DNA from: Arthrobacter sp. Leaf234
Lineage (GTDB): Bacteria > Actinomycetota > Actinomycetes > Actinomycetales > Micrococcaceae
Direction: 5' to 3'
Assembly (NCBI RefSeq): GCF_001422665.1
Contig: NZ_LMLU01000001.1
Location: forward strand, 1,235,583 to 1,299,582
Length of the DNA: 64,000 nucleotides
Positions 1 to 64,000 of this stretch are shown in pieces. The notes under the pieces are model-generated. The model made no database searches. It saw only the letters and a list, made by a program, of their open reading frames with translations, and was not told where the DNA came from. Every line of letters begins with the position of its first letter. The first letter of the stretch is position 1. Position numbers and translations under genes: made by a program.

Positions 1-418
1 GAGAGCGCCGGGCCTGCTCAGCGGCGGCCCGGGTGAGGACGACGTCGTCCCAGCTGTCCTCCCGCTGCACGAGCCGGCGCGAGCACAGCCACTGGGCCAG
101 CCGGGAGGCGACGCTGATCTGGGCCAGCCGGTCGTGGAAGTCGGGGAGCAGCTGCGGGACGGCGAGGAAGTCCGGGAGCGCGTGGAGCAGCTCCCGCGCT
201 CCGAGGAGCCGTGCGTAGGGAGCCTCGGCGTCGAACTGGCGTTCCAGCTCGAGCAACTCGCGCGCGGGTCCCTCGAGCCCCGCGGCGGCCACCTCCTCGA
301 GGTATCCACGGAGGTGGGACTGGACCCGCTCGTAGCGCAGCAGGCTCTCCGGATGCCGGGTGTGGCCGCTCACGGCGAAGAAGCGCCGGAGGATGGTGTC
401 TGCGTTCATCGGGTCCAT
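1..418 (-). CDS. Hypothetical protein, N-terminal part only
   Basis: An open frame read on the minus strand from ATG at 418 (second in-frame ATG at 409) reaches the first base of the window with no stop, about 139 codons. The product begins MDPMNADTILRRFF and is rich in Leu, Ala, Glu and Arg, so it is probably a soluble helical protein; I see no signal peptide, membrane segment or known motif. It lies 142 bp downstream of asd on the same strand. GC-rich third codon positions match the neighbours. I do not recognise the family and the C-terminus is outside the window. Confidence 0.6.
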   Translation of the reverse strand, partial: MDPMNADTILRRFFAVSGHTRHPESLLRYERVQSHLRGYLEEVAAAGLEGPARELLELERQFDAEAPYARLLGARELLHALPDFLAVPQLLPDFHDRLAQISVASRLAQWLCSRRLVQREDSWDDVVLTRAAAEQARRS

Positions 419-560
419 GCGCCCATGGTGCCGCCGCCCACCGACTTTTTCAGACACCCGCCACGACTGCCCCTGCCGGTCCACCGGGTTGCCCGGTCCC
501 GCCCGCCGGGGGACGGGCGGTGTCCTCGCCGTCGTCGGACCCTGCGACGGGCCGTGCGGG

Positions 561-1700
561 CTAGAGGTTGCCGGTCGCGATCATCAGCATGCGGCGCAAG
601 GGCTCGGCCGCACCCCACAGCAGCTGGTCACCGACGGTGAACGCACTGATGTAGTCCGGGCCCATCTCGAGCTTGCGGATACGCCCCACGGGGACGGTCA
701 GCGACCCGGTGGCGGCGACCGGCGTCAGGGACGCCAGCGTGTCCGTCTTCGTGTTCGGGATGACGCGGACCCAGTCGTTGTCCGCCGCGATGATCGCCTC
801 GATCTCACCGACGGGCAGGTCCTCGGTCAGCTTCAGGGTCAGGGCCTGCGAGTGCGAGCGCATGGCGCCGACCCTGACGCACAGTCCGTCGAAGGGGATG
901 CGCGCGTCGGTGCCGAGGATCTTGTTGGTCTCCGCGCCCGCTTTCCATTCCTCGCGGGACACGCCGTTGCCGAGGTCGCTGTCGATCCACGGGATGACGG
1001 AGCCGGCCAGCGGCACACCGAACTGGGAGGCCTCCAGGCTCGGGTGGCGCTGCTTCGCGAGGATGGCCCGGTCGATGTCCAGGATGGCCGACGCGGGATC
1101 GTCGAGGTTCATCGCCACGGTGCCGTGGAGGTCGCCGAACTGCGTGAGGAGTTCGCGCATGTGCCGGGCGCCGCCGCCCGAGGCCGCCTGGTAGGTCATG
1201 GACGTGCCCCACTCCACGAGACCGTTGCGGAAGAGCCCGCCGAGGCCCATCAGCATGCAGGACACGGTGCAGTTGCCGCCGATGAAGTCGCGGACGCCGC
1301 CCGCGAGGCCCGCGTCGATCGCGGACCGGTTGACCGGGTCGAGGACGATCACGCTGTCCTGATCCATGCGCAGGGTGGAGGCGGCGTCCAGCCACAGCCC
1401 GGACCAGCCCGCGTCGCGCAGCTTCGGGTACACCTCGGAGGTGTAGTCGCCACCCTGCGCCGTCACGATGATGGGGAGCGTGGCGAGGGTCTCGACGTCG
1501 TAGGCGTCCTGCAGGGGGTCCGCGCCGTCGGCGAAGGACGGCGCCGCGCCGCCCGCGGCCGACGTCGAGAAGAACACGGGGTTGATGCGGGCGAAGTCGC
1601 CCTCGTCCTGGAGCCGCTGCATGAGGACCGAGCCGACCATGCCGCGCCAGCCGACGAATCCGACGGACGGCAGGGCGGCGCTCTCGGGTGCTGAAGTCAT
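561..1700 (-). CDS. asd: Aspartate-semialdehyde dehydrogenase, E. coli-type
   Basis: Predicted to reduce aspartyl-4-phosphate to aspartate-4-semialdehyde with NADPH, the branch point to lysine, diaminopimelate, threonine and methionine; cytosolic. The 379-residue product starts with a Rossmann motif ([18 protein letters not shown]), has the catalytic cysteine in GGNCTVS at about residues 141-147, and the strongly conserved [18 protein letters not shown] stretch. These match the E. coli/Vibrio type of Asd; as I recall, the enzyme usual in actinobacteria is of the other (mycobacterial) type. No aspartokinase gene adjoins it, so it may be a second copy. The start is ATG 1700; a -10-like TAAACT lies exactly six bases before it, suggesting a leaderless mRNA. 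Confidence 0.93.
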
Positions 1701-1706
1701 ACGCCC

Positions 1707-1712
1707 AGTTTA
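1707..1712 (-). promoter_or_regulatory. -10 box for asd, leaderless
   Basis: On the minus strand TAAACT is followed by six bases (GGGCGT) and then the ATG of asd. With normal -10 to +1 spacing transcription would begin at the A of the start codon. No convincing -35 was seen. Confidence 0.45.
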
Positions 1713-1753
1713 GGCGGGAGGGGGAGTCCGGCCCGCTTTGTGACCGGCCCGGC

Positions 1754-2317
1754 TCAGTCCTGCCTCGTCCAGAGACTGATCCGGTACCGCGGACCCCTGG
1801 AGGACTCCAGCCAGCCCGTCTCGGGCGTCAACGCGGTGAGCGACCAGTCCGGACCGAGGGCCGGCGCCAGGGTGTCACCCTCCGCGGCATCCTCGACCAC
1901 CGTGACCAGGGCGGCGTGGGCGTGGGCCATACCGTCGGCGTACACGCGCCCGCCGCCGATGATCCAGACCTCGTCCGCTCCCGGGGCAGCCGCAGCCGCT
2001 GCCAGCGCGGCGTCCAGCGACGGGACGACGACGGCGCCGGGCAGATCGGTGACGGAGGTCGAGATGACGATGTTGGTGCGGTCCGGCAGGGGCCGGAAGC
2101 GCTCGGGGAACGATTCCCAGGTGCGGCGGCCCATGATCACCGGGTGCCCCGTGGTGGTCGCACGGAAGTGCGCGAGGTCTTCGGGGACGTGCCAGGGGAT
2201 GCCGCCGTCCTTCCCGATCACCCCGTTCTCCGTCTGCGCCCAGATCATGCCGATCACGGGCCTGGCCCGGACCGCGTCGGAGACCGTCACGGCCCGGGGC
2301 GGGCTGTCCTGGCTCAT
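1754..2317 (-). CDS. folA: Dihydrofolate reductase
   Basis: Reduces dihydrofolate to tetrahydrofolate with NADPH, regenerating the cofactor oxidised by thymidylate synthase. The product is 187 residues with an N-terminal extension of about 20; the core shows [30 protein letters not shown] (split here: [14 protein letters not shown] then [16 protein letters not shown]), the nucleotide motif [10 protein letters not shown], and [11 protein letters not shown]. The Glu of VPEDL is the usual acidic active-site residue. ATG 2317 overlaps the thyA stop by four bases (ATGA), so the pair is almost certainly translationally coupled. A much longer open frame on this strand continues upstream to 5608, but it runs antisense to thyA's neighbour pls and is not coding. 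Confidence 0.95.
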
Positions 2318-3141
2318 ACCGCGACCGGCGCCTTGATGGTGGGGTGGTGCCGGTAGTCGAGCACGGCGAAGTCCTCCAGCTGGTAGTCGAAGATGCCGGC
2401 CGGCTTCCGGGTGAGCTCGACGCGCGGGTACGGGTACGGGTCGCGGGACAGCTGCTCCGCGACCTGCTCCACGTGGTTGTCGTAGACGTGCACGTCCCCG
2501 CCCGTCCAGATGAACTCGCCGGGCTCGAAGCCCGTCTGCTGGGCGACCATCAGGGTCAGCAGGGCGTAGGACGCGATGTTGAAGGGCACGCCGAGGAAGG
2601 TGTCCGCGGAGCGCTGGTACAGCTGGCAGGAGAGCTTGCCGGGAGTGCCGTCCTGGCCGGGTGTCACGTAGAACTGGAAGAACACGTGGCAGGGCGGCAG
2701 GGCCATGTCCTTGATCTCGGAGACGTTCCAGGCCGAGACGAGGTGGCGGCGGGAATCGGGGTTGGTCCGCAGGGCCTCGACGACCTGCGCGATCTGGTCG
2801 ATGTGCCCGCCGTCGGGCGTGGGCCACGAGCGCCACTGGACGCCGTACACGGGGCCGAGCTCGCCGTCGTCGTCCGCCCACTCGTTCCAGATGGAGACGC
2901 CGCGTTCCTGGAGCCAGCGCACGTTCGAGTCGCCGCGGAGGAACCACAGCAGTTCGAGCGCCACCGACTTGAAGTGCACGCGCTTGGTGGTGATCAGCGG
3001 GAAGGACTCGGCGAGGTCGAAACGCAGCTGGCGGCCGAAGACACTGCGGGTCCCGGTGCCCGTCCGGTCGCTCTTCGCCGCGCCGTTCGCCATGACGTCG
3101 CGCAGCAGGTCCTCGTACGGGGTGGGGATGGGGGAGCTCAC
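2314..3141 (-). CDS. thyA: Thymidylate synthase
   Basis: Methylates dUMP to dTMP with methylene-tetrahydrofolate, yielding dihydrofolate for the overlapping folA product. The 275-residue length is standard for ThyA. Visible motifs are the phosphate-binding [12 protein letters not shown] near residue 25, FLRGDSN, the catalytic cysteine in [11 protein letters not shown], the [17 protein letters not shown] loop and the C-terminal IKAPVAV. The start is GTG at 3141, with a TAGACT -10 box exactly six bases before it, so the mRNA is probably leaderless. The promoter region is shared with pls, transcribed in the opposite direction. Confidence 0.96.
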
Positions 3142-3147
3142 CCGGCA

Positions 3148-3153
3148 AGTCTA
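3148..3153 (-). promoter_or_regulatory. -10 box for thyA, leaderless
   Basis: Minus-strand TAGACT followed by six bases (TGCCGG) and then the GTG of thyA. The divergent pls -10 box of identical sequence starts 18 bp away at 3172, so the two promoters overlap. Confidence 0.5.
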
Positions 3154-3171
3154 GAGCGGATGAGGCGCCGG

Positions 3172-3177
3172 TAGACT
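3172..3177 (+). promoter_or_regulatory. -10 box for pls
   Basis: GTAGACT, identical to the -10-like element seen before secE, rpoB, rpsL and tuf in this window. It would give an untranslated leader of about 55 nt before the pls GTG. No good -35 hexamer is visible. Confidence 0.4.
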
Positions 3178-3238
3178 TCCGGGGCCGGGGGAGAGCGCCG
3201 GTCATCTGCCGTTCACCTTGCACCGGAAGACTCCAGCC

Positions 3239-6200
3239 GTGACCATCCCCCCGCCCGAGGCAGCCCCCACCGTCGATCCCGCCGTCGATCCCGCCGTCGA
3301 TCCCGCAGTCGATCCCGCCGTCGATCCCGCCGTCGACCCCGCTGTCCGGCAGGCGCAGTTCGCCGCCGCCGGACGCGCGCCGGAGCCCCGGACGCTGCTG
3401 GGCATCCTCCACGCGACCGCCGCGGCACACCCCAGCGCCTCCGCGCTCGACGACGGCACCTCGGCCCTCAGCTACGCGGAGCTGGTTGCTGCCGCGCAGG
3501 CGTTCGCCGGCACCCTCCGGCGGGCGGGGGTCGGCCGCGGGGACTCCGTCGGCGTCCGCCTGCCCTCGGGTACCAGCGAGCTGTACATCGCGATCCTCGG
3601 CGTCCTCGCGGCGGGCGCGGCCTACGTCCCCGTGGACGCCGACGATCCCGACGAGCGTGCGCTCGTCGTCTTCGCCGAGTCGCGGGCCGCCGTCGTCGTC
3701 GGGCCGGGCCTGGCGCTCACCCCCGCGGGACGCCCCCGGGGGATCGACGGAGGACCGACGCCCGACGACGACGCCTGGATCATCTTCACCTCCGGCTCCA
3801 CCGGCACGCCCAAGGGGGTCGCCGTCACGCACCGCTCGGCCGCGGCCTTCGTCGACGCCGAGGCCCGCCTGTTCCTGCAGTGCGAGCCGATCGGCCCCGC
3901 CGACCGCGTGCTGGCGGGCCTGTCCGTCGCGTTCGACGCCTCGTGCGAGGAGATGTGGCTGGCCTGGCGCCACGGTGCGTGCCTCGTCCCGGCGCCGCGT
4001 GCCCTCGTGCGGACCGGCGTCGACCTCGGTCCGTGGCTGATCGCCCGCGGCATCACGGTCGTGTCCACGGTGCCGACCCTCGCAGCCCTGTGGCCCGAGG
4101 ATGCGCTCGAGAACGTCCGGCTGCTCATCTTCGGCGGCGAAGCCTGCCCGCCGGACCTCGCGCAGCGCCTCGCCGTGCACGACCGCGAGGTGTGGAACAC
4201 CTACGGGCCCACCGAGGCGACCGTCGTCGCCTGCGCGGCGCGCCTCGGCGGTGGTGGACCCGTCCGCATCGGTCTGCCGCTGGACGGCTGGGACCTCGCC
4301 GTCGTCGACGGATCGGGCGTGCCCGTGCCCGAGGGCGCCGTCGGCGAACTGATCATCGGGGGAGTGGGCCTCGCCCGCTACCTCGATCCTGCGAAGGACG
4401 CCGAGAAGTACGCGCCGCTGCCGACCCTCGGCTGGGACCGCGCCTACCGCTCCGGGGATCTCGTGAAGCTGGAGGCGGCGGGGCTGGTGTTCGTCGGCCG
4501 CGCGGACGACCAGGTGAAGCTCGGCGGGCGGCGCGTCGAGCTCGGGGAGGTCGACGCCGCGCTGCAGGCCCTCCCGGGCATCGCCGGGGCGGCCGCCGCC
4601 GTGCGGACGACGCCGTCCGGCAACCAGCTGCTCGTCGGGTACCTCGTCGCTGCCTCCGCCGCCCCCGACGTCGCGGTGCTCCGCGCCCTGCTGGCCGAGC
4701 AGCTCCCCGCGGCCCTCGTGCCGCTCCTGACCGTGACCGACGCGCTGCCCACCAAGACCAGCGGCAAGGTGGACCGGGACGCGCTGCCCTGGCCGCTTCC
4801 CGGCAGGGAGGAGGCCGGGGGCGCGGCGGCGCTCGAGGCCCTCGACCCTCAGGTCCAGTGGATCGCCGACCAGTGGGCCGCCGTGCTCGGCACCGTCCCG
4901 GTCGACGGGGACGCCGACTTCTTCCTCCACGGTGGCGGCTCCCTCGCCGCGGCCCGGCTCGTCTCCCTGATCCGCGCCCGCTACCCGGTCGTCACCGTCG
5001 CGGACGTCTACGCGCACCCGCGGCTGGGCGCGCTCGCCGCGCTCGCGGCGAGCACGGGCGACGGCGTCGAGCAGCAGGCCGCCCCCGTCCGGACCGTGCG
5101 GCGCACCAGCTGGAGGGCGCAGGCCTTCCAGACCCTCCTGGGGATCCCGCTGCAGTTCCTCGCGGGCATGCGCTGGCTGACGTACGCCATGATCGCGACG
5201 AACGTCCTGGCCGGCCTCGGCGTCCTCACCGCGGCGCCCACGGTGTCGTGGCCCTGGGTCGCCGCGTCCTGGCTGGTCTTCGTGAGCCCCTTCGGCCGCA
5301 TGGCCCTCTCCGTCGCCGCCGCCCGTGTCCTGCTGCGGGGCGTCCGGCCCGGTGTGTATCCGCGGTCCGGCAGGGTGCACCTGCGGCTCTGGCTCGCCGA
5401 GCAGATCTCGGACAGTGTCGGCGCCGTGGGTCTGGCGAGTGCCCCGTGGGTCCCCGTGTACGCCAGGGCCCTCGGGGCGAGGATCGGGCCCGACGTCGAC
5501 CTCCACTCCGTCCCGCCCGTCACGGGGTTCCTGACGCTCGGTGCAGGCGCCTCCGTGGAGCCGGAGGTGGACCTCTCCGGCTGGTGGATCGACGGCGACC
5601 GCGTCCACATCGGCGCCATCGACGTGGGCGCCGGTGCCGTCGTCGGTGCCCGCAGCACCCTGATGCCGGGCGCGCGGGTCGGCGCCCGGGCGGAGGTGGC
5701 ACCCGGATCCGCGGTGCAGGGCGCGGTGAAGGCCGGACAGCTCTTCTCCGGGTCGCCGGCGGTGCGGGAGGGCCGCGCCCGGCAGGACCGGCCCGACGCC
5801 CCGCCGCCCCGCTCGCCGTTCCGTGCGCGCATGGCGTTCCTAGCCTTCGCCGCAGCATCCGGTGCGCTGGCGCTGATCCCGTTCGTCGCGGCCGTCGTGG
5901 CGTCCCTGCCCGTGGTGGCGGCCCTCCGGGGTGCGCCGTCGCTCGCCGCCGCCTGGCCCACGCTCGTCGGTCCGGTGGTCCTCGCCGCCGTCCTGTGGCT
6001 GCTGGTCAACGCGCTCCTCGTCGTCGTCACCGTGCGGCTGCTCGGCCTCGGACTGCAGGAGGGCCACTACCCGGCACGCAGCCGCACCGGGTGGCGGATC
6101 TGGGCCACCGAACGCACGCTCGACATGGCGCGCGACCTCCTCTTCCCCCTCTACGCGAGCCTCGTCACGCCGGTGTGGCTCCGCCTGCTCGGGGCGCGGG

Positions 6201-7234
6201 TCGGACGGAACGTCGAGGCATCCACAGTGCTCCTGATCCCGGCGATGACGACCATCGGTGAAGGGGCGTTCCTCGCGGACGACACCAGGGTGGCGTCCTA
6301 CGAGCTCGGTGGCGGCCACCTGCGCATCGCTCCGGCGAAGATCGGCCGGCGCGCGTTCCTCGGCAACTCCGGCATGACGTCGGCCGGCCGGCGCGTCCCG
6401 AAGAACTCGCTCGTCGCCGTGCTCTCGGCAACCCCCGCGAAGGCGAAGGCCGGGAGCTCCTGGCTGGGCAGTCCGCCGTCGCGCCTGCGCCGCCTCGCGG
6501 TCACGGGAGACAGCAGCCGCACCTTCCGGCCGCCTCCCCGGCTCAAGGCCGCCCGGGCGTTCTGGGAGCTCTGCCGGATCGTGCCGATCATCCTGACGGT
6601 CATGATCGCCGCCGCCTCCCTGGTCATCATCGACGCGCTCGCCCTGTGGGCCGGGCACGCGGTCGCAGCGCTGCTCAGCGGCCTGGTGTTCATGGCCCTC
6701 GGAGCCGTCGCCGCGGGAAGCGCCGTCCTCGCGAAGTGGCTGCTCGTAGGACGCATCCGGGCGGGGGAGCACCCGCTCTGGAGCTCGTTCATCTGGCGCA
6801 ACGAGGTGGTGGACACCTTCATCGAGAGCGTGAGCGCCCCGTGGTTCGCCCGCGCCGCCAGCGGGACACCCGCCCTGGTGTGGTGGCTGCGTGCGCTGGG
6901 GTCGAAGATCGGGCACGGCGTCTGGTGCGAGAGCTACTGGCTCCCCGAGGCGGACCTCGTGACGCTGGGCGCCGGGTCCACCGTCAACCGTGGCTGCGTG
7001 GTGCAGACGCACCTCTTCCATGACAGGATCATGAGCATGGACACCGTGGAGCTCGCTGCAGGCGCGACCCTCGGCCCGCACAGCGTGATCCTGCCCGCGG
7101 CGGACATCGGCTCCGGCGCCACCGTGGGGCCCGCCTCGCTCGTCATGCGGGGAGAGACCGTTCCCGCCGGCAGCTCCTGGATGGGGAACCCGGTCAGCTC
7201 GTGGACCGGGCCCGGACCCGTGCGTGGGCAGTAG
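3239..7234 (+). CDS. pls: Pls/PosA-family nonribosomal peptide synthetase (poly-lysine synthetase-like)
   Basis: A single-module membrane NRPS, 1331 residues from GTG 3239, the length of known epsilon-poly-L-lysine synthetase. Order: six VDPA repeats; adenylation domain about 45-530 (FTSGSTGTPKG near 180, YGPTEATV, RSGD, TKTSGKVDR); carrier domain with the phosphopantetheine serine in LHGGGSLAA near 568; then alternating hydrophobic helices and three soluble parts with hexapeptide-repeat (left-handed beta-helix) character. This A-T-membrane-C1/C2/C3 plan is that of Pls enzymes, which join amino acids into homopolymers without a thioesterase. Pocket residues read by alignment to GrsA give D-A-E-S-I-G-T-V-V-K, close to the lysine code as I remember it, so L-lysine is the best guess. 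The SD-like GGAAGA favours GTG 3239 over an in-frame TTG at 3218. It overlaps the peptidase gene and faces a phosphopantetheinyl transferase. Confidence 0.88.
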   Translation: MTIPPPEAAPTVDPAVDPAVDPAVDPAVDPAVDPAVRQAQFAAAGRAPEPRTLLGILHATAAAHPSASALDDGTSALSYAELVAAAQAFAGTLRRAGVGRGDSVGVRLPSGTSELYIAILGVLAAGAAYVPVDADDPDERALVVFAESRAAVVVGPGLALTPAGRPRGIDGGPTPDDDAWIIFTSGSTGTPKGVAVTHRSAAAFVDAEARLFLQCEPIGPADRVLAGLSVAFDASCEEMWLAWRHGACLVPAPRALVRTGVDLGPWLIARGITVVSTVPTLAALWPEDALENVRLLIFGGEACPPDLAQRLAVHDREVWNTYGPTEATVVACAARLGGGGPVRIGLPLDGWDLAVVDGSGVPVPEGAVGELIIGGVGLARYLDPAKDAEKYAPLPTLGWDRAYRSGDLVKLEAAGLVFVGRADDQVKLGGRRVELGEVDAALQALPGIAGAAAAVRTTPSGNQLLVGYLVAASAAPDVAVLRALLAEQLPAALVPLLTVTDALPTKTSGKVDRDALPWPLPGREEAGGAAALEALDPQVQWIADQWAAVLGTVPVDGDADFFLHGGGSLAAARLVSLIRARYPVVTVADVYAHPRLGALAALAASTGDGVEQQAAPVRTVRRTSWRAQAFQTLLGIPLQFLAGMRWLTYAMIATNVLAGLGVLTAAPTVSWPWVAASWLVFVSPFGRMALSVAAARVLLRGVRPGVYPRSGRVHLRLWLAEQISDSVGAVGLASAPWVPVYARALGARIGPDVDLHSVPPVTGFLTLGAGASVEPEVDLSGWWIDGDRVHIGAIDVGAGAVVGARSTLMPGARVGARAEVAPGSAVQGAVKAGQLFSGSPAVREGRARQDRPDAPPPRSPFRARMAFLAFAAASGALALIPFVAAVVASLPVVAALRGAPSLAAAWPTLVGPVVLAAVLWLLVNALLVVVTVRLLGLGLQEGHYPARSRTGWRIWATERTLDMARDLLFPLYASLVTPVWLRLLGARVGRNVEASTVLLIPAMTTIGEGAFLADDTRVASYELGGGHLRIAPAKIGRRAFLGNSGMTSAGRRVPKNSLVAVLSATPAKAKAGSSWLGSPPSRLRRLAVTGDSSRTFRPPPRLKAARAFWELCRIVPIILTVMIAAASLVIIDALALWAGHAVAALLSGLVFMALGAVAAGSAVLAKWLLVGRIRAGEHPLWSSFIWRNEVVDTFIESVSAPWFARAASGTPALVWWLRALGSKIGHGVWCESYWLPEADLVTLGAGSTVNRGCVVQTHLFHDRIMSMDTVELAAGATLGPHSVILPAADIGSGATVGPASLVMRGETVPAGSSWMGNPVSSWTGPGPVRGQ
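3272..3343 (+). repeat. 12-bp tandem repeat, six units, in pls
   Basis: Six head-to-tail copies of GTCGATCCCGCC (third ends in A, sixth has GACCCCGCT) encode VDPA six times at the extreme N-terminus of the synthetase. In-frame unit length means slippage would change copy number without breaking the gene. Confidence 0.95.
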
Positions 7235-8594
7235 CTCCGAGGGCTCCGCGCCCGATCCCTACACGCCGGGCAACGGCAGCACCGCCTACCGCGTGAAGCA
7301 CTACGACCTCACCCTGGACTACAAGCTCGCCAGCAACCGCCTCTCCGGCCGTGCGGTCCTCACCATGGCCGCCCACCGCGAACTGCACCAGCTCGAGCTC
7401 GACCTGAGCGGGCTGCGGACCACGAAGGTCACCTCCGACACGGTGCGCGTGCGCTCGTTCAAGGAGCGGGCGGGCAAACTGGTCGTCGCCTTCCGCGACC
7501 CCGTGCCCGACGACGCCGAGCTACGGCTCGACATCCGGTACGAGGGGAACCCGGCACCCATCAGCGGTACCTGGGGGGACGTCGGCTGGGAGGAGCTCAC
7601 GGACGGCGTCCTGGTGGCCGGGCAGCCGACCGGTGCGCCGTCGTGGTTCCCCTGCAACGACCACCCCTCCGGCAAGGCGGCCTACCGGTTCACCGTGACC
7701 ACCGACGCCGGCTACCGCGCGGTGTGCAACGGCGTCCTCGTCGCGCGCATCGCGAAGTCCAGCCGCACCACGTGGGTGTACGAGCAGTCGGAACCGATGC
7801 CCACCTACCTCGCGACGGTGCAGATCGGCCGGTACGACCTCGTGGCGCTGAACGACCCGGCGCAGCCCGCCGTCGGCCTTCCCCGCCATGCAGGCGGCGG
7901 ACGCGGGACGGGGCGTCCCGTTCCCCAGTACGCGGCCGTGCCGGCGGCCCTCGCGCACGCGGCGAAGGCCGCCCTCGGCCGGCACCACGAGATGATGACC
8001 GCCTTCGAGGAGCGCTTCGGGCCCTACCCGTTCCCCCAGTACCTCCTGGTGGTGGCGGACGACGACCTGGAGATCCCCCTCGAGGCGCAGACGCTGTCCA
8101 TCATCGGGCGCAACCACCTCGACGAGGGCTGGGAGGCGCAACGGCTGATCGCGCACGAGCTCGCGCACCAGTGGTTCGGCAACGCGGTCACCACCGCCCG
8201 CTGGCAGGACATCTGGCTGCACGAGGGTTTCGCCTGCTACGCGGAATGGCTCTGGTCCGAGGCGAGCGGGGCGACGACGGCGGAGGCGCACGCGCGCTCG
8301 ACGCACCAGCATCTCGCCCGTGAACCCCAGGACCTCGTGATCGGCGACCCCGGCGCCGCGGACATGTTCGACGACCGCGTGTACAAGCGCGGTGCACTCG
8401 CGCTGCATGCGCTCCGGACCGCCGTGGGCGACGACGCCTTCTTCGGCCTCCTCCATTCGTGGACGGCCGGGTACCGCTTCGGTTCGGTCACCACGCCGGA
8501 CTTCCTCGCCTTCGTGACCCGCACCCTGCCCGGGACCGATGCCGAGGTGCTCCTCGGTCCGTGGCTGCACGCCGCGGCGCTTCCCGCCCTGTAG
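7224..8594 (+). CDS. M1-family zinc metallopeptidase
   Basis: A 456-residue zinc aminopeptidase-like protein. The zinc site is complete: HELAH, 18 residues, then Glu in LHEGF, with the catalytic Tyr in VYKRGALAL. The usual GAMEN exopeptidase motif is replaced by PLEAQT, which keeps the glutamate but not its neighbours. No signal peptide or membrane segment is seen, so it is predicted cytosolic. The GTG start at 7224 lies inside the end of pls (11-base overlap), so the two are translationally coupled. Streptomyces poly-lysine producers pair their synthetase with a polymer-degrading peptidase; a role in cutting the polymer or protecting the producer is inference from position. Confidence 0.9.
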   Translation: MGSSSEGSAPDPYTPGNGSTAYRVKHYDLTLDYKLASNRLSGRAVLTMAAHRELHQLELDLSGLRTTKVTSDTVRVRSFKERAGKLVVAFRDPVPDDAELRLDIRYEGNPAPISGTWGDVGWEELTDGVLVAGQPTGAPSWFPCNDHPSGKAAYRFTVTTDAGYRAVCNGVLVARIAKSSRTTWVYEQSEPMPTYLATVQIGRYDLVALNDPAQPAVGLPRHAGGGRGTGRPVPQYAAVPAALAHAAKAALGRHHEMMTAFEERFGPYPFPQYLLVVADDDLEIPLEAQTLSIIGRNHLDEGWEAQRLIAHELAHQWFGNAVTTARWQDIWLHEGFACYAEWLWSEASGATTAEAHARSTHQHLAREPQDLVIGDPGAADMFDDRVYKRGALALHALRTAVGDDAFFGLLHSWTAGYRFGSVTTPDFLAFVTRTLPGTDAEVLLGPWLHAAALPAL

Positions 8595-8644
8595 CGCGGC
8601 TCGTCCTTCAACGGTCCACGGCAGCCCGGGCCCACCGCCCTGCT

Positions 8645-8670
8645 CGACGCGCGCGGCCTGCCGCGCGTCG
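8645..8670. terminator. Hairpin between convergent genes
   Basis: Nine-base perfect stem CGACGCGCG / CGCGCGTCG around an eight-base loop, between the ends of the M1 peptidase and the convergent phosphopantetheinyl transferase. No U-tract. Confidence 0.45.
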
Positions 8671-8691
8671 GCCGAGGGCCACGGCCCGGGA

Positions 8692-9558
8692 CTAGGGCCC
8701 GACGGCGACGGCGGCCGCCAGTCCTTGCCTGGTCAGCAGCACTCCGTCGATGCGGTGCAGGTCCCTGACCCGGGCATCGTCGAGGACGTCGAGCTCGTGC
8801 GGCTCGAGGGGTCGTGTACCGCGCCCCGGGCCGCTGTGCGCCTCGGCGCCTGCACGCGCACCCGTCGGGGGACCGGCGCCGGCACCCGGGTCCGTGCCGC
8901 CGCCGAAGCCGGTCCCGAGAGCCTTGGCCACGGCCTCCTTGCGCGCCCAGAGCCGTGCCCGCGTCGCCGCGCGTCCGTCCGGTGGCGTCCCGTGCACGGC
9001 CCTGCGCTCGCGGACCGTCAGGGCCACGTCGTCGAAGCCGTCGAAGTCCACCTCGGTCACGGCGGTGAGGTCCACGCCGAGGCTCTGCGGCTCGTCCGCC
9101 CGGTCGCCGATCGCGGTGAGGCCGCCGACCAGGACGAACCCCGCGGCGCGGGAGAGGCTGAGGGACAGGGGCGTCCGTACGCCGTCCACGGTGTAGCCGG
9201 GCCTCCCGTGGTCGGACCCGCCGGCGGGCGAGCATCTCGGGCAGGAGAAGTCCGAGCGGAGGCGTCCGGGGCCGACGTCGAGCAGCTCCGCGGCGAGCTC
9301 CCGGAGGGCCGCACGGCCGGCCACGAACTGCGCTGCCCGAACCGGATCGACGAAACGACCGGCGCGCTCACGTTCGAGGGCATCGAGACCGTGGACCTCG
9401 TCGAAGCCGTCGAGCCGGGCAGGGGCCCGGCGGCCCGATTCGCCCGACGCATGGGGCGCAGGGTGCAGGCCGGGGGTGGGGCCGGTCCGGAGGAGCCGCA
9501 CGACGACGCCGGACGGCTGCGCCGGGGAGGCGGTGCCGGGCAGCGAGGGGGACGTCAT
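8692..9558 (-). CDS. 4'-phosphopantetheinyl transferase, Sfp type
   Basis: Transfers the phosphopantetheine arm of coenzyme A to a carrier-protein serine. The 288-residue product carries the family's two signatures: SLGVDLTAV followed by an acidic stretch (Mg binding) and ARLWARKEAVAKALG. SLSRAAGFVLVGG precedes the first motif as in Sfp-like enzymes. A Gly/Ala/Pro-rich, low-complexity insertion follows the WARKEA motif. It is convergent with the Pls synthetase and peptidase, and the Pls carrier domain needs exactly this activation, so it is the likely partner. ATG 9558 is chosen although an in-frame GTG lies one codon upstream and the open frame extends to 10098; the upstream part is low-complexity and overlaps another gene. 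Confidence 0.88.
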   Translation of the reverse strand: MTSPSLPGTASPAQPSGVVVRLLRTGPTPGLHPAPHASGESGRRAPARLDGFDEVHGLDALERERAGRFVDPVRAAQFVAGRAALRELAAELLDVGPGRLRSDFSCPRCSPAGGSDHGRPGYTVDGVRTPLSLSLSRAAGFVLVGGLTAIGDRADEPQSLGVDLTAVTEVDFDGFDDVALTVRERRAVHGTPPDGRAATRARLWARKEAVAKALGTGFGGGTDPGAGAGPPTGARAGAEAHSGPGRGTRPLEPHELDVLDDARVRDLHRIDGVLLTRQGLAAAVAVGP

Positions 9559-9707
9559 CACCCCATGATCGTCGATGGATGCTCCGCCGAGGTGGTCCTG
9601 CGGACGGGTGCTGGGCGGAGGGTCCCTGCGCAGGGGTGCGACGGCCGGTCCGTGCCGGTGGACCCCGAGTGGCGGACGCCTGGTGAGGGACCCCGGGCGA
9701 CGGACCC

Positions 9708-9983
9708 CTAGAGACGGACGTCGAGGAGTTCGCTGCAGACGTCGTCGCGCAGGATGAACGGGCGCGGTCGGTCGGCGTCGGCGCGCCGGCCGTACACGTA
9801 GTAGCCGCGTCCCTCCCCGGGGCCGCCGGCTGCGCGGTCGATCGCGTGCACGAGCCGTGGTGTCAGCGGCCCTGCCGGCCCGATGCTCCGGAGTTCCTCG
9901 ATCTCGTGCGGTGCGAGTCCCCGCACAACGCCTCTCACATCGGCCATCCCTGCGGTTCCCGTCCGTCGGAGCGTGCTGTGCAT
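9708..9983 (-). CDS. Small hypothetical protein
   Basis: A 91-residue open frame, or 79 residues if translation starts at the second ATG (9947). The sequence VVRGLAPHEIEELRSIG, then a helix with RLVHAIDRA, then a GRGYYVYGRRADADRPRPF strand-like part, looks like a real small soluble protein rather than shadow translation. There is no membrane segment and I do not recognise the family. It stands alone on the minus strand between the phosphopantetheinyl transferase and mutT1. GGAAG just before ATG 9983 supports the longer form weakly. Confidence 0.5.
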   Translation of the reverse strand: MHSTLRRTGTAGMADVRGVVRGLAPHEIEELRSIGPAGPLTPRLVHAIDRAAGGPGEGRGYYVYGRRADADRPRPFILRDDVCSELLDVRL

Positions 9984-10110
9984 GAGCTTCCGACCCTAGG
10001 GAAGGCTGATGAACCAGGCATGAACGGCGCGGGACCGGCGGATGATCCTCCGTGAACCGATCATCGTCGTGGCTGATCCGCACGGGTGCGCCCGGCACGA
10101 GTGCCGAGGT

Positions 10111-11079
10111 TCAGTCGTCGTACGCCCTGAACTGCTCCACCGAGACGATCCGTCCCTGGTTGGCGCTGCTGACCTGGCAGATCACGGCCTCGCCGGGCGC
10201 CAGGTAGGGGTCCTCGACCGGCAGGAGGGCCCGGAGGGTACCGGTCATGTGGGTGCCGAGCACCGAGAAGACCAGGGGCAGTACGGGCCGATGGGTGCAG
10301 ATCGCCACGGAGCGGCGCTTGTCGAACACCCGCTCGACGGCGGACCGCGCGCGCCCGGGCCTGCGGGCGGCGTCGTGCTCGGTCAGGGCATCCACGAGCT
10401 TCAGCTTCGCGCTGCGCTGGGTGACGTAGGGGGAGACGGTCTGGACGCACCGGACCCAGGGGCTGCTGACCACGCGCTCGGGATTCCAGGCCTGCAGCAG
10501 CCTGCCGACCGCGATCGCCTGGCGCCGGCCGGTGGCGGCGAGGGGACGCTCGCCCTCGGCACGGCTCCACGACGAGCGTGGTTTCGCCTTCGCGTGACGC
10601 ACGACGATCAGCGGCCAGGTCTGCAGGTCCTTCGCGCGGTGCGCGGCGACCAGCGCGTTGAGCGGCTCGACGTCGGACGGGTTGCTGAGCATCGTCCGGG
10701 CCCGCTCCGGGGCGACCCACTCGAAGCCGTCCACCTCCTTGCCGTCGGGCACGGGCGTGAGCCGCTCGGTCCTCGCTGCCCAGTAGTGCACCGTCTTCCC
10801 GCCCGATGTGACCGGATAGGTGATGGTCGCGAGCGGGATGCCGAGCTTGACGCTCACCCCCACCTCCTCGAACGTCTCGCGCACGGCGCACTCGGGCGTC
10901 GTCTCACCCGGATCGAGCTTCCCCTTGGGCCACGACCAGTCGCCGTAGCGCGGCCTGTGGATGATCAGGACCTCCAGGGATCCCTTCTCCACGCGCCAGC
11001 ACAGCGTGCCCGCAGCGATGACCGTGGCGCCACTGCCCGGTGCGGTCTGGGCGGTCGCGTCCTTCGTCGACGTCGCCAT
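10111..11079 (-). CDS. mutT1: Nudix hydrolase fused to a histidine phosphatase domain (MutT1-like)
   Basis: 322 residues, two domains. The N-terminal half has a complete Nudix box, GKLDPGETTPECAVRE followed by TFEEVGV; the C-terminal half begins with the phosphohistidine motif LIVVRHAKA and has a second His in CTHRPVL. This fusion matches mycobacterial MutT1, which hydrolyses 8-oxo-dGTP/GTP and diadenosine polyphosphates. In mycobacteria the gene also sits beside ppk1, as here. The start ATG 11079 overlaps the ppk1 stop (TGATG), so coupling is likely and the longer open frame to 11184 is not used. Confidence 0.9.
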   Translation of the reverse strand: MATSTKDATAQTAPGSGATVIAAGTLCWRVEKGSLEVLIIHRPRYGDWSWPKGKLDPGETTPECAVRETFEEVGVSVKLGIPLATITYPVTSGGKTVHYWAARTERLTPVPDGKEVDGFEWVAPERARTMLSNPSDVEPLNALVAAHRAKDLQTWPLIVVRHAKAKPRSSWSRAEGERPLAATGRRQAIAVGRLLQAWNPERVVSSPWVRCVQTVSPYVTQRSAKLKLVDALTEHDAARRPGRARSAVERVFDKRRSVAICTHRPVLPLVFSVLGTHMTGTLRALLPVEDPYLAPGEAVICQVSSANQGRIVSVEQFRAYDD

Positions 11080-13301
11080 CAGCGGCGCGACACCGCTCGC
11101 TGGCGCGCCCGGGAGGCGAGCAGCCACGACTGGATGTCCTCGAGCGGTGCGCCGCCGTCGTCCTTGTGGTGGCGGGTCCAGCAACCCGTCTCGTCGAGGT
11201 GCCAGCTGGAGACGGCCGGGTTCATGTAGCGGTCCATGAGGGTCATCAGGTAGGAGATGTCCTCCGGTGCGCTCAACTGGACGAGCGCCTCGACGCGACG
11301 GTCGAGGTTGCGGTGCATCATGTCCGCCGAGCCGATGAAGACGGCGGGCTCCCCGCCGTTGGCGAACGCGAAGACGCGGGAGTGCTCGAGGAACCGGCCG
11401 AGCACGGAGCGCACCGTCACGTTCTCGCTGAGTCCCGGGACGCCGGGGCGGACGGAGCAGATGCCGCGGACGATCACGTCGACCTGCACACCGGCCTGCG
11501 AGGCCCGGTAGAGCGAGTCGATGATGGCTTCGTCCACCATCGAGTTGACCTTGATGACCACCCGCGCGGCGAGACCGGCCTGCTTGTTGGCGATCTCCCG
11601 CTCGATGCGGTCGATCAGGCCCGAGCGGACCGAGCGCGGAGCGACGAGCAGGCGCTTGAACGTGGACTTCGGGGCGTACCCGGAGAGCTGGTTGAACAGC
11701 CTCGAGAGGTCCTGGCCCACCTGCTCGTTCGCCGTGAGGAGCCCGAGGTCCTCGTAGTACCGCGCCGTGCGGGGGTGGTAGTTGCCCGTGCCGATGTGGC
11801 AGTACCGGCGCAGCCCGTCGATCTCCTGCCGCACCACGAGGGAGAGCTTGCAGTGCGTCTTCAGGCCCACGATCCCGTACACCACGTGCACGCCCGCCTG
11901 CTCGAGCTTCCGGGCCCAGGAGATGTTCGCCTGCTCGTCGAAGCGCGCCTTGATCTCGACGAGCGCGAGGACCTGCTTGCCGGCCTCCGCCGCGTCGATC
12001 AGGGCGTCGACGATCGGGGAGTCACCCGAGGTGCGGTACAGCGTCTGCTTGATGGCCTGCACCTTGGGGTCGGCCGCGGCCTGCTCCAGGAACGCCTGCA
12101 CCGACGTCGAGAAGGAGTCGTAGGGGTGGTGCAGGAGGATGTCCCGGCGGCGCATGGCGGCGAAGACGTTCGCGGCCTTGGAGGTCTCGCTCTCGTTGAG
12201 GTGGCGGCTCGTGTGCGGGACGTGCTTCGGGTAGTGCAGGTCGCCGCGGTCGATCCCGGCGATGACGCTGAGTCCCCGGAGGTCCAGGGGGGCGGGGAGG
12301 TTGTACACCTCGTCCTCCTCGACGCCGAGCTCGCGCGACAGCAGGGCGCGGATGCTCGGATTGATGTCCGTGGTCACCTCGAGGCGCACCGGCGGACCGA
12401 AGCGGCGGCGGAGCAGCTCCTTCTCGAGGGCCTGCAGCAGGTTCTCGGCGTCGTCCTCCTCGACCTCGAGGTCCTCGTTGCGGGTCACGCGGAACAGGTG
12501 GTGCTCGAGCACCTCCATGCCGGGGAACAGCTGGTCGAGGTGGACGGCGATGACCTCCTCGAGCGGGATGAAGCGCGCGATCCGCCCGGCGACGTTCCCG
12601 GCACGCGGACCGTCCACGGACATGAGGCGCGGCAGCTGGTCCGGCACCTTGACGCGGGCGAAGAGCTCCTTCTCGCTGACCGGGTTGCGGACCACGACGG
12701 CGAGGTTGAGGGAGAGTCCGGAGATGTAGGGGAACGGGTGCGCGGGATCGACGGCGAGGGGCGTGAGGATCGGGAAGACCTTCTCCGCGAAGATCTTGTG
12801 CAGTTCCGCCCGCGCGGTTTCGTCGAGTTCCTGCCAGGTGGTGAGGTGGATCTGCTCCTCGGCGAGGGCCGGCCGGATGTGCTCGGCGAACACGGCCGCG
12901 TGGCGCTGCTGCAGCTGGTAGCCGTCCTGCATGATCTTCTCGAGCTGCTCGATGGGGCTGAGTCCCGCGGCCGAGGGGACGGCGAGACCGGTCGCGATGC
13001 GGCGCTTCAGCCCGGCGACACGGACCATGAAGAACTCGTCGAGGTTGGACGCGAAGATGGAGAGGAAGTTGACCCGCTCCAGCAGGAAGAGCTCGGGGTC
13101 CTCCGCGAGTTCGAGCACGCGGGCGTTGAAGTCGAGCCAGCTGATCTCACGGTCGAGGAAGCGGTCCGGCCGGATGTCGCCGGAGGGCAGGAGGCTCGGA
13201 GCGAACTCGGGGATGTCGATGCGGTCCTGCGTCGCCCGGGCCGGAGCCGTCTCGGACGAGCCGTAGAGCGAGGCACCCCGGGGTGTGGTCTTCGAATCCA
13301 T
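11079..13301 (-). CDS. ppk1: Polyphosphate kinase 1
   Basis: Reversibly makes inorganic polyphosphate from ATP. The 740-residue product has the PPK1 plan: N-terminal helical part ([20 protein letters not shown]), a central region with [18 protein letters not shown] and [16 protein letters not shown], the catalytic-histidine region [13 protein letters not shown], and [18 protein letters not shown]. The C-terminus carries [19 protein letters not shown]. It heads a two-gene unit with mutT1, which overlaps its stop codon. Polyphosphate and nucleotide clean-up are a recurring pairing in actinobacteria. Confidence 0.96.
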
Positions 13302-13331
13302 GGCGTCTCCTGCAGGTGGGCGGGCATCATC

Positions 13332-13363
13332 GCGTACCCCGCCCTGATCGGGCAGGGGTACGC
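13332..13363 (-). terminator. Hairpin after mshD
   Basis: Stem GCGTACCCC / GGGGTACGC extended by GCCC/GGGC with one bulged A, in the 75 bp between the mshD stop and the ppk1 start. No U-tract follows on the minus strand, so it may be a weak terminator or an mRNA end stabiliser. Confidence 0.45.
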
Positions 13364-13376
13364 CTCGAAAATAACC

Positions 13377-14348
13377 TTACAAGGTGGCCTGCGCCGCGGT
13401 TGGCGCGTACATGACGTCCACGTCCCACCGGGTGAAACCGAGGGTGCGGTACAGCGCGACGGCGGCGGTGTTGTCCGCGTCGACGTAGAGCATGATTGCC
13501 TGCAGGCCCTTGCCGTGCAGGTGGTCGATCCCCGCGATGGTCAGCGCCTTGCCGAGGCCCGTGCCCTGCGCCTCGGGCGCCACCCCGACGACGTAGACCT
13601 CGCCCATGGCCGGATGCCCGCCGGTGCCCGGGTGGACCTTCGTCCAGTGGAAGCCGAGCAGGGTGTCGTCCGCGGACCGCACGGCGAGCAGGAAGCCCTC
13701 GGCGTCGAACCAGTCCTCGTCCAGGCGTGCCTCGAGGTCCGCGCGCGTCGTCGCGCCCTGTTCCGGGTGGTGCGCGAAGGCGGCGGCGTTGACGGCGAGC
13801 CAGGCCTCCTCGTCCCGACCGCGGACGAAGGGACGCAGCACGACGCCGTCGGGCAGGCGCAGGGCGGGGACCGACTGCTCGACGGCGGCGCGCGTGAGCC
13901 GCATGCGCCAGAGTTCCCGCACGGGTGCGTACCCGAAGCGCGCGGCGAGATCGGCGGCCGCCGAATGGTTGCCGTGGGACCAGCCCCGGAGATCGGTGAT
14001 CCCTTCGGCGAGGACGGCCTCGATCAACGCCGTTCCTGCGCCCTCCCCCCGGCAGTCCGGCCCGACGACGAGTTCCAGGACGGAGCCGTCGCCCGACCCG
14101 CGGGTGATCACGGCGACACCGGCCAGATCGCTGTCCGGCTGGCCCGCGGAGCGCGCGGTGATGACGAGCAGTCGCTCGCCGGCGTCCTCGGCCCGCAGCG
14201 TGACGAGGGTCTGCTCCGAGAGGGGAGGGTTGCCGTCGGCCTCGGAGGCTGCCGCGGCCAGGCGGCGGATCTCCTCGAGGGTCGCGGCCGCCGGCGCGCC
14301 GGCGATCCTGTCGACGGACCAGGTGGGTGTGTGCTCGACGGCGGTCAT
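13377..14348 (-). CDS. mshD: Mycothiol synthase
   Basis: Acetylates Cys-GlcN-inositol with acetyl-CoA, the last step of mycothiol, the main thiol of actinobacteria. The 323 residues hold two GNAT domains, the MshD layout: the first with ELVVGPDCRGEGAGTALIEAV, the second with VYVVGVAPEAQGTGLGKAL and the MLYVDADNTAAVALYRTLGF end motif. HHPEQGATTRADLEARLDE between them is also typical of MshD. In Mycobacterium the gene neighbours glnR, as it does here. A TAGGCT box six bases before ATG 14348 predicts a leaderless mRNA. Confidence 0.94.
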   Translation of the reverse strand: MTAVEHTPTWSVDRIAGAPAAATLEEIRRLAAAASEADGNPPLSEQTLVTLRAEDAGERLLVITARSAGQPDSDLAGVAVITRGSGDGSVLELVVGPDCRGEGAGTALIEAVLAEGITDLRGWSHGNHSAAADLAARFGYAPVRELWRMRLTRAAVEQSVPALRLPDGVVLRPFVRGRDEEAWLAVNAAAFAHHPEQGATTRADLEARLDEDWFDAEGFLLAVRSADDTLLGFHWTKVHPGTGGHPAMGEVYVVGVAPEAQGTGLGKALTIAGIDHLHGKGLQAIMLYVDADNTAAVALYRTLGFTRWDVDVMYAPTAAQATL

Positions 14349-14354
14349 GCGCCC

Positions 14355-14360
14355 AGCCTA
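14355..14360 (-). promoter_or_regulatory. -10 box for mshD, leaderless
   Basis: Minus-strand TAGGCT, six bases (GGGCGC), then the mshD ATG. The spacing and spacer are almost the same as at asd (TAAACT, GGGCGT, ATG). Confidence 0.45.
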
Positions 14361-14383
14361 GCCCTGCCCCGGTCGGTGCCGGT

Positions 14384-14412
14384 TTGCCGGTCGCCCGGGC
14401 GTGGGGTAATGT
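14384..14412 (+). promoter_or_regulatory. Promoter for an unannotated small RNA
   Basis: TTGCCG (14384-14389) and TAATGT (14407-14412) separated by exactly 17 bases, a good fit to a primary-sigma promoter. It points away from mshD into a 160-bp gene-free stretch that ends in a strong terminator. The predicted start is near A14417. Confidence 0.6.
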
Positions 14413-14416
14413 CGTG

Positions 14417-14538
14417 ACCTGCTCGAGGGGGATGCACCAGTGGGGTGCCCGCGATACGTTCGACCCGTATGTCCTCCACCATGGTCCCGTCACCGGGACA
14501 GCGAAACCCCCTTCCACCCGTGGTGGAAGGGGGTTTCG
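14417..14538 (+). ncRNA. Candidate small RNA with tRNA-like three-way junction
   Basis: Between a promoter and a 17-bp terminator stem, the plus strand can fold as follows: a seven-pair closing stem (GGGGGAT 14427-14433 with GTCCTCC 14471-14477, two G-T wobbles), a hairpin GCACC-AGTGG-GGTGC (14434-14448), and an arm ATACG-TTCGACC-CGTAT (14454-14470) whose seven-base loop matches the tRNA T-loop consensus. ACCA follows the closing stem (14478-14481). So acceptor, D-like and T-like arms are visible but no anticodon arm. A further GTCCCG/CGGGAC hairpin precedes the terminator. No open frame is convincing. The fold is my reading by eye; the identity of the RNA is unknown. Confidence 0.5.
14502..14538. 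terminator. Strong bidirectional terminator
   Basis: A 17-bp perfect stem starting CGAAACCCCC, with loop CGT (14519-14521), serves the small RNA on the plus strand and glnR on the minus strand. Only TTTCG follows within the stem; there is no long U-tract. Confidence 0.8.
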
Positions 14539-14574
14539 TCGTTCCCGCGGGGAAAGGTGTCCGCGCGGACCCGG

Positions 14575-15282
14575 TCAGGCGTCCTGGTTGACCGAGCTGC
14601 GGTCCTCGGGGAGACGGGTGAGTGTGAACCGGTACCCGACGTTGCGCACGGTGCCGATGAGCTGCTCGTGGTCCGAGCCCAGCTTCGCCCGGAGGCGCCG
14701 CACGTGCACGTCGACGGTGCGCGTGCCTCCGTAGTAGTCGTAGCCCCAGACCTCGTGCAGGAGCTGGTCGCGGGTGAAGACGCGGCCGGGGTGCTGCGCC
14801 AGGTACTTCAGGAGCTCGAACTCCTTGTAGGTCAGGTTGAGCGGCTCGCCGCCGACCCGTGCCGTGTAGCTGGCCTCGTCGATGACCACCCCGGAGGCGT
14901 GGATCTCGGTGCTGGTCTCCTCGCCGGCAGCGGCGGACCTCGCGATGACCAGGCGCAGCCGGGCCTCAACCTCCGCTGGCCCCGCGGAGTCGAGGACGAC
15001 GTCGTCGGCGAGCCAGTTGGCCGCGACGGCGGCCATGCCGCCTTCCGTCAGGACGAGGACCAGGGGCGCACTCAGGCCCGTCGCCTTCAGCAGCTGGGTC
15101 AGCGACCGGGCGCCCACGAGGTCCTTCCGCGCGTCCACGAGGACGACGTCGCACGGTTCCGTCTCGAGGAGGGCCGTGGGCTCGGCCGCGAGGATGTGCA
15201 CCTTGTGGTTCAGCAGTTCGAGGGCCGGCAGGATGTCGACGGACGAACCGGTGGTGTTCGTGAGCATCAGGATGTGCGGCAT
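14575..15282 (-). CDS. glnR: GlnR-type nitrogen response regulator
   Basis: An OmpR-family transcription factor of 235 residues: receiver domain (1-120) and winged helix (about 135-225) with [36 protein letters not shown] and [13 protein letters not shown]. The receiver keeps D50 (VVLVDARKD) but lacks the full acidic pocket, as in actinobacterial GlnR, which works without a cognate kinase. GlnR controls nitrogen uptake and glutamine synthetase genes. Its position next to mshD is the mycobacterial arrangement, which supports the name over other OmpR regulators. A TATACT -10 box at 15372-15377 would give an untranslated leader of about 80 nt. Confidence 0.85.
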
Positions 15283-15371
15283 GTGTCCTCCACGGGTCGG
15301 GAATGCGCATCATCGGGCAGCGGCGCCACCGCCCCCTGGACGGGTGGGCGAGGCGGGTAGAGATGTGGGCA

Positions 15372-15377
15372 AGTATA
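15372..15377 (-). promoter_or_regulatory. -10 box for glnR
   Basis: TATACT on the minus strand in the 204-bp gap between the divergent glnR and the membrane-protein gene. No clear -35 was found. Confidence 0.4.
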
Positions 15378-15486
15378 GCCGCAGGCCTCCCCGGCCTGTG
15401 ATGCGGCGCACGCGACGCTCCCCCAAGGCCGGGCGTCCCGCCGCCGTTTTTCCCGCCGCCCGAGGACGTAGGGCAGTATTGCTGGG

Positions 15487-16239
15487 ATGAAGAGGACGAG
15501 TGTGGCCGTAGCGGCAGGGGCCGCGTCGGGGGCGACGGCGGCGATCGTCGGAGCCTCCTATGTCTCGTTGCCGTCGGTGGCGATCGTCACCGGGCTGCTG
15601 TGCGTCGTCGCGGCGATCGGCTGGCCCGCGATCCTCCGGGTGCCCGCCCGGAAGAGCCAGGCCGCGGCGATCGGGTCGAGCGCCCTGCTGGCCGTCGTCC
15701 TCACGTCCGTCGATCCCGGGCCGTCCTTCCTGACCTGGTTCCCCGCCTCGGTGGCCCTCGGTGTCGGGGCCGTCTTCATGATCCAGCTGATCCGCGGTAC
15801 GGGACAGAGTTACCGCCTGGAATCGACGCTCGGGGCGAGCTCGGGGGTGATCGCGGTGGCCATGGGATCCGGCTGGGTGGCTGCCGACCGGCTGGGGGTG
15901 AACGCCGCCGATTCGGGTGTCCTCCTCGTCACGGGGGTGAGCGTCGTCATCGCGATCGCCGTGTGCCTCCTGCCCCTGCCCGACCGCCTCGTGGCTCCCG
16001 CCGCCGTCGTGCTCGCAGGGCTCGCCGGTCCGCTGGGTGCACTCCTGTTCACCGACGTCCCGGCTCTTCCCGCCGCCGTGGTCGGGGTGGCGTGCGGCGC
16101 GGTCCTCGCCGGCACCCGCCGTCTCCTGGTGGCCCGCGAGTCCCCCCTCGACACCACCGCGGCGATCGCCGCGGGCGTGGCCCCGGTACTGGCCCTCGGC
16201 GCCGTCGTGTACTTCCTCGAGAAGCTGCTCCTGGCCTGA
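15487..16239 (+). CDS. Polytopic membrane protein of unknown function
   Basis: 250 residues, almost entirely hydrophobic, with about seven or eight predicted membrane helices separated by short loops such as RVPARKSQ and LIRGTGQSYRLES. It starts with MKRTS, giving a positive N-terminus, and has no recognisable catalytic or transporter motif. It is divergent from glnR, which could control it, but that is only positional. It is 99 bp upstream of a 37-codon membrane peptide gene. I cannot assign a substrate or role. Confidence 0.75.
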   Translation: MKRTSVAVAAGAASGATAAIVGASYVSLPSVAIVTGLLCVVAAIGWPAILRVPARKSQAAAIGSSALLAVVLTSVDPGPSFLTWFPASVALGVGAVFMIQLIRGTGQSYRLESTLGASSGVIAVAMGSGWVAADRLGVNAADSGVLLVTGVSVVIAIAVCLLPLPDRLVAPAAVVLAGLAGPLGALLFTDVPALPAAVVGVACGAVLAGTRRLLVARESPLDTTAAIAAGVAPVLALGAVVYFLEKLLLA

Positions 16240-16338
16240 TCGTCCTCCGACAGGGCGTGCCGGCGGTCCTCCCGGGAAGCCGTCCCCGCTGCGGCGAGCA
16301 CGTCCCGGCACGTCGGCGCCCCGCGCTAGGATGGTGGC

Positions 16339-16452
16339 ATGTCCATCCTCGCTCTTGAAATCTTCTTCATCTCGCTGCTGGTCCTCGCCGGTCTCGGCAT
16401 GGCCGGTTTCGCAGCCCTCGTGATCACGCGCCTCTACAAGGGCCAGAAGTAG
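16339..16452 (+). CDS. 37-residue single-pass membrane peptide
   Basis: ATG 16339 to TAG 16452 encodes MSILALEIFFISLLVLAGLG continuing with MAGFAALVITRLYKGQK: one membrane helix with a short positively charged C-terminal tail. AGGATGG lies just upstream as a ribosome-binding site, and TAGGAT could also act as a -10 box for a nearly leaderless mRNA. It sits 19 bp before the nitrobindin-like gene and is probably cotranscribed with it. The GC-rich wobble pattern is coding-like. Function unknown. Confidence 0.65.
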   Translation: MSILALEIFFISLLVLAGLGMAGFAALVITRLYKGQK

Positions 16453-16471
16453 CCGATCGGCCCGGAGCCCC

Positions 16472-17071
16472 ATGTCGATCGATCTGCCTACCGACCTCAC
16501 GCCCGAGCTCGTCCCGCTGTCGTGGCTCCTCGGAACCTGGGAGGGCACCGGGATGCTCGGTGAGGGGACCGCTGAATCGGAGCGCTTCTCACAGCGTGTC
16601 GTCTTCTCCCAGCACGGCCTTCCCTTCCTGCAGTACAGCGCCGAGTCCTGGCTCATCGACGAGCAGGGTGCGCAGTTGCGCCCGCTCTCGGTGGAGACGG
16701 GTTTCTGGTCGCTGGAGCGCAAGCTCGACGACTCCGACGTCGGCCCGGGCCTGAACCCCGCAGACATCGTCCCCGCCCTGAAGAGCGCCGACGAGGTGGA
16801 GCAGTTCCGCAACGACGCCGGCGGGTTCGACATCACGGCGACCATCGTGCACCCCGGCGGCATCGCCGAGCTGTACTACGGCAGCATCAAGGGTCCGCAG
16901 ATCCAGTTGAGCACGGACCTCGTGATGCGCGGACAGCACTCGAAGGAGTACACCGCGGCCACGCGCCTGTTCGGTCTGGTGGAGGGTGATCTCTACTGGC
17001 GCTGGGACGTCGCGGCGGACGGCAACGCGCTGGAGGCGCACGCGTCGGCGATTCTCAAGAAGTCGTCCTGA
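16472..17071 (+). CDS. Nitrobindin-like heme-binding beta-barrel protein (FABP family)
   Basis: 199 residues with the family's N-terminal signature LLGTWEGTG (Gly-x-Trp-x-Gly-x-Gly), followed by a run of short beta strands and a C-terminal ALEAHASAILKK that holds the likely heme-ligand His. Relatives form a ten-stranded barrel with ferric heme and isomerise peroxynitrite to nitrate. An acidic insertion near residues 88-112 (DDSDVGPGLNPADIV) is longer than in short family members. It follows the small membrane peptide and precedes the YgfZ-like gene on the same strand, a set that could serve iron and redox homeostasis; that link is inferred. Confidence 0.88.
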   Translation: MSIDLPTDLTPELVPLSWLLGTWEGTGMLGEGTAESERFSQRVVFSQHGLPFLQYSAESWLIDEQGAQLRPLSVETGFWSLERKLDDSDVGPGLNPADIVPALKSADEVEQFRNDAGGFDITATIVHPGGIAELYYGSIKGPQIQLSTDLVMRGQHSKEYTAATRLFGLVEGDLYWRWDVAADGNALEAHASAILKKSS

Positions 17072-17141
17072 CCCTGCCGCCCGTCCGGCTGCCGCCCGCA
17101 CCACCGCAGGAATAGTCACGCCCGGGAGGCGTTACACGGTC

Positions 17142-18233
17142 ATGACCGAACCCAGCCCACTCCTTGCCCGTCCCGGCGCCGTCGAAGGCGGGGGAGCGGA
17201 CTCCCTCGTCGCGTCCCACTACGGGGATCCCTTCCGTGAGCAGCGTGTCCTCGCCGAGGGGAAGGCCGTCGTCGACCTCTCGCACCGCGGTGTCGTCACG
17301 GTCGCAGGACCGGACCGGTTGAGCTGGCTCAACACCCTGTCCTCCCAGCTGCTGCTCGGGCTGCAGCCCGGGCAGAGCTCGGAGACCCTGCTGCTCACCG
17401 TCCAGGGGCGCATCGAGTACTCGATCCACATCGTCGACGACGGCACCACGGCCTGGCTGATCACCGAGGGTGGGGAGGCCGCACCGCTCGCCGCCTGGCT
17501 CGAGCGCATGAAGTTCATGCTGCGGGTGGAGGTGGCGGACGCCACGGGGGAGTGGGCCGTGCTCGGAGCCACCCGGGCGCTGCCCGAGCTGGGACATGAC
17601 GTCGTCGTCTGGGAGGATCCCTGGCCCGCCATCGGCGCAGGTGGGTACGCGTACTCCACGGTCGAGGCCGGCGCGCACCCCGGCCGCGAGCGCCCCTGGT
17701 TCGAGTACCTCGTACCCCGCGGAGCACTGGACACGACCGTGGCCCGGACGGGCCTCGCCCTGGCCGGTTCGTCGGCCGCGGAAGCCCTGCGGATCGCCGC
17801 CTGGCGGCCCCGGCCCGGGTTCGAGACCGACGAGAAGACCATCCCGCACGAACTCGACCTCATGCGTACCGCCGTGCATCTCGCCAAGGGCTGCTACAAG
17901 GGTCAGGAGACCGTCGCGCGCGTGCACAACCTCGGGCATCCTCCGCGGCGCCTGACCTTCCTGCACCTCGACGGCAGCCAGCACACGCTTCCCGTGGCGG
18001 GCAGCCCGGTGCTCAGCGAGGGCAGGACCGTGGGCCGGGTCACCTCCGTCGGTCACCACTACGAGATGGGCCCCATCGCCCTCGCCGTCCTCAAGCGGTC
18101 CGTCGACGCCTCCGCGGACCTCCTGGTGCAGGACGGGGACGAGCTCTACGCCGCGGCGCAGGAGGTCATCGTCGCGCCTGACGCCGGCCAGGTGGTCGGA
18201 CGCGCCACGGGCTTCCTGAGGGCACCGCGGTGA
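17142..18233 (+). CDS. ygfZ: YgfZ/GcvT-like folate-binding protein
   Basis: Folate-dependent protein needed for assembly or repair of some iron-sulfur enzymes. The 363-residue product carries the diagnostic KGCYKGQETVAR motif near 250-260 with its conserved Cys, plus the aminomethyltransferase-like N-terminal domain (VVDLSHRGVVTVAGPDR, NTLSSQLL) and the C-terminal barrel (GRVTSVGHHYEMGPIALAVLKR). ATG 17142 with GGGAGGC about 11 bp upstream is preferred to the earlier in-frame start at 16986, which lies inside the nitrobindin gene. The next gene overlaps its stop by four bases. Confidence 0.92.
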   Translation: MTEPSPLLARPGAVEGGGADSLVASHYGDPFREQRVLAEGKAVVDLSHRGVVTVAGPDRLSWLNTLSSQLLLGLQPGQSSETLLLTVQGRIEYSIHIVDDGTTAWLITEGGEAAPLAAWLERMKFMLRVEVADATGEWAVLGATRALPELGHDVVVWEDPWPAIGAGGYAYSTVEAGAHPGRERPWFEYLVPRGALDTTVARTGLALAGSSAAEALRIAAWRPRPGFETDEKTIPHELDLMRTAVHLAKGCYKGQETVARVHNLGHPPRRLTFLHLDGSQHTLPVAGSPVLSEGRTVGRVTSVGHHYEMGPIALAVLKRSVDASADLLVQDGDELYAAAQEVIVAPDAGQVVGRATGFLRAPR

Positions 18234-18667
18234 CCGGTGTCCAGGGCGGGCCGGGCGACGCCGGGCGGCAGGGGGCGGCGGGCGACGACGGAGCGGCGGC
18301 GGCCATCGCCCTGGCGCATGCCCTGTTCGACGCCGCGCGGCAGGGCGACGCCGCCACGCTCACCCGCTACCTCGACGCCGGGGTGCCCTACACGCTGACC
18401 AACACGGCGGGCGACAGCCTGCTCATGCTGGCCGCCTACAGCGGGCATCCCGCGATCGTCCGTGACCTGCTGGCGCGCGGGGCCGACGCCGGCCAGGCGA
18501 ACGACCGCGGGCAGACCCCGCTGGCAGGCGCCGTCTTCAAGGGTCACACGGAGGTCGCGCGGCTGCTCCTCGACGCGGGAGGGGACCCCGACGCCGGTGC
18601 CCCGTCCGCCCGGGCCGCAGCGGAGCTGTTCGGCCGGACCGAGCTCATGGCCCTGTTCGACGGGTGA
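18230..18667 (+). CDS. Ankyrin-repeat protein
   Basis: 145 residues from GTG 18230, overlapping the ygfZ stop (GTGA). Three to four ankyrin repeats fill the protein: AARQGDAATLTRYLDAGVP, TAGDSLLMLAAYSGHPAIV, RGQTPLAGAVFKGHTEVA and a final shorter one. Ankyrin repeats bind partner proteins; no catalytic domain is present and no signal peptide is seen. The overlap implies coupled expression with ygfZ. Confidence 0.9.
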   Translation: MTGVQGGPGDAGRQGAAGDDGAAAAIALAHALFDAARQGDAATLTRYLDAGVPYTLTNTAGDSLLMLAAYSGHPAIVRDLLARGADAGQANDRGQTPLAGAVFKGHTEVARLLLDAGGDPDAGAPSARAAAELFGRTELMALFDG

Positions 18668-18673
18668 CCGCCT

Positions 18674-18700
18674 GCGGGCACCCGTCAGCAGGGTGCCCGC
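18674..18700. terminator. Convergent terminator hairpin
   Basis: Stem GCGGGCACCC / GGGTGCCCGC with a seven-base loop, between the ankyrin gene and the convergent GNAT gene. Confidence 0.6.
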
Positions 18701-18721
18701 CGTTCCGGCCTGCCGGGAGGA

Positions 18722-19453
18722 TCACTTCGCGTCGAGGATGACCGACGTCTGGGTCCCGGCGTAGGCGAATCCCGCCCGCAGCGCGGTGCGCTGCGATGCC
18801 GTGTTGTCCGTCCGTGCACGCCACTGGGGCACCAGGCCGGCAGCCATGGACTCCTCCAGCGCCACGGCTGCGATGCGCTGGGCGTAGCCCTTCCGCCGTT
18901 CGTCGGGCGGGGTGATGACGGCGAGGTGCGCGAGGATCCCCTCCCAGATGTCGTAAGCCGCGCCGGCCAACGGCACCGGCCGGCCCGCTGCCGGCTCGCC
19001 GTCGCCCTCCACCAGGACGAAAGGGTGCTCCGACTCGCTGAGGGCGGCTTCCGCGACATCGTCGGGCGGGCACCGGCGTTCGAGATCGAGGACGAGATCC
19101 CGCTCGCCCGACACCACTGCCGGAGGGCCGTCGAAGCGGGGCAGCGCGTCGCAGAAGTACAGCCGTGCCTCGCCGAGTCCCCGGCCGCCGTGGTCGCGGC
19201 TCAGGGAGAGCAGGGTCGAGTGGCTCCGGAGGTCGGGACCGGTCAGCGTCCTGCCCGCGTCGACCGCCCACCGCGGGCCCTTCAGGATCTCGCGGCCGAA
19301 CAGGGTCACGAAGGTCAGGACGCCGGTGTCGTCGTCCACGCTGTAGAGGCGATCGCCGCCGTCGTCCTCGAGGGCGCCGTCCTCCAGTCCGAGAAGCCGT
19401 GACCAGGCGAGCCGGATGATCGAGACGGTGCCGGGATCGAGTTCCACGGTCAC
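18722..19453 (-). CDS. GNAT-family N-acetyltransferase
   Basis: 243 residues from GTG 19453. The C-terminal 120 residues are a GNAT domain: AVITPPDERRKGYAQRIAAVA (acetyl-CoA loop), then WRARTDNTASQRTALRAGF. The N-terminal half lacks known motifs, has a cluster of acidic residues, and may bind substrate. Start and stop overlap is GTGA with pfkA, so it is expressed with phosphofructokinase, though no metabolic link is evident. The substrate is unknown. A much longer open frame upstream (to 20887) is antisense shadow across pfkA. Confidence 0.85.
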   Translation of the reverse strand: MTVELDPGTVSIIRLAWSRLLGLEDGALEDDGGDRLYSVDDDTGVLTFVTLFGREILKGPRWAVDAGRTLTGPDLRSHSTLLSLSRDHGGRGLGEARLYFCDALPRFDGPPAVVSGERDLVLDLERRCPPDDVAEAALSESEHPFVLVEGDGEPAAGRPVPLAGAAYDIWEGILAHLAVITPPDERRKGYAQRIAAVALEESMAAGLVPQWRARTDNTASQRTALRAGFAYAGTQTSVILDAK

Positions 19454-20475
19454 CCGAAGAGGATGGCGGCTTCGTCGTAGCGGTGCTGCGGAACCCGCTT
19501 CAGATTGCCGAGTGCGGCCTCGAAGCCCACGTGGGCGATCTCCGTGCCGTTGAGCGAGACCATCGTGCCCCACAGCTCGTCCTTGACGGAATCCACTGCC
19601 GCCATGCCGAGGCGCGTGGCGAGGACGCGGTCGAAGGACGTCGGCACACCGCCGCGCTGGATGTGTCCGAGGATGGTGGCGCGGGTCTCGATGCCCGTGC
19701 GCGACTCCAGCTCGGGTGCGAGCTGGTCGGCGATGCCGCCGAGGCGGGGGCGGCCGAAGGTGTCCAGTCCGCGTTCGGAGTGGGCCTGCTCCATGTGCGA
19801 GGGCACGAAGCCCTCCGCGACGACCACGAGGGGCGCGCGGCCTCGGGCGTTGGCGTCGGAGACCCATTCGGCGATCTGCTCGATACTCGTCTGCTGTTCG
19901 GGGATGAGGATGGCGTGGGCGCCGGAGGCCATGCCGGCGTGCAGGGCGATCCACCCGACATGGCGCCCCATGACCTCGGCGATCATGCAGCGGCTGTGGG
20001 ATTCGCCGGTGGTGCGCAGGCGGTCGATCGCCTCGGTGGCGATCTGCACGGCCGTGTCGAAGCCGAAGGTGTAGTCGGTGGCGTCGAGGTCGTTGTCGAC
20101 CGTCTTGGGAACGCCCACGATCTTGAGGCCGAGGTCCGTCAGCCGCTTCGCGGCGGCCAGCGTGCCCTCGCCGCCGATCGCGATCACCGCGTCGATGCCC
20201 AACCGGTCGAGATTGGCCTTGATGGCCTCCGCGCCGCCCTTGCCCTCGAAGGGGTTGGTGCGCGAGGTGCCGAGGATGGTGCCGCCCTGCTTGGAGATGC
20301 CCCGCACGGCGTGGCGGGGAAGGTCGACGACGTCGCCCTCGACGACGCCGCGCCACCCGTCCCGGAATCCTACGAACTCCTGGTCGTACGTCTTGATGCC
20401 CTTGAGCACGGCGCCACGGATGACGGCGTTGAGCCCGGGGCAGTCGCCGCCGCTGGTGAGGATTCCGATCTTCAT
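19450..20475 (-). CDS. pfkA: 6-phosphofructokinase
   Basis: Phosphorylates fructose-6-phosphate, committing carbon to glycolysis. The 341 residues show ILTSGGDCPGLNAVIRG at the N-terminus, the nucleotide site IGGEGTLAAAKRL, the catalytic loop PKTVDNDLDATDYTFGFDTA, MGRHVGWIAL and ILGHIQRGG. Gly after GGE points to ATP as donor, while Lys in PKTVDND is the residue seen in pyrophosphate enzymes; this mixed pattern is known from actinobacterial ATP-dependent forms, which escape usual PEP/ADP control. The donor should be treated as likely, not certain. ATG 20475; followed by the overlapping GNAT gene. Confidence 0.94.
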   Translation of the reverse strand: MKIGILTSGGDCPGLNAVIRGAVLKGIKTYDQEFVGFRDGWRGVVEGDVVDLPRHAVRGISKQGGTILGTSRTNPFEGKGGAEAIKANLDRLGIDAVIAIGGEGTLAAAKRLTDLGLKIVGVPKTVDNDLDATDYTFGFDTAVQIATEAIDRLRTTGESHSRCMIAEVMGRHVGWIALHAGMASGAHAILIPEQQTSIEQIAEWVSDANARGRAPLVVVAEGFVPSHMEQAHSERGLDTFGRPRLGGIADQLAPELESRTGIETRATILGHIQRGGVPTSFDRVLATRLGMAAVDSVKDELWGTMVSLNGTEIAHVGFEAALGNLKRVPQHRYDEAAILFG

Positions 20476-20711
20476 GGGGGGTGGGTTTCCTTCGGAGAGG
20501 GGGTGGGTGGTCCGTCAGGAGCACGCCGTCGGGCCCGCCTATGATTCTAGACACACCCCGGCCCGGCCACCCGAACGCGTCACACCAGGCCCGGACCCCC
20601 TGCCGGTCCGGCGTCGGGTCTGCCGGGGAGCACGTAGGCTGGGACGGACCGGCGCACGGCGGACCGAGTCCCGCCGAGCGTTCACCCGCAGGTCCGAGGA
20701 GGACACCAGCA

Positions 20712-21578
20712 GTGCCCCAGGCAGGTTTTGCGCCAGCGGCGCTGCGCATGGTCCACATCTCCCGGCCGGTCCTCTGGATCAACACGCTGGGCACCGGAGT
20801 CGTGGGGCTGTGGCTCACCGGGTCGTTCTGGCAGTGGGAGGCCCTGGCGCTCCTGGTCTGGCTCACGCTGCCGTTCAATCTCCTCATCTACGGCGTCAAC
20901 GACATCTTCGACCAGGACACCGACGCGCTCAACCCGCGCAAGGGCTCCCTCGAGGGGGCGCTCATCAGGGCGTCGGAGGTCCGCGCCATCTGGATCGCGG
21001 TCCTCGCGACCAACCTGCCGTTCCTCGCGTGGTTCGCCGTCACGCTGCCTCCTGCGGCGCTCGCCTGGATCGCGGCCTACGCCCTGGTGTTCGTCTTCTA
21101 CTCGGCGCCACCCCTGCGCTTCAAGGCGCGTCCCTGCCTCGATTCGATCAGCAACGCGGCCTACGCCTTCCCCCTCGTGATCGTGCCCTATGCCCTGGGT
21201 GCCGAACCGGTCTGGGCGGCCGCCGTCGGCCTGATGGCCTGGAGCGCGGCGAAACACACCTACGACGCCGTCCAGGACATCGACGAGGACAGGGGCGTGG
21301 GGATCACGACGACGGCGGTCCGGCTCGGGCCGCGCGGGGTCGTCGCGTGGAGCGGTGCGTGGTGGGCCGTCTCCACCGTGTGCTTCGCGCTCGTCAACAT
21401 CCCGGTCGCCGTCGTGAACGCGCTGATCGCCGGGTGGCTCCTCTGGGGGCTGTGGCGTGATCCGCGGCCCGAGACCGGGCACCGGCTCTACCGCTACTCC
21501 ATCGCCTTCCCCTATGTGGCGGGTACGGTGGCGGGCGTCCAGCTCGTCGTCGCCCTCACGCTGGGCCTCTACCGATGA
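20712..21578 (+). CDS. lyeJ: UbiA-family prenyltransferase, lycopene elongase-like
   Basis: 288 residues with seven to nine membrane helices and both aspartate-rich prenyltransferase motifs: NDIFDQDTDALNPRKG and DAVQDIDEDRGVGI. The N-terminal ISRPVLWINTLG and the fold match lycopene elongases, which add C5 units to lycopene to begin C50 carotenoids. GTG 20712 is chosen because GAGGAGG lies nine bases upstream; ATG 20749 is the alternative. The next gene, a phytoene-desaturase-like oxidoreductase, overlaps by four bases, and cruF is convergent: the same three activities that make bacterioruberin in Haloarcula. Menaquinone prenyltransferase (MenA) is less likely from this context. Confidence 0.82.
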   Translation: MPQAGFAPAALRMVHISRPVLWINTLGTGVVGLWLTGSFWQWEALALLVWLTLPFNLLIYGVNDIFDQDTDALNPRKGSLEGALIRASEVRAIWIAVLATNLPFLAWFAVTLPPAALAWIAAYALVFVFYSAPPLRFKARPCLDSISNAAYAFPLVIVPYALGAEPVWAAAVGLMAWSAAKHTYDAVQDIDEDRGVGITTTAVRLGPRGVVAWSGAWWAVSTVCFALVNIPVAVVNALIAGWLLWGLWRDPRPETGHRLYRYSIAFPYVAGTVAGVQLVVALTLGLYR

Positions 21579-23008
21579 GCCGCGTCGTCGTCGTCGGGGG
21601 CGGGATCGGTGGTCTCACCGCCGCCGCGCTCCTCGGCCGCGCGGGTCACAGCGTCACGCTGCTCGAGGCATCGGACCACGTGGGCGGCAAGAGCCGCCGT
21701 ATCGAGGTGGACGGCCAGCGCATGGACACGGGGCCGTCGCTGTTCACCTTCCCGACGGTCTGGCGCGAGCTGCTGGACCTGCTCGACGCCGTCGCCCCCG
21801 CTTCCGCCGATCCCGCACCGGCCGCCGCCGAGGCCGGCCTCGATCTCGAGCGCCTGGCCGAGGTCGGCACCTACTACTACCGCGGGGAGGCCTGTCCGCT
21901 GCCCGTCCCCCCGGGACACCCGTGGAACGAGGCCTGGGAACGCTTCGCCGCCGAGCACGGTGTGCTGGGCGGCGACGTCTCACGCCTGCTGACGACCGGT
22001 CCGCTCGACCGCCGGTCCCACCCGGCGCTGGCGAAGCTCGCGGGCCTCTACGGGCGCCGCCTCACCACCCGCAGCTACCTCGACAGCCTCGACTGGCTGC
22101 CCGAGGGGCTGCGGGAGGTCATCGCGATCCACACCCTCAACGCCGGGGTCAGTCCCACCCGGACGCCCGCCCTCTACGCGAGCATGCCGGCGATCATGGC
22201 GCACGACGGCGTCTGGATCCCGCGCGGTGGCATCTACGAGCTCGTGCTCGCCCTGGAGCGGCTGGCCGTCGGGGCCGGGGTCGAGATCCGCACCGGGGAG
22301 CCCGCACGGCGGATCGGTCGGCGGCGCGTGGTCACGGCGGAGGGGACGTACCCGGCCGATGCCGTCGTCAGTGGCCTCGACGCCCACCGGCTCGCGGGGC
22401 TGCTGGCCGGTCGTCGTCCCAGGACTCCGCGCAGACTCACCTGTTCCGCCGTCGGGGTGTACGCGGTCCTCTCGCGCCCGCTGCCCGAGGGGACCCCGCG
22501 ACACGGCGTCATCATGCCGGACGATCCCGCGGCACTCTACGCGAGTCTCGAGGAAGGCTCCGAGCCGGAGCAGACCATGGCGTTCGCCAACTACTATCCC
22601 GTCGACGAGGTGTATCCCAACCGGTCGGCGACCCTCGCCCTGCTCCTCACCGCGCCGGCGAACGGCCGGACCTACACGCTCGAGGATCCCTTCGTCCGGC
22701 GGGAGTTGGATCGCACCACCAGCGTCCTCGGCCTGCCCGAGCCCCTCGAGAACTACGTCGCGTCGTCGACGGTGCTCGACCCCGGATACTTCGGCGAGCG
22801 GGGGTCGGCCGGCGGGGCGCTGTACGGCGCCGTGCACCCGGCCTGGATGAGCGGACCGTTCCATGTCCCGCCGTACTCGGACCCGCTGCGGCCCTGGCTG
22901 TGGCGCGTCGGTGCGTCCGTGCACCCGGGAGGTGGGCTGCCCGCCGTCCTCGGCGGGGCCATGATGTCCACGCAGAAGCTGCTGGCGCGGCTGGGACCGG
23001 TCGCCTAG
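21575..23008 (+). CDS. crtD: Carotenoid desaturase-like FAD oxidoreductase (CrtD role)
   Basis: 477 residues of the phytoene-desaturase superfamily: dinucleotide-binding VVVVGGGIGGLTAAALL at the N-terminus, VGGKSRRIEVDG, MDTGPSLFTFP, and the C-terminal SVHPGGGLPAVLGGAMM flavin motif. It differs clearly from the CrtI at 39508. Overlap with the lycopene elongase stop (ATGA) implies coupling. In bacterioruberin synthesis a CrtI-like 3,4-desaturase (CrtD) acts after the elongase, and this gene sits in that slot; the assignment of the exact reaction is from context. About 115 bp with no clear hairpin separates it from the convergent cruF. Confidence 0.8.
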   Translation: MSRVVVVGGGIGGLTAAALLGRAGHSVTLLEASDHVGGKSRRIEVDGQRMDTGPSLFTFPTVWRELLDLLDAVAPASADPAPAAAEAGLDLERLAEVGTYYYRGEACPLPVPPGHPWNEAWERFAAEHGVLGGDVSRLLTTGPLDRRSHPALAKLAGLYGRRLTTRSYLDSLDWLPEGLREVIAIHTLNAGVSPTRTPALYASMPAIMAHDGVWIPRGGIYELVLALERLAVGAGVEIRTGEPARRIGRRRVVTAEGTYPADAVVSGLDAHRLAGLLAGRRPRTPRRLTCSAVGVYAVLSRPLPEGTPRHGVIMPDDPAALYASLEEGSEPEQTMAFANYYPVDEVYPNRSATLALLLTAPANGRTYTLEDPFVRRELDRTTSVLGLPEPLENYVASSTVLDPGYFGERGSAGGALYGAVHPAWMSGPFHVPPYSDPLRPWLWRVGASVHPGGGLPAVLGGAMMSTQKLLARLGPVA

Positions 23009-23123
23009 GGACTCCACCGGCGCGCAATCGACCGGGCTCCGCCTCTCGGCACGGGATGCGGGACGCGAGCGGTTCAGGCGGTCGGATCGTCCACCCGGCC
23101 GCATGGACGCCAGGGGCGGCCTG

Positions 23124-23930
23124 TCAGCCGGCGTGTGCGGGGGCGCCGGAGGCCTGCGGGGCTGCGATGGTCCGGGTCAGCTGCAGCCGCCGGCGGACGA
23201 TGCCGGCGATGAGCACCGCGGCGAGGACGGCCGGGAACGCGAGGCCGGAGAAGATGCACACACCGAGCCAGAGGAACATCGACACGAGCAGGCTGTCGAG
23301 CAGACCGGGCCGGAGCGGCTGATCGGTGATGCGCCGCCCGCCGATCAGCGCCACGAGTGCCGATGCGATGAGTCCGGAGATGAGCCAGCCGCCGTAGTTG
23401 GAGAGCGGTACGCCGTAGTAGGGGCCGCCACCGGGCCAGATCCAGAATCCGAGGGCCACGGCGCCCGGGTCGAGCACGCCGTCGATCACGACCAGCAGGA
23501 GGCCGCCGAGGAGGATCCTCCGCAGGAGGGAACCCGCGCCCGACACCATGGCCACGGCTCCGATGACGAGGGGCACGTAGGACAGCGGCAGCAGGTACGG
23601 GACGAGGCCGAGGATCGTCGGCCCCATGGCGCTGCCGTAGTAGAACTCGCCGTAGGGGACACCCGTGGCCACCCCGAATCCTTCGATCAGGTAGCCGAAG
23701 ACCGACACCGCGACCAGCGTCGCGGCGCCGCGTACGGCACCGAACTGGTGGACGAGGGCGACGACGGCGGGAAGCGCGATGAGGAGGTTGAAGCCGTAGG
23801 ACGCGTATTCGGCACCCTCGACGTCGGGGAACCGCACCACGAAGTAGCCGGAGACGAAGAGGAACGCGCAGGCGACGACGAGCAGGCGGGGGAAGCTTCG
23901 GGCAGCTGAGGTCTTCGGCACGGCATCCAT
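23124..23930 (-). CDS. cruF: CruF-family carotenoid hydratase
   Basis: 268 residues, about seven membrane helices, of the carotenoid-biosynthesis CruF family. Typical segments are YGFNLLIALPAVVALVHQFG, IEGFGVATGVPYGEFYYG, IDGVLDPGAVALGFWIW and YYGVPLSNYGGWLISG with conserved acidic residues. CruF adds water across terminal psi-end double bonds; in the C50 pathway it makes the tertiary hydroxyls of bacterioruberin. It is transcribed towards the elongase/desaturase pair. AAGGATGG overlaps the region before ATG 23930. Confidence 0.88.
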   Translation of the reverse strand: MDAVPKTSAARSFPRLLVVACAFLFVSGYFVVRFPDVEGAEYASYGFNLLIALPAVVALVHQFGAVRGAATLVAVSVFGYLIEGFGVATGVPYGEFYYGSAMGPTILGLVPYLLPLSYVPLVIGAVAMVSGAGSLLRRILLGGLLLVVIDGVLDPGAVALGFWIWPGGGPYYGVPLSNYGGWLISGLIASALVALIGGRRITDQPLRPGLLDSLLVSMFLWLGVCIFSGLAFPAVLAAVLIAGIVRRRLQLTRTIAAPQASGAPAHAG

Positions 23931-23950
23931 CCTTGCAGGTCACGGAGAAG

Positions 23951-23979
23951 GACGGGGCATCGTCCCCGAAGGCCCCGTC
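23951..23979 (-). terminator. Hairpin after pspC
   Basis: Stem GACGGGGC / GCCCCGTC with a 13-base loop just downstream of the small PspC gene and before the cruF start. Weak because the loop is long and no U-tract follows. Confidence 0.35.
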
Positions 23980-24003
23980 CCCGTCACGCCCGTCCTGGCG
24001 GTG

Positions 24004-24243
24004 TCAGCGGCTCAGTGCCTTCTCCAGTGCGATCGTGCCGTCCGTCGTCGGCAGCAGCAGCCAGAGCACCGCGTAGAGGGGGAGGCCGATGAACGGGAGC
24101 AGGAAGCTCAGCAGCATCGCGATGCGGACGTAGCTCACCCGCCAGCCGTACTCCCGGGCGATACCTGAGGCGATGCCGCCGAGGATTCCCCCCGGTGCGC
24201 GCTTGATGGGGGAGGAGCGGAGGATGCGGTAGAAGGACTGCAT
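24004..24243 (-). CDS. pspC: Small PspC-domain membrane protein
   Basis: 79 residues that are almost only a PspC domain: RAPGGILGGIASGIAREYG, VSYVRIAMLLSF, then the helix IGLPLYAVLWLLLP. PspC proteins sit in the inner membrane and report envelope damage. This is one of three PspC-domain proteins within 4 kb, all next to a sensor kinase and regulator. AAAGG precedes the ATG at 24243. It is the last gene of the minus-strand group but is separated from it by a 118-bp gap containing G-rich repeats. Confidence 0.88.
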   Translation of the reverse strand: MQSFYRILRSSPIKRAPGGILGGIASGIAREYGWRVSYVRIAMLLSFLLPFIGLPLYAVLWLLLPTTDGTIALEKALSR

Positions 24244-24296
24244 GGTGTGCCTTTCGGGTTCTGGCCGTGGCGGCCGTGTCTGTCGGTCGGTGAATC

Positions 24297-24332
24297 GGGG
24301 TGGTGCCGGGGGTGGTGCCGGGGGTGGTGCGC
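24297..24332 (+). repeat. G-rich 12-bp tandem repeat, three units
   Basis: GGGGTGGTGCCG repeated twice and a third copy ending in CGC, in the gap upstream of pspC. A fourth G4 run follows at 24342. Confidence 0.8.
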
Positions 24333-24361
24333 CGCCTGATGCGGGGATCCGGTGCTCCGCT

Positions 24362-24673
24362 TCAGTATGCCGTGGGGGAATACGGGCCCTGGCCGGCGGA
24401 CGGGAGGTCGTCGTCGCCCTCGAACGACGCGATACCCGCGCTGTCCCCGTCCTGGTGACCGATCGGTGTGCCGCGTCCGCGCAGGGACAGAAGGCCTCCC
24501 GCGACGAGGGCGAGTCCGACGCCGACCAGGAGGCCCAGGGCCACCACCACCGGATCGATGGACAGGGTCACGAACTGGCCCGCGAGCAGGAGCCCGGCGA
24601 CGGTCAGGATGACCATTCCCCAGACGACGGTGACGAGGCGCGCTCGGAGCGGAGGGGTGATGGCGGTGCTCAT
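24362..24673 (-). CDS. Small two-helix membrane protein
   Basis: 103 residues from ATG 24673, overlapping the upstream PspC/LiaF-like gene by four bases (ATGA). Two membrane helices are visible (VVWGMVILTVAGLLLAGQF and VVALGLLVGVGLALVAGGLL), followed by an acidic, disordered tail. No known motif. The overlap means it is made with the large PspC protein and is probably part of the same envelope system. Confidence 0.75.
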   Translation of the reverse strand: MSTAITPPLRARLVTVVWGMVILTVAGLLLAGQFVTLSIDPVVVALGLLVGVGLALVAGGLLSLRGRGTPIGHQDGDSAGIASFEGDDDLPSAGQGPYSPTAY

Positions 24674-26583
24674 GGGGTGTCTCCTGTGGGGGTGGGTGCG
24701 CTGGTCCCGGGTGCCGGGCTGTCCGACGGCGACGCCGTCACGATGGTGACGTCGCTGAGGGCGCCCCTCACGTCCAGCACGATGGCGGGACCGGACGCGT
24801 CCGGGTTGAGATCGCGGTTGTCCAGCTGCAGGACGCCGCCGTCGCTCCGGAACTCCGGTGCCGCCGCATCGTCGACGGCGGTCCCGCGGGCTTCCGCGGC
24901 ACCGAGTGCCATGCGGCTCCGGACCTCCACGGGGATGTCGCCCGGGACGATCACGGTGACCTCGCTGACGAGCGCGTTGACCGGCACGACGACGTCCCGC
25001 GTGGGGCGACGGACGTCCGAGAGGTCGATCGTGCTCTGGGCCGCCAGGATGCTGTAGCCGTCGGCCGCGCCGGCAAGTGCTGCGGGCGCCGTCCGGCTCT
25101 CCTGCGCGACGATCCACGTTCCACCCATCACCGAGAAGGACGCGATCAGCCCGCCGAGGAGGGTCAGGGTGGCGGCCACTCCGACAAGACCCGAGGTGCG
25201 CCCCCGCAGCCCGAGGACGATCACGCCGAGGGCGAGCACGACGGCGGCTGCGGCGCAGGCCACGACCGCTGCATCGGTGACGGCGAGGGCGCCGAGGTAG
25301 TCGGCGGCCAGCACGGCAGCCGCGACGACGAGGGCGCCGCCGATGAGCAGCGCCGTGGCGGGCCCCGACGGGCGGCTCGGACGGATGCGGACGGGCCGTG
25401 GTGCGCGGAGGGCGACAGGACCTGTCCCCGGCCCCGCTGCAGAGGGTGCGGGGAAGGGTGCAGAGGACCCGGGACCCGTCCAGCCCGGCCCCGCCGTGTC
25501 GGCGGCGTAGGGGAAGGGGCCGGGAAGGGAGCGGGTCAGGGTGTCCGGACGATAGGGCAGGGGGACGGTGCGGTCGTCGTGGTCTTCCGTGACCGGGTCA
25601 TCGCCCTCCGTGGCGACCGGTGCTGCTCCGCCCGACCGGATCAGGGATCCGGTTCCTGTCCCCGGTGCCGCGCCCGGAGCGGTGGAGAAGGACGCGGCGC
25701 CGGACGGCGTACTTCCGGACGGCCCGGTATCGGTCGTGTCCGGGGCGGCCCCGCTCGCCGCCGCGGATTCCGGTCCGTCCGGATGTGGTGCGATGGGCAC
25801 GGGTCCGGTGGGCGGTGGTCCGGCAGGCGCGGAACCGGAGGCCGCGGAGTTCGACGGTGCCGGTCCGAAGGGCTGCGACGGCCCGGACCCGGGTGCACCG
25901 AAGCCTGGCCCGCCGAAGCCCGGCCCGCCCGCTCCGGGTCCGCCGAAGCCTGGCCCCCCGAAGCCTGGTCCGCCCGCTCCGGGTCCGCCGGAGCCTGGTC
26001 CGCCGAAGCCCGGTTCACCGGAGCCCGGCCCGCCCGCTCCGGGACCTCCGGAAGCGGGCCCGGCCCCGGGCCCCTGGAAGCCGGGCCCCCCGGGCCGGCC
26101 CTTGCCACTGTTCCGATTGACGATCCAGTAGACGAAGAGGACCACCGCGCCGATCCAGAAGAGCGTCCAGAGGAGGCCGCCCGTCCCGCCGTCGCCGAAC
26201 AGCGGGATGTTGGGACGCAGCAGGCCGATCGCCACGAGGGCCGCCGCGCCGGTGAGGCCGGACGTCCACGACCCCCGGCCGGCCTGCTCCACGTGGATGC
26301 GCCCGTCCGGTTCGGGCAGCAGTGCCCAGGCCAGGCCGTACAGCAGCACGCCGATCCCGCCGAAGACCGAGAGGATCAGGATGAGCCCCCGGACGAGGGC
26401 CTGGTCGAGGCCCGTACGCCGGGCGATCCCCCCGGAGACGCCCCCGACCCATCGATCGGGTGCCCGGGTGATGTCGAGTCCACGGATCCAGCGAAAGAAC
26501 GAAGAGGAGGCGGGAGGTCCCGCGGTCGGTGCGGCCGGTTCGTGCTGCCAGGACGGCCCGCCTGGGGTGGGTGCTGAGGTCAT
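24670..26583 (-). CDS. PspC-domain membrane protein with LiaF-like C-terminus
   Basis: 637 residues. An N-terminal PspC domain (about 35-90: RWVGGVSGGIARRTG, GGIGVLLYGLAWALLP) is followed by membrane helices, a long Gly/Pro-rich repeat region (about 165-240), a Pro/Ala/Ser-rich linker, more membrane helices, and a C-terminal beta-rich domain (IDLSDVRRPTRDVVVPVN, VTVIVPGDIPVEVRSR, IVLDVRGALSDVTIV) resembling the extracytoplasmic-response domain of LiaF. In Firmicutes LiaF restrains the LiaSR two-component system; here the kinase and regulator lie divergently next door. Start ATG 26583 is chosen over the upstream in-frame start at 26619. A repressor or sensor role is inference. Confidence 0.82.
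   Translation of the reverse strand: MTSAPTPGGPSWQHEPAAPTAGPPASSSFFRWIRGLDITRAPDRWVGGVSGGIARRTGLDQALVRGLILILSVFGGIGVLLYGLAWALLPEPDGRIHVEQAGRGSWTSGLTGAAALVAIGLLRPNIPLFGDGGTGGLLWTLFWIGAVVLFVYWIVNRNSGKGRPGGPGFQGPGAGPASGGPGAGGPGSGEPGFGGPGSGGPGAGGPGFGGPGFGGPGAGGPGFGGPGFGAPGSGPSQPFGPAPSNSAASGSAPAGPPPTGPVPIAPHPDGPESAAASGAAPDTTDTGPSGSTPSGAASFSTAPGAAPGTGTGSLIRSGGAAPVATEGDDPVTEDHDDRTVPLPYRPDTLTRSLPGPFPYAADTAGPGWTGPGSSAPFPAPSAAGPGTGPVALRAPRPVRIRPSRPSGPATALLIGGALVVAAAVLAADYLGALAVTDAAVVACAAAAVVLALGVIVLGLRGRTSGLVGVAATLTLLGGLIASFSVMGGTWIVAQESRTAPAALAGAADGYSILAAQSTIDLSDVRRPTRDVVVPVNALVSEVTVIVPGDIPVEVRSRMALGAAEARGTAVDDAAAPEFRSDGGVLQLDNRDLNPDASGPAIVLDVRGALSDVTIVTASPSDSPAPGTSAPTPTGDTP
25895..26075 (-). repeat. 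Gly/Pro-coding degenerate repeat
   Basis: Degenerate 15-bp units encode GGPG-type pentapeptides (GFGGP, GAGGP, GSGGP) about a dozen times inside the PspC/LiaF-like gene. The two strands show complementary Pro-rich shadow frames. Confidence 0.85.
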
Positions 26584-26628
26584 GCCTCCATCCTCCCGGC
26601 GGCGCAGGCGCCGGACCATCGGGGCCTA

Positions 26629-26690
26629 CCCTGACTCGACCCTGAGTCCGCCCTGATTCCGGTCCGGGAGCGCCCCCTGGGATCCCCTGA
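26629..26690. promoter_or_regulatory. Phased CCCTGA repeats, probable operator
   Basis: In the 124-bp gap between the divergent PspC/LiaF-like gene and the sensor-kinase gene, three 11-bp units stand head to tail: CCCTGACTCGA (26629), CCCTGAGTCCG (26640), CCCTGATTCCG (26651). A fourth CCCTGA begins at 26685, 34 bp after the third. The 11-bp period puts them on one face of the helix, as for a cooperatively bound regulator. The adjacent LuxR-type regulator is the obvious candidate. Confidence 0.6.
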
Positions 26691-26707
26691 CGTGTTTTGA
26701 TGAGGGC

Positions 26708-28078
26708 ATGAGACCACCCCTGCTGCGCAGCCCCGACGGCGTCATCGCCGGCGTGTGCGCCGGGCTGGCCGCACACCTGGGCGTCAAGCGCTCGTGGGTC
26801 CGGATCGGCATGGGGGTCCTGACCCTCGCCTCCGGCGCGGGTGTCCTGCTTTATGCCTGGCTGTGGATCTTCGTTCCCACCGCGGCGGACCGCGCGGCAG
26901 AGTCCGGACGGCAGACCGGCCCTGCGGCCTTCATGCACGGCGTCGGCGCCGGGGCCGGAGCTGCTGGTGGCGTGCCGGCGGGAGCGGGCAGCAGGGCTAC
27001 GGGCCAGACCGCCCGGGTCCTCGGCGATCCGTCACCCGCACCGGCAGCGGGTGCGTTCGACGCCGAGGGCTGGCGTGAACGGACCCTCCGCGCGGGGCGG
27101 CGGGAGGTCCTGTTCGGTACGGCGCTCCTCCTCGCAGCGGCCGTCCTCGTCCTGCAGCTGCTCGGCGTGCAGGTCGACTGGGGGTTCTTCGTGCCGATCG
27201 CCGTGGTCGCGACAGGGGCCGCGCTCGCCTGGTCCCAACTGGACGAGGTGCGCCGCGCACGCGTCATGAACCGGGCGGGGGCCGAGCGCGCCGGGGGGAC
27301 CCTGCGCCTGCTCGCCGGGATCGTGCTCGTCGTGACGGGCGTGCTGGTGGCCCTGTCCAGCAGCGGTTCATGGACCCTGACGATGGCGACGCTCGTCGCC
27401 GTGCTCGCGGTCCTGGCAGGAGTCGGCCTGGTGCTCGCTCCGTGGGGGCTGAAGTTCTGGCGCGACCTCGAGGCCGAACGCGCAGCCCGCGTCCGGGAGA
27501 CGGAGCGGGCGGAGATCGCCGCACACCTCCACGACTCCGTCCTGCAGACGCTCGCCCTGATCCAGAACAGGGCCGACTCCGAGACGGACGTCCTGCGTCT
27601 GGCTCGCGCGCAGGAGCGCGAGTTGCGTCAGTGGCTCTTCGCGGACCCCACCCGGGACCCCGGTAGCCTGGCGGAGCGGCTCAAGGTCGCGGCGGGCGAG
27701 GTCGAGGACCTGTACGGTCATCCCGTGTCCGTCGTCGCCGTCGGCGACGCCCATCTCGGGTCGGCGGAGGACGCTCTCGCGCAGGCGGCGCGTGAAGCCA
27801 TGCTGAACGCCGCCCGGCACGCCGGCGTCGCTGTCTCGGTATACCTCGAGGCCGGCCCGGACACCGTCGAGGTGTTCGTGCGGGACCGCGGCGAAGGGTT
27901 CGACCAGTCAGCGGTCCCGGCGGACCGGGCCGGGATCCGGGAGTCGATCCACAGCCGGATGCTGCGCCACGGCGGCTCGTCGGAGATCAGGAGCGACAGG
28001 GACGGCACGGAGGTCCGCCTGCGCCTGCCGAGGACGGAAGCGAATGCCGCGCCGACCGAGGGTGAGCGACAGCGGTGA
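26708..28078 (+). CDS. PspC-domain sensor histidine kinase
   Basis: 456 residues. An N-terminal PspC domain (1-58: DGVIAGVCAGLAAHLG, VLLYAWLWIFVP), about six membrane helices, then a NarL-type kinase: phospho-acceptor His in AAHLHDSVLQTL (about residue 275), N box AREAMLNAARHAG, G boxes VRDRGEGFD and GTEVRLRLP. It faces the PspC/LiaF-like gene across a shared promoter and is followed by a LuxR-type regulator. The layout recalls LiaFSR and the actinobacterial PspC-kinase systems such as Streptomyces MacRS, so envelope stress is the likely signal. TTTGAT six bases before the ATG could give a leaderless mRNA. Confidence 0.92.
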   Translation: MRPPLLRSPDGVIAGVCAGLAAHLGVKRSWVRIGMGVLTLASGAGVLLYAWLWIFVPTAADRAAESGRQTGPAAFMHGVGAGAGAAGGVPAGAGSRATGQTARVLGDPSPAPAAGAFDAEGWRERTLRAGRREVLFGTALLLAAAVLVLQLLGVQVDWGFFVPIAVVATGAALAWSQLDEVRRARVMNRAGAERAGGTLRLLAGIVLVVTGVLVALSSSGSWTLTMATLVAVLAVLAGVGLVLAPWGLKFWRDLEAERAARVRETERAEIAAHLHDSVLQTLALIQNRADSETDVLRLARAQERELRQWLFADPTRDPGSLAERLKVAAGEVEDLYGHPVSVVAVGDAHLGSAEDALAQAAREAMLNAARHAGVAVSVYLEAGPDTVEVFVRDRGEGFDQSAVPADRAGIRESIHSRMLRHGGSSEIRSDRDGTEVRLRLPRTEANAAPTEGERQR

Positions 28079-28162
28079 GGGGCCGCGCCGCACCCGGGTA
28101 TCCGGCGCAGGACAATCGGTACGACAGTGATGGACGGCCGAACGGTCGGAGGAGGGACGGAC

Positions 28163-28843
28163 GTGGAGCAAGAGACGTTGGCAGCTGACGGGCCGGTGGC
28201 CGGGACGGTCTCGGTGGTGATCGTGGACGATCACGGCATCTTCCGCTCGGGCCTGCGGGCCGCACTGGGTCCGGTGATCAGCGTTCTCGGCGAGGCCGCG
28301 ACGGTCGAGGAGGCCGAGGCCGTGATCGGGGCCACCGCCCCCGACGTCGTCCTCCTCGACGTACACCTGCCCGGCGGGCTCGGCGGCGGGGGAGCGGAGG
28401 TCATCCACCGCTGCACGCGGCAGGGGACCACCGCCCGGTTCCTCGCCCTGAGCGTCTCCGATTCGGCGGAGGACGTCGTCGCCGTCATCCGGGCAGGAGC
28501 ACGGGGTTACGTGACCAAGACCATCTCGGGACCCGAGATCACCGACGCCGTGCAGCGCATCGCGTCGGGTGACGCCGTGTTCTCCCCGCGGCTCGCAGGG
28601 TTCGTGCTGGACGCGTTCGGTACAGCGTCCGTTGCGGTGGACGACGAGCTCGACCGGCTCTCGGCCCGTGAGCTCGAGGTCATGCGCCTGATCGCCCGCG
28701 GCTACAGCTACAAGGAGACGGCGAAGGAGCTCTTCATCTCGGTGAAGACCATCGAGACCCACGTCTCGGCCGTCCTCCGGAAGCTGCAGCTCTCCTCGCG
28801 GCACGAACTCACACGCTGGGCCACGGAGCGGCGGCTCCTCTGA
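28163..28843 (+). CDS. LuxR/NarL-family response regulator
   Basis: 226 residues from GTG 28163, chosen because GGAGGAGGG lies six bases before it; in-frame starts at 28127 and 28130 lack such a site. Receiver domain with DD near 22-23, phospho-acceptor D66 (VVLLDVHLP) and Lys in YVTKTISG; C-terminal helix-turn-helix with LSARELEVMRLIARGYSYKE and SVKTIETHVSAVLRKL. It is the partner of the PspC-domain kinase 84 bp upstream and the likely ligand of the CCCTGA repeats between the divergent operons. Confidence 0.93.
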   Translation: MEQETLAADGPVAGTVSVVIVDDHGIFRSGLRAALGPVISVLGEAATVEEAEAVIGATAPDVVLLDVHLPGGLGGGGAEVIHRCTRQGTTARFLALSVSDSAEDVVAVIRAGARGYVTKTISGPEITDAVQRIASGDAVFSPRLAGFVLDAFGTASVAVDDELDRLSARELEVMRLIARGYSYKETAKELFISVKTIETHVSAVLRKLQLSSRHELTRWATERRLL

Positions 28844-28863
28844 GGCTGCCCACGGTCCGGCCC

Positions 28864-28985
28864 GCCGGCCGCGGCGGACGGGCGCACCGGGCAGCCGGCC
28901 GGGCCTGCCGACTGTCTCCGGTCAGCCGGCCGCGGCGGACGTGCACGGCCCGCAGCCGGCCGACTGTCTCCCGTCAGCCGGCCGA
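28864..28985. repeat. Imperfect 52-bp direct duplication at the aminotransferase 3' end
   Basis: The motif ACTGTCTCCNGTCAGCCGG occurs at 28911 and again at 28963, together with GCCGGCCGCGGCGGACG-type flanks at 28864 and 28925. The second copy includes the stop codon region of the aminotransferase gene, so the 3' tail of that gene appears to have been duplicated into the spacer. Confidence 0.7.
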
Positions 28986-30209
28986 GCCGAGGAAGTCCTG
29001 CAGGCGCTCGACGCCGACCGCCAGGTCCTCGTCCCCGAGCGCGTAGGAGAGCCGCAGGTAACCGCTGGGGCCGAACGCCTCGCCGGGGACGACGGCGACC
29101 TCGACCTTCTCGAGGATCAGCGCGGCAAGCTCGGCGGACGTGGCAGGCGTCGCCCCGCCGATGCTCCTGCCGAGCAGGGAGCGGACGTCCGCGTAGGCGT
29201 AGAAGGCCCCGTGCGGCGTCGGGCACTCCACCCCGTCGATGGAGTTGAGTGCGGACACCATGGCGCGACGGCGCCGGTCGAACGCCACCTTCATCTCGTC
29301 CACGGCCGTCAGCGGCCCGGACACGGCAGCGAGGGCGGCCATCTGCGGGACGTTGGACACGTTGGAGGTCGCGTGCGACTGCAGGTTGGTCGCGGCCTTG
29401 ACGAGGTCCCTGGGGCCGATCATCCAGCCGACCCGCCAGCCGGTCATCGCGTAGGTCTTGGCGACCCCGTTGAGGATGACCACCTTGTCCCCGAGCGACG
29501 GTGCGGCGGTGGCGATCGAGGTGAAGGGGACGCCGTCGTAGGTCAGGTGCTCGTAGATCTCGTCCGTCACCACCCACAGTCCCCGTCCGGCGGCCCACTC
29601 GCCGACCTCGCGGACCGCGTCGGCGCCGTAGACCGCGCCGGTGGGGTTGGACGGCGAGACGAACAGCAGCACCTTGGTCCTCGGCGTCAGCGCCGCCTCG
29701 AGCTGCTCGACGGTCACCAGGTAGCCCTGCTCGGGTCCGGCGAAGACCTCGACGGGAACACCGCCCGCCAGGCGGATCGCCTCGGGGTAGGTGGTCCAGA
29801 AGGGTGTGGGCACGAGAACCTCGTCCCCGGGATCGAGGAGTGCGGCGAAGGACTCGTACACGGCCTGCTTCCCACCGTTCGTCACGAGTACCTGCGCCGG
29901 GTCCACCTCGTAGCCCGAATCGCGCAGCGTCTTGTCGGCGATGGCCTGCTTGAGGTCGGGAAGCCCGCCCGCGGGGGAGTAGCGGTGGAACCGCGGCTGG
30001 CGCGCGGCGTCGATCGCCGCCTCGACGATGTAGTCCGGCGTCGGGAAATCGGGTTCGCCCGCCCCGAAGCCGATGACCGGCCGGCCGGCCGCCTTCAAAG
30101 CCTTGGCCTTGGCATCCACGGCCAGTGTCGCCGACTCCGCGATCGAGTCGATCCGCCGGGAGATCCGGGGAAGTGCTGCGCGGATGGAGTCATCGGTCGT
30201 GGCGTTCAT
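28974..30209 (-). CDS. aspC: PLP-dependent aminotransferase, aspartate type
   Basis: 411 residues of aminotransferase class I/II. The PLP lysine lies in [17 protein letters not shown], the cofactor Asn/Asp in [10 protein letters not shown] and [10 protein letters not shown], and the carboxylate-binding Arg in YLRLSYALG near the C-terminus. These match the I-gamma aspartate/prephenate aminotransferases, which move the amino group of aspartate or glutamate to oxaloacetate, 2-oxoglutarate or prephenate; substrate range is not settled by sequence alone. It is a single gene with its own -10 box (TAAGCT, 30245-30250) and faces the secE transcription unit. Confidence 0.93.
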
Positions 30210-30244
30210 CGGGTCCCGTTCCGTGAGGGTCTGTGGCAGGTCCC

Positions 30245-30250
30245 AGCTTA
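30245..30250 (-). promoter_or_regulatory. -10 box for the aminotransferase gene
   Basis: Minus-strand CCGCCTAAGCTGGG. The same CCGCCTAA context precedes asd and the thiolase gene in this window. The leader would be about 29 nt. Confidence 0.4.
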
Positions 30251-30398
30251 GGCGGTGGCCCCCTGGCTGCCCCGCATCGCCGGTTCACGACGGCGTCACG
30301 GACCGTCGACCACCGGTCCACGGTCCGCCAGGGAGCATGCACCGTCGGGTGCCGGCTGCTCTCCGCGCGGGCCCCGACCAGGCCCGGACGGGCACCGG

Positions 30399-30428
30399 TT
30401 CGACGTTCCGGCGGTCAATGCGTAGACT
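30399..30428 (+). promoter_or_regulatory. Promoter for tRNA-Trp and secE
   Basis: TTCGAC (30399-30404), an 18-base spacer, and TAGACT (30423-30428). It lies about 80 bp before the tRNA. Confidence 0.55.
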
Positions 30429-30510
30429 TGATCCTCGGTGTTGAAACACCATGATGGTTCGTGCCCTGACCGGGGCGGCCGGAGTGGACGCGACAGCGGT
30501 TCAAAACCGA

Positions 30511-30583
30511 AGGGTAGTGGCGCAATTGGTAGCGCAGCGGTCTCCAAAACCGCAGGTTGCAGGTTCGAGTCCTGTCTGCCCTG
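30511..30583 (+). tRNA. trpT: tRNA-Trp (anticodon CCA)
   Basis: A 73-nt cloverleaf: acceptor AGGGTAG / CTGCCCT, D arm GCGC-AATTGGTA-GCGC, anticodon stem GCGGT / ACCGC with loop CTCCAAA (anticodon CCA), T arm GCAGG-TTCGAGT-CCTGT, discriminator G. The CCA end is not encoded. tRNA-Trp immediately upstream of secE-nusG is the usual arrangement in actinobacteria. Confidence 0.98.
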
Positions 30584-30590
30584 CGCGTGG

Positions 30591-30613
30591 CCTTCGCGGA
30601 TAATCCGCGAAGG
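30591..30613 (+). other. Perfect hairpin between tRNA-Trp and secE
   Basis: CCTTCGCGGA, loop TAA, TCCGCGAAGG: a ten-pair perfect stem eight bases after the tRNA. With no U-tract it is more likely an RNA-processing or attenuating structure than a full terminator. Confidence 0.6.
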
Positions 30614-30736
30614 TACGGCAGAAACAGATCACGAAGCCCCGGCGCAGGCACAGGCCCCGCGCGGCGGTACACATGATCAGCTGGGTGCGCCACTGGTGGT
30701 CCGGCTGGGACACCACAGAGATTGATGAGGTTGACG

Positions 30737-30994
30737 GTGACCGATACGGCTGCGAGCAGCTCCAAGGGAAGCCCCTCCGAGAAGAAGGCTCCCCGTCGCG
30801 GGTTCTTCGGACGCATCATGCTGTTCATCCGCCAGGTCCTCGCGGAACTCGGGAAGGTGGTCACGCCCACCCGCCGGGAACTGGTCCGGTTCACCATCAC
30901 CGTCCTCGTCTTCGTGGTCATCATGATGCTCCTCGTGACAGCCCTGGACCTCCTGTTCGGGGCCGGCGCGGTGTGGGTCTTCGGCGGCAACTGA
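30737..30994 (+). CDS. secE: Preprotein translocase subunit SecE
   Basis: 85 residues, a short actinobacterial SecE with one membrane helix (FTITVLVFVVIMMLLVTALD) preceded by the conserved amphipathic segment FIRQVLAELGKVVTPTRREL. It clamps SecY in the SecYEG channel. GTG 30737 (GAGG six bases upstream) is preferred to ATG 30725 because it gives the usual MTDTAA-like N-terminus; both are in frame. It is followed by nusG, the standard order. Confidence 0.93.
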   Translation: MTDTAASSSKGSPSEKKAPRRGFFGRIMLFIRQVLAELGKVVTPTRRELVRFTITVLVFVVIMMLLVTALDLLFGAGAVWVFGGN

Positions 30995-31097
30995 CGCCGC
31001 CCCGCACGACGGCGCGACCCGGAGCGGCAGTTCCGTGACGGCTGCAGTACACGCAAGCAGAACAACTCCCGAAGAATGTCAGAAAGCAGGCGGCTAG

Positions 31098-32027
31098 GTG
31101 TCCGAGCAAGAACTCGAACGGCAGATCACTCCCGAAGATGGTCTGGAGAACGAGGAGTACGGGACGGAGGCGGGCGTGGAAGCCTCCGACCTCGACGTGC
31201 CTGCTGACGGCTCCGAGACGTACCCCGCCGACACGGATGTCGCGGCCGAGGACGGACTCCTCGCCGACGACGCCGAGGCGGATCCCACGGAGGCGGACGA
31301 CGCCGCGGACGAGATCGAGGCGACCGCGACGGACGCCGTCGACGAGGCTGCTTCGTCGGAGACCGACGAGGCCGCGGACGCCGACGAGGCCGCAGACGCC
31401 GACGGGTCGGACGAGGCCCCCGCCGAGGATCCGGTCGAGACCTTCAAGGCCAAGCTCCGCCGCCAGGAGGGTGACTGGTACGTCATCCACTCCTATGCCG
31501 GGTACGAGAACCGCGTGAAGGCCAACCTCGAGACCCGCATCCAGACGCTGGACATGGAAGATTACATCTTCGAGATCCAGGTGCCGATGGAGGAGGTCGT
31601 CGAGATCAAGAACACGACGCGGAAGATCGTCAACCGGGTCCGTATCCCGGGCTACGTCCTGGTGCGCATGGACCTCACCGACGAGTCGTGGGGAACCGTA
31701 CGGCACACGCCCGGTGTCACCGGCTTCGTGGGCAACGCCCACAACCCGGTGCCGCTGAGCCTGTCCGAGGTCTTCTCGATGCTCGAGCACACGATCGTCC
31801 ACACCGATGCCGAGTCGGGCAAGCCCGTCCAGCCGCAGTTCACCCCGGCGACGGTCAACTTCGAGATCGGCGAGTCCGTCACGGTCAACGAGGGTCCGTT
31901 CGAGACCCTCCCGGCGTCGATCTCCGAGATCAAGCACGAGTCGCAGCAGCTGGTGGTGCTCGTGTCGATCTTCGAGCGCGAGACCCCGGTGACGCTCTCC
32001 TACAGCCAGGTCACCAAGATCCAGTAA
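31098..32027 (+). CDS. nusG: Transcription termination/antitermination factor NusG
   Basis: 309 residues, far longer than the 181 of E. coli, because of a strongly acidic N-terminal extension of about 120 residues rich in Ala, Asp and Glu, common in actinobacteria. The NGN domain begins at [20 protein letters not shown] and includes [16 protein letters not shown] and VTGFVGN; the KOW domain has [21 protein letters not shown]. It binds RNA polymerase and couples it to Rho or to ribosomes. GTG start at 31098. Confidence 0.96.
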
Positions 32028-32149
32028 AGCTTCGACGCCACCCGGCGTGCTTGGCCGGGGAGCGTCGTCAGGCCATCACGCCATGATGGCCACCACCCCG
32101 CAGGACGCTCCTGTCCCGCGGGAACGCAATGCAAGAGAAGGACCCTTTC

Positions 32150-32581
32150 ATGGCCCCCAAGAAAAAGGTCACCGGCCTCATCAAGCTGCAGATCAATGCA
32201 GGCGCCGCCAACCCGGCTCCTCCCATCGGTCCCGCGCTTGGCCAGCACGGTGTCAACATCATGGAATTCTGCAAGGCGTACAACGCCGCCACGGAGTCCC
32301 AGCGCGGAAACGTCATCCCCGTGGAGATCACGGTGTACGAGGACCGCTCGTTCACCTTCGTCACCAAGACCCCTCCGGCCGCCGAGCTCATCAAGAAGGC
32401 TGCCGGCGTCGCCAAGGGTTCGGGTACTCCCCACACCGTCAAGGTCGCGAAGCTGACGAACGCCCAGGTCGAAGAGATCGCCACCATGAAGATGGAGGAC
32501 CTCAACGCCAACGACGTCCAGGCCGCTGCGAAGATCATCGCCGGGACCGCCCGTTCGATGGGCATCACGGTCGAGGGCTGA
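32150..32581 (+). CDS. rplK: Ribosomal protein L11
   Basis: 143 residues; 50S stalk-base protein that binds the GTPase-associated region of 23S rRNA, the thiostrepton site. The N-terminal proline-rich segment [24 protein letters not shown] (here as [14 protein letters not shown] then [10 protein letters not shown]) and C-terminal GTARSMGI are typical. ATG 32150 with AGAAGGA upstream. First of a two-gene unit with rplA. Confidence 0.98.
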
Positions 32582-32728
32582 ACACCTCGCACCACCGCCC
32601 GACCCGGCCCCGCCGGAGCGGGCACACCACCAATTTCACAGCACGACGCCGCCGCCCTGCGGAGACCGTCGTGAGTGGCAGGGCCCAGCGCGGTCCGACG
32701 ACCACGACTGCATAAGGAGAACAAGCAG

Positions 32729-33433
32729 ATGGCACAGCGCAGCAAAGCATACAAGGGAGCTGCCGCGAAGATCGAGGCGGACAAGCAGTACGCCCCCCTC
32801 GACGCGGTCGTCCTCGCCAAGGCGACGAACCCCTCGACGTTCGATGCCACGGTCGAGGTGTCCTTCCGTCTCGGAGTGGACCCCCGCAAGGCGGACCAGA
32901 TGGTTCGCGGCACCGTCAACCTCCCCCACGGCACGGGCAAGACCGCCCGCGTGCTCGTGTTCGCGACCGGTGAGAAGGCCGAGGCGGCCATCGCCGCCGG
33001 GGCCGACTTCGTCGGATCGGACGACATGATCGAGAAGGTGTCGGGCGGCTGGACCGACTTCGACGCCGCGGTCGCCACCCCGGACCTCATGGGCAAGGTG
33101 GGCCGCCTGGGTAAGATCCTCGGCCCCCGTAACCTGATGCCCAACCCGAAGACCGGAACGGTCACGGCGGATGTCGCCAAGGCTGTCACGGACATCAAGG
33201 GTGGAAAGATCGACTTCCGCGTCGACAAGCACTCCAACCTCCACTTCATCATCGGCAAGGTGTCCTTCGACGAGCAGAAGCTGGGCGAGAACTACGCCGC
33301 TGCCCTCGAGGAGATCCTGCGCCTGAAGCCGTCCGCGTCGAAGGGCCGCTACATCCAGAAGGCCACCGTCTCGACGACCTTCGGACCCGGTATCTCCGTC
33401 GACCCGAGCGTCACCAAGGTCTTCGCCGTCTAG
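32729..33433 (+). CDS. rplA: Ribosomal protein L1
   Basis: 234 residues; forms the mobile L1 stalk that handles exiting tRNA, and in many bacteria represses its own mRNA. The hallmark [20 protein letters not shown] is present, as is [22 protein letters not shown] 32729 with AAGGAGA upstream is used rather than the earlier in-frame start at 32675. A strong terminator follows directly, closing the secE-nusG-rplK-rplA unit. Confidence 0.98.
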
Positions 33434-33448
33434 GTGAACCCTCCGAGA

Positions 33449-33480
33449 AGCCCCGCAGCTCATGCTGCGGGGCTTTCTTC
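33449..33480 (+). terminator. Rho-independent terminator after rplA
   Basis: Stem AGCCCCGCAGC / GCTGCGGGGCT, loop TCAT, followed by TTCTTCG. Confidence 0.85.
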
Positions 33481-34072
33481 GTGGAGGGCGGGATCGTCGG
33501 CGATGCCCGCACCAGCGATCCCCTGCGCGACGACCTGCAGGCAGCGCACGTCCAGCTCGAGGTCCTGCCCGGGATGAGCCGGCAGGGCATCGCCTCGGCG
33601 CTCCTGGCCTTCGCCGAGCAGCAGCTCAGGCTGCGGGGGCGGACCACCATCATGTCCTGGTGCGAGGCGCGGATGGACGTCGACGGGGATGCAGGTGCGG
33701 AAGGGCGCGTGGCCGCGGTCGAGCGGCTCGTTCCACCCACCGGCGCGGGATGGTACCCCGCCGCCGAGCCCGCCGCCCGTCCGGCGGCCGGCAGGGGGTC
33801 CGACCTCGTGCAGGTCGATCGTCAGAGCGTCCTGCACTTGGCGGACGTCCGGTCGGATCGAGGCCCGCCGTCGTCCACCAGGAGGAGACTCTGGTCCTCG
33901 ACGAGCACCGCGGGCACCGCCTCGGCAGTGGCTGAAGGCGAGCAATCTGCGGCGTGCAGCGGACAGCTGGGCCGATGCCGAGCGCACCTACACCTGGAAC
34001 GCCGAGGAGAACAGCTTCATGGTGGAGGTGAACGTGGGCCTCGGCTTCAGGCCGTCAGGCCGCACCGCGGGG
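33481..34072 (+). pseudogene. Decayed GNAT acetyltransferase gene
   Basis: Fragments of one GNAT protein appear in three reading frames in order. First, VLPGMSRQGIASALLAFAEQQ, GRTTIMSWCEARMD and a later VDRQSVLHLADVR; then ETLVLDEHRGHRLG in another frame; then WLKASNLRRAADSW and YTWNAEENSFMVEVNVGLGF in a third, ending at a stop near 34072. No start codon or intact N-terminus is left, and residues expected between VLHLADVR and the middle fragment are missing. Each fragment alone is GNAT-like, so at least two frameshifts and a deletion are needed. It lies between the rplA terminator and the rplJ promoter. Confidence 0.8.
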
Positions 34073-34098
34073 TGACAGTTGCCCGGTCCTGAGTCGAT

Positions 34099-34127
34099 TT
34101 GGTGGCGGCGGTGCAGTCCCGTATGCT
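34099..34127 (+). promoter_or_regulatory. Promoter for rplJ-rplL
   Basis: TTGGTG (34099-34104), 17-base spacer, TATGCT (34122-34127). It gives a leader of over 200 nt before rplJ. Confidence 0.7.
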
Positions 34128-34133
34128 CGAGAG

Positions 34134-34313
34134 ACCAAAGACCGTCGGTCGATCCCCCTCCGCTTCCCTCTCCTGTTTAGGTACGGGTCGGTGAAGAAGG
34201 AGAAGGATCCGAAAGTTCCCGTCAGGGACGGCCTACGCAGGTGAACGAAGCTCCTCTCCGCGGATCACCTCCGCGTCGAGCCAAGCCCCGTGCATCTGCG
34301 CGGGGCGTTTTTT
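34134..34313 (+). promoter_or_regulatory. L10 leader (autoregulatory mRNA region)
   Basis: The untranslated stretch between the promoter and rplJ contains structured, conserved-looking sequence (CCGAAAGTTCCCGTCAGGGA, CAGGTGAACGAAGCTC) and ends in a hairpin with six Ts. In many bacteria L10-(L12)n binds such a leader and lowers rplJL expression; a terminator at its end suggests transcriptional attenuation. Assignment is by position and layout, not by a covariance search. Confidence 0.65.
34285..34313 (+). terminator. Attenuator in the rplJ leader
   Basis: GCCCCG / CGGGGC stem with a ten-base loop followed by GTTTTTT (T-run 34308-34313), 44 bp before the rplJ start. It has the best U-tract in the window. 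Confidence 0.8.
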
Positions 34314-34356
34314 ATGGGAGCAGGAAAACCGGCGCATATTCCCCGGAAGGAGGGTT

Positions 34357-34956
34357 ATGGCAACGCCAACAAAGGTTTCTGCAGTGGATGAGATCACCAC
34401 CGATTTCAAGGACTCCACCGCGGCTGTCCTGACCGAATACCGCGGGCTCACCGTTGCTCAGCTCAAGGAACTGCGTCGCGCCCTGGGTGCGGACACGAAG
34501 TTCTCGGTCGTCAAGAACACCCTGACGGGCATCGCGGCGAAGGAAGCAGGCATCGACGCGTTCGACGGCCAGCTGTCCGGACCCACCGCGATCGCCTTCA
34601 TCAAGGGTGACGCCGTCGCTGCAGCCAAGAGCCTCACGGATTTCGCGAAAGCCAACCCGAAGCTCGTCATCAAGACTGGAATCTTCGAGGGCAAGGCCCT
34701 CGACGCATCCGAGGTCATCGCCCTGGCGGCCCTCGAATCGCGTGAACTCCAGCTCGCCCGGGTGGCTGGTGTCCTCAAGGCACCGATGTCCGCTCTGGCC
34801 CGCACCGTCGATGCACTGCGCATCAAGCTCGAAGAGGGAACTGGTGCTGCACCCGCAGCGGACGCCGATCCTTCTGCTGCCGAGGAAGCTGCTGCACCCG
34901 CAGAAGCTGCCGCGGAGGCTCCCGCCGAGGAAGCCGCAGCAACCGAAGCGAACTAG
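34357..34956 (+). CDS. rplJ: Ribosomal protein L10
   Basis: 199 residues; anchors L7/L12 dimers at the stalk base. The core shows LTEYRGLTVAQLKELRRAL and FSVVKNTLTGIAAKEAG; the C-terminus is an Ala/Glu/Pro-rich tail of about 35 residues (AAEEAAAPAEAAAEAPAEE), longer than in E. coli. GGAAGGAGGG lies six bases upstream of ATG 34357, a very strong ribosome-binding site. Paired with rplL. Confidence 0.98.
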   Translation: MATPTKVSAVDEITTDFKDSTAAVLTEYRGLTVAQLKELRRALGADTKFSVVKNTLTGIAAKEAGIDAFDGQLSGPTAIAFIKGDAVAAAKSLTDFAKANPKLVIKTGIFEGKALDASEVIALAALESRELQLARVAGVLKAPMSALARTVDALRIKLEEGTGAAPAADADPSAAEEAAAPAEAAAEAPAEEAAATEAN

Positions 34957-35013
34957 TTTCCCTTCGTCCACATACTGAAGGTGCCGTGCACCACTAAAGG
35001 AAGGACGCCTCCC

Positions 35014-35391
35014 ATGGCGAAGCTCACCAACGAAGAGCTCATTGAAGCTTTCAAGGAACTGTCCATCATTGAACTCTCGGACTTCGTGAAGCTGTTCGAG
35101 GAGACCTTCGATGTCACCGCCGCTGCAGTTGCAGTTGCAGGCCCCGCCGGTGGCGGAGCCGAGGCCGAGGCCGAGGAGCAGACCGCTTTCGACGTCATCC
35201 TCGAAGCTGCCGGCGACAAGAAGATCGCAGTGATCAAGGAAGTCCGCGCGCTCACCTCGCTGGGCCTCAAGGAAGCCAAGGACGTTGTCGACAGCGCTCC
35301 CAAGGCCGTCCTCGAAGGAGCCACCAAGGAAGCTGCAGAGAAGGCCAAGGAGTCCCTCGAGGCTGCCGGCGCCACCGTCACCCTCAAGTAG
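35014..35391 (+). CDS. rplL: Ribosomal protein L7/L12
   Basis: 125 residues: N-terminal dimerisation part ([21 protein letters not shown]), Ala/Gly/Glu hinge, and the factor-binding C-terminal domain EKTAFDV-like [20 protein letters not shown] with [20 protein letters not shown]. It recruits EF-Tu and EF-G. ATG 35014 follows AAAGGAAGGA; the earlier in-frame start at 34981 is not used. A strong terminator follows. Confidence 0.98.
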
Positions 35392-35441
35392 TACCCCTGC
35401 TCCGCGGACCGGCCCCGTCGCCGGTTCCGCTGCAGGACAGC

Positions 35442-35477
35442 AGAAGAGCCCCGTTTCTCACGAAGCGGGGCTCTTCT
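35442..35477. terminator. Terminator between rplL and the thiolase gene
   Basis: Stem AGAAGAGCCCCG / CGGGGCTCTTCT with a 12-base loop that can pair further; CTCGTTGTC follows. It can serve rplL and the convergent thiolase gene. Confidence 0.8.
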
Positions 35478-35515
35478 CGTTGTCACCGGTACAGGCGTCC
35501 GGCTGCGTCAGCGGC

Positions 35516-36715
35516 CTAGCGCCACAGCAGGACGGCCTCGCCCTGACCGCCGCCGCCGCAGAGGCTGACGGCCGAACGGCCGGAACCCCGGCGCGCCAGC
35601 TCCATCGCCGCGTGCAGGGCGAGGCGTGTACCCGAGGCGCCGATGGGGTGCCCCAGGGCTATCGCCCCGCCATGGATGTTGCACTGCTCGTGGGGGTAGT
35701 CCAGATCCTTGAGGGACTGCACCGCGACGGATCCGAAGGCCTCGTTGATCTCGATGAAGTCGAGGTCGGCGGTGCTCCAGCCGGCGCGGCCGAGCGCCTG
35801 CAGGATGGCCGCCGACGGCTGCGAGTGGAGCGTGTTGTCGGGCCCGGCCACCTGGCCGGGCGAGCCGACGACGGCGAGTACCACCAGGCCGGCCTCGTCC
35901 GCCTGCGCCCTGGTCATGAGGACGAGGGCCGCAGCGCCGTCGGACAGCGGGGACGAGTTCCCGGCCGTGATGGCGCCATCGGCATTGAAGGCCGGCCGCA
36001 GCGTCGCGAGGGACTCGACGGTGGTGGAGGGCCGGATCCCCTCGTCACTGGTCAGGACGATGTCGTCGCCCTTCCGCCGGACGACGGTGACGGGCACGAT
36101 CTCCTCCGCGAGGATCCCACTCCCGGTCGCAGCAGCAGCCCGCTGGTGCGACGCGGCGGCGACGGCATCCTGCGCCGCCCGGTCGATCTCGAGGCGCACG
36201 TTGCCCCGCTCCGTCGAGGCGCCCATCGAGTCGTTGTCGAAGGCGTCGGTCAGGCCGTCGTGTGCCACTGAATCGAGCGCCTGGATGGAGCCGTAGTTCC
36301 AGCCCTGCCGTGAGCCGGGCAGGAGGTGCGGGCCCCGTGTCATGGACTCCTGGCCGCCGGCGACGACGACGCGCGCTTCGCCGCTGCGGATGAGCCGGGC
36401 CGCGTCGATGACCGCGGTCAGGCCGGAGAGGCACACCTTGTTGAGGGTCACGGCAGGAACGTCCCACGGGATGCCCGCGCGGACGGCGGACTGGCGGGCG
36501 GGGTTCTGGCCGCAGCCCGCCTGGACCACGTGACCCATGATGACCGCGTCCACGCTCCCGGGGTCGACGCCCGAGCGCTCCATCGCGGCGGAGATGGCGA
36601 GGGCTCCGAGGTCGACGGCGGTGAAGGAGGCGAGCTGGCCGTTGAGGCGTCCGAGGGGTGTCCGGGCGCCGCCGACGATGACGACGTCGTGGGGGGCCGG
36701 CGTGGGTGTCGCCAT
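35516..36715 (-). CDS. Acetyl-CoA C-acyltransferase (thiolase)
   Basis: 399 residues with all thiolase catalytic parts: nucleophilic Cys in NKVCLSGLTAVIDAARLI, His in LGHPIGASGTRLALH, second Cys in SLCGGGGQGEAVLL, and Asn in EINEAFGSVAV. Such enzymes condense two acetyl-CoA to acetoacetyl-CoA or run the reverse in beta-oxidation. Length and sequence fit biosynthetic AtoB/PhaA types, but there is no mevalonate or polyhydroxybutyrate gene nearby to decide. It has its own -10 box (TAAGGT, 36755-36760). Convergent with rplL. Confidence 0.92.
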   Translation of the reverse strand: MATPTPAPHDVVIVGGARTPLGRLNGQLASFTAVDLGALAISAAMERSGVDPGSVDAVIMGHVVQAGCGQNPARQSAVRAGIPWDVPAVTLNKVCLSGLTAVIDAARLIRSGEARVVVAGGQESMTRGPHLLPGSRQGWNYGSIQALDSVAHDGLTDAFDNDSMGASTERGNVRLEIDRAAQDAVAAASHQRAAAATGSGILAEEIVPVTVVRRKGDDIVLTSDEGIRPSTTVESLATLRPAFNADGAITAGNSSPLSDGAAALVLMTRAQADEAGLVVLAVVGSPGQVAGPDNTLHSQPSAAILQALGRAGWSTADLDFIEINEAFGSVAVQSLKDLDYPHEQCNIHGGAIALGHPIGASGTRLALHAAMELARRGSGRSAVSLCGGGGQGEAVLLWR

Positions 36716-36754
36716 GGCGAGACTCTCTTTCGTCGTTGAAATGGTGCCGCTCCA

Positions 36755-36760
36755 ACCTTA
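36755..36760 (-). promoter_or_regulatory. -10 box for the thiolase gene
   Basis: Minus-strand CCGCCTAAGGTTGG, between the idi stop and the thiolase start; leader about 33 nt. Confidence 0.4.
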
Positions 36761-36777
36761 GGCGGTGAGGGCCACGA

Positions 36778-37404
36778 TCAGACGGTGTCGCGCGGACCCG
36801 GCCCGTCGGCGCCCTCGGGGTAGAGCAGGGGCAACTGCAGTGTGAGCCACGGCGAGAACGCCCAGGGCGTCGCGGTGACGGCCCGCACCAATTCGGCGGC
36901 GTCCACCCACTGCACGTCCATCACCTCGTCCGGCAGGGGAGCCGGCGCACTGTCGGCGACGGCGGTGTACACGGGGCAGATCTCGTTCTCGACGATCCCG
37001 GAGGCGTCCACCGCGCGGTACCGGAAGTCGGGGAGTGCCGGGCGGATGTCCCGGACCGTGAAGCCGAGCTCCTGGGCCGCGCGTCGCGTGACGGCGTCCT
37101 CGAAGGCCTCACCCGGTGCCGGGTGCCCGCAGAAGGAATTCGTCCACACTCCCGGCCACGCCTTCTTGCTGAGAGCGCGGCGGGTCACGAGGATGCGGCC
37201 GGCGTCGTCGAAGACATGCGTGGAGAAGGCGAGGTGGAGCGGGGTGTCCAGGGTGTGGACGGTGGCCTTCTCGTGCGTCCCGATGGCGGAGCCGTCCTCG
37301 GCGAGCAGCACCACGACCTCGGTGGCGGACGTCCGGCCGCTGTCCCGGCCGTCGCGGGCGGAGCCCTGCCCGATGGTTCCTGCTTCGCTCGCCATGATCG
37401 GCAC
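36778..37404 (-). CDS. idi: Isopentenyl-diphosphate isomerase, type 1
   Basis: Interconverts IPP and DMAPP, providing the starter for prenyl chains. The 208-residue protein has the Nudix-like Idi core with catalytic Cys in TNSFCGHP and Glu in VENEICPVY, plus the metal-binding HLAFSTHVFDD region and WPGVW. Start is GTG 37404 (GGAAATGA upstream) or ATG 37395 three codons in. It is divergent from crtE-crtB-crtI across 139 bp, so precursor supply and carotenoid genes share a regulatory region. Confidence 0.93.
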   Translation of the reverse strand: MPIMASEAGTIGQGSARDGRDSGRTSATEVVVLLAEDGSAIGTHEKATVHTLDTPLHLAFSTHVFDDAGRILVTRRALSKKAWPGVWTNSFCGHPAPGEAFEDAVTRRAAQELGFTVRDIRPALPDFRYRAVDASGIVENEICPVYTAVADSAPAPLPDEVMDVQWVDAAELVRAVTATPWAFSPWLTLQLPLLYPEGADGPGPRDTV

Positions 37405-37533
37405 TCATTTCCGCTGGTCGTCGGTTGCCCGGTGATCGCCCGCGCCGTGCGCACGCACGCTGTCCGCTGCGTGGCGGTGATCGGTCCGGCTGCATTCGCC
37501 CCGCGTTTCGTCAGGGGCGCCCTTCTCGTTGTT

Positions 37534-37539
37534 TACTTT
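37534..37539 (+). promoter_or_regulatory. -10 box for crtE-crtB-crtI
   Basis: TACTTT in the AT-rich GTTGTTTACTTTACCT island directly before the crtE ATG codons at 37544 and 37550. It predicts a leaderless or nearly leaderless mRNA, and the island may hold an operator. No clear -35. Confidence 0.4.
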
Positions 37540-37543
37540 ACCT

Positions 37544-38611
37544 ATGGACATGGACACTCTGCTGGTCGAGCCCGTCGGGCTCGAGCAGGTCGAGGGTGCG
37601 CTCGACCGGCTCTTCGATGAATCGAAGGTCCGGGCGGCGAAGGTGGGCCCCGGCTACCACGGCCTGTGGGAGACCCTCGAACGCTGCACCGCCGGGGGCA
37701 AGCGATTCCGGCCCCGGCTCGTCATGTCCGCCTACCAGATGCTCGGTGGCCGCGACCTCGACAATGCAGCCGGGGTGGGCGCGGCCTTCGAATTGCTGCA
37801 CACCGCACTGATCGTGCACGACGACGTCATCGACCGCGACTTCGTCCGCAGGGGGATCCCGAACGTCTCCGGTCGCTATCGCAGCATCGCCGAGTCGGCC
37901 GGCATGTCGCCCGAGGCGGCCCGCCACGTCGGTTTCTCCGCCGGTGTCATCGCCGGGGACCTGGCCCTGTCGAACGCCTACCGCCTGCTAGAGCGCGTCG
38001 AGGCGCCGCCGGCCGTACGGCGCAGGCTCGGCGAGATCCTCGACGAAGCGGTCTTCGCCTCGGCGGCGGGCGAGTTCCTCGACATCGAGACGTCGCTCGA
38101 CCGCTCCATGCCCCCGCTCGAGGACATCGTCCAGATGGCCCGGCTGAAGACCTCCGTGTACTCCTTCGAGGGCCCCTTGCAGGCCGGTGCCGTCCTGGCC
38201 GGTGCCGAGGAGGAAGTGGTCGACCGGCTGGGCGACTTCGGGCGCGACGCGGGGATCGCCTACCAGATCGCGGACGACCTCCTCGGGGTGTTCGGCAACG
38301 AGACCCGCACGGGCAAGACCAACTGGGGCGACCTGCGCGAGGGCAAGCGCACGGCCCTGCTCTCCTACGTCTCCTCCCGCCCCGAGTGGGAGAGCATCTC
38401 CGCGCTCATCGGCACGCCGGGCATGTCCGCCGCCGAGGCCGACTACGTGAGGCGTGTCCTCGTCGAGAGCGGAGCGAAGGACTACTCGGCGGACCTCGCG
38501 GCGGACTACGCGTCGCGGGCCCGGACCCACCTCGAGTCCGACGTCGTGCCGTCCGCCCTCCGGTCCGCCCTCGAGCCGGTCGTGTCCGCCGTCGTGGACC
38601 GGGTTCACTAG
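37544..38611 (+). CDS. crtE: Geranylgeranyl diphosphate synthase
   Basis: Adds IPP units to make C20-PP for carotenoids. About 355 residues of the polyprenyl synthetase family: GGKRFRPRLVMSAYQ, first Asp-rich motif LIVHDDVIDRDFVRRG, and second motif YQIADDLLGVFGNE with GKTNWGDLREGKRT. Starts at ATG 37544, with ATG 37550 and an upstream TTG 37529 as alternatives; the nearby -10 box favours the ATGs. Its stop is immediately followed by the GTG of crtB. Confidence 0.92.
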   Translation: MDMDTLLVEPVGLEQVEGALDRLFDESKVRAAKVGPGYHGLWETLERCTAGGKRFRPRLVMSAYQMLGGRDLDNAAGVGAAFELLHTALIVHDDVIDRDFVRRGIPNVSGRYRSIAESAGMSPEAARHVGFSAGVIAGDLALSNAYRLLERVEAPPAVRRRLGEILDEAVFASAAGEFLDIETSLDRSMPPLEDIVQMARLKTSVYSFEGPLQAGAVLAGAEEEVVDRLGDFGRDAGIAYQIADDLLGVFGNETRTGKTNWGDLREGKRTALLSYVSSRPEWESISALIGTPGMSAAEADYVRRVLVESGAKDYSADLAADYASRARTHLESDVVPSALRSALEPVVSAVVDRVH

Positions 38612-39511
38612 GTGGGCGTCGAGGACTCGCTCGCCCGCTACAACGCGGCTGCACTGAAGACCTCCGCCGAGGTCATCCGCTGCTACTCGACGTCGTTCGG
38701 CATGGCGTCCCGCATCCTCGATCGCACCACGCGGAGCCACATCGAGGCCGTCTATGCGCTGGTGCGCGTGGCGGACGAGATTGTGGACGGCGCCGCGGCC
38801 GGGGCGGGCCTCTCCGCGGACGTCGTGGAGCAGTTGCTCGACGGCCTCGAGCGTGACACCGAGACGGCCATGGCCACGGGATACAGCGCCAACCTCGTGG
38901 TGCACGCCTTCGCGGTCACGGCCCGGACCACCGGCATCGGCACGGAGCTCACCCGTCCGTTCTTCGCCTCCATGCGCGCCGACATCACGCAGAGCGAGCA
39001 CGACCAGGAGTCCTTCGACCGGTACGTCTACGGATCGGCGGAGGTCGTCGGCCTGATGTGCCTGCGGGCGTTCCTCGTCGGACGGCGCGTGACCGCGGAG
39101 GAGGACGCCGTGCTCGTGGACGGCGCGCGCCACCTCGGGGCCGCGTTCCAGAAGATCAACTTCCTGCGCGACCTCGCGGAGGACTTCTCCACCCTCGGCC
39201 GCAGCTATTTCCCGGGCGTCCGTCCGGGGAACTTCACCGAAGCGGACAAGCTCCGACTCCTCGCGGACATCGACGAGGATCTCCGCATCTCCGCCGCGGC
39301 CCTCCCGGGCCTGCCTGCCACCCCCCGCCGCGCCGTCGCCCTCGCCCAGGGCCTGTTCACCGAACTCGCCCTGCGGCTGAGGCGGACTCCGGCCGACGAC
39401 CTGCTCAGGGCACGGATCCGGGTTCCCAATCTGGTGAAGTTCCGCATCATGGCGAAAGCCTTCACCGGTCGCGCGGTACCGGAACTCGCCGCGCAGGAGA
39501 GGACGGCATGA
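38612..39511 (+). CDS. crtB: Phytoene synthase
   Basis: Joins two GGPP head to head into phytoene. 299 residues with the squalene/phytoene synthase signatures: CYSTSFGMASRIL, the first Asp-rich motif VRVADEIVDG and the second NFLRDLAEDFSTLGRSYFP. GTG 38612 abuts the crtE stop with no gap, and the last bases overlap the crtI ATG (ATGA), so all three genes are one translationally linked operon. Confidence 0.95.
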   Translation: MGVEDSLARYNAAALKTSAEVIRCYSTSFGMASRILDRTTRSHIEAVYALVRVADEIVDGAAAGAGLSADVVEQLLDGLERDTETAMATGYSANLVVHAFAVTARTTGIGTELTRPFFASMRADITQSEHDQESFDRYVYGSAEVVGLMCLRAFLVGRRVTAEEDAVLVDGARHLGAAFQKINFLRDLAEDFSTLGRSYFPGVRPGNFTEADKLRLLADIDEDLRISAAALPGLPATPRRAVALAQGLFTELALRLRRTPADDLLRARIRVPNLVKFRIMAKAFTGRAVPELAAQERTA

Positions 39512-41127
39512 CAACCGAGCAGAACGGACGTGCGCGCGTGGGCGGACAGGACGTCGTCGTGATCGGCGGCGGGATCGGCGGACTGGCGACGGCGGCGCTC
39601 CTCGCGCGTGAGGGCCACGACGTGACGCTGCTCGAGAAGCGCGACCAGGTCGGCGGACGCGCGGGATCGTGGGAACACGACGGCTTCCGCTTCGACACCG
39701 GGCCGTCCTGGTACCTGATGCCCGAGGTGATCGACCACTTCTTCAGGATGATGGGTACGAGCGCCGCGAAGGAACTGGACCTCCGGCTGCTCGACCCCGG
39801 CTACCGCGTGATGTTCGAGCAGGGCGGCTCCGTCGACGTGCCCGCCGAACGCGAGGCGGTGACCAAGCTCTTCGAGTCGATGGAGGAGGGCGCGGGGGAG
39901 CAGCTGTCGAAGTACCTCGACTCCGCCGAGGACGCCTACGAGATCGCGAAGAAGCGCTTCCTCTACTCGACCTTCCAGTCCTTCCTGCCGTTCGTCCGGC
40001 CGGACGTCCTCAGGCGGCTCCCGCGCATCGGCTCGCTCCTGCTGCAGCCGCTGCAGTCCTTCGTCGAGAAGCGCTTCAAGGATCCGAGGATCCAGCAGAT
40101 CCTCGGTTACCCGGCCGTGTTCCTCGGCAGTTCGCCGTTCGACGCGCCGAGCATGTACCACCTCATGAGCCATCTCGACCTCGACGACGGCGTCCTCTAT
40201 CCGATGGGCGGCTTCACCACGCTGGTCGAGGCGATGCAGCGCGTGGCGGTGGCGGCCGGCGTGACGATCCGGACGGGCGCCGACGTCGTCTCGATCGACA
40301 CCGATCCCCGGACACCGGGCCGGTCGCCGCTGGACCGCAGGGCGGCATCGGTGCGGTCGGTGACGTACCGGTCCGCGGGAGCGGCCACGACGCTCGACGC
40401 CGACATCGTCGTCTCCGCCGCGGACCTCCACCACACCGAGACCACGCTGCTGCCCACGCCCCTGCAGACCTATCCCGAGAAGTACTGGGAGAAGCGCGTC
40501 CCCGGTCCGAGCGCCCTGCTGCTCTACCTCGGCGTCCGGGGGAGCCTGCCGCAGCTCGAGCACCACACACTGCTGTTCACCACGGACTGGCGCGACAATT
40601 TCGGCCGGATCTTCGGCAAGGAGACCTCGGTGCCGTCACCGGCGTCGCTCTACGTCTGCCGCCCGAGCGCGACCGACGGCTCCGTGGCGCCGGAGGGGCA
40701 CGAGAACGTCTTCGTCCTGGTGCCGATCCCCGCTGACGTGACCATCGGCAAGGGCGGGCTGGATCGCGGGGGAGACGCCCGGGTCGAGGAGATCGCCGAC
40801 GAGGTCATCGCGCAGATCTCCGGGTGGGCGGGGATCCCGGACCTGGCGGAGCGGATCGTGGTCCGGCGCAGCTACGGTCCCCAGGACTTCGCCACCGACC
40901 TGAATGCCTGGCGCGGGACGAGCCTCGGGCCGGCGCACATCCTGAAGCAGAGTGCCTTCTTCCGCGGTTCGAACCGGAGCGAGAAGGTCGCCAACCTCTT
41001 CTACGCGGGCAGTTCCACGGTGCCGGGCATCGGGATCCCGATGTGCCTGATCAGTGCCGAGCTGATGGTGAAGCGGCTGCGTGGGGACACGAGTACGGGA
41101 CCCCTGCCGGAGCCGGCGCTCGGCTAG
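39508..41127 (+). CDS. crtI: Phytoene desaturase
   Basis: Desaturates phytoene to lycopene using FAD. 539 residues: VVVIGGGIGGLATAALLARE, the DQVGGRAGSWEHDGFRFDTG segment with TGPSWYLMPEV after it, and the C-terminal NLFYAGSSTVPGIGIPMCLI flavin motif, all typical of bacterial CrtI. It ends the crtE-B-I operon. Lycopene would be the substrate of the elongase at 20712. No lycopene cyclase gene follows, in line with an acyclic C50 end product. Confidence 0.95.
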   Translation: MTTEQNGRARVGGQDVVVIGGGIGGLATAALLAREGHDVTLLEKRDQVGGRAGSWEHDGFRFDTGPSWYLMPEVIDHFFRMMGTSAAKELDLRLLDPGYRVMFEQGGSVDVPAEREAVTKLFESMEEGAGEQLSKYLDSAEDAYEIAKKRFLYSTFQSFLPFVRPDVLRRLPRIGSLLLQPLQSFVEKRFKDPRIQQILGYPAVFLGSSPFDAPSMYHLMSHLDLDDGVLYPMGGFTTLVEAMQRVAVAAGVTIRTGADVVSIDTDPRTPGRSPLDRRAASVRSVTYRSAGAATTLDADIVVSAADLHHTETTLLPTPLQTYPEKYWEKRVPGPSALLLYLGVRGSLPQLEHHTLLFTTDWRDNFGRIFGKETSVPSPASLYVCRPSATDGSVAPEGHENVFVLVPIPADVTIGKGGLDRGGDARVEEIADEVIAQISGWAGIPDLAERIVVRRSYGPQDFATDLNAWRGTSLGPAHILKQSAFFRGSNRSEKVANLFYAGSSTVPGIGIPMCLISAELMVKRLRGDTSTGPLPEPALG

Positions 41128-41191
41128 GCTGCGCGCCGATCTCGCTCCTCCCGGGCGCGGCGGGCTTGACGGTGATGGGGGAGAAGCGCTA

Positions 41192-41221
41192 TTGGACTTA
41201 ACGCTGCGCGTGCCGTAGTGT
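41192..41221 (+). promoter_or_regulatory. Promoter for rpoB-rpoC
   Basis: TTGGAC (41192-41197), 18-base spacer, TAGTGT (41216-41221). A second possible -10 (GTAGACT, 41322-41328) lies closer to the gene without a clear -35. The 277-bp gap between crtI and rpoB holds nothing else recognisable. Confidence 0.55.
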
Positions 41222-41419
41222 AGGTCTTTGCGTCTTCCCTCTGAACCTCAGCCTTCATATAGCGGTGGGCTTTGCTCTGCTCTCGTCGTTCTACCTGGCC
41301 ACCTGGTTGGGAATCGCGCGAGTAGACTCCGGTGAGCACTGAGATCCCCGCAGCATCCTGCGGTGGCGGTGCCGAGGCGAGGGCGCTGACAAGCCTGACG
41401 GTCTGTGGAAGGATCCCTC

Positions 41420-44929
<3,510 letters not shown>

Positions 44930-45103
44930 GTTTCAGGACGCCGTACCGGCGTTCGAACGGGGCCAACGAAATTTCCGCGGCCGCGAGCGGCCTTGAAATA
45001 TTGAAGGCCCCTTCCTCGAACACCGGTACGGCATCCGCCCGGCTTTCCGCCGCACCCCATAAGACTTCAAGAATTTAGAGAACAAAGAGAGAACAGGGAC
45101 CCT

Positions 45104-48100
45104 ATGTCCAGCGAATCCTCCTTCGGCCTCATGCGAATCGGCCTTGCCACCGCGGACGAAATCCGCGGTTGGTCCTACGGCGAGGTCAAGAAGCCGGAAA
45201 CCATCAACTACCGCACGCTCAAGCCCGAGAAGGACGGCCTCTTCTGCGAGAAGATCTTCGGCCCTTCCCGTGACTGGGAGTGCTACTGCGGCAAGTACAA
45301 GCGCGTGCGCTTCAAGGGCATCATCTGCGAGCGCTGCGGCGTCGAGGTCACCCGCGCCAAGGTCCGTCGCGAGCGCATGGGCCACATCGAGCTCGCCGCT
45401 CCCGTCACCCACATCTGGTACTTCAAGGGCGTTCCCTCGCGCCTCGGCTACCTGCTGGACCTCGCTCCGAAGGACCTCGAGAAGGTCATCTACTTCGCTG
45501 CGTACATGATCACCTCGGTCGACGAGGAGAACCGCCACGCCGAGCTGCCCAACCTCCAGGCCGAGCACGACCTCGAGAAGAAGCAGATGACGGACCAGCG
45601 CGACTCCGACATCGCCGCGATCGCCAAGGACCTCGAGGACGAGCTCGCCCGCCTCGAGGGTGAGGGCGCCAAGGCTGCCGACAAGAAGAAGGCCCGCGAC
45701 TCGGCCGACCGCCAGATGGCGAACGTCCGCAAGCGTGCGGACGCCGACATCGAGCGCCTCGTCCAGGTGTGGGAGCGCTTCAAGACCCTCAAGGTCGCCG
45801 ACCTCGAGGGTGACGAAGGCCTGTACCGCGAGCTGCGCGACCGCTACGGACTGTACTTCGAGGGCTCCATGGGCGCCGAGGCGATCAAGAAGCGCCTCGA
45901 GAACTTCGACATGCCGGCCGAGGCCGAGATGCTGCGCGACATCATCCAGAACGGCAAGGGCCAGCGGAAGACGCGCGCCCTGAAGCGTCTCAAGGTGGTC
46001 AACGCCTTCCTGACGACGACGAACAGCCCCCTGGGCATGGTCCTCGACGCCGTTCCCGTGATCCCGCCGGAGCTGCGCCCGATGGTCCAGCTCGACGGTG
46101 GCCGCTTCGCGACGTCCGACCTCAACGACCTGTACCGCCGCGTCATCAACAGGAACAACCGCCTCAAGCGCCTGCTCGATCTCGGTGCCCCCGAGATCAT
46201 CGTGAACAACGAGAAGCGCATGCTCCAGGAAGCGGTCGACTCCCTGTTCGACAACGGTCGTCGTGGCCGTCCGGTCACCGGACCGGGCAACCGTCCCCTG
46301 AAGTCCCTCTCGGACATGCTGAAGGGCAAGCAGGGTCGTTTCCGCCAGAACCTCCTCGGCAAGCGCGTCGACTACTCGGGCCGTTCGGTCATCGTCGTCG
46401 GCCCGCAGCTGAAGCTGCACCAGTGCGGTCTGCCCAAGCAGATGGCGCTGGAGCTCTTCAAGCCGTTCGTGATGAAGCGCCTGGTGGACCTCAACCACGC
46501 ACAGAACATCAAGAGCGCCAAGCGCATGGTCGAGCGCTACCGCCCCCAGGTGTGGGACGTGCTCGAGGAGATCATCACCGAGCACCCCGTGCTGCTGAAC
46601 CGTGCACCCACCCTGCACCGTCTCGGCATCCAGGCGTTCGAACCGCAGCTCGTCGAAGGCAAGGCACTCCAGCTCCACCCGCTGGTCTGTGGCGCCTTCA
46701 ACGCGGACTTCGACGGCGACCAGATGGCAGTGCACCTGCCGCTGAGCCCCGAGGCCCAGGCCGAGGCACGCATCCTGATGCTCTCCTCGAACAACATCCT
46801 GAAGCCGTCCGACGGCCGTCCGGTCACCCTGCCCTCGCAGGACATGATCATCGGTCTGCACCACCTCACCACCAAGCGTGAGGGAAGTGCCGGCGAAGGA
46901 CGCGTCTTCACGAGCGTCGCCGAGGCCATCATGGCGTTCGACATGGGCTCGCTCCACCTCAACTCGGTGGTCCGGATCCGCGTCGACGACTTCGTGCCGA
47001 GTGCGGACATCGCCGCTCCCGAGGGCTGGGAGCCGGGGACGCCTGCACTCATCGAGACGTCGCTCGGGCAGGTCCTGTTCAACGAGACCCTTCCCCTGGA
47101 CTACCCGTGGGTGGAGAAGGTCGCCGACAAGGGCCAGCTCTCGACGATCGTCAACGATCTCGCGGAGCGGTACCCGAAGGTCGTCACGGCGGCGACGCTG
47201 GACAACCTGAAGGATGCCGGCTTCTACTGGGCCACGCGCTCGGGCGTCACCGTCGCCATCTCGGACATCTCCGCGCCGATCAACAAGGCCGGGATCATGG
47301 AGGGCTACGAGACGCAGGCCGCCAAGGTCCAGTCGCAGTTCGACAAGGGCCTCATCGCCGACGAGGAGCGCCGCCAGGAGCTCATCGACATCTGGAACAA
47401 GGCCACCAACGAGGTGGCCGCCTCGATGCGTGCCGCCATGCCGAAGGACAACACCATCAACCGCATGGTGTCCTCCGGTGCCCGTGGTAACTGGCTGCAG
47501 GTCCGTCAGATCGCCGGTATCCGTGGCCTCGTGGCAAACCCCAAGGGCGAGATCATCCCGCGTCCGATCAAGTCCTCGTACCGCGAGGGCCTGTCGGTCC
47601 TGGAGTACTTCATCGCCACCCACGGTGCCCGTAAGGGCCTCGCGGACACTGCGCTGCGGACAGCGAACTCGGGTTACCTGACCCGACGCCTCGTCGACGT
47701 CTCGCAGGACGTCATCGTCCGCGAGGACGACTGCGGTACGGAGCGTGGCCTGAAGGTCACGATCGCCGTGCCGAACGCCGACGGTGAGCTGGTGCTGCAC
47801 GAGGAGGTCGAGAACTCGGCGTACGCCCGTACGCTGGCGACCGACGTCGTCGACGCCAAGGGCGCTGTCCTCGCTGCCGCGGGGTCGGACCTCGGGGACG
47901 TCGTCATCGGGGAGCTGTTCGAGGCCGGCATCACGGAGATCAAGGTCCGCTCGGTCCTGACCTGTGAGTCCAGCGTCGGTACCTGTGCCCTCTGCTACGG
48001 CCGCTCGCTCGCGACCGGCAAGACCGTGGACATCGGAGAGGCCGTCGGCATCATCGCGGCACAGTCCATCGGCGAGCCAGGTACGCAGCTGACCATGCGT

Positions 48101-48997
48101 ACCTTCCACACCGGTGGTGTTGCCTCGGCCGAGGACATCACCCAGGGTCTGCCCCGTATCCAGGAGCTCTTCGAGGCGCGTACACCCAAGGGTGTCGCCC
48201 CGATCTCCGAGGTCGCCGGACGCGTCACCATCGAGGATGCCGAGAAGCAGCTTCGCCTGGTGGTCACGCCCGACGACGGGTCCGAGGAGATCGCGTACCC
48301 GGTCCTGCGCCGTGCACGCCTGCTGGTGTCGGACGGCGACCACGTCGAGGTCGGGCAGCAGCTCGTCTTCGGTGCTGTCGACCCGAAGCAGATCCTCCGG
48401 ATCCTCGGCCCGCGCAAGGCCCAGGAATTCCTGGTGGACGAGGTCCAGCGCGTGTACCGCAGCCAGGGCGTCGGTATCCACGACAAGCATGTCGAGGTCA
48501 TCGTCCGCCAGATGCTGCGTCGCGTCACCGTGATCGAGTCCGGCGAGTCGGACCTGCTCCCCGGTGAGCTGGCCGAGCGTCGCCGCTTCGAGGACGAGAA
48601 CCGTCGCGTGGTGTCCGAGGGCAAGAAACCGGCCTCCGGCCGTCCCGAGCTCATGGGGATCACCAAGGCATCGCTCGCCACCGACTCGTGGCTGTCGGCC
48701 GCTTCCTTCCAGGAGACCACGCGTGTCCTCACGCAGGCCGCCATGGAAGGCAAGAGCGATCCGCTGCTCGGGCTCAAGGAGAACGTCATCATCGGTAAGC
48801 TCATCCCGGCCGGAACCGGCCTGGACCGCTACACGAAGGTCACGGTCGAGCCCACGGAGGAGGCCAAGGCGAACCTGTTCACCGGTCCGAGCGCGTTCAG
48901 CGACTTCGACTACGCCGGTGTCGAGGGCGGCTTGAGCCCCGAGTTCCACGCGATCCCGCTGGACGACTACGACATGGGCAACAGCGACTTCCGCTAG
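45104..48997 (+). CDS. rpoC: RNA polymerase beta' subunit
   Basis: 1297 residues, the actinobacterial size. The N-terminal zinc site is [20 protein letters not shown]; the active-centre Mg motif [12 protein letters not shown] is intact; a second zinc site includes [16 protein letters not shown]. The trigger loop and bridge helix region ([20 protein letters not shown]) is conserved. An insertion with coiled-coil character ([20 protein letters not shown]) near 170-200 is typical of this group. ATG 45104. Confidence 0.98.
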
Positions 48998-49006
48998 GAC
49001 GTCGTC

Positions 49007-49032
49007 GTCACCGGGAGAACGATCCCGGTGAC
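49007..49032 (+). terminator. First hairpin after rpoC
   Basis: Stem GTCACCGGGA / TCCCGGTGAC, loop GAACGA; no U-tract. Starts nine bases after the rpoC stop. Confidence 0.6.
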
Positions 49033-49069
49033 GCCCGGACCCCAGCCGCACTCCGCGGCCAGGGTCCTC

Positions 49070-49107
49070 AGGACAGGCCCCGGACCACACGGTCCGGGGC
49101 CTGTCCT
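49070..49107 (+). terminator. Second, stronger hairpin after rpoC
   Basis: A 17-pair perfect stem (AGGACAGGCCCCGGACC and its complement) with loop ACAC. No U-tract follows. Confidence 0.7.
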
Positions 49108-49186
49108 GGTGTGGGAGGACCGAGCCGGAGGACGGGGAAGAGCCGGAGGGAACGGGGGAGCGCACGGGTCGCCGTCGGACCTCTGG

Positions 49187-49192
49187 TAGACT
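49187..49192 (+). promoter_or_regulatory. -10 box for the rpsL-rpsG-fusA operon
   Basis: TGGTAGACTGG; TAGACT as before secE and tuf. The -35 is poor. The leader to rpsL would be about 240 nt; the 330-bp gap holds no gene I can support. Confidence 0.45.
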
Positions 49193-49436
49193 GGACGGTA
49201 ATTGTTTGTGTGGCAGTGGATTGGCGTTGCGAAACGTATCTCCGTGTTGTACGTAAGTTGTACAGCGAATGCCACTTTTTCGCACGCCTACAGTCGTTCT
49301 GCGGCAGCTTGTCGGTCGGCGTCGCGCCAAACGACTGATCATCCCGGACTTCGGGTGGCACGGCCCCGAGAGGTGGCCGCCACCGCGGAGAAGGGCGACA
49401 GAGATCTCATCTTCAGACATTACGGAGAACACGAAA

Positions 49437-49811
<375 letters not shown>

Positions 49812-49812
49812 T

Positions 49813-50283
49813 ATGCCACGTAAGGGCCCGGCCCCGAAGCGGCCGCTCGTTGTAGATCCCGTCTACGGCTCCCCCCTGGTCACGCAGCTGATCAACAAGG
49901 TGCTCGTCGACGGCAAGAAGTCCACCGCAGAGCGCATCGTGTACGGTGCCCTCGAAGGTGCCCGTGCCAAGTCCGGCGGCGACCCCGTCGCAGCGCTCAA
50001 GAAAGCCATGGACAACGTGAAGCCGACCCTCGAGGTCCGCTCACGCCGCGTCGGTGGTGCAACCTACCAGGTGCCCGTCGAGGTCAAGCCCGGTCGTTCG
50101 ACCGCGCTGGCCCTGCGCTGGCTGGTCGGCTACTCCAAGGCCCGCCGCGAGAAGACGATGACCGAGCGCCTGCAGAACGAGATACTCGACGCGTCGAACG
50201 GTCTCGGTGCCGCAGTCAAGCGCCGCGAGGACACGCACAAGATGGCCGAGTCGAACAAGGCCTTCGCACACTACCGCTGGTAG
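49813..50283 (+). CDS. rpsG: Ribosomal protein S7
   Basis: 156 residues, the standard length; begins [20 protein letters not shown] and contains [15 protein letters not shown] and [15 protein letters not shown]. It nucleates folding of the 16S rRNA 3' domain and in E. coli represses its own operon. One base separates it from rpsL. Confidence 0.98.
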
Positions 50284-50369
50284 CAGCACTGCCGGGCGGG
50301 TCGTGACCCCAGGGTCGCGATCCGGCCGGCGCTCCAGCTGAACTCCATTCTCGTCATAAGGGAGACACC

Positions 50370-52484
50370 GTGGCACAGGACGTGCTTACCGACCTCAACA
50401 AGGTCCGCAACATCGGCATCATGGCCCACATCGATGCCGGCAAGACCACTACTACCGAGCGCATCCTGTTCTACACGGGTGTCAACCACAAGATCGGCGA
50501 GACGCACGACGGCGCCTCCACCACCGACTGGATGGAACAGGAGAAGGAGCGCGGCATCACCATCACGTCTGCCGCCGTGACCTGCTTCTGGGAGAACAAC
50601 CAGATCAACATCATCGACACCCCCGGACACGTCGACTTCACCGTCGAGGTGGAGCGTTCGCTCCGCGTGCTCGACGGCGCCGTCGCGGTGTTCGACGGCA
50701 AGGAGGGCGTCGAGCCCCAGTCCGAGACCGTCTGGCGCCAGGCCGACAAGTACGAAGTCCCCCGCATCTGCTTCGTCAACAAGATGGACAAGCTCGGCGC
50801 GGACTTCTACTTCACCGTGGACACGATCATCAGCCGCCTCGGCGCCAAGCCGCTCGTGCTGCAGCTCCCCATCGGAGCCGAGAACGACTTCGTGGGCGTC
50901 GTCGACCTGCTCTACATGCGTGCTCTCGTGTGGCCCGGTGACTCCAAGGGTGACGTGACGATGGGTGCCAAGTACGAGATCCAGGAGATCCCCGCGGATC
51001 TCAAGGAGAAGGCCGAGGAGTACCGCGCGGCCCTCGTCGAGACCGTCGCCGAGTCCTCGGACGAGCTCATGAACAAGTACCTCGAAGGCGAAGAGATCTC
51101 CGTCGAGGAACTCAAGGCCGGCATCCGCAAGATGACGATCAACTCCGAGCTCTACCCCATCCTGTGTGGCTCCGCGTTCAAGAACCGCGGCGTGCAGCCG
51201 ATGCTCGATGCTGTCATCGACTACCTGCCCTCACCGCTGGATGTCCCCCCGATGATCGGACACGATCCCCGGAACGAAGAGGTCGAGCTGACGCGCAAGC
51301 CGAGCACCGAGGAGCCGTTCTCGGCCCTCGCGTTCAAAGTCGCCACGCACCCGTTCTTCGGACAGCTGACCTTCATCCGCGTCTACTCCGGGCACGTCAC
51401 CGCCGGCACGCAGCTGGTGAACTCCACCAAGAGCAAGAAGGAGCGCATCGGGAAGCTCTTCCAGATGCACGCCAACAAGGAGATCCCCGTCGAAGAGGCT
51501 TCGGCCGGGCACATCTACGCGGCGATCGGGCTGAAGGACACCACCACCGGTGACACCCTCTCCGACTCGTCGAACCAGATCGTGCTCGAATCGATGAGCT
51601 TCCCGGCACCCGTGATCTCGGTGGCCATCGAACCGAAGACGAAGGGTGACCAGGAGAAGCTCTCGACGGCCATCCAGAAGCTCTCGGCCGAGGACCCGAC
51701 GTTCCAGGTGTCCCTCAACGAGGACACCGGGCAGACGATCATCGCCGGCATGGGCGAGCTCCACCTGGACATCCTGGTGGACCGCATGCGCCGCGAGTTC
51801 CGCGTGGAGGCCAACGTGGGCAAGCCCCAGGTCGCCTACCGCGAGACCATCCGCAGCAAGGTCGCCAAGCACGACTACACCCACAAGAAGCAGACGGGTG
51901 GCTCGGGTCAGTTCGCGAAGATCCAGATCGCGATCGAGCCGATGGAGGTCGAGGAGGGTGTCATGTACGCCTTCGACAACAAGGTGACCGGTGGCCGCGT
52001 GCCGCGCGAGTACATCCCGAGTGTCGACGCCGGCATCCAGGATGCGCTGAACGACGGCGTGCTCGCCGGCTACCCGGTGGTCGGGATCAAGGCGACGCTC
52101 CTCGACGGCGCGTACCACGACGTCGACTCCTCGGAGATGGCGTTCAAGATCGCCGGTCGTATGGCGTTCAAGGAAGCCGCGCGCATGGCCAAGCCCGTTC
52201 TGCTCGAGCCGCTGATGGAGGTCGAGGTCCGCACCCCTGAGGAATACATGGGTGAAGTCATCGGTGACCTCAACTCCCGCCGTGGCCAGATGCAGTCGAT
52301 GGAGGACGCCAGTGGCGTCAAGGTCATCACCGCTCACGTGCCCCTCTCGGGCATGTTCGGATACATCGGTGACCTCCGGTCGAAGACCCAGGGCCGTGCC
52401 GTCTACTCGATGAAGTTCGACAGCTACTCGGAGGTCCCGAAGGCAGTGGCCGACGAGATCATCCAGAAGACGCGCGGCGAGTAA
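50370..52484 (+). CDS. fusA: Elongation factor G
   Basis: 704-residue GTPase for ribosomal translocation. G1 [19 protein letters not shown], the switch [15 protein letters not shown]3 [16 protein letters not shown]4 NKMDK are all present; domain IV has [18 protein letters not shown] 50370 with AAGGGAG upstream. Follows rpsG by 86 bp in the str operon. Confidence 0.98.
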
Positions 52485-52609
52485 CACCCGGAGACGGGAA
52501 CCACGGAGAGCGGGGCGGCCTGCCACAGGCAGCCTGACCCGCTCTCCCGCGGCCGGACCACGCGGTCCCGGCAGCAACCAGCAATTTCATCAAAACCAAA
52601 AGCCCCCAG

Positions 52610-52615
52610 TAGACT
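52610..52615 (+). promoter_or_regulatory. -10 box for tuf
   Basis: CAGTAGACTTGCATG in the 199-bp fusA-tuf gap, so tuf can be transcribed alone as well as with the str operon. A clear -35 is missing. Confidence 0.45.
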
Positions 52616-52683
52616 TGCATGAGTTTCAGCCGCGAACAGCGTGGCTGGGAAGCAATTCTTCTCAAACGTTCTAGGAGGAACCC

Positions 52684-53874
52684 GTGGCGAAGGCAAAGTT
52701 CGAGCGGACTAAGCCGCACGTTAACATCGGCACCATCGGTCACGTCGACCATGGAAAGACCACGTTGACGGCTGCCATTTCGAAGGTGCTGTACGACAAG
52801 TACCCCACTCTCAACGAGCAGCGTGACTTCGCGTCGATCGACTCGGCTCCCGAGGAGAAGCAGCGCGGCATCACGATCAACATCTCGCACGTCGAGTACC
52901 AGACCGAGAAGCGCCACTACGCACACGTAGACGCCCCCGGCCACGCCGACTACATCAAGAACATGATCACCGGTGCTGCGCAGATGGACGGTGCGATCCT
53001 GGTCGTCGCCGCCACTGACGGCCCGATGGCGCAGACCCGCGAGCACGTCCTGCTCGCACGCCAGGTCGGCGTCCCCTACCTGCTGGTCGCGCTCAACAAG
53101 TCCGACATGGTCGACGACGAGGAACTCCTCGATCTCGTCGAGATGGAGGTGCGTGAGCTCCTCAGCTCGCAGGGCTTCGACGGTGACGACGCTCCTGTCG
53201 TCCGCGTCTCCGGCCTGAAGGCCCTCGAAGGCGACGCCGAGTGGGTCAAGTCCGTCGAGGACCTCATGGAAGCCGTTGACAACAACGTTCCTGACCCCGT
53301 GCGTGACAAGGACAAGCCGTTCCTCATGCCCGTCGAGGACGTCTTCACGATCACCGGTCGTGGAACCGTCGTCACGGGCCGCGCCGAGCGTGGAACCCTC
53401 GCCATCAACTCCGAGGTCGAGATCGTCGGTATCCGTCCGGTCCAGAAGACCACGGTCACCGGTATCGAGATGTTCCACAAGCAGCTCGACGAGGCATGGG
53501 CCGGCGAGAACTGTGGCCTCCTGCTCCGCGGCATCAAGCGTGAGGACGTCGAGCGCGGCCAGGTCATCGTGAAGCCGGGTTCCATCACCCCGCACACCGA
53601 CTTCGAGGCCAACGTCTACATCCTGGCGAAGGACGAAGGCGGGCGTCACAACCCGTTCTACTCGAACTACCGCCCGCAGTTCTACTTCCGCACCACGGAC
53701 GTGACCGGCGTCATCACCCTCCCCGAGGGCACCGAGATGGTCATGCCCGGCGACAACACCGAAATGACGGTCGAGCTCATCCAGCCGATCGCCATGGAAG
53801 AGGGCCTCGGCTTCGCGATCCGCGAAGGCGGCCGTACCGTCGGTTCGGGACGTGTCACGAAGATCATGAAGTAA
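52684..53874 (+). CDS. tuf: Elongation factor Tu
   Basis: 396 residues; delivers aminoacyl-tRNA to the ribosome. GTPase motifs [39 protein letters not shown] and ALNKSD are intact, and the domain II/III sequence [20 protein letters not shown] is conserved. GTG 52684 preceded by CTAGGAGGAACCC, one of the best ribosome-binding sites here. Ends in a strong terminator. Confidence 0.98.
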
Positions 53875-53913
53875 CACCGTTCCACCGGAGACCGGCTTGC
53901 GCCGGTGATCCAC

Positions 53914-53949
53914 GAAGGGCCCCCGCTGTCTCGACAGCGGGGGCCCTTC
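53914..53949. terminator. Terminator after tuf
   Basis: Nearly perfect stem of 16-17 pairs (GAAGGGCCCCCGCTGTC and complement) with a TC turn. No U-tract. Confidence 0.8.
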
Positions 53950-53998
53950 GGCGTTCCGGGCGGGACAGACCCCTACACTTGCCGGAGGACGCACAGGC

Positions 53999-56900
53999 GT
54001 GGGTCCGAAGTGGGGGAGTGCAGTGGGTGTGATCCTTGTCCTGGTCCTGGTGGTGTTCCTCGGCGCGTTCGTCGGCGTCGGCTGGTTACTCGGCGCACGG
54101 AGCGCACGTCGGGCGGGAAGCTGGCCGCGGGATGTACCGCCGCCGGCCGTCGTGTACGGGGAGGGCTTCGAGGCCGGCTACCGGGCGGCCCAGGAGGCTC
54201 AGGCTCCCCTCGGAGCGGAGGGAGGCCCCGGAGCGTCGGGCCGTCCGCTGCAGGCCTGGTCACCAGCGCCCGCGCCTCCTCGGACCGGGTCGTCGTCGAC
54301 CGTCCCGACCGTCCCGACCGTCCCGACCGTCCCGACCGTCCCGACCCCGACCGGGCAGGCCTCGCCGACCGGGCCGCCCGCGGCGTCCGCGCCGCCCGCT
54401 CCGGCTCTGACCGGACGGCCCGCTCCGCTCGGACCACCCGCGCCGCCGTCCACCGTAGACCTGGCAGCAGCGAAAGCCGCGCGGGACCTGCGCACGATCA
54501 ACATCGCGCTGTACTCGGCAAGCCTCCTGCTCGTCGCTGCAGGAGGACTGTTCATCGGGGCCGCGGTGCCGGGTCCGGCACGCGCCGTGACGATCTGTGC
54601 AGTCGTCGCGCTGTTCTACGTCGGCGGCCTGATCCTCCACGCCCGGTTACCCCGATTGCGTCCCGCTGCAGTGGCGTTCGCGGGCACCGGGCTCGCCCTG
54701 CTGCCGGTGGCTGGTGTGCTGTTCGGTGTCCTGACCGACGAGGGGCCCCTGGCCTGGTTCGGCACGGCACTGATCGGGACCGCCGCCTACCTCCTCGCCG
54801 CCGTCCGCCTCCAGAGCCGGGTGGTCGCCTACCTGAGCATCCCGTTCCTCCTGTCGATCGCGTTGTCCTCGGTGTCGCTGATCGGCGGCGCGCTCATCTG
54901 GTACTTCACCTGCTCCATCGGTGTGGCGGCGCTGCTCGCCGTGCTGGCTCATCCGGCTCCCCGGTGGATGCCCGAGGTACTCACGCGCGCGGTGCTCGAC
55001 GCGCACCGTGTCCTGACACCGTTGGCCCTCGGTGCATCCCTCCTGCTCGGCAGTCTTCTGGCGCCGGGTGAGCGTGCACTCCTGTGGGTCGTCGCGGCCG
55101 TCCACTACGCCGCCCTTCTGGTGTTCGTCCCTGTGTCGAAGACCGTGCACTTCTACGCGACGCGTCTGATCGCGACACTGGCAGCCGTCCTCATCCTGGC
55201 GGCGCTGGACCTGCCCTTCCTCTGGGCCGTCATGGTCCTGGCGCTCTGCCTCGCCGTGCAGGTGGCCGGAGCCCTTGTGCTTGCAGCACCACTGCGTCGT
55301 CTCCTCACCCCGGGTGCGCGACCGTCCCCGGTCCCGCCCGGCGCGGGCCCAGGGGGAGCCGACACCGCCGCAGGCCCGGCCCCGACCACCTCGGTCGGCG
55401 GAGAGGTCGACCCGCAAGAGCGCGCGCAGGCCCGGTACCGCCGGGATGTCCTGGTGACCTTCGCACTCACCGCCCTGGCGGCCGCCGTCGTGGCGTCCCC
55501 GCTCCGGGGCGACGGACCCGACGGCCCCGATGTCCTGGTTCCCGTGCTCCTCGTGCTGGCCCTCGGCCTGTGGATCGCTGTGCGCTTCGGGGGAGCGGCG
55601 GAGGTGCTGGTGCTGCCGGGCGTCCTGCTCGCGGTGATCGCGCCGGGCGAGTCGCCGTGGCGCGCCGAGCTGGTACTGGCACTGTCCATCGGATACTTCC
55701 TACTCAGGGCGCGAGCTTCAATGCCCGTGCTGCGCGAGCGTTTCCTCCTCGCCGCACGGGCGGGCGGCGTCCTCCTGCTGCCGGTGGCGGTGATGGTCCA
55801 CCTGCGCACGCTGGAGCTTCCCGACGCCCGACTGGGGGAGCTCGCCCTCCTCGCCGTGGTCCTGGGGGCGGTCGCGAACCACCTGGCCGAGGTGGTGCGG
55901 ATCCGTGCAATCCGTGCAACCCCGTACAGCCCGTGGGTCATCTGCACCTCGAGTATCGTCTCGCTCGTGGCAGCGCTCGTCGCCGCGGCGGATTCAGGAG
56001 TAGGACCGGTCACCGCGATCGCCATCTGGACCACCGTCGCCGGCGGCCTCCTGACGACGCTCCTGCTGCCGCTCGTGGGGGAGAGCACGTCGACGCAGCC
56101 GACCAGGGGACCGGTCACCCAGCAGCGTGGACCGCGGGCCCCGCGCCCGGTGCTGCAGGGGTGGTACGTCGAGGCGGCCGGTCCGGTCTCCCTGATCGTT
56201 GCGGCATGTGCGTGCGCCGCCGCGGGCTTCGGGTACCGCACCTTCGAGGTCCTGCTCGCGTGCGCCGTCGTGCATGGTGGTTTGACGGCACGTCGTGCCA
56301 TCGATCACCGGCGCCGCGGTGCCTATCTGCTCGCGGCGCAGATCGCCTTCACCGTGCTCTCCGCACTCGTGTCCAGGGATCTGGACCTCACCGTGCACGG
56401 CGTACTGACCGTCGTGGCCGTCGGCATAGCACTGCAGGAGATCGTCCGCGTGATCATCCGACGGCGCCTCCGTGACCTCGGTCTGCAAGCGTCGTCGGCC
56501 TGGCTGAGCACCGCGGCACTGGCAGCACTGCCCCTGGCGTACTCGGTGCTGGCGGGTCCGACAGTCCAGCTCGGGGTCATCGTGGTGCATCTGGCTCTGC
56601 TGCTGGTCGTCTCCGTCATCCTGTTCACCGTCCAGCACAGGACGGCTGCCGCCTACCCTGCCCTGTACGCGCTGGCTGCCTCGATCGCCGTCCTGGCGGG
56701 TGGGCTGGAAACAGCACCGCAGGGATGGCTGCCCCGCGCGCCCCTGGCGATGTGGGGCGGAGCGCTGCTGGCGGCTGCCTTGCTCCTCGCCCTCGTCGTC
56801 GTGGGGGTGCGTTCCGGGGAGGAACGCCGAAGGCTCCCCCTCCGGGTGGGAGCGGGACTCTTCGCCCTCGAGGCAGGCCTCTTCTCGTTCGCGGATGGCG

Positions 56901-57907
56901 GCTGGGACCGGGTCATCGTCGCGGCGGCCGTCGCCGGCGCCCTCTTCGCCTTCTCGCGCGTCGACCGCCTCCCCTGGCTCGACGGGATTGCCGCCCTCGC
57001 GGTCATCGTCCTCTCCGCGGCCTTCATCCAGGAAGTCACGCTGGACATGGGGGGTCCAGCCGGATCAGCCGTGATGCAACTGCTGGTCGGCGCAGTCCTG
57101 GCAGCAGGCCTCCTGTACCTCGCCCGGGATCTGCTGGCCATGGATGATCACGGCGAGCTCCGCTACCGGATCCTCGGTTCGACGGCGCTCTGCTGGGCTG
57201 CCGTGGCCTCGCTGGTCGCTACGGTGCCCCATCAGGAAGCCATTGCCGGGTCGGTGGTCCTCGGAGTGGTGGCTGTCCTGGCGGTGCGCGAGGTGCCGGC
57301 GCCACGGCGGCCGGTCGCCGCGGAACTGGCGTTCCTGGTACTCGTCGCCGCGGCGCAGCGCATCACCTGGGCGGTGTCGGGCGGCATCACCTTCTTCTGG
57401 GCGGCGCAGTGGTGGGTGGTCGCCCTCGCGGTTCTCGCCGCCTACTCGTTCCTGCGCGGCAGCGCCCGGCGCGGGCCGGTCTGGCTGTCCGCAGGGGCCG
57501 TCGTGCTCTCCGGGACCGCACTGCTGACCATCACCGGCGGAACCGCGGGTGCGCAGGTCTGGGCACTCTGCGGTCACGTGCTGCTCCTGGCGGCGGGTGT
57601 CGCGCTGTCCCGCCGGCTCTTCAGCATCTGGGGAGCCGTCGGAATAGTCCTCGCCCTGCTGTGGTTCCTGCGGGGGTACACCTTCCTGCTGCTCACCGTC
57701 GCAGCGCTCGCGCTGCTCGCCTTCGCGGTCTGGAAGCTCAACAGCCAGACGCGGGGGAGCGAGGCCACCGCTCCTGTCCAGCCCGGGCCACCCGAGGTCC
57801 CGGCATGGGATGACGGTGGCGAGGGTCCGGCGCGGCCGGGCGGCGGGCAGGCCGCACCGGACGCCGTGCAGCCGGCCGGCAGGCCGGGCCGGGAGCCCCA
57901 AGCGTGA
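53999..57907 (+). CDS. Very large polytopic membrane protein of unknown function
   Basis: 1302 residues. One N-terminal membrane helix (GVILVLVLVVFLGAFVGVGW), a Pro-rich cytoplasmic-type segment with five VPT repeats (about 102-117), then roughly thirty or more hydrophobic helices to residue 1260, and a charged Pro/Gly-rich tail. No transporter, kinase or protease motif is visible. GGAGGA nine bases upstream supports GTG 53999; GTG 54023 is the alternative. Codon use and GC match neighbours, so no sign of recent transfer. It interrupts the str-S10 neighbourhood as a single gene. The repeated architecture suggests internal duplication; function unknown. Confidence 0.8.
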   Translation: MGPKWGSAVGVILVLVLVVFLGAFVGVGWLLGARSARRAGSWPRDVPPPAVVYGEGFEAGYRAAQEAQAPLGAEGGPGASGRPLQAWSPAPAPPRTGSSSTVPTVPTVPTVPTVPTPTGQASPTGPPAASAPPAPALTGRPAPLGPPAPPSTVDLAAAKAARDLRTINIALYSASLLLVAAGGLFIGAAVPGPARAVTICAVVALFYVGGLILHARLPRLRPAAVAFAGTGLALLPVAGVLFGVLTDEGPLAWFGTALIGTAAYLLAAVRLQSRVVAYLSIPFLLSIALSSVSLIGGALIWYFTCSIGVAALLAVLAHPAPRWMPEVLTRAVLDAHRVLTPLALGASLLLGSLLAPGERALLWVVAAVHYAALLVFVPVSKTVHFYATRLIATLAAVLILAALDLPFLWAVMVLALCLAVQVAGALVLAAPLRRLLTPGARPSPVPPGAGPGGADTAAGPAPTTSVGGEVDPQERAQARYRRDVLVTFALTALAAAVVASPLRGDGPDGPDVLVPVLLVLALGLWIAVRFGGAAEVLVLPGVLLAVIAPGESPWRAELVLALSIGYFLLRARASMPVLRERFLLAARAGGVLLLPVAVMVHLRTLELPDARLGELALLAVVLGAVANHLAEVVRIRAIRATPYSPWVICTSSIVSLVAALVAAADSGVGPVTAIAIWTTVAGGLLTTLLLPLVGESTSTQPTRGPVTQQRGPRAPRPVLQGWYVEAAGPVSLIVAACACAAAGFGYRTFEVLLACAVVHGGLTARRAIDHRRRGAYLLAAQIAFTVLSALVSRDLDLTVHGVLTVVAVGIALQEIVRVIIRRRLRDLGLQASSAWLSTAALAALPLAYSVLAGPTVQLGVIVVHLALLLVVSVILFTVQHRTAAAYPALYALAASIAVLAGGLETAPQGWLPRAPLAMWGGALLAAALLLALVVVGVRSGEERRRLPLRVGAGLFALEAGLFSFADGGWDRVIVAAAVAGALFAFSRVDRLPWLDGIAALAVIVLSAAFIQEVTLDMGGPAGSAVMQLLVGAVLAAGLLYLARDLLAMDDHGELRYRILGSTALCWAAVASLVATVPHQEAIAGSVVLGVVAVLAVREVPAPRRPVAAELAFLVLVAAAQRITWAVSGGITFFWAAQWWVVALAVLAAYSFLRGSARRGPVWLSAGAVVLSGTALLTITGGTAGAQVWALCGHVLLLAAGVALSRRLFSIWGAVGIVLALLWFLRGYTFLLLTVAALALLAFAVWKLNSQTRGSEATAPVQPGPPEVPAWDDGGEGPARPGGGQAAPDAVQPAGRPGREPQA
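54302..54346 (+). repeat. 9-bp tandem repeat, five units
   Basis: GTCCCGACC five times without mismatch, encoding VPT x5 in the large membrane protein; in frame, so copy-number change would be tolerated. Confidence 0.95.
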
Positions 57908-58375
57908 CGGGCCGGTGTCCGTCCCGTCCTGATCCTTGCAGCATGGTCCGCGCCTCGCTCGCGCCCTCCCTCACCGTCCGGGCACGATGCGGGTGTGCCG
58001 GATCACGGTGCGGCACTTCCCCGCCGGTTCGCAATCATCCCGGCGATCTGCGACACTAGATAAGTTGTTCAAGCGCCAGCGTGCGCGGTCTGAGACCTCA
58101 TCCCGGTCAGGATAATGCCTGATGCAGGGGTCAGATCCACCGTTCGGTATGGCCCAAAGATAAAATCCACCCCGTTCGGCTCGTCCGGAACAGCGGACCG
58201 TGTGTGTCAAAGAAGTGCGACACGCCCGAGCGCGGGGGTCGGAGTCCCGGCAGGGTGAGGAACCCGGATCCATCCGGATTCAGTCTGTTCGGGGAGCGTC
58301 GCGCAACGGACGCAGGAAATGTACGTACGTACCGGAACTGCCCAGGCAGTTATGTAGAGAGAGAGTCGAGACGCC
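57908..58375 (+). other. 468-bp gene-free region upstream of rpsJ
   Basis: No credible gene on either strand. Less GC-rich than its surroundings in places. Two AT-rich spots, GGATAATG (58110) and AGATAAAATCC (58159), are possible -10 regions. GTACGTACGTAC near 58322 is self-complementary, and CTGCCCAGGCAG follows. The stretch is expected to hold the S10-operon promoter and an mRNA leader, but I cannot place either firmly. Confidence 0.5.
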
Positions 58376-58684
58376 ATGGCGGGACAAAAAATCCGCATCC
58401 GGCTGAAGTCATATGACCACGAGGTCATCGATGTTTCAGCCCGGAAGATCGTTGAGACGGTGACGCGCGCAGGCGCAACGGTAGTGGGCCCCGTGCCCCT
58501 GCCCACGGAGAAGAACGTTTTCGTTGTCATCCGGTCCCCGCACAAGTACAAGGACAGCCGTGAGCACTTCGAAATGCGTACTCACAAGCGCCTGATCGAC
58601 ATCATTGATCCCACGCCCAAGGCCGTCGATTCGCTGATGCGTCTCGACCTGCCTGCGGACGTGAACATCGAAATCAAGCTGTAA
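58376..58684 (+). CDS. rpsJ: Ribosomal protein S10
   Basis: 102 residues; 30S head protein that also pairs with NusB in antitermination and with NusG. Standard sequence: [55 protein letters not shown]. First gene of the S10 operon, preceded by the long leader. ATG 58376. Confidence 0.98.
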
Positions 58685-58700
58685 GGGAGAGCGGATACAC

Positions 58701-59357
58701 ATGCCTACTTCACTTACGCGCCAGGTAAAAGGCCTGCTGGGCATCAAGCTCGGCATGACCCAGGTCTGGGACGAGAACAACATCCTCATCCCCGTCACCG
58801 TCGTCCAGGCTGACTCGAACGTCATCACGCAGCTCCTCGACGAGGAGAAGGACGGCTACACCGCCGTGCAGATCGGCTTCGGCCAGATCGATCCCCGCAA
58901 GGTCACCAAGCCGCTCGCCGGCCACTTCGAGAAGGCAGGCGTCACGCCTCGCCGTCACGTCGTCGAACTGCGGACCTCCGACGCCGACTCCTACTCGCTC
59001 GGTCAGGAACTCTCCGTCGGGATGTTCGAGGCCGGCCAGACGGTCGACGTCATCGGCACCACCAAGGGCAAGGGCTTCGCAGGCGTCATGAAGCGCCACG
59101 GTTTCCACGGCGTCGGTGCATCGCACGGTGCCCACAAGAACCACCGCAAGCCCGGTTCCATCGGTGGAGCATCCACCCCCAGCCGCGTCTTCCGTGGAAT
59201 GAAAATGGCAGGCCGCATGGGTGCCGTTCGTCAGACCACGCTGAACCTCAAGGTTCACGCTGTCGACGCCGAGAAGTCGCTGCTGCTGATCAAGGGTGCC
59301 GTCCCCGGCGCCCGCGGCCAGGTCGTCCTCGTACGCACCGCCGTGAAGGGAGCATAG
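58701..59357 (+). CDS. rplC: Ribosomal protein L3
   Basis: 218 residues; one of the first proteins in 50S assembly, reaching the peptidyl-transferase centre. [37 protein letters not shown] and [19 protein letters not shown] are typical. GGGAGAGCGG precedes ATG 58701; 16 bp after rpsJ. Confidence 0.98.
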
Positions 59358-59361
59358 CCAC

Positions 59362-59985
59362 ATGGCTGCCAATCCAGTTCAGGTCGATCTCCCCGCGGAG
59401 ATCTTCGACGCACAGACCAACGTGCCGCTGCTGCACCAGGTCGTCGTGGCTCAGCTTGCTGCCGCCCGCCAGGGCACGCACAAGACGAAGACGCGCGCCG
59501 AGGTCAGCGGTGCAGGCCGCAAGCCGTTCAAGCAGAAGGGAACCGGTCGCGCCCGCCAGGGTTCGATCCGCGCACCCCACATGACCGGTGGTGGCGTCGT
59601 CCACGGACCCACGCCCCGCGACTACAGCCAGCGCACCCCCAAGAAGATGAAGGCTGCTGCACTGCGCGGCGCCCTCTCGGACCGGGCACGCAACGGTCGT
59701 ATCCACGTTCTCGAGTCCCTGGTCGACGGCGGCAAGCCGTCCACCAAGGGTGCCATCGAGACCCTGCGCGCGATCTCCGAGCGGCCCCGCCTGCTCGTCG
59801 TGATCGAGCGTGCCAACGACGTCGCCGCACTGTCCGTGCGCAACGTCCCCGAGGTACACGTCCTTTATGTGGACCAGCTCAACACGTACGACGTGCTGGT
59901 GTCCGACGACGTGATCTTCACCAAGGCAGCCTACGACCAGTTCGTCGGTTCGGCTGATGTCATCACCGAGGAGGATGCCACGTGA
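59362..59985 (+). CDS. rplD: Ribosomal protein L4
   Basis: 207 residues; lines the exit tunnel, and in E. coli represses the S10 operon. Extended loop with [20 protein letters not shown] and [20 protein letters not shown]. Starts four bases after rplC and overlaps rplW by four. Confidence 0.98.
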
Positions 59986-60287
59986 GCGGCAGCATCGCAA
60001 AGGACCCGCGCGACGTCGTCATTGCACCCGTCGTCTCGGAGAAGAGCTACGGCCTGATCGACGAAGGCAAGTACACCTTCCTGGTCGACCCCCGCTCGAA
60101 CAAGGAAGAGATCAAGCTGGCGGTCGAGAAGATCTTCTCCGTGAAGGTCGACTCGATCAACACCATCAACCGGGTTGGCAAGCGCAAGCGCACCAAGTTC
60201 GGCTGGGGTCAGCGCAAGGGCACCAAGCGTGCCATCGTGTCCCTCAAAGAGGGCTCGATCGACATCTTCGGCGGTCCGCTCTCCTGA
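59982..60287 (+). CDS. rplW: Ribosomal protein L23
   Basis: 101 residues from GTG 59982, overlapping rplD (GTGA). Exit-site protein that docks trigger factor and [38 protein letters not shown] and [12 protein letters not shown]-like [20 protein letters not shown] are characteristic. Confidence 0.97.
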
Positions 60288-60319
60288 GAGCGGAGACCAC
60301 TTTAACGAGGAATTGAGTT

Positions 60320-61159
<840 letters not shown>

Positions 61160-61171
61160 GAGCCTGGAGAC

Positions 61172-61453
61172 ATGCCACGCAGCCTGAAGAAAGGCCCCTT
61201 CGTCGATCAGCACCTTTATGTAAAGGTCGCTCGCGAGAACGAATCGGGCACGAAGAACGTCATCAAGACGTGGTCCCGCCGCTCCATGATCGTCCCCGAC
61301 ATGCTCGGGCACACGATCGCGGTGCACGACGGACGCAAGCACATCCCGGTGTTCGTCACCGAGTCGATGGTCGGGCACAAGCTCGGCGAATTCGCTCCCA
61401 CGCGGACCTTCCGCGGCCATGTTAAGGACGACCGCAAGGGCAAGCGCCGCTAG
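61172..61453 (+). CDS. rpsS: Ribosomal protein S19
   Basis: 93 residues; 30S head protein near the A-site finger. [19 protein letters not shown] and [20 protein letters not shown] are conserved. ATG 61172, 12 bp after rplB, with AGGAGCC upstream. Confidence 0.98.
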
Positions 61454-61490
61454 GCGCTGCTCTTACGGCTAAGACGAGAGAAGGAAAGCA

Positions 61491-61856
61491 ATGGAAGCCA
61501 AGGCTATTGCGCGTCATATCCGCGTAACGCCTATGAAGGCCCGGCGCGTCGTCAACCTTGTTCGTGGTAAGCAGGCGAATGAGGCTCTGGCTATTCTGAA
61601 GTTTGCCCCACAGGTTGCTTCGGAGCCGGTATTCAAGGTGGTCCAGTCGGCGATGGCCAACGCACGAGTCCTCGCGGACCGTGACGGCGTCGCCTTCGAC
61701 GAGGACAACCTCATCATCAGCGAGGCATTTGTTGATGAAGGCCCCACGATGAAGCGGTTCCGGCCGCGCGCCCAGGGCCGTGCGTTCCGCATCAACAAGC
61801 GGACCAGCCACATCACGGTTGTCGTCGCTACCCCTGAGAAAGTGGAGGTCCGCTAA
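61491..61856 (+). CDS. rplV: Ribosomal protein L22
   Basis: 121 residues; tunnel-constriction protein with L4. [20 protein letters not shown] and the hairpin [20 protein letters not shown] are intact. AGAAGGAA precedes ATG 61491. The rpsC GTG follows the stop with no gap. Confidence 0.98.
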
Positions 61857-62705
61857 GTGGGACAGAAAGTAAACCCGCATGGGTTCCGACTCGGCATCAC
61901 CACCGACCACAGGTCACATTGGTTCGCCGACAGCAACAAGCCGGGCCAGCGCTACCGCGACTTCGTTCGTGAGGACATCAAGATCCGCCAGCTGATGTCG
62001 ACCGGCATGGACCGCGCCGGCATCGCGAAGGTCGAGATCGAGCGCACCCGCGACCGTGTCCGCGTGGACATCCACACGGCACGTCCCGGTATCGTGATCG
62101 GCCGTCGTGGAGCCGAGGCGGACCGCATCCGCGGCGAGCTCGAGAAGCTCACCGGCAAGCAGGTCCAGCTGAACATCCTCGAGGTCAAGAACCCCGAGAT
62201 CGAGGCACAGCTCGTCGCCCAGGGCATCGCTGAGCAGCTCTCCTCCCGCGTGGCCTTCCGGCGCGCGATGAAGAAGGCCATGCAGTCCGCCCAGCGTGCG
62301 GGAGCCAAGGGCATCCGTGTCCAGTGCTCCGGTCGCCTGGGTGGCGCCGAGATGAGCCGTTCGGAGTTCTACCGCGAGGGACGCGTTCCCCTGCACACGC
62401 TCCGCGCCAACATCGACTACGGCTTCTTTGAAGCGAAGACCACCTTCGGCCGCATCGGCGTGAAGGTCTGGATCTACAAGGGTGACGTCACGGCGAAGGA
62501 ACTCGCAGCCCAGGCTGCCGCTGCTCCTTCCCGCGGCCGCGGTGGAGACCGTCCGGGCCGTGGCCCTGCCGGCGCCGACCGTGGTGGCGACCGTGGCGGA
62601 GACCGTCGTCGTCGCGCTCCCGAGCGTTCCGAGGGCCAGGGTGCGTCAGCACCCGCCGAGACCGCCGCAGCTTCTACAGCCGCGACTGAAGGAGGACAGG
62701 CTTAA
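61857..62705 (+). CDS. rpsC: Ribosomal protein S3
   Basis: 282 residues from GTG 61857; mRNA-entry protein with KH domain ([20 protein letters not shown]). The C-terminus has an extra 60 or so residues rich in Gly, Arg, Asp and Ala ([20 protein letters not shown] and beyond), longer than the 233-residue E. coli protein; similar tails occur in other actinobacteria. Abuts rplV and rplP. Confidence 0.98.
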
Positions 62706-63122
62706 ATGCTTATCCCACGTCGAGTCAAGTTCCGTAAGCAGCACCACCCGGGTCGCTCGGGCGCTGCTACGGGCGGTACCGAGGTCAGCTTCGGCGAGTG
62801 GGGTATCCAGGCGCTGAGCCCGGCATACGTCACCAACCGGCAGATCGAGTCCGCTCGTATCGCCATGACCCGCCACATCAAGCGTGGCGGCAAGGTCTGG
62901 ATCAACATCTATCCGGACCGCCCGTTGACCAAGAAGCCTGCCGAGACCCGCATGGGTTCCGGTAAGGGTTCGCCCGAGTGGTGGGTGGCCAACGTCAAGC
63001 CAGGACGTGTTCTCTTCGAACTGTCCGGTGTTTCCGAAGAGGTAGCCCGCGAAGCCCTGCGCCTCGCGATCCACAAGCTGCCGTTGAAGGCACGCATCGT
63101 GCGTCGTGAGGGTGGTGAATAG
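62706..63122 (+). CDS. rplP: Ribosomal protein L16
   Basis: 138 residues; binds near the A site. [30 protein letters not shown], and [20 protein letters not shown] are standard. ATG 62706 directly follows the rpsC stop; the SD AAGGAGG lies inside rpsC. Confidence 0.98.
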
Positions 63123-63124
63123 TT

Positions 63125-63469
63125 ATGGCTCTGGGTTCAAAGGAACTGGCAACAGACCAGCTGGACGGCTTCGACAAGGACCGTCTGGTGGAAGAACTGC
63201 GCAAGGCCAAGGAGGAGCTGTTCAACCTCCGATTCCAGTCGGCCACCGGCCAGCTGGAGAGCCACGGTCGCCTTCGCTCGGTCAAGCGCGACATCGCCCG
63301 CATCTACACGGTGCTGCGTGAGCGCGAACTGGGTATCCGTCCCGAGGTCGTCGCTCCCGTCGAGGAAGCGAAGCCCGCAAAGGCGGAGAAGCCCAAGAAG
63401 GCCAAGAAGGCAGCCACGAAGGACGAACCTTCCGTGAGCACCGAGGCTTCTGAGGAGGACGCCGAATGA
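63125..63469 (+). CDS. rpmC: Ribosomal protein L29 with C-terminal extension
   Basis: 114 residues against about 65 in E. coli. The L29 core ([40 protein letters not shown]) is followed by about 40 residues of Lys/Ala-rich then acidic sequence ([19 protein letters not shown]). Such tails are seen in related actinobacteria. Two bases after rplP, four-base overlap with rpsQ. Confidence 0.95.
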
Positions 63470-63777
63470 GTGAGCAGCAGAGCGAGACGACCGTAGGAAC
63501 CGAGAAGGCCGTCCACGGCGCCGACTCGCGCGGCTACCGCAAGGTACGCCGTGGCTACGTCGTCTCGGACAAGATGGAGAAGACCATCGTCGTCGAGGTC
63601 GAGGACCGCGTGAAGCACGCACTGTACGGCAAGGTGCTTCGCCGCAGCTCCAAGGTCAAGGCGCACGACGAGAACAACACCGCCGGCATCGGCGACATGG
63701 TCCTCATCAGCGAGACCCGCCCGCTGTCCGCCACCAAGCGGTGGCGCCTGGTCGAGGTCATCGAGAAGGCCAAGTAG
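63466..63777 (+). CDS. rpsQ: Ribosomal protein S17
   Basis: 103 residues; 30S assembly protein. The core [20 protein letters not shown] and [18 protein letters not shown] is preceded by an acidic extension of about 25 residues. ATG 63466 overlaps rpmC (ATGA). A terminator follows, so rplN and later genes of the usual cluster must start from another promoter. Confidence 0.97.
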
Positions 63778-63821
63778 CACCTGAGCACCACCAGGGACCG
63801 GCGCGCCGGCTCCCGACCGGG

Positions 63822-63853
63822 ATGCCCCGGACACGATTTCGTGTCCGGGGCAT
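63822..63853. terminator. Terminator after rpsQ
   Basis: Stem ATGCCCCGGACACGA / TCGTGTCCGGGGCAT with a TT turn (14 pairs and an ATTT tetraloop), followed by TCTCGCG. Confidence 0.75.
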
Positions 63854-64000
63854 TCTCGCGATACCATGAGAATCTTGTCTGTCTGGTGGGTTGGCGCATG
63901 CCCTCACGAGGTTCCCTCGCGGGTGACCCTCACACCGGGCAAATAGGCAAAAGCCCGATGATCTTGTTCACCACCCCACGCAGGTATTCTGCAGGACCGT
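63854..64000 (+). other. Gene-free window edge downstream of rpsQ
   Basis: No gene begins here. GATACCATGAGAATCTTG just after the terminator may hold a -10 (TACCAT) for the next ribosomal unit. In related genomes rplN follows, but its start is beyond the window. Confidence 0.3.

Follow-up and report, generated by a model that had tools for sequence, protein, structure and literature searches.

Three adjoining genes of Arthrobacter sp. Leaf234, encoding a predicted epsilon-poly-L-lysine synthetase (Pls), an M1 zinc metallopeptidase and an Sfp-type 4'-phosphopantetheinyl transferase (PPTase), very probably form a self-contained cassette for epsilon-poly-L-lysine (epsilon-PL). They lie in a stretch of 64,000 nucleotides, referred to here as the window, of a host genome of 3.52 Mb in 12 contigs. 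The gene pls (3239..7234, plus strand) ends with a TAG stop at 7232-7234 and, with GTG at 3239 taken as its start (TTG at 3218 being a possible alternative), encodes 1331 amino acids. The peptidase gene (7224..8594, plus strand) starts inside pls, so that the two genes share 11 bp, and the transferase gene (8692..9558, minus strand) converges from the opposite strand, 97 bp past the M1 stop. All three reading frames are open. The original prediction had proposed a compact locus of exactly this kind, and it stands with its coordinates and convergent arrangement, the gap being 97 instead of 98 bp. In this lineage, comparison of the thyA-mutT1 intervals places the borders of the cassette at the thymidylate synthase gene thyA on the left (2314..3141, minus strand), which is outside the pathway, and at a gene for a MutT1-like Nudix/histidine phosphatase, recognized by its domain matches, on the right (10111..11184, minus strand).

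The synthetase is a single-module NRPS with A and T domains, followed by membrane helices with C1/C2/C3 hexapeptide-type domains. Its score against the NCBIfam Pls/PosA model TIGR02353 (697.6 bits, cut-off 423.1, spanning residues 630-1319) confirms the family assignment made in the original prediction. With Pfam, PF00501 (206.8 bits), PF00550 (37.7 bits) and PF00132 (33.9 bits, a single hexapeptide stretch) were found, and these AMP-binding, PP-binding and Hexapep matches were the only ones at E <= 0.001, i.e. there was no canonical condensation or thioesterase domain among them. The T domain and the membrane/condensation part (residues 532-1331; 4832..7231, plus strand) were modelled with AlphaFold2 from a 26-sequence alignment. 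In this model, which has fairly high confidence values (mean pLDDT 83.2, pTM 0.86), three strand-rich blocks are predicted at about 217-318, 455-528 and 690-785 (model numbering), each preceded by paired long helices. Foldseek returned 541 PDB matches at E <= 10, 96 of them at E <= 0.001, and the 50 listed of the 541 are hexapeptide-type acyltransferases or designed proteins, with the designed T308 and T310 presumably being built on the hexapeptide-type fold. TIGR02353, the model and the Foldseek matches together show that the C-terminal half contains three acetyltransferase-like domains in tandem (C1-C3), as had been claimed earlier, although Pfam sees just one stretch. Of six membrane helices expected, hydropathy (over 1.5) supports five, at 647-669 (weak), 863-904, 900-941 and 1105-1171 (fits two); in the first pair, which is weak, the second helix does not reach the threshold. 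The model has three helix pairs. Pls has been described as having C1-C3 domains with six TM helices (PMC8117764), and our model agrees with the C-terminal part of PosA, which the accessible text of PMC10522769 presents as modelled in the form of three left-handed beta-helices over paired helices.

Specificity for lysine is suggested by the substrate pocket. Its ten residues (233, 234, 237, 276, 297, 299, 321, 329, 330 and 510; codons within 3935..4768, plus strand) were placed by motif, without alignment to GrsA, and also read off the alignment to 7wew; they give DAESIGTVVK, just as originally read. Among solved structures the best match to the A domain is 7wew, an epsilon-PL synthase that we take to be the S. 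albulus enzyme (686 bits, with the next sequence at 353), and its pocket is identical at 10/10 positions in the printed alignment at the pocket motifs. A contig scan yielded 591 confirmed Pls relatives, of which the best 80 were kept, so the pocket and neighbour counts given here describe near relatives. Within these best 80 of 591 all 79 readable loci have the identical pocket, including a Streptomyces sp. (L104) with a Pls that is 62.6% identical to that of the window; the 80th locus (L115) is a 4.4-kb fragment with 1/10 pocket positions readable and no M1 match. Thus, the two differences from the lysine code that had been reported at first vanish, having come from a lysine code that was presumably that of another enzyme, and the case for a lysine-type pocket is now stronger than it was.

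It is highly improbable that the product is another cationic homopolymer, i.e. poly-diaminobutyrate, poly-diaminopropionate, poly-ornithine or epsilon-poly-beta-lysine, even though the synthetases of several such polymers have the same domain plan (PMC8117764) and a single NCBIfam model covers the whole family. At pocket position 2 the window Pls has Ala, which is linked to lysine, PosA having Met and the PDAP/PDAB synthetases Phe at this position, as far as the available part of PMC10522769 goes. From the same partial source, PosA, the delta-poly-L-ornithine synthetase of Acinetobacter, is a member of the same family that differs by its code DMEHNGTVSK and its single-gene operon. Furthermore, the genus has a distinct type-2 synthetase, 28-30% identical and with the pocket DFECLSVVTK, which has an aspartate kinase neighbour in two genomes (G007 and G028), joined in G028 by a class-III aminotransferase; a homologue of the window M1 was not found beside either gene (tblastn, 14 kb). 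With this pocket and these neighbours, the two type-2 clusters resemble the published dat/ask clusters of poly-diaminobutyrate synthetase (PMC8117764), which belongs to the same NCBIfam family as the window Pls (tested with the type-2 gene L127), and we infer that they make poly-diaminobutyrate. In the window, neither an aspartate kinase nor an aminotransferase is present among the nine proteins scanned (561-14348). A different polycation was therefore rejected on pocket and neighbours, with neither the Phe at position 2 expected for poly-diaminobutyrate or poly-diaminopropionate nor the dat/ask type neighbours expected for the diaminobutyrate kind being found.

A tree was calculated by a quick method, with long branches flagged, from 49 rows comprising about half of the best 80 of 591 loci, six fetched genes and the window. 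The window gene pairs with that of Arthrobacter bussei KR32 (L037) at a support of 100, and both belong to a set of 20 rows, from Micrococcaceae and Brevibacterium, that likewise has a support of 100; Streptomyces L104 branches outside this set but still within the type-1 group. The type-2 genes are far away. Of the named organisms among the best 80 of 591, KR32 has the synthetase closest to that of the window, at 96% in the best-matching segment, in keeping with the Arthrobacter-like host that had been postulated.

The second gene encodes an M1 metallopeptidase (PF01433, PF17900) that is PldII-like by position. Its complete zinc site and its overlap with the synthetase gene, both claimed before, are confirmed: HEXXH-18-E is found at residues 311-334, with ligands that are invariant in 28 aligned sequences. 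GXMEN is the exopeptidase motif of M1 aminopeptidases; G.MEN is absent from this protein, with PLEAQ at the presumed place. The Glu of PLEAQ (Glu287), which presumably corresponds to that of GXMEN, and Tyr387 are invariant in the 28 sequences. In the structure model (mean pLDDT 91.3) the best PDB fold is the M1 zinc metallopeptidase of Deinococcus radiodurans (6ifg, 6a8z), with which it shares the common two-domain M1 fold (TM-score 0.86; 169.7 bits by sequence), with about 32% of the residues identical in the structural alignment, the presumed substrate of the window enzyme being epsilon-PL.

An M1 homologue follows pls on the same strand in 79 of the best 80 of 591 loci, the 80th being the short contig L115; a gap of about 0.6-2.2 kb separates the two genes in five loci (L096, L099, L101, L103 and L110), and the window M1 and its counterpart beside pls in Streptomyces sp. 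L104 share 49% identity. A chance neighbourhood of unrelated genes was rejected because this gene order is conserved. Of the 35 genus genomes, 16 have a close M1 homologue (E <= 1e-100), and these are precisely the genomes that hold type-1 pls; a housekeeping aminopeptidase was rejected on the grounds of this confinement. Weaker matches, at most 40% identical, are found in three genomes without pls (G006, G027, G033), and G009, G015 and G019 carry such matches as additional copies. The overlapping pls and M1 genes of the window are probably coupled in translation.

PldII is known to degrade epsilon-PL (PMC8117764), and its repression results in epsilon-PL chains of over 40 residues, the authors deeming PldII necessary for self-protection in the accessible portion of their paper (PMC9223678). 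Two observations point the other way. Inactivation of Pld and PldII in Streptomyces left epsilon-PL production unaffected according to the part of PMC8506220 available to us, which speaks against a large role of the peptidase. In addition, PldII is said to be located outside the membrane (PMC9223678, in the same portion), and a simple hydropathy scan found no hydrophobic N-terminus in the window M1, which counts against the cassette reading.

The third protein matches PF01648 with 38.7 bits (cut-off 25) and contains GVDL and WARKEAVAK. GVD and WxxKE are motifs of Sfp-type PPTases, and an Sfp-type PPTase beside the synthetase, as predicted, is thus borne out; the scores stay below the NCBIfam cut-offs for TIGR00556 (21.9 vs 45.35 bits) and HetI NF042922 (31.5 vs 370). 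In the genus, a Pls-family gene of either type (E <= 1e-80) is present in 18 of 35 genomes, three of which set are below 90% completeness (G009, G016, G026). An Sfp-type homologue (E <= 1e-5) accompanies it in 17 of these 18 and occurs in none of the 17 genomes without such a gene (Fisher p = 4.2e-9, with lists made by hand and genomes that are related), i.e. the link is a correlation among related genomes. The remaining holder is G013, where a 14-kb profile search gave a weak hit (E 4e-6) next to the M1 gene and convergent with it; in G005 the homologue and pls are on different contigs. The divergent type-2 genes have an Sfp-type homologue nearby in G007 and G028, and none was detected within the 12 kb compared at the type-2 gene of G004 (L130). 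Among the best 80 of 591 loci, tblastn (E <= 1e-5) detected 27 homologues and an iterated profile 32, of which 25 (25/80) are convergent at a distance of up to 300 bp from the M1 stop. The 32 loci are grouped here as Micrococcales.

The Sfp-type gene could alternatively be a general PPTase located here by chance, which we consider unlikely. In 48 of the best 80 of 591 loci no Sfp homologue was found in the flanks (at most about 8 kb per side, some ended by the contig), indicating that a PPTase encoded elsewhere can serve Pls. However, the host genome has just one other PF01648 gene at E <= 0.01, an open frame of 142 amino acids taken to be AcpS, and both the restriction to genomes with Pls-family genes and the occurrence beside type-2 genes described above argue against a general enzyme. 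A phosphopantetheinyl transferase is not mentioned in PMC8117764, and a published statement of the transferase-Pls link in Arthrobacter was not found in the literature searched, which includes the accessible parts of PMC4361855 and PMC4668381.

The cassette has a patchy distribution. In 34 genus genomes both thyA and mutT1 could be placed, with one placement per genome; a second thyA in G014 and G022, a second mutT1 in G014 and genome G026, with no mutT1 match, were left out. Ten of the 34 have pls between the two genes, at intervals of 6.6-10.9 kb, and in 22 the interval (0.03-5.9 kb) is free of pls, which four of these genomes carry elsewhere, with two not judged. In eight of the 22 cassette-free sites, i.e. 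those of seven genomes without type-1 pls and that of G013, whose copy lies elsewhere, no remnants of pls, M1 or Sfp-type genes were found between thyA and mutT1 (tblastn, blastn, E <= 1e-3). From the intervals and the eight remnant-free sites, it seems that gain or loss affects the cassette as a whole.

From the genes and domains, the lysine-type pocket and the conserved neighbourhood we infer the following pathway. The Sfp-type enzyme would provide the T domain of Pls with its phosphopantetheine arm, the A domain would adenylate L-lysine and load it onto this arm, and the C1-C3 domains, seated on the membrane helices, would link lysines via the side-chain amine, giving an isopeptide product. 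Judging from the analogous Streptomyces enzyme, the polymer would end up outside of the cell, and the M1 peptidase may trim or degrade it, perhaps for self-protection and for setting the chain length. Experimentally, a Corynebacterium variabile homologue, 51% identical to Pls, yielded epsilon-PL when expressed in S. coelicolor (PMC8117764).

There is a minor though appreciable chance that the cassette is silent or non-functional, leaving the strain without polymer. The C. variabile protein was undetected in its native host, and epsilon-PL was not detectable in native C. variabile or in C. glutamicum expressing the C. variabile gene (PMC8117764), so such loci may be silent. In the window, a consensus search of 3100-10100 found neither terminators nor promoters, including sigma-70-like ones, but such a scan does not cover all actinobacterial promoters. 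Moreover, three open frames with the pocket, the zinc ligands and the transferase motifs all present argue for a functional cassette.

Overall, the window locus is another instance of the epsilon-PL system known from Streptomyces and coryneform bacteria. Like Pls of Streptomyces albulus with its pldII, it features the A-T-membrane-C1/C2/C3 plan, with the A domain alone having been compared (7wew). In S. albulus, pls and pldII form one operon and overlap by 4 bp (PMC4361855, available part), compared with 11 bp in the window, which also differs by the adjoining convergent Sfp-type gene and its Arthrobacter-like host. From the coryneform Pls homologues, which are of the same kind and have the same peptidase neighbour (shown for C. 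variabile), we found no substantive difference (PMC8117764). Arthrobacter is itself among the genera listed with Pls homologues (PMC8117764; repeated in the accessible part of PMC8506220). The original prediction had called an Arthrobacter-like polycation producer notable, which does not hold in the sense of a discovery, since Arthrobacter Pls homologues, the pls-peptidase operon and the action of the peptidase are already published (PMC8117764 and the available parts of PMC4361855 and PMC9223678). The window cassette thus adds no new principle. Epsilon-PL is, however, an approved food preservative produced with Streptomyces (PMC8117764), and a compact Arthrobacter cassette, seemingly with its own activating transferase, could serve as a convenient source in expression or production work.

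For Arthrobacter and its kin, a more general idea, for which we see the balance as even, is that polycation synthesis is a plug-in cassette of a Pls-family synthetase, an overlapping peptidase and a dedicated Sfp-type transferase, which would be gained or lost as a whole at particular chromosomal sites. One transferase family would then serve both the lysine and the diaminobutyrate-like types, and the transferase might act as a licence, without which the host could run no such enzyme.

Within pls, the predicted epsilon-poly-L-lysine synthetase gene of the window, a 12-bp tandem repeat of 6.8 copies (window 3266-3346) encodes a VDPA-type repeat close to the N-terminus of the protein, and the match in Arthrobacter bussei KR32 is 9 codons shorter. 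In another genome of the genus, G012, the pls gene (G012:C1:2714746-2718660) is split over three successive frames that overlap by a few bases, which reflects either recent decay or sequencing errors. Elsewhere in the window, imperfect tandem repeats of 15, 27, 30 and 45 bp lie at 25889-26088.

The strand opposite to pls carries, at a distance of about 1.5 kb, asd (window 561-1700, minus strand), assigned by a family profile match to aspartate-semialdehyde dehydrogenase, i.e. an enzyme of the aspartate/lysine pathway; it may be a meaningful neighbour or simply a housekeeping gene. In five Williamsia and Tsukamurella records (L096, L099, L101, L103 and L110), pls and the M1 peptidase gene are separated by a gap of about 0.6-2.2 kb. 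The tree output also carries a Cyanobacteriota label for a Rhodococcus sp. record (L065), which looks like a labelling slip. In the genome G033, the cassette is absent and other open frames occupy the interval between its usual borders, thyA and mutT1 (L119:1116-3232); read by eye from the sequence, these encode a long hydrophobic protein and a putative GntR-type regulator.

Additional Pls genes were also observed within the genus. Besides the usual cassette, the genome G029 carries an extra Pls gene (L129:7899-11711) with 52% identity to that of the window and the pocket DAESIGTVIK, and an Sfp-type gene is found approximately 3.3 kb away from it. A second kind of Pls-family gene, with 28-30% identity to the window's pls and the pocket DFECLSVVTK, occurs in the genomes G007 (L127), G028 (L128) and G004 (L130), the last of which has both this divergent and the lysine type. 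Because an aspartate kinase gene and an Sfp-type gene adjoin the Pls-family gene in L127 and L128, the locus with the DFECLSVVTK pocket may be a poly-diaminobutyrate-type cluster.
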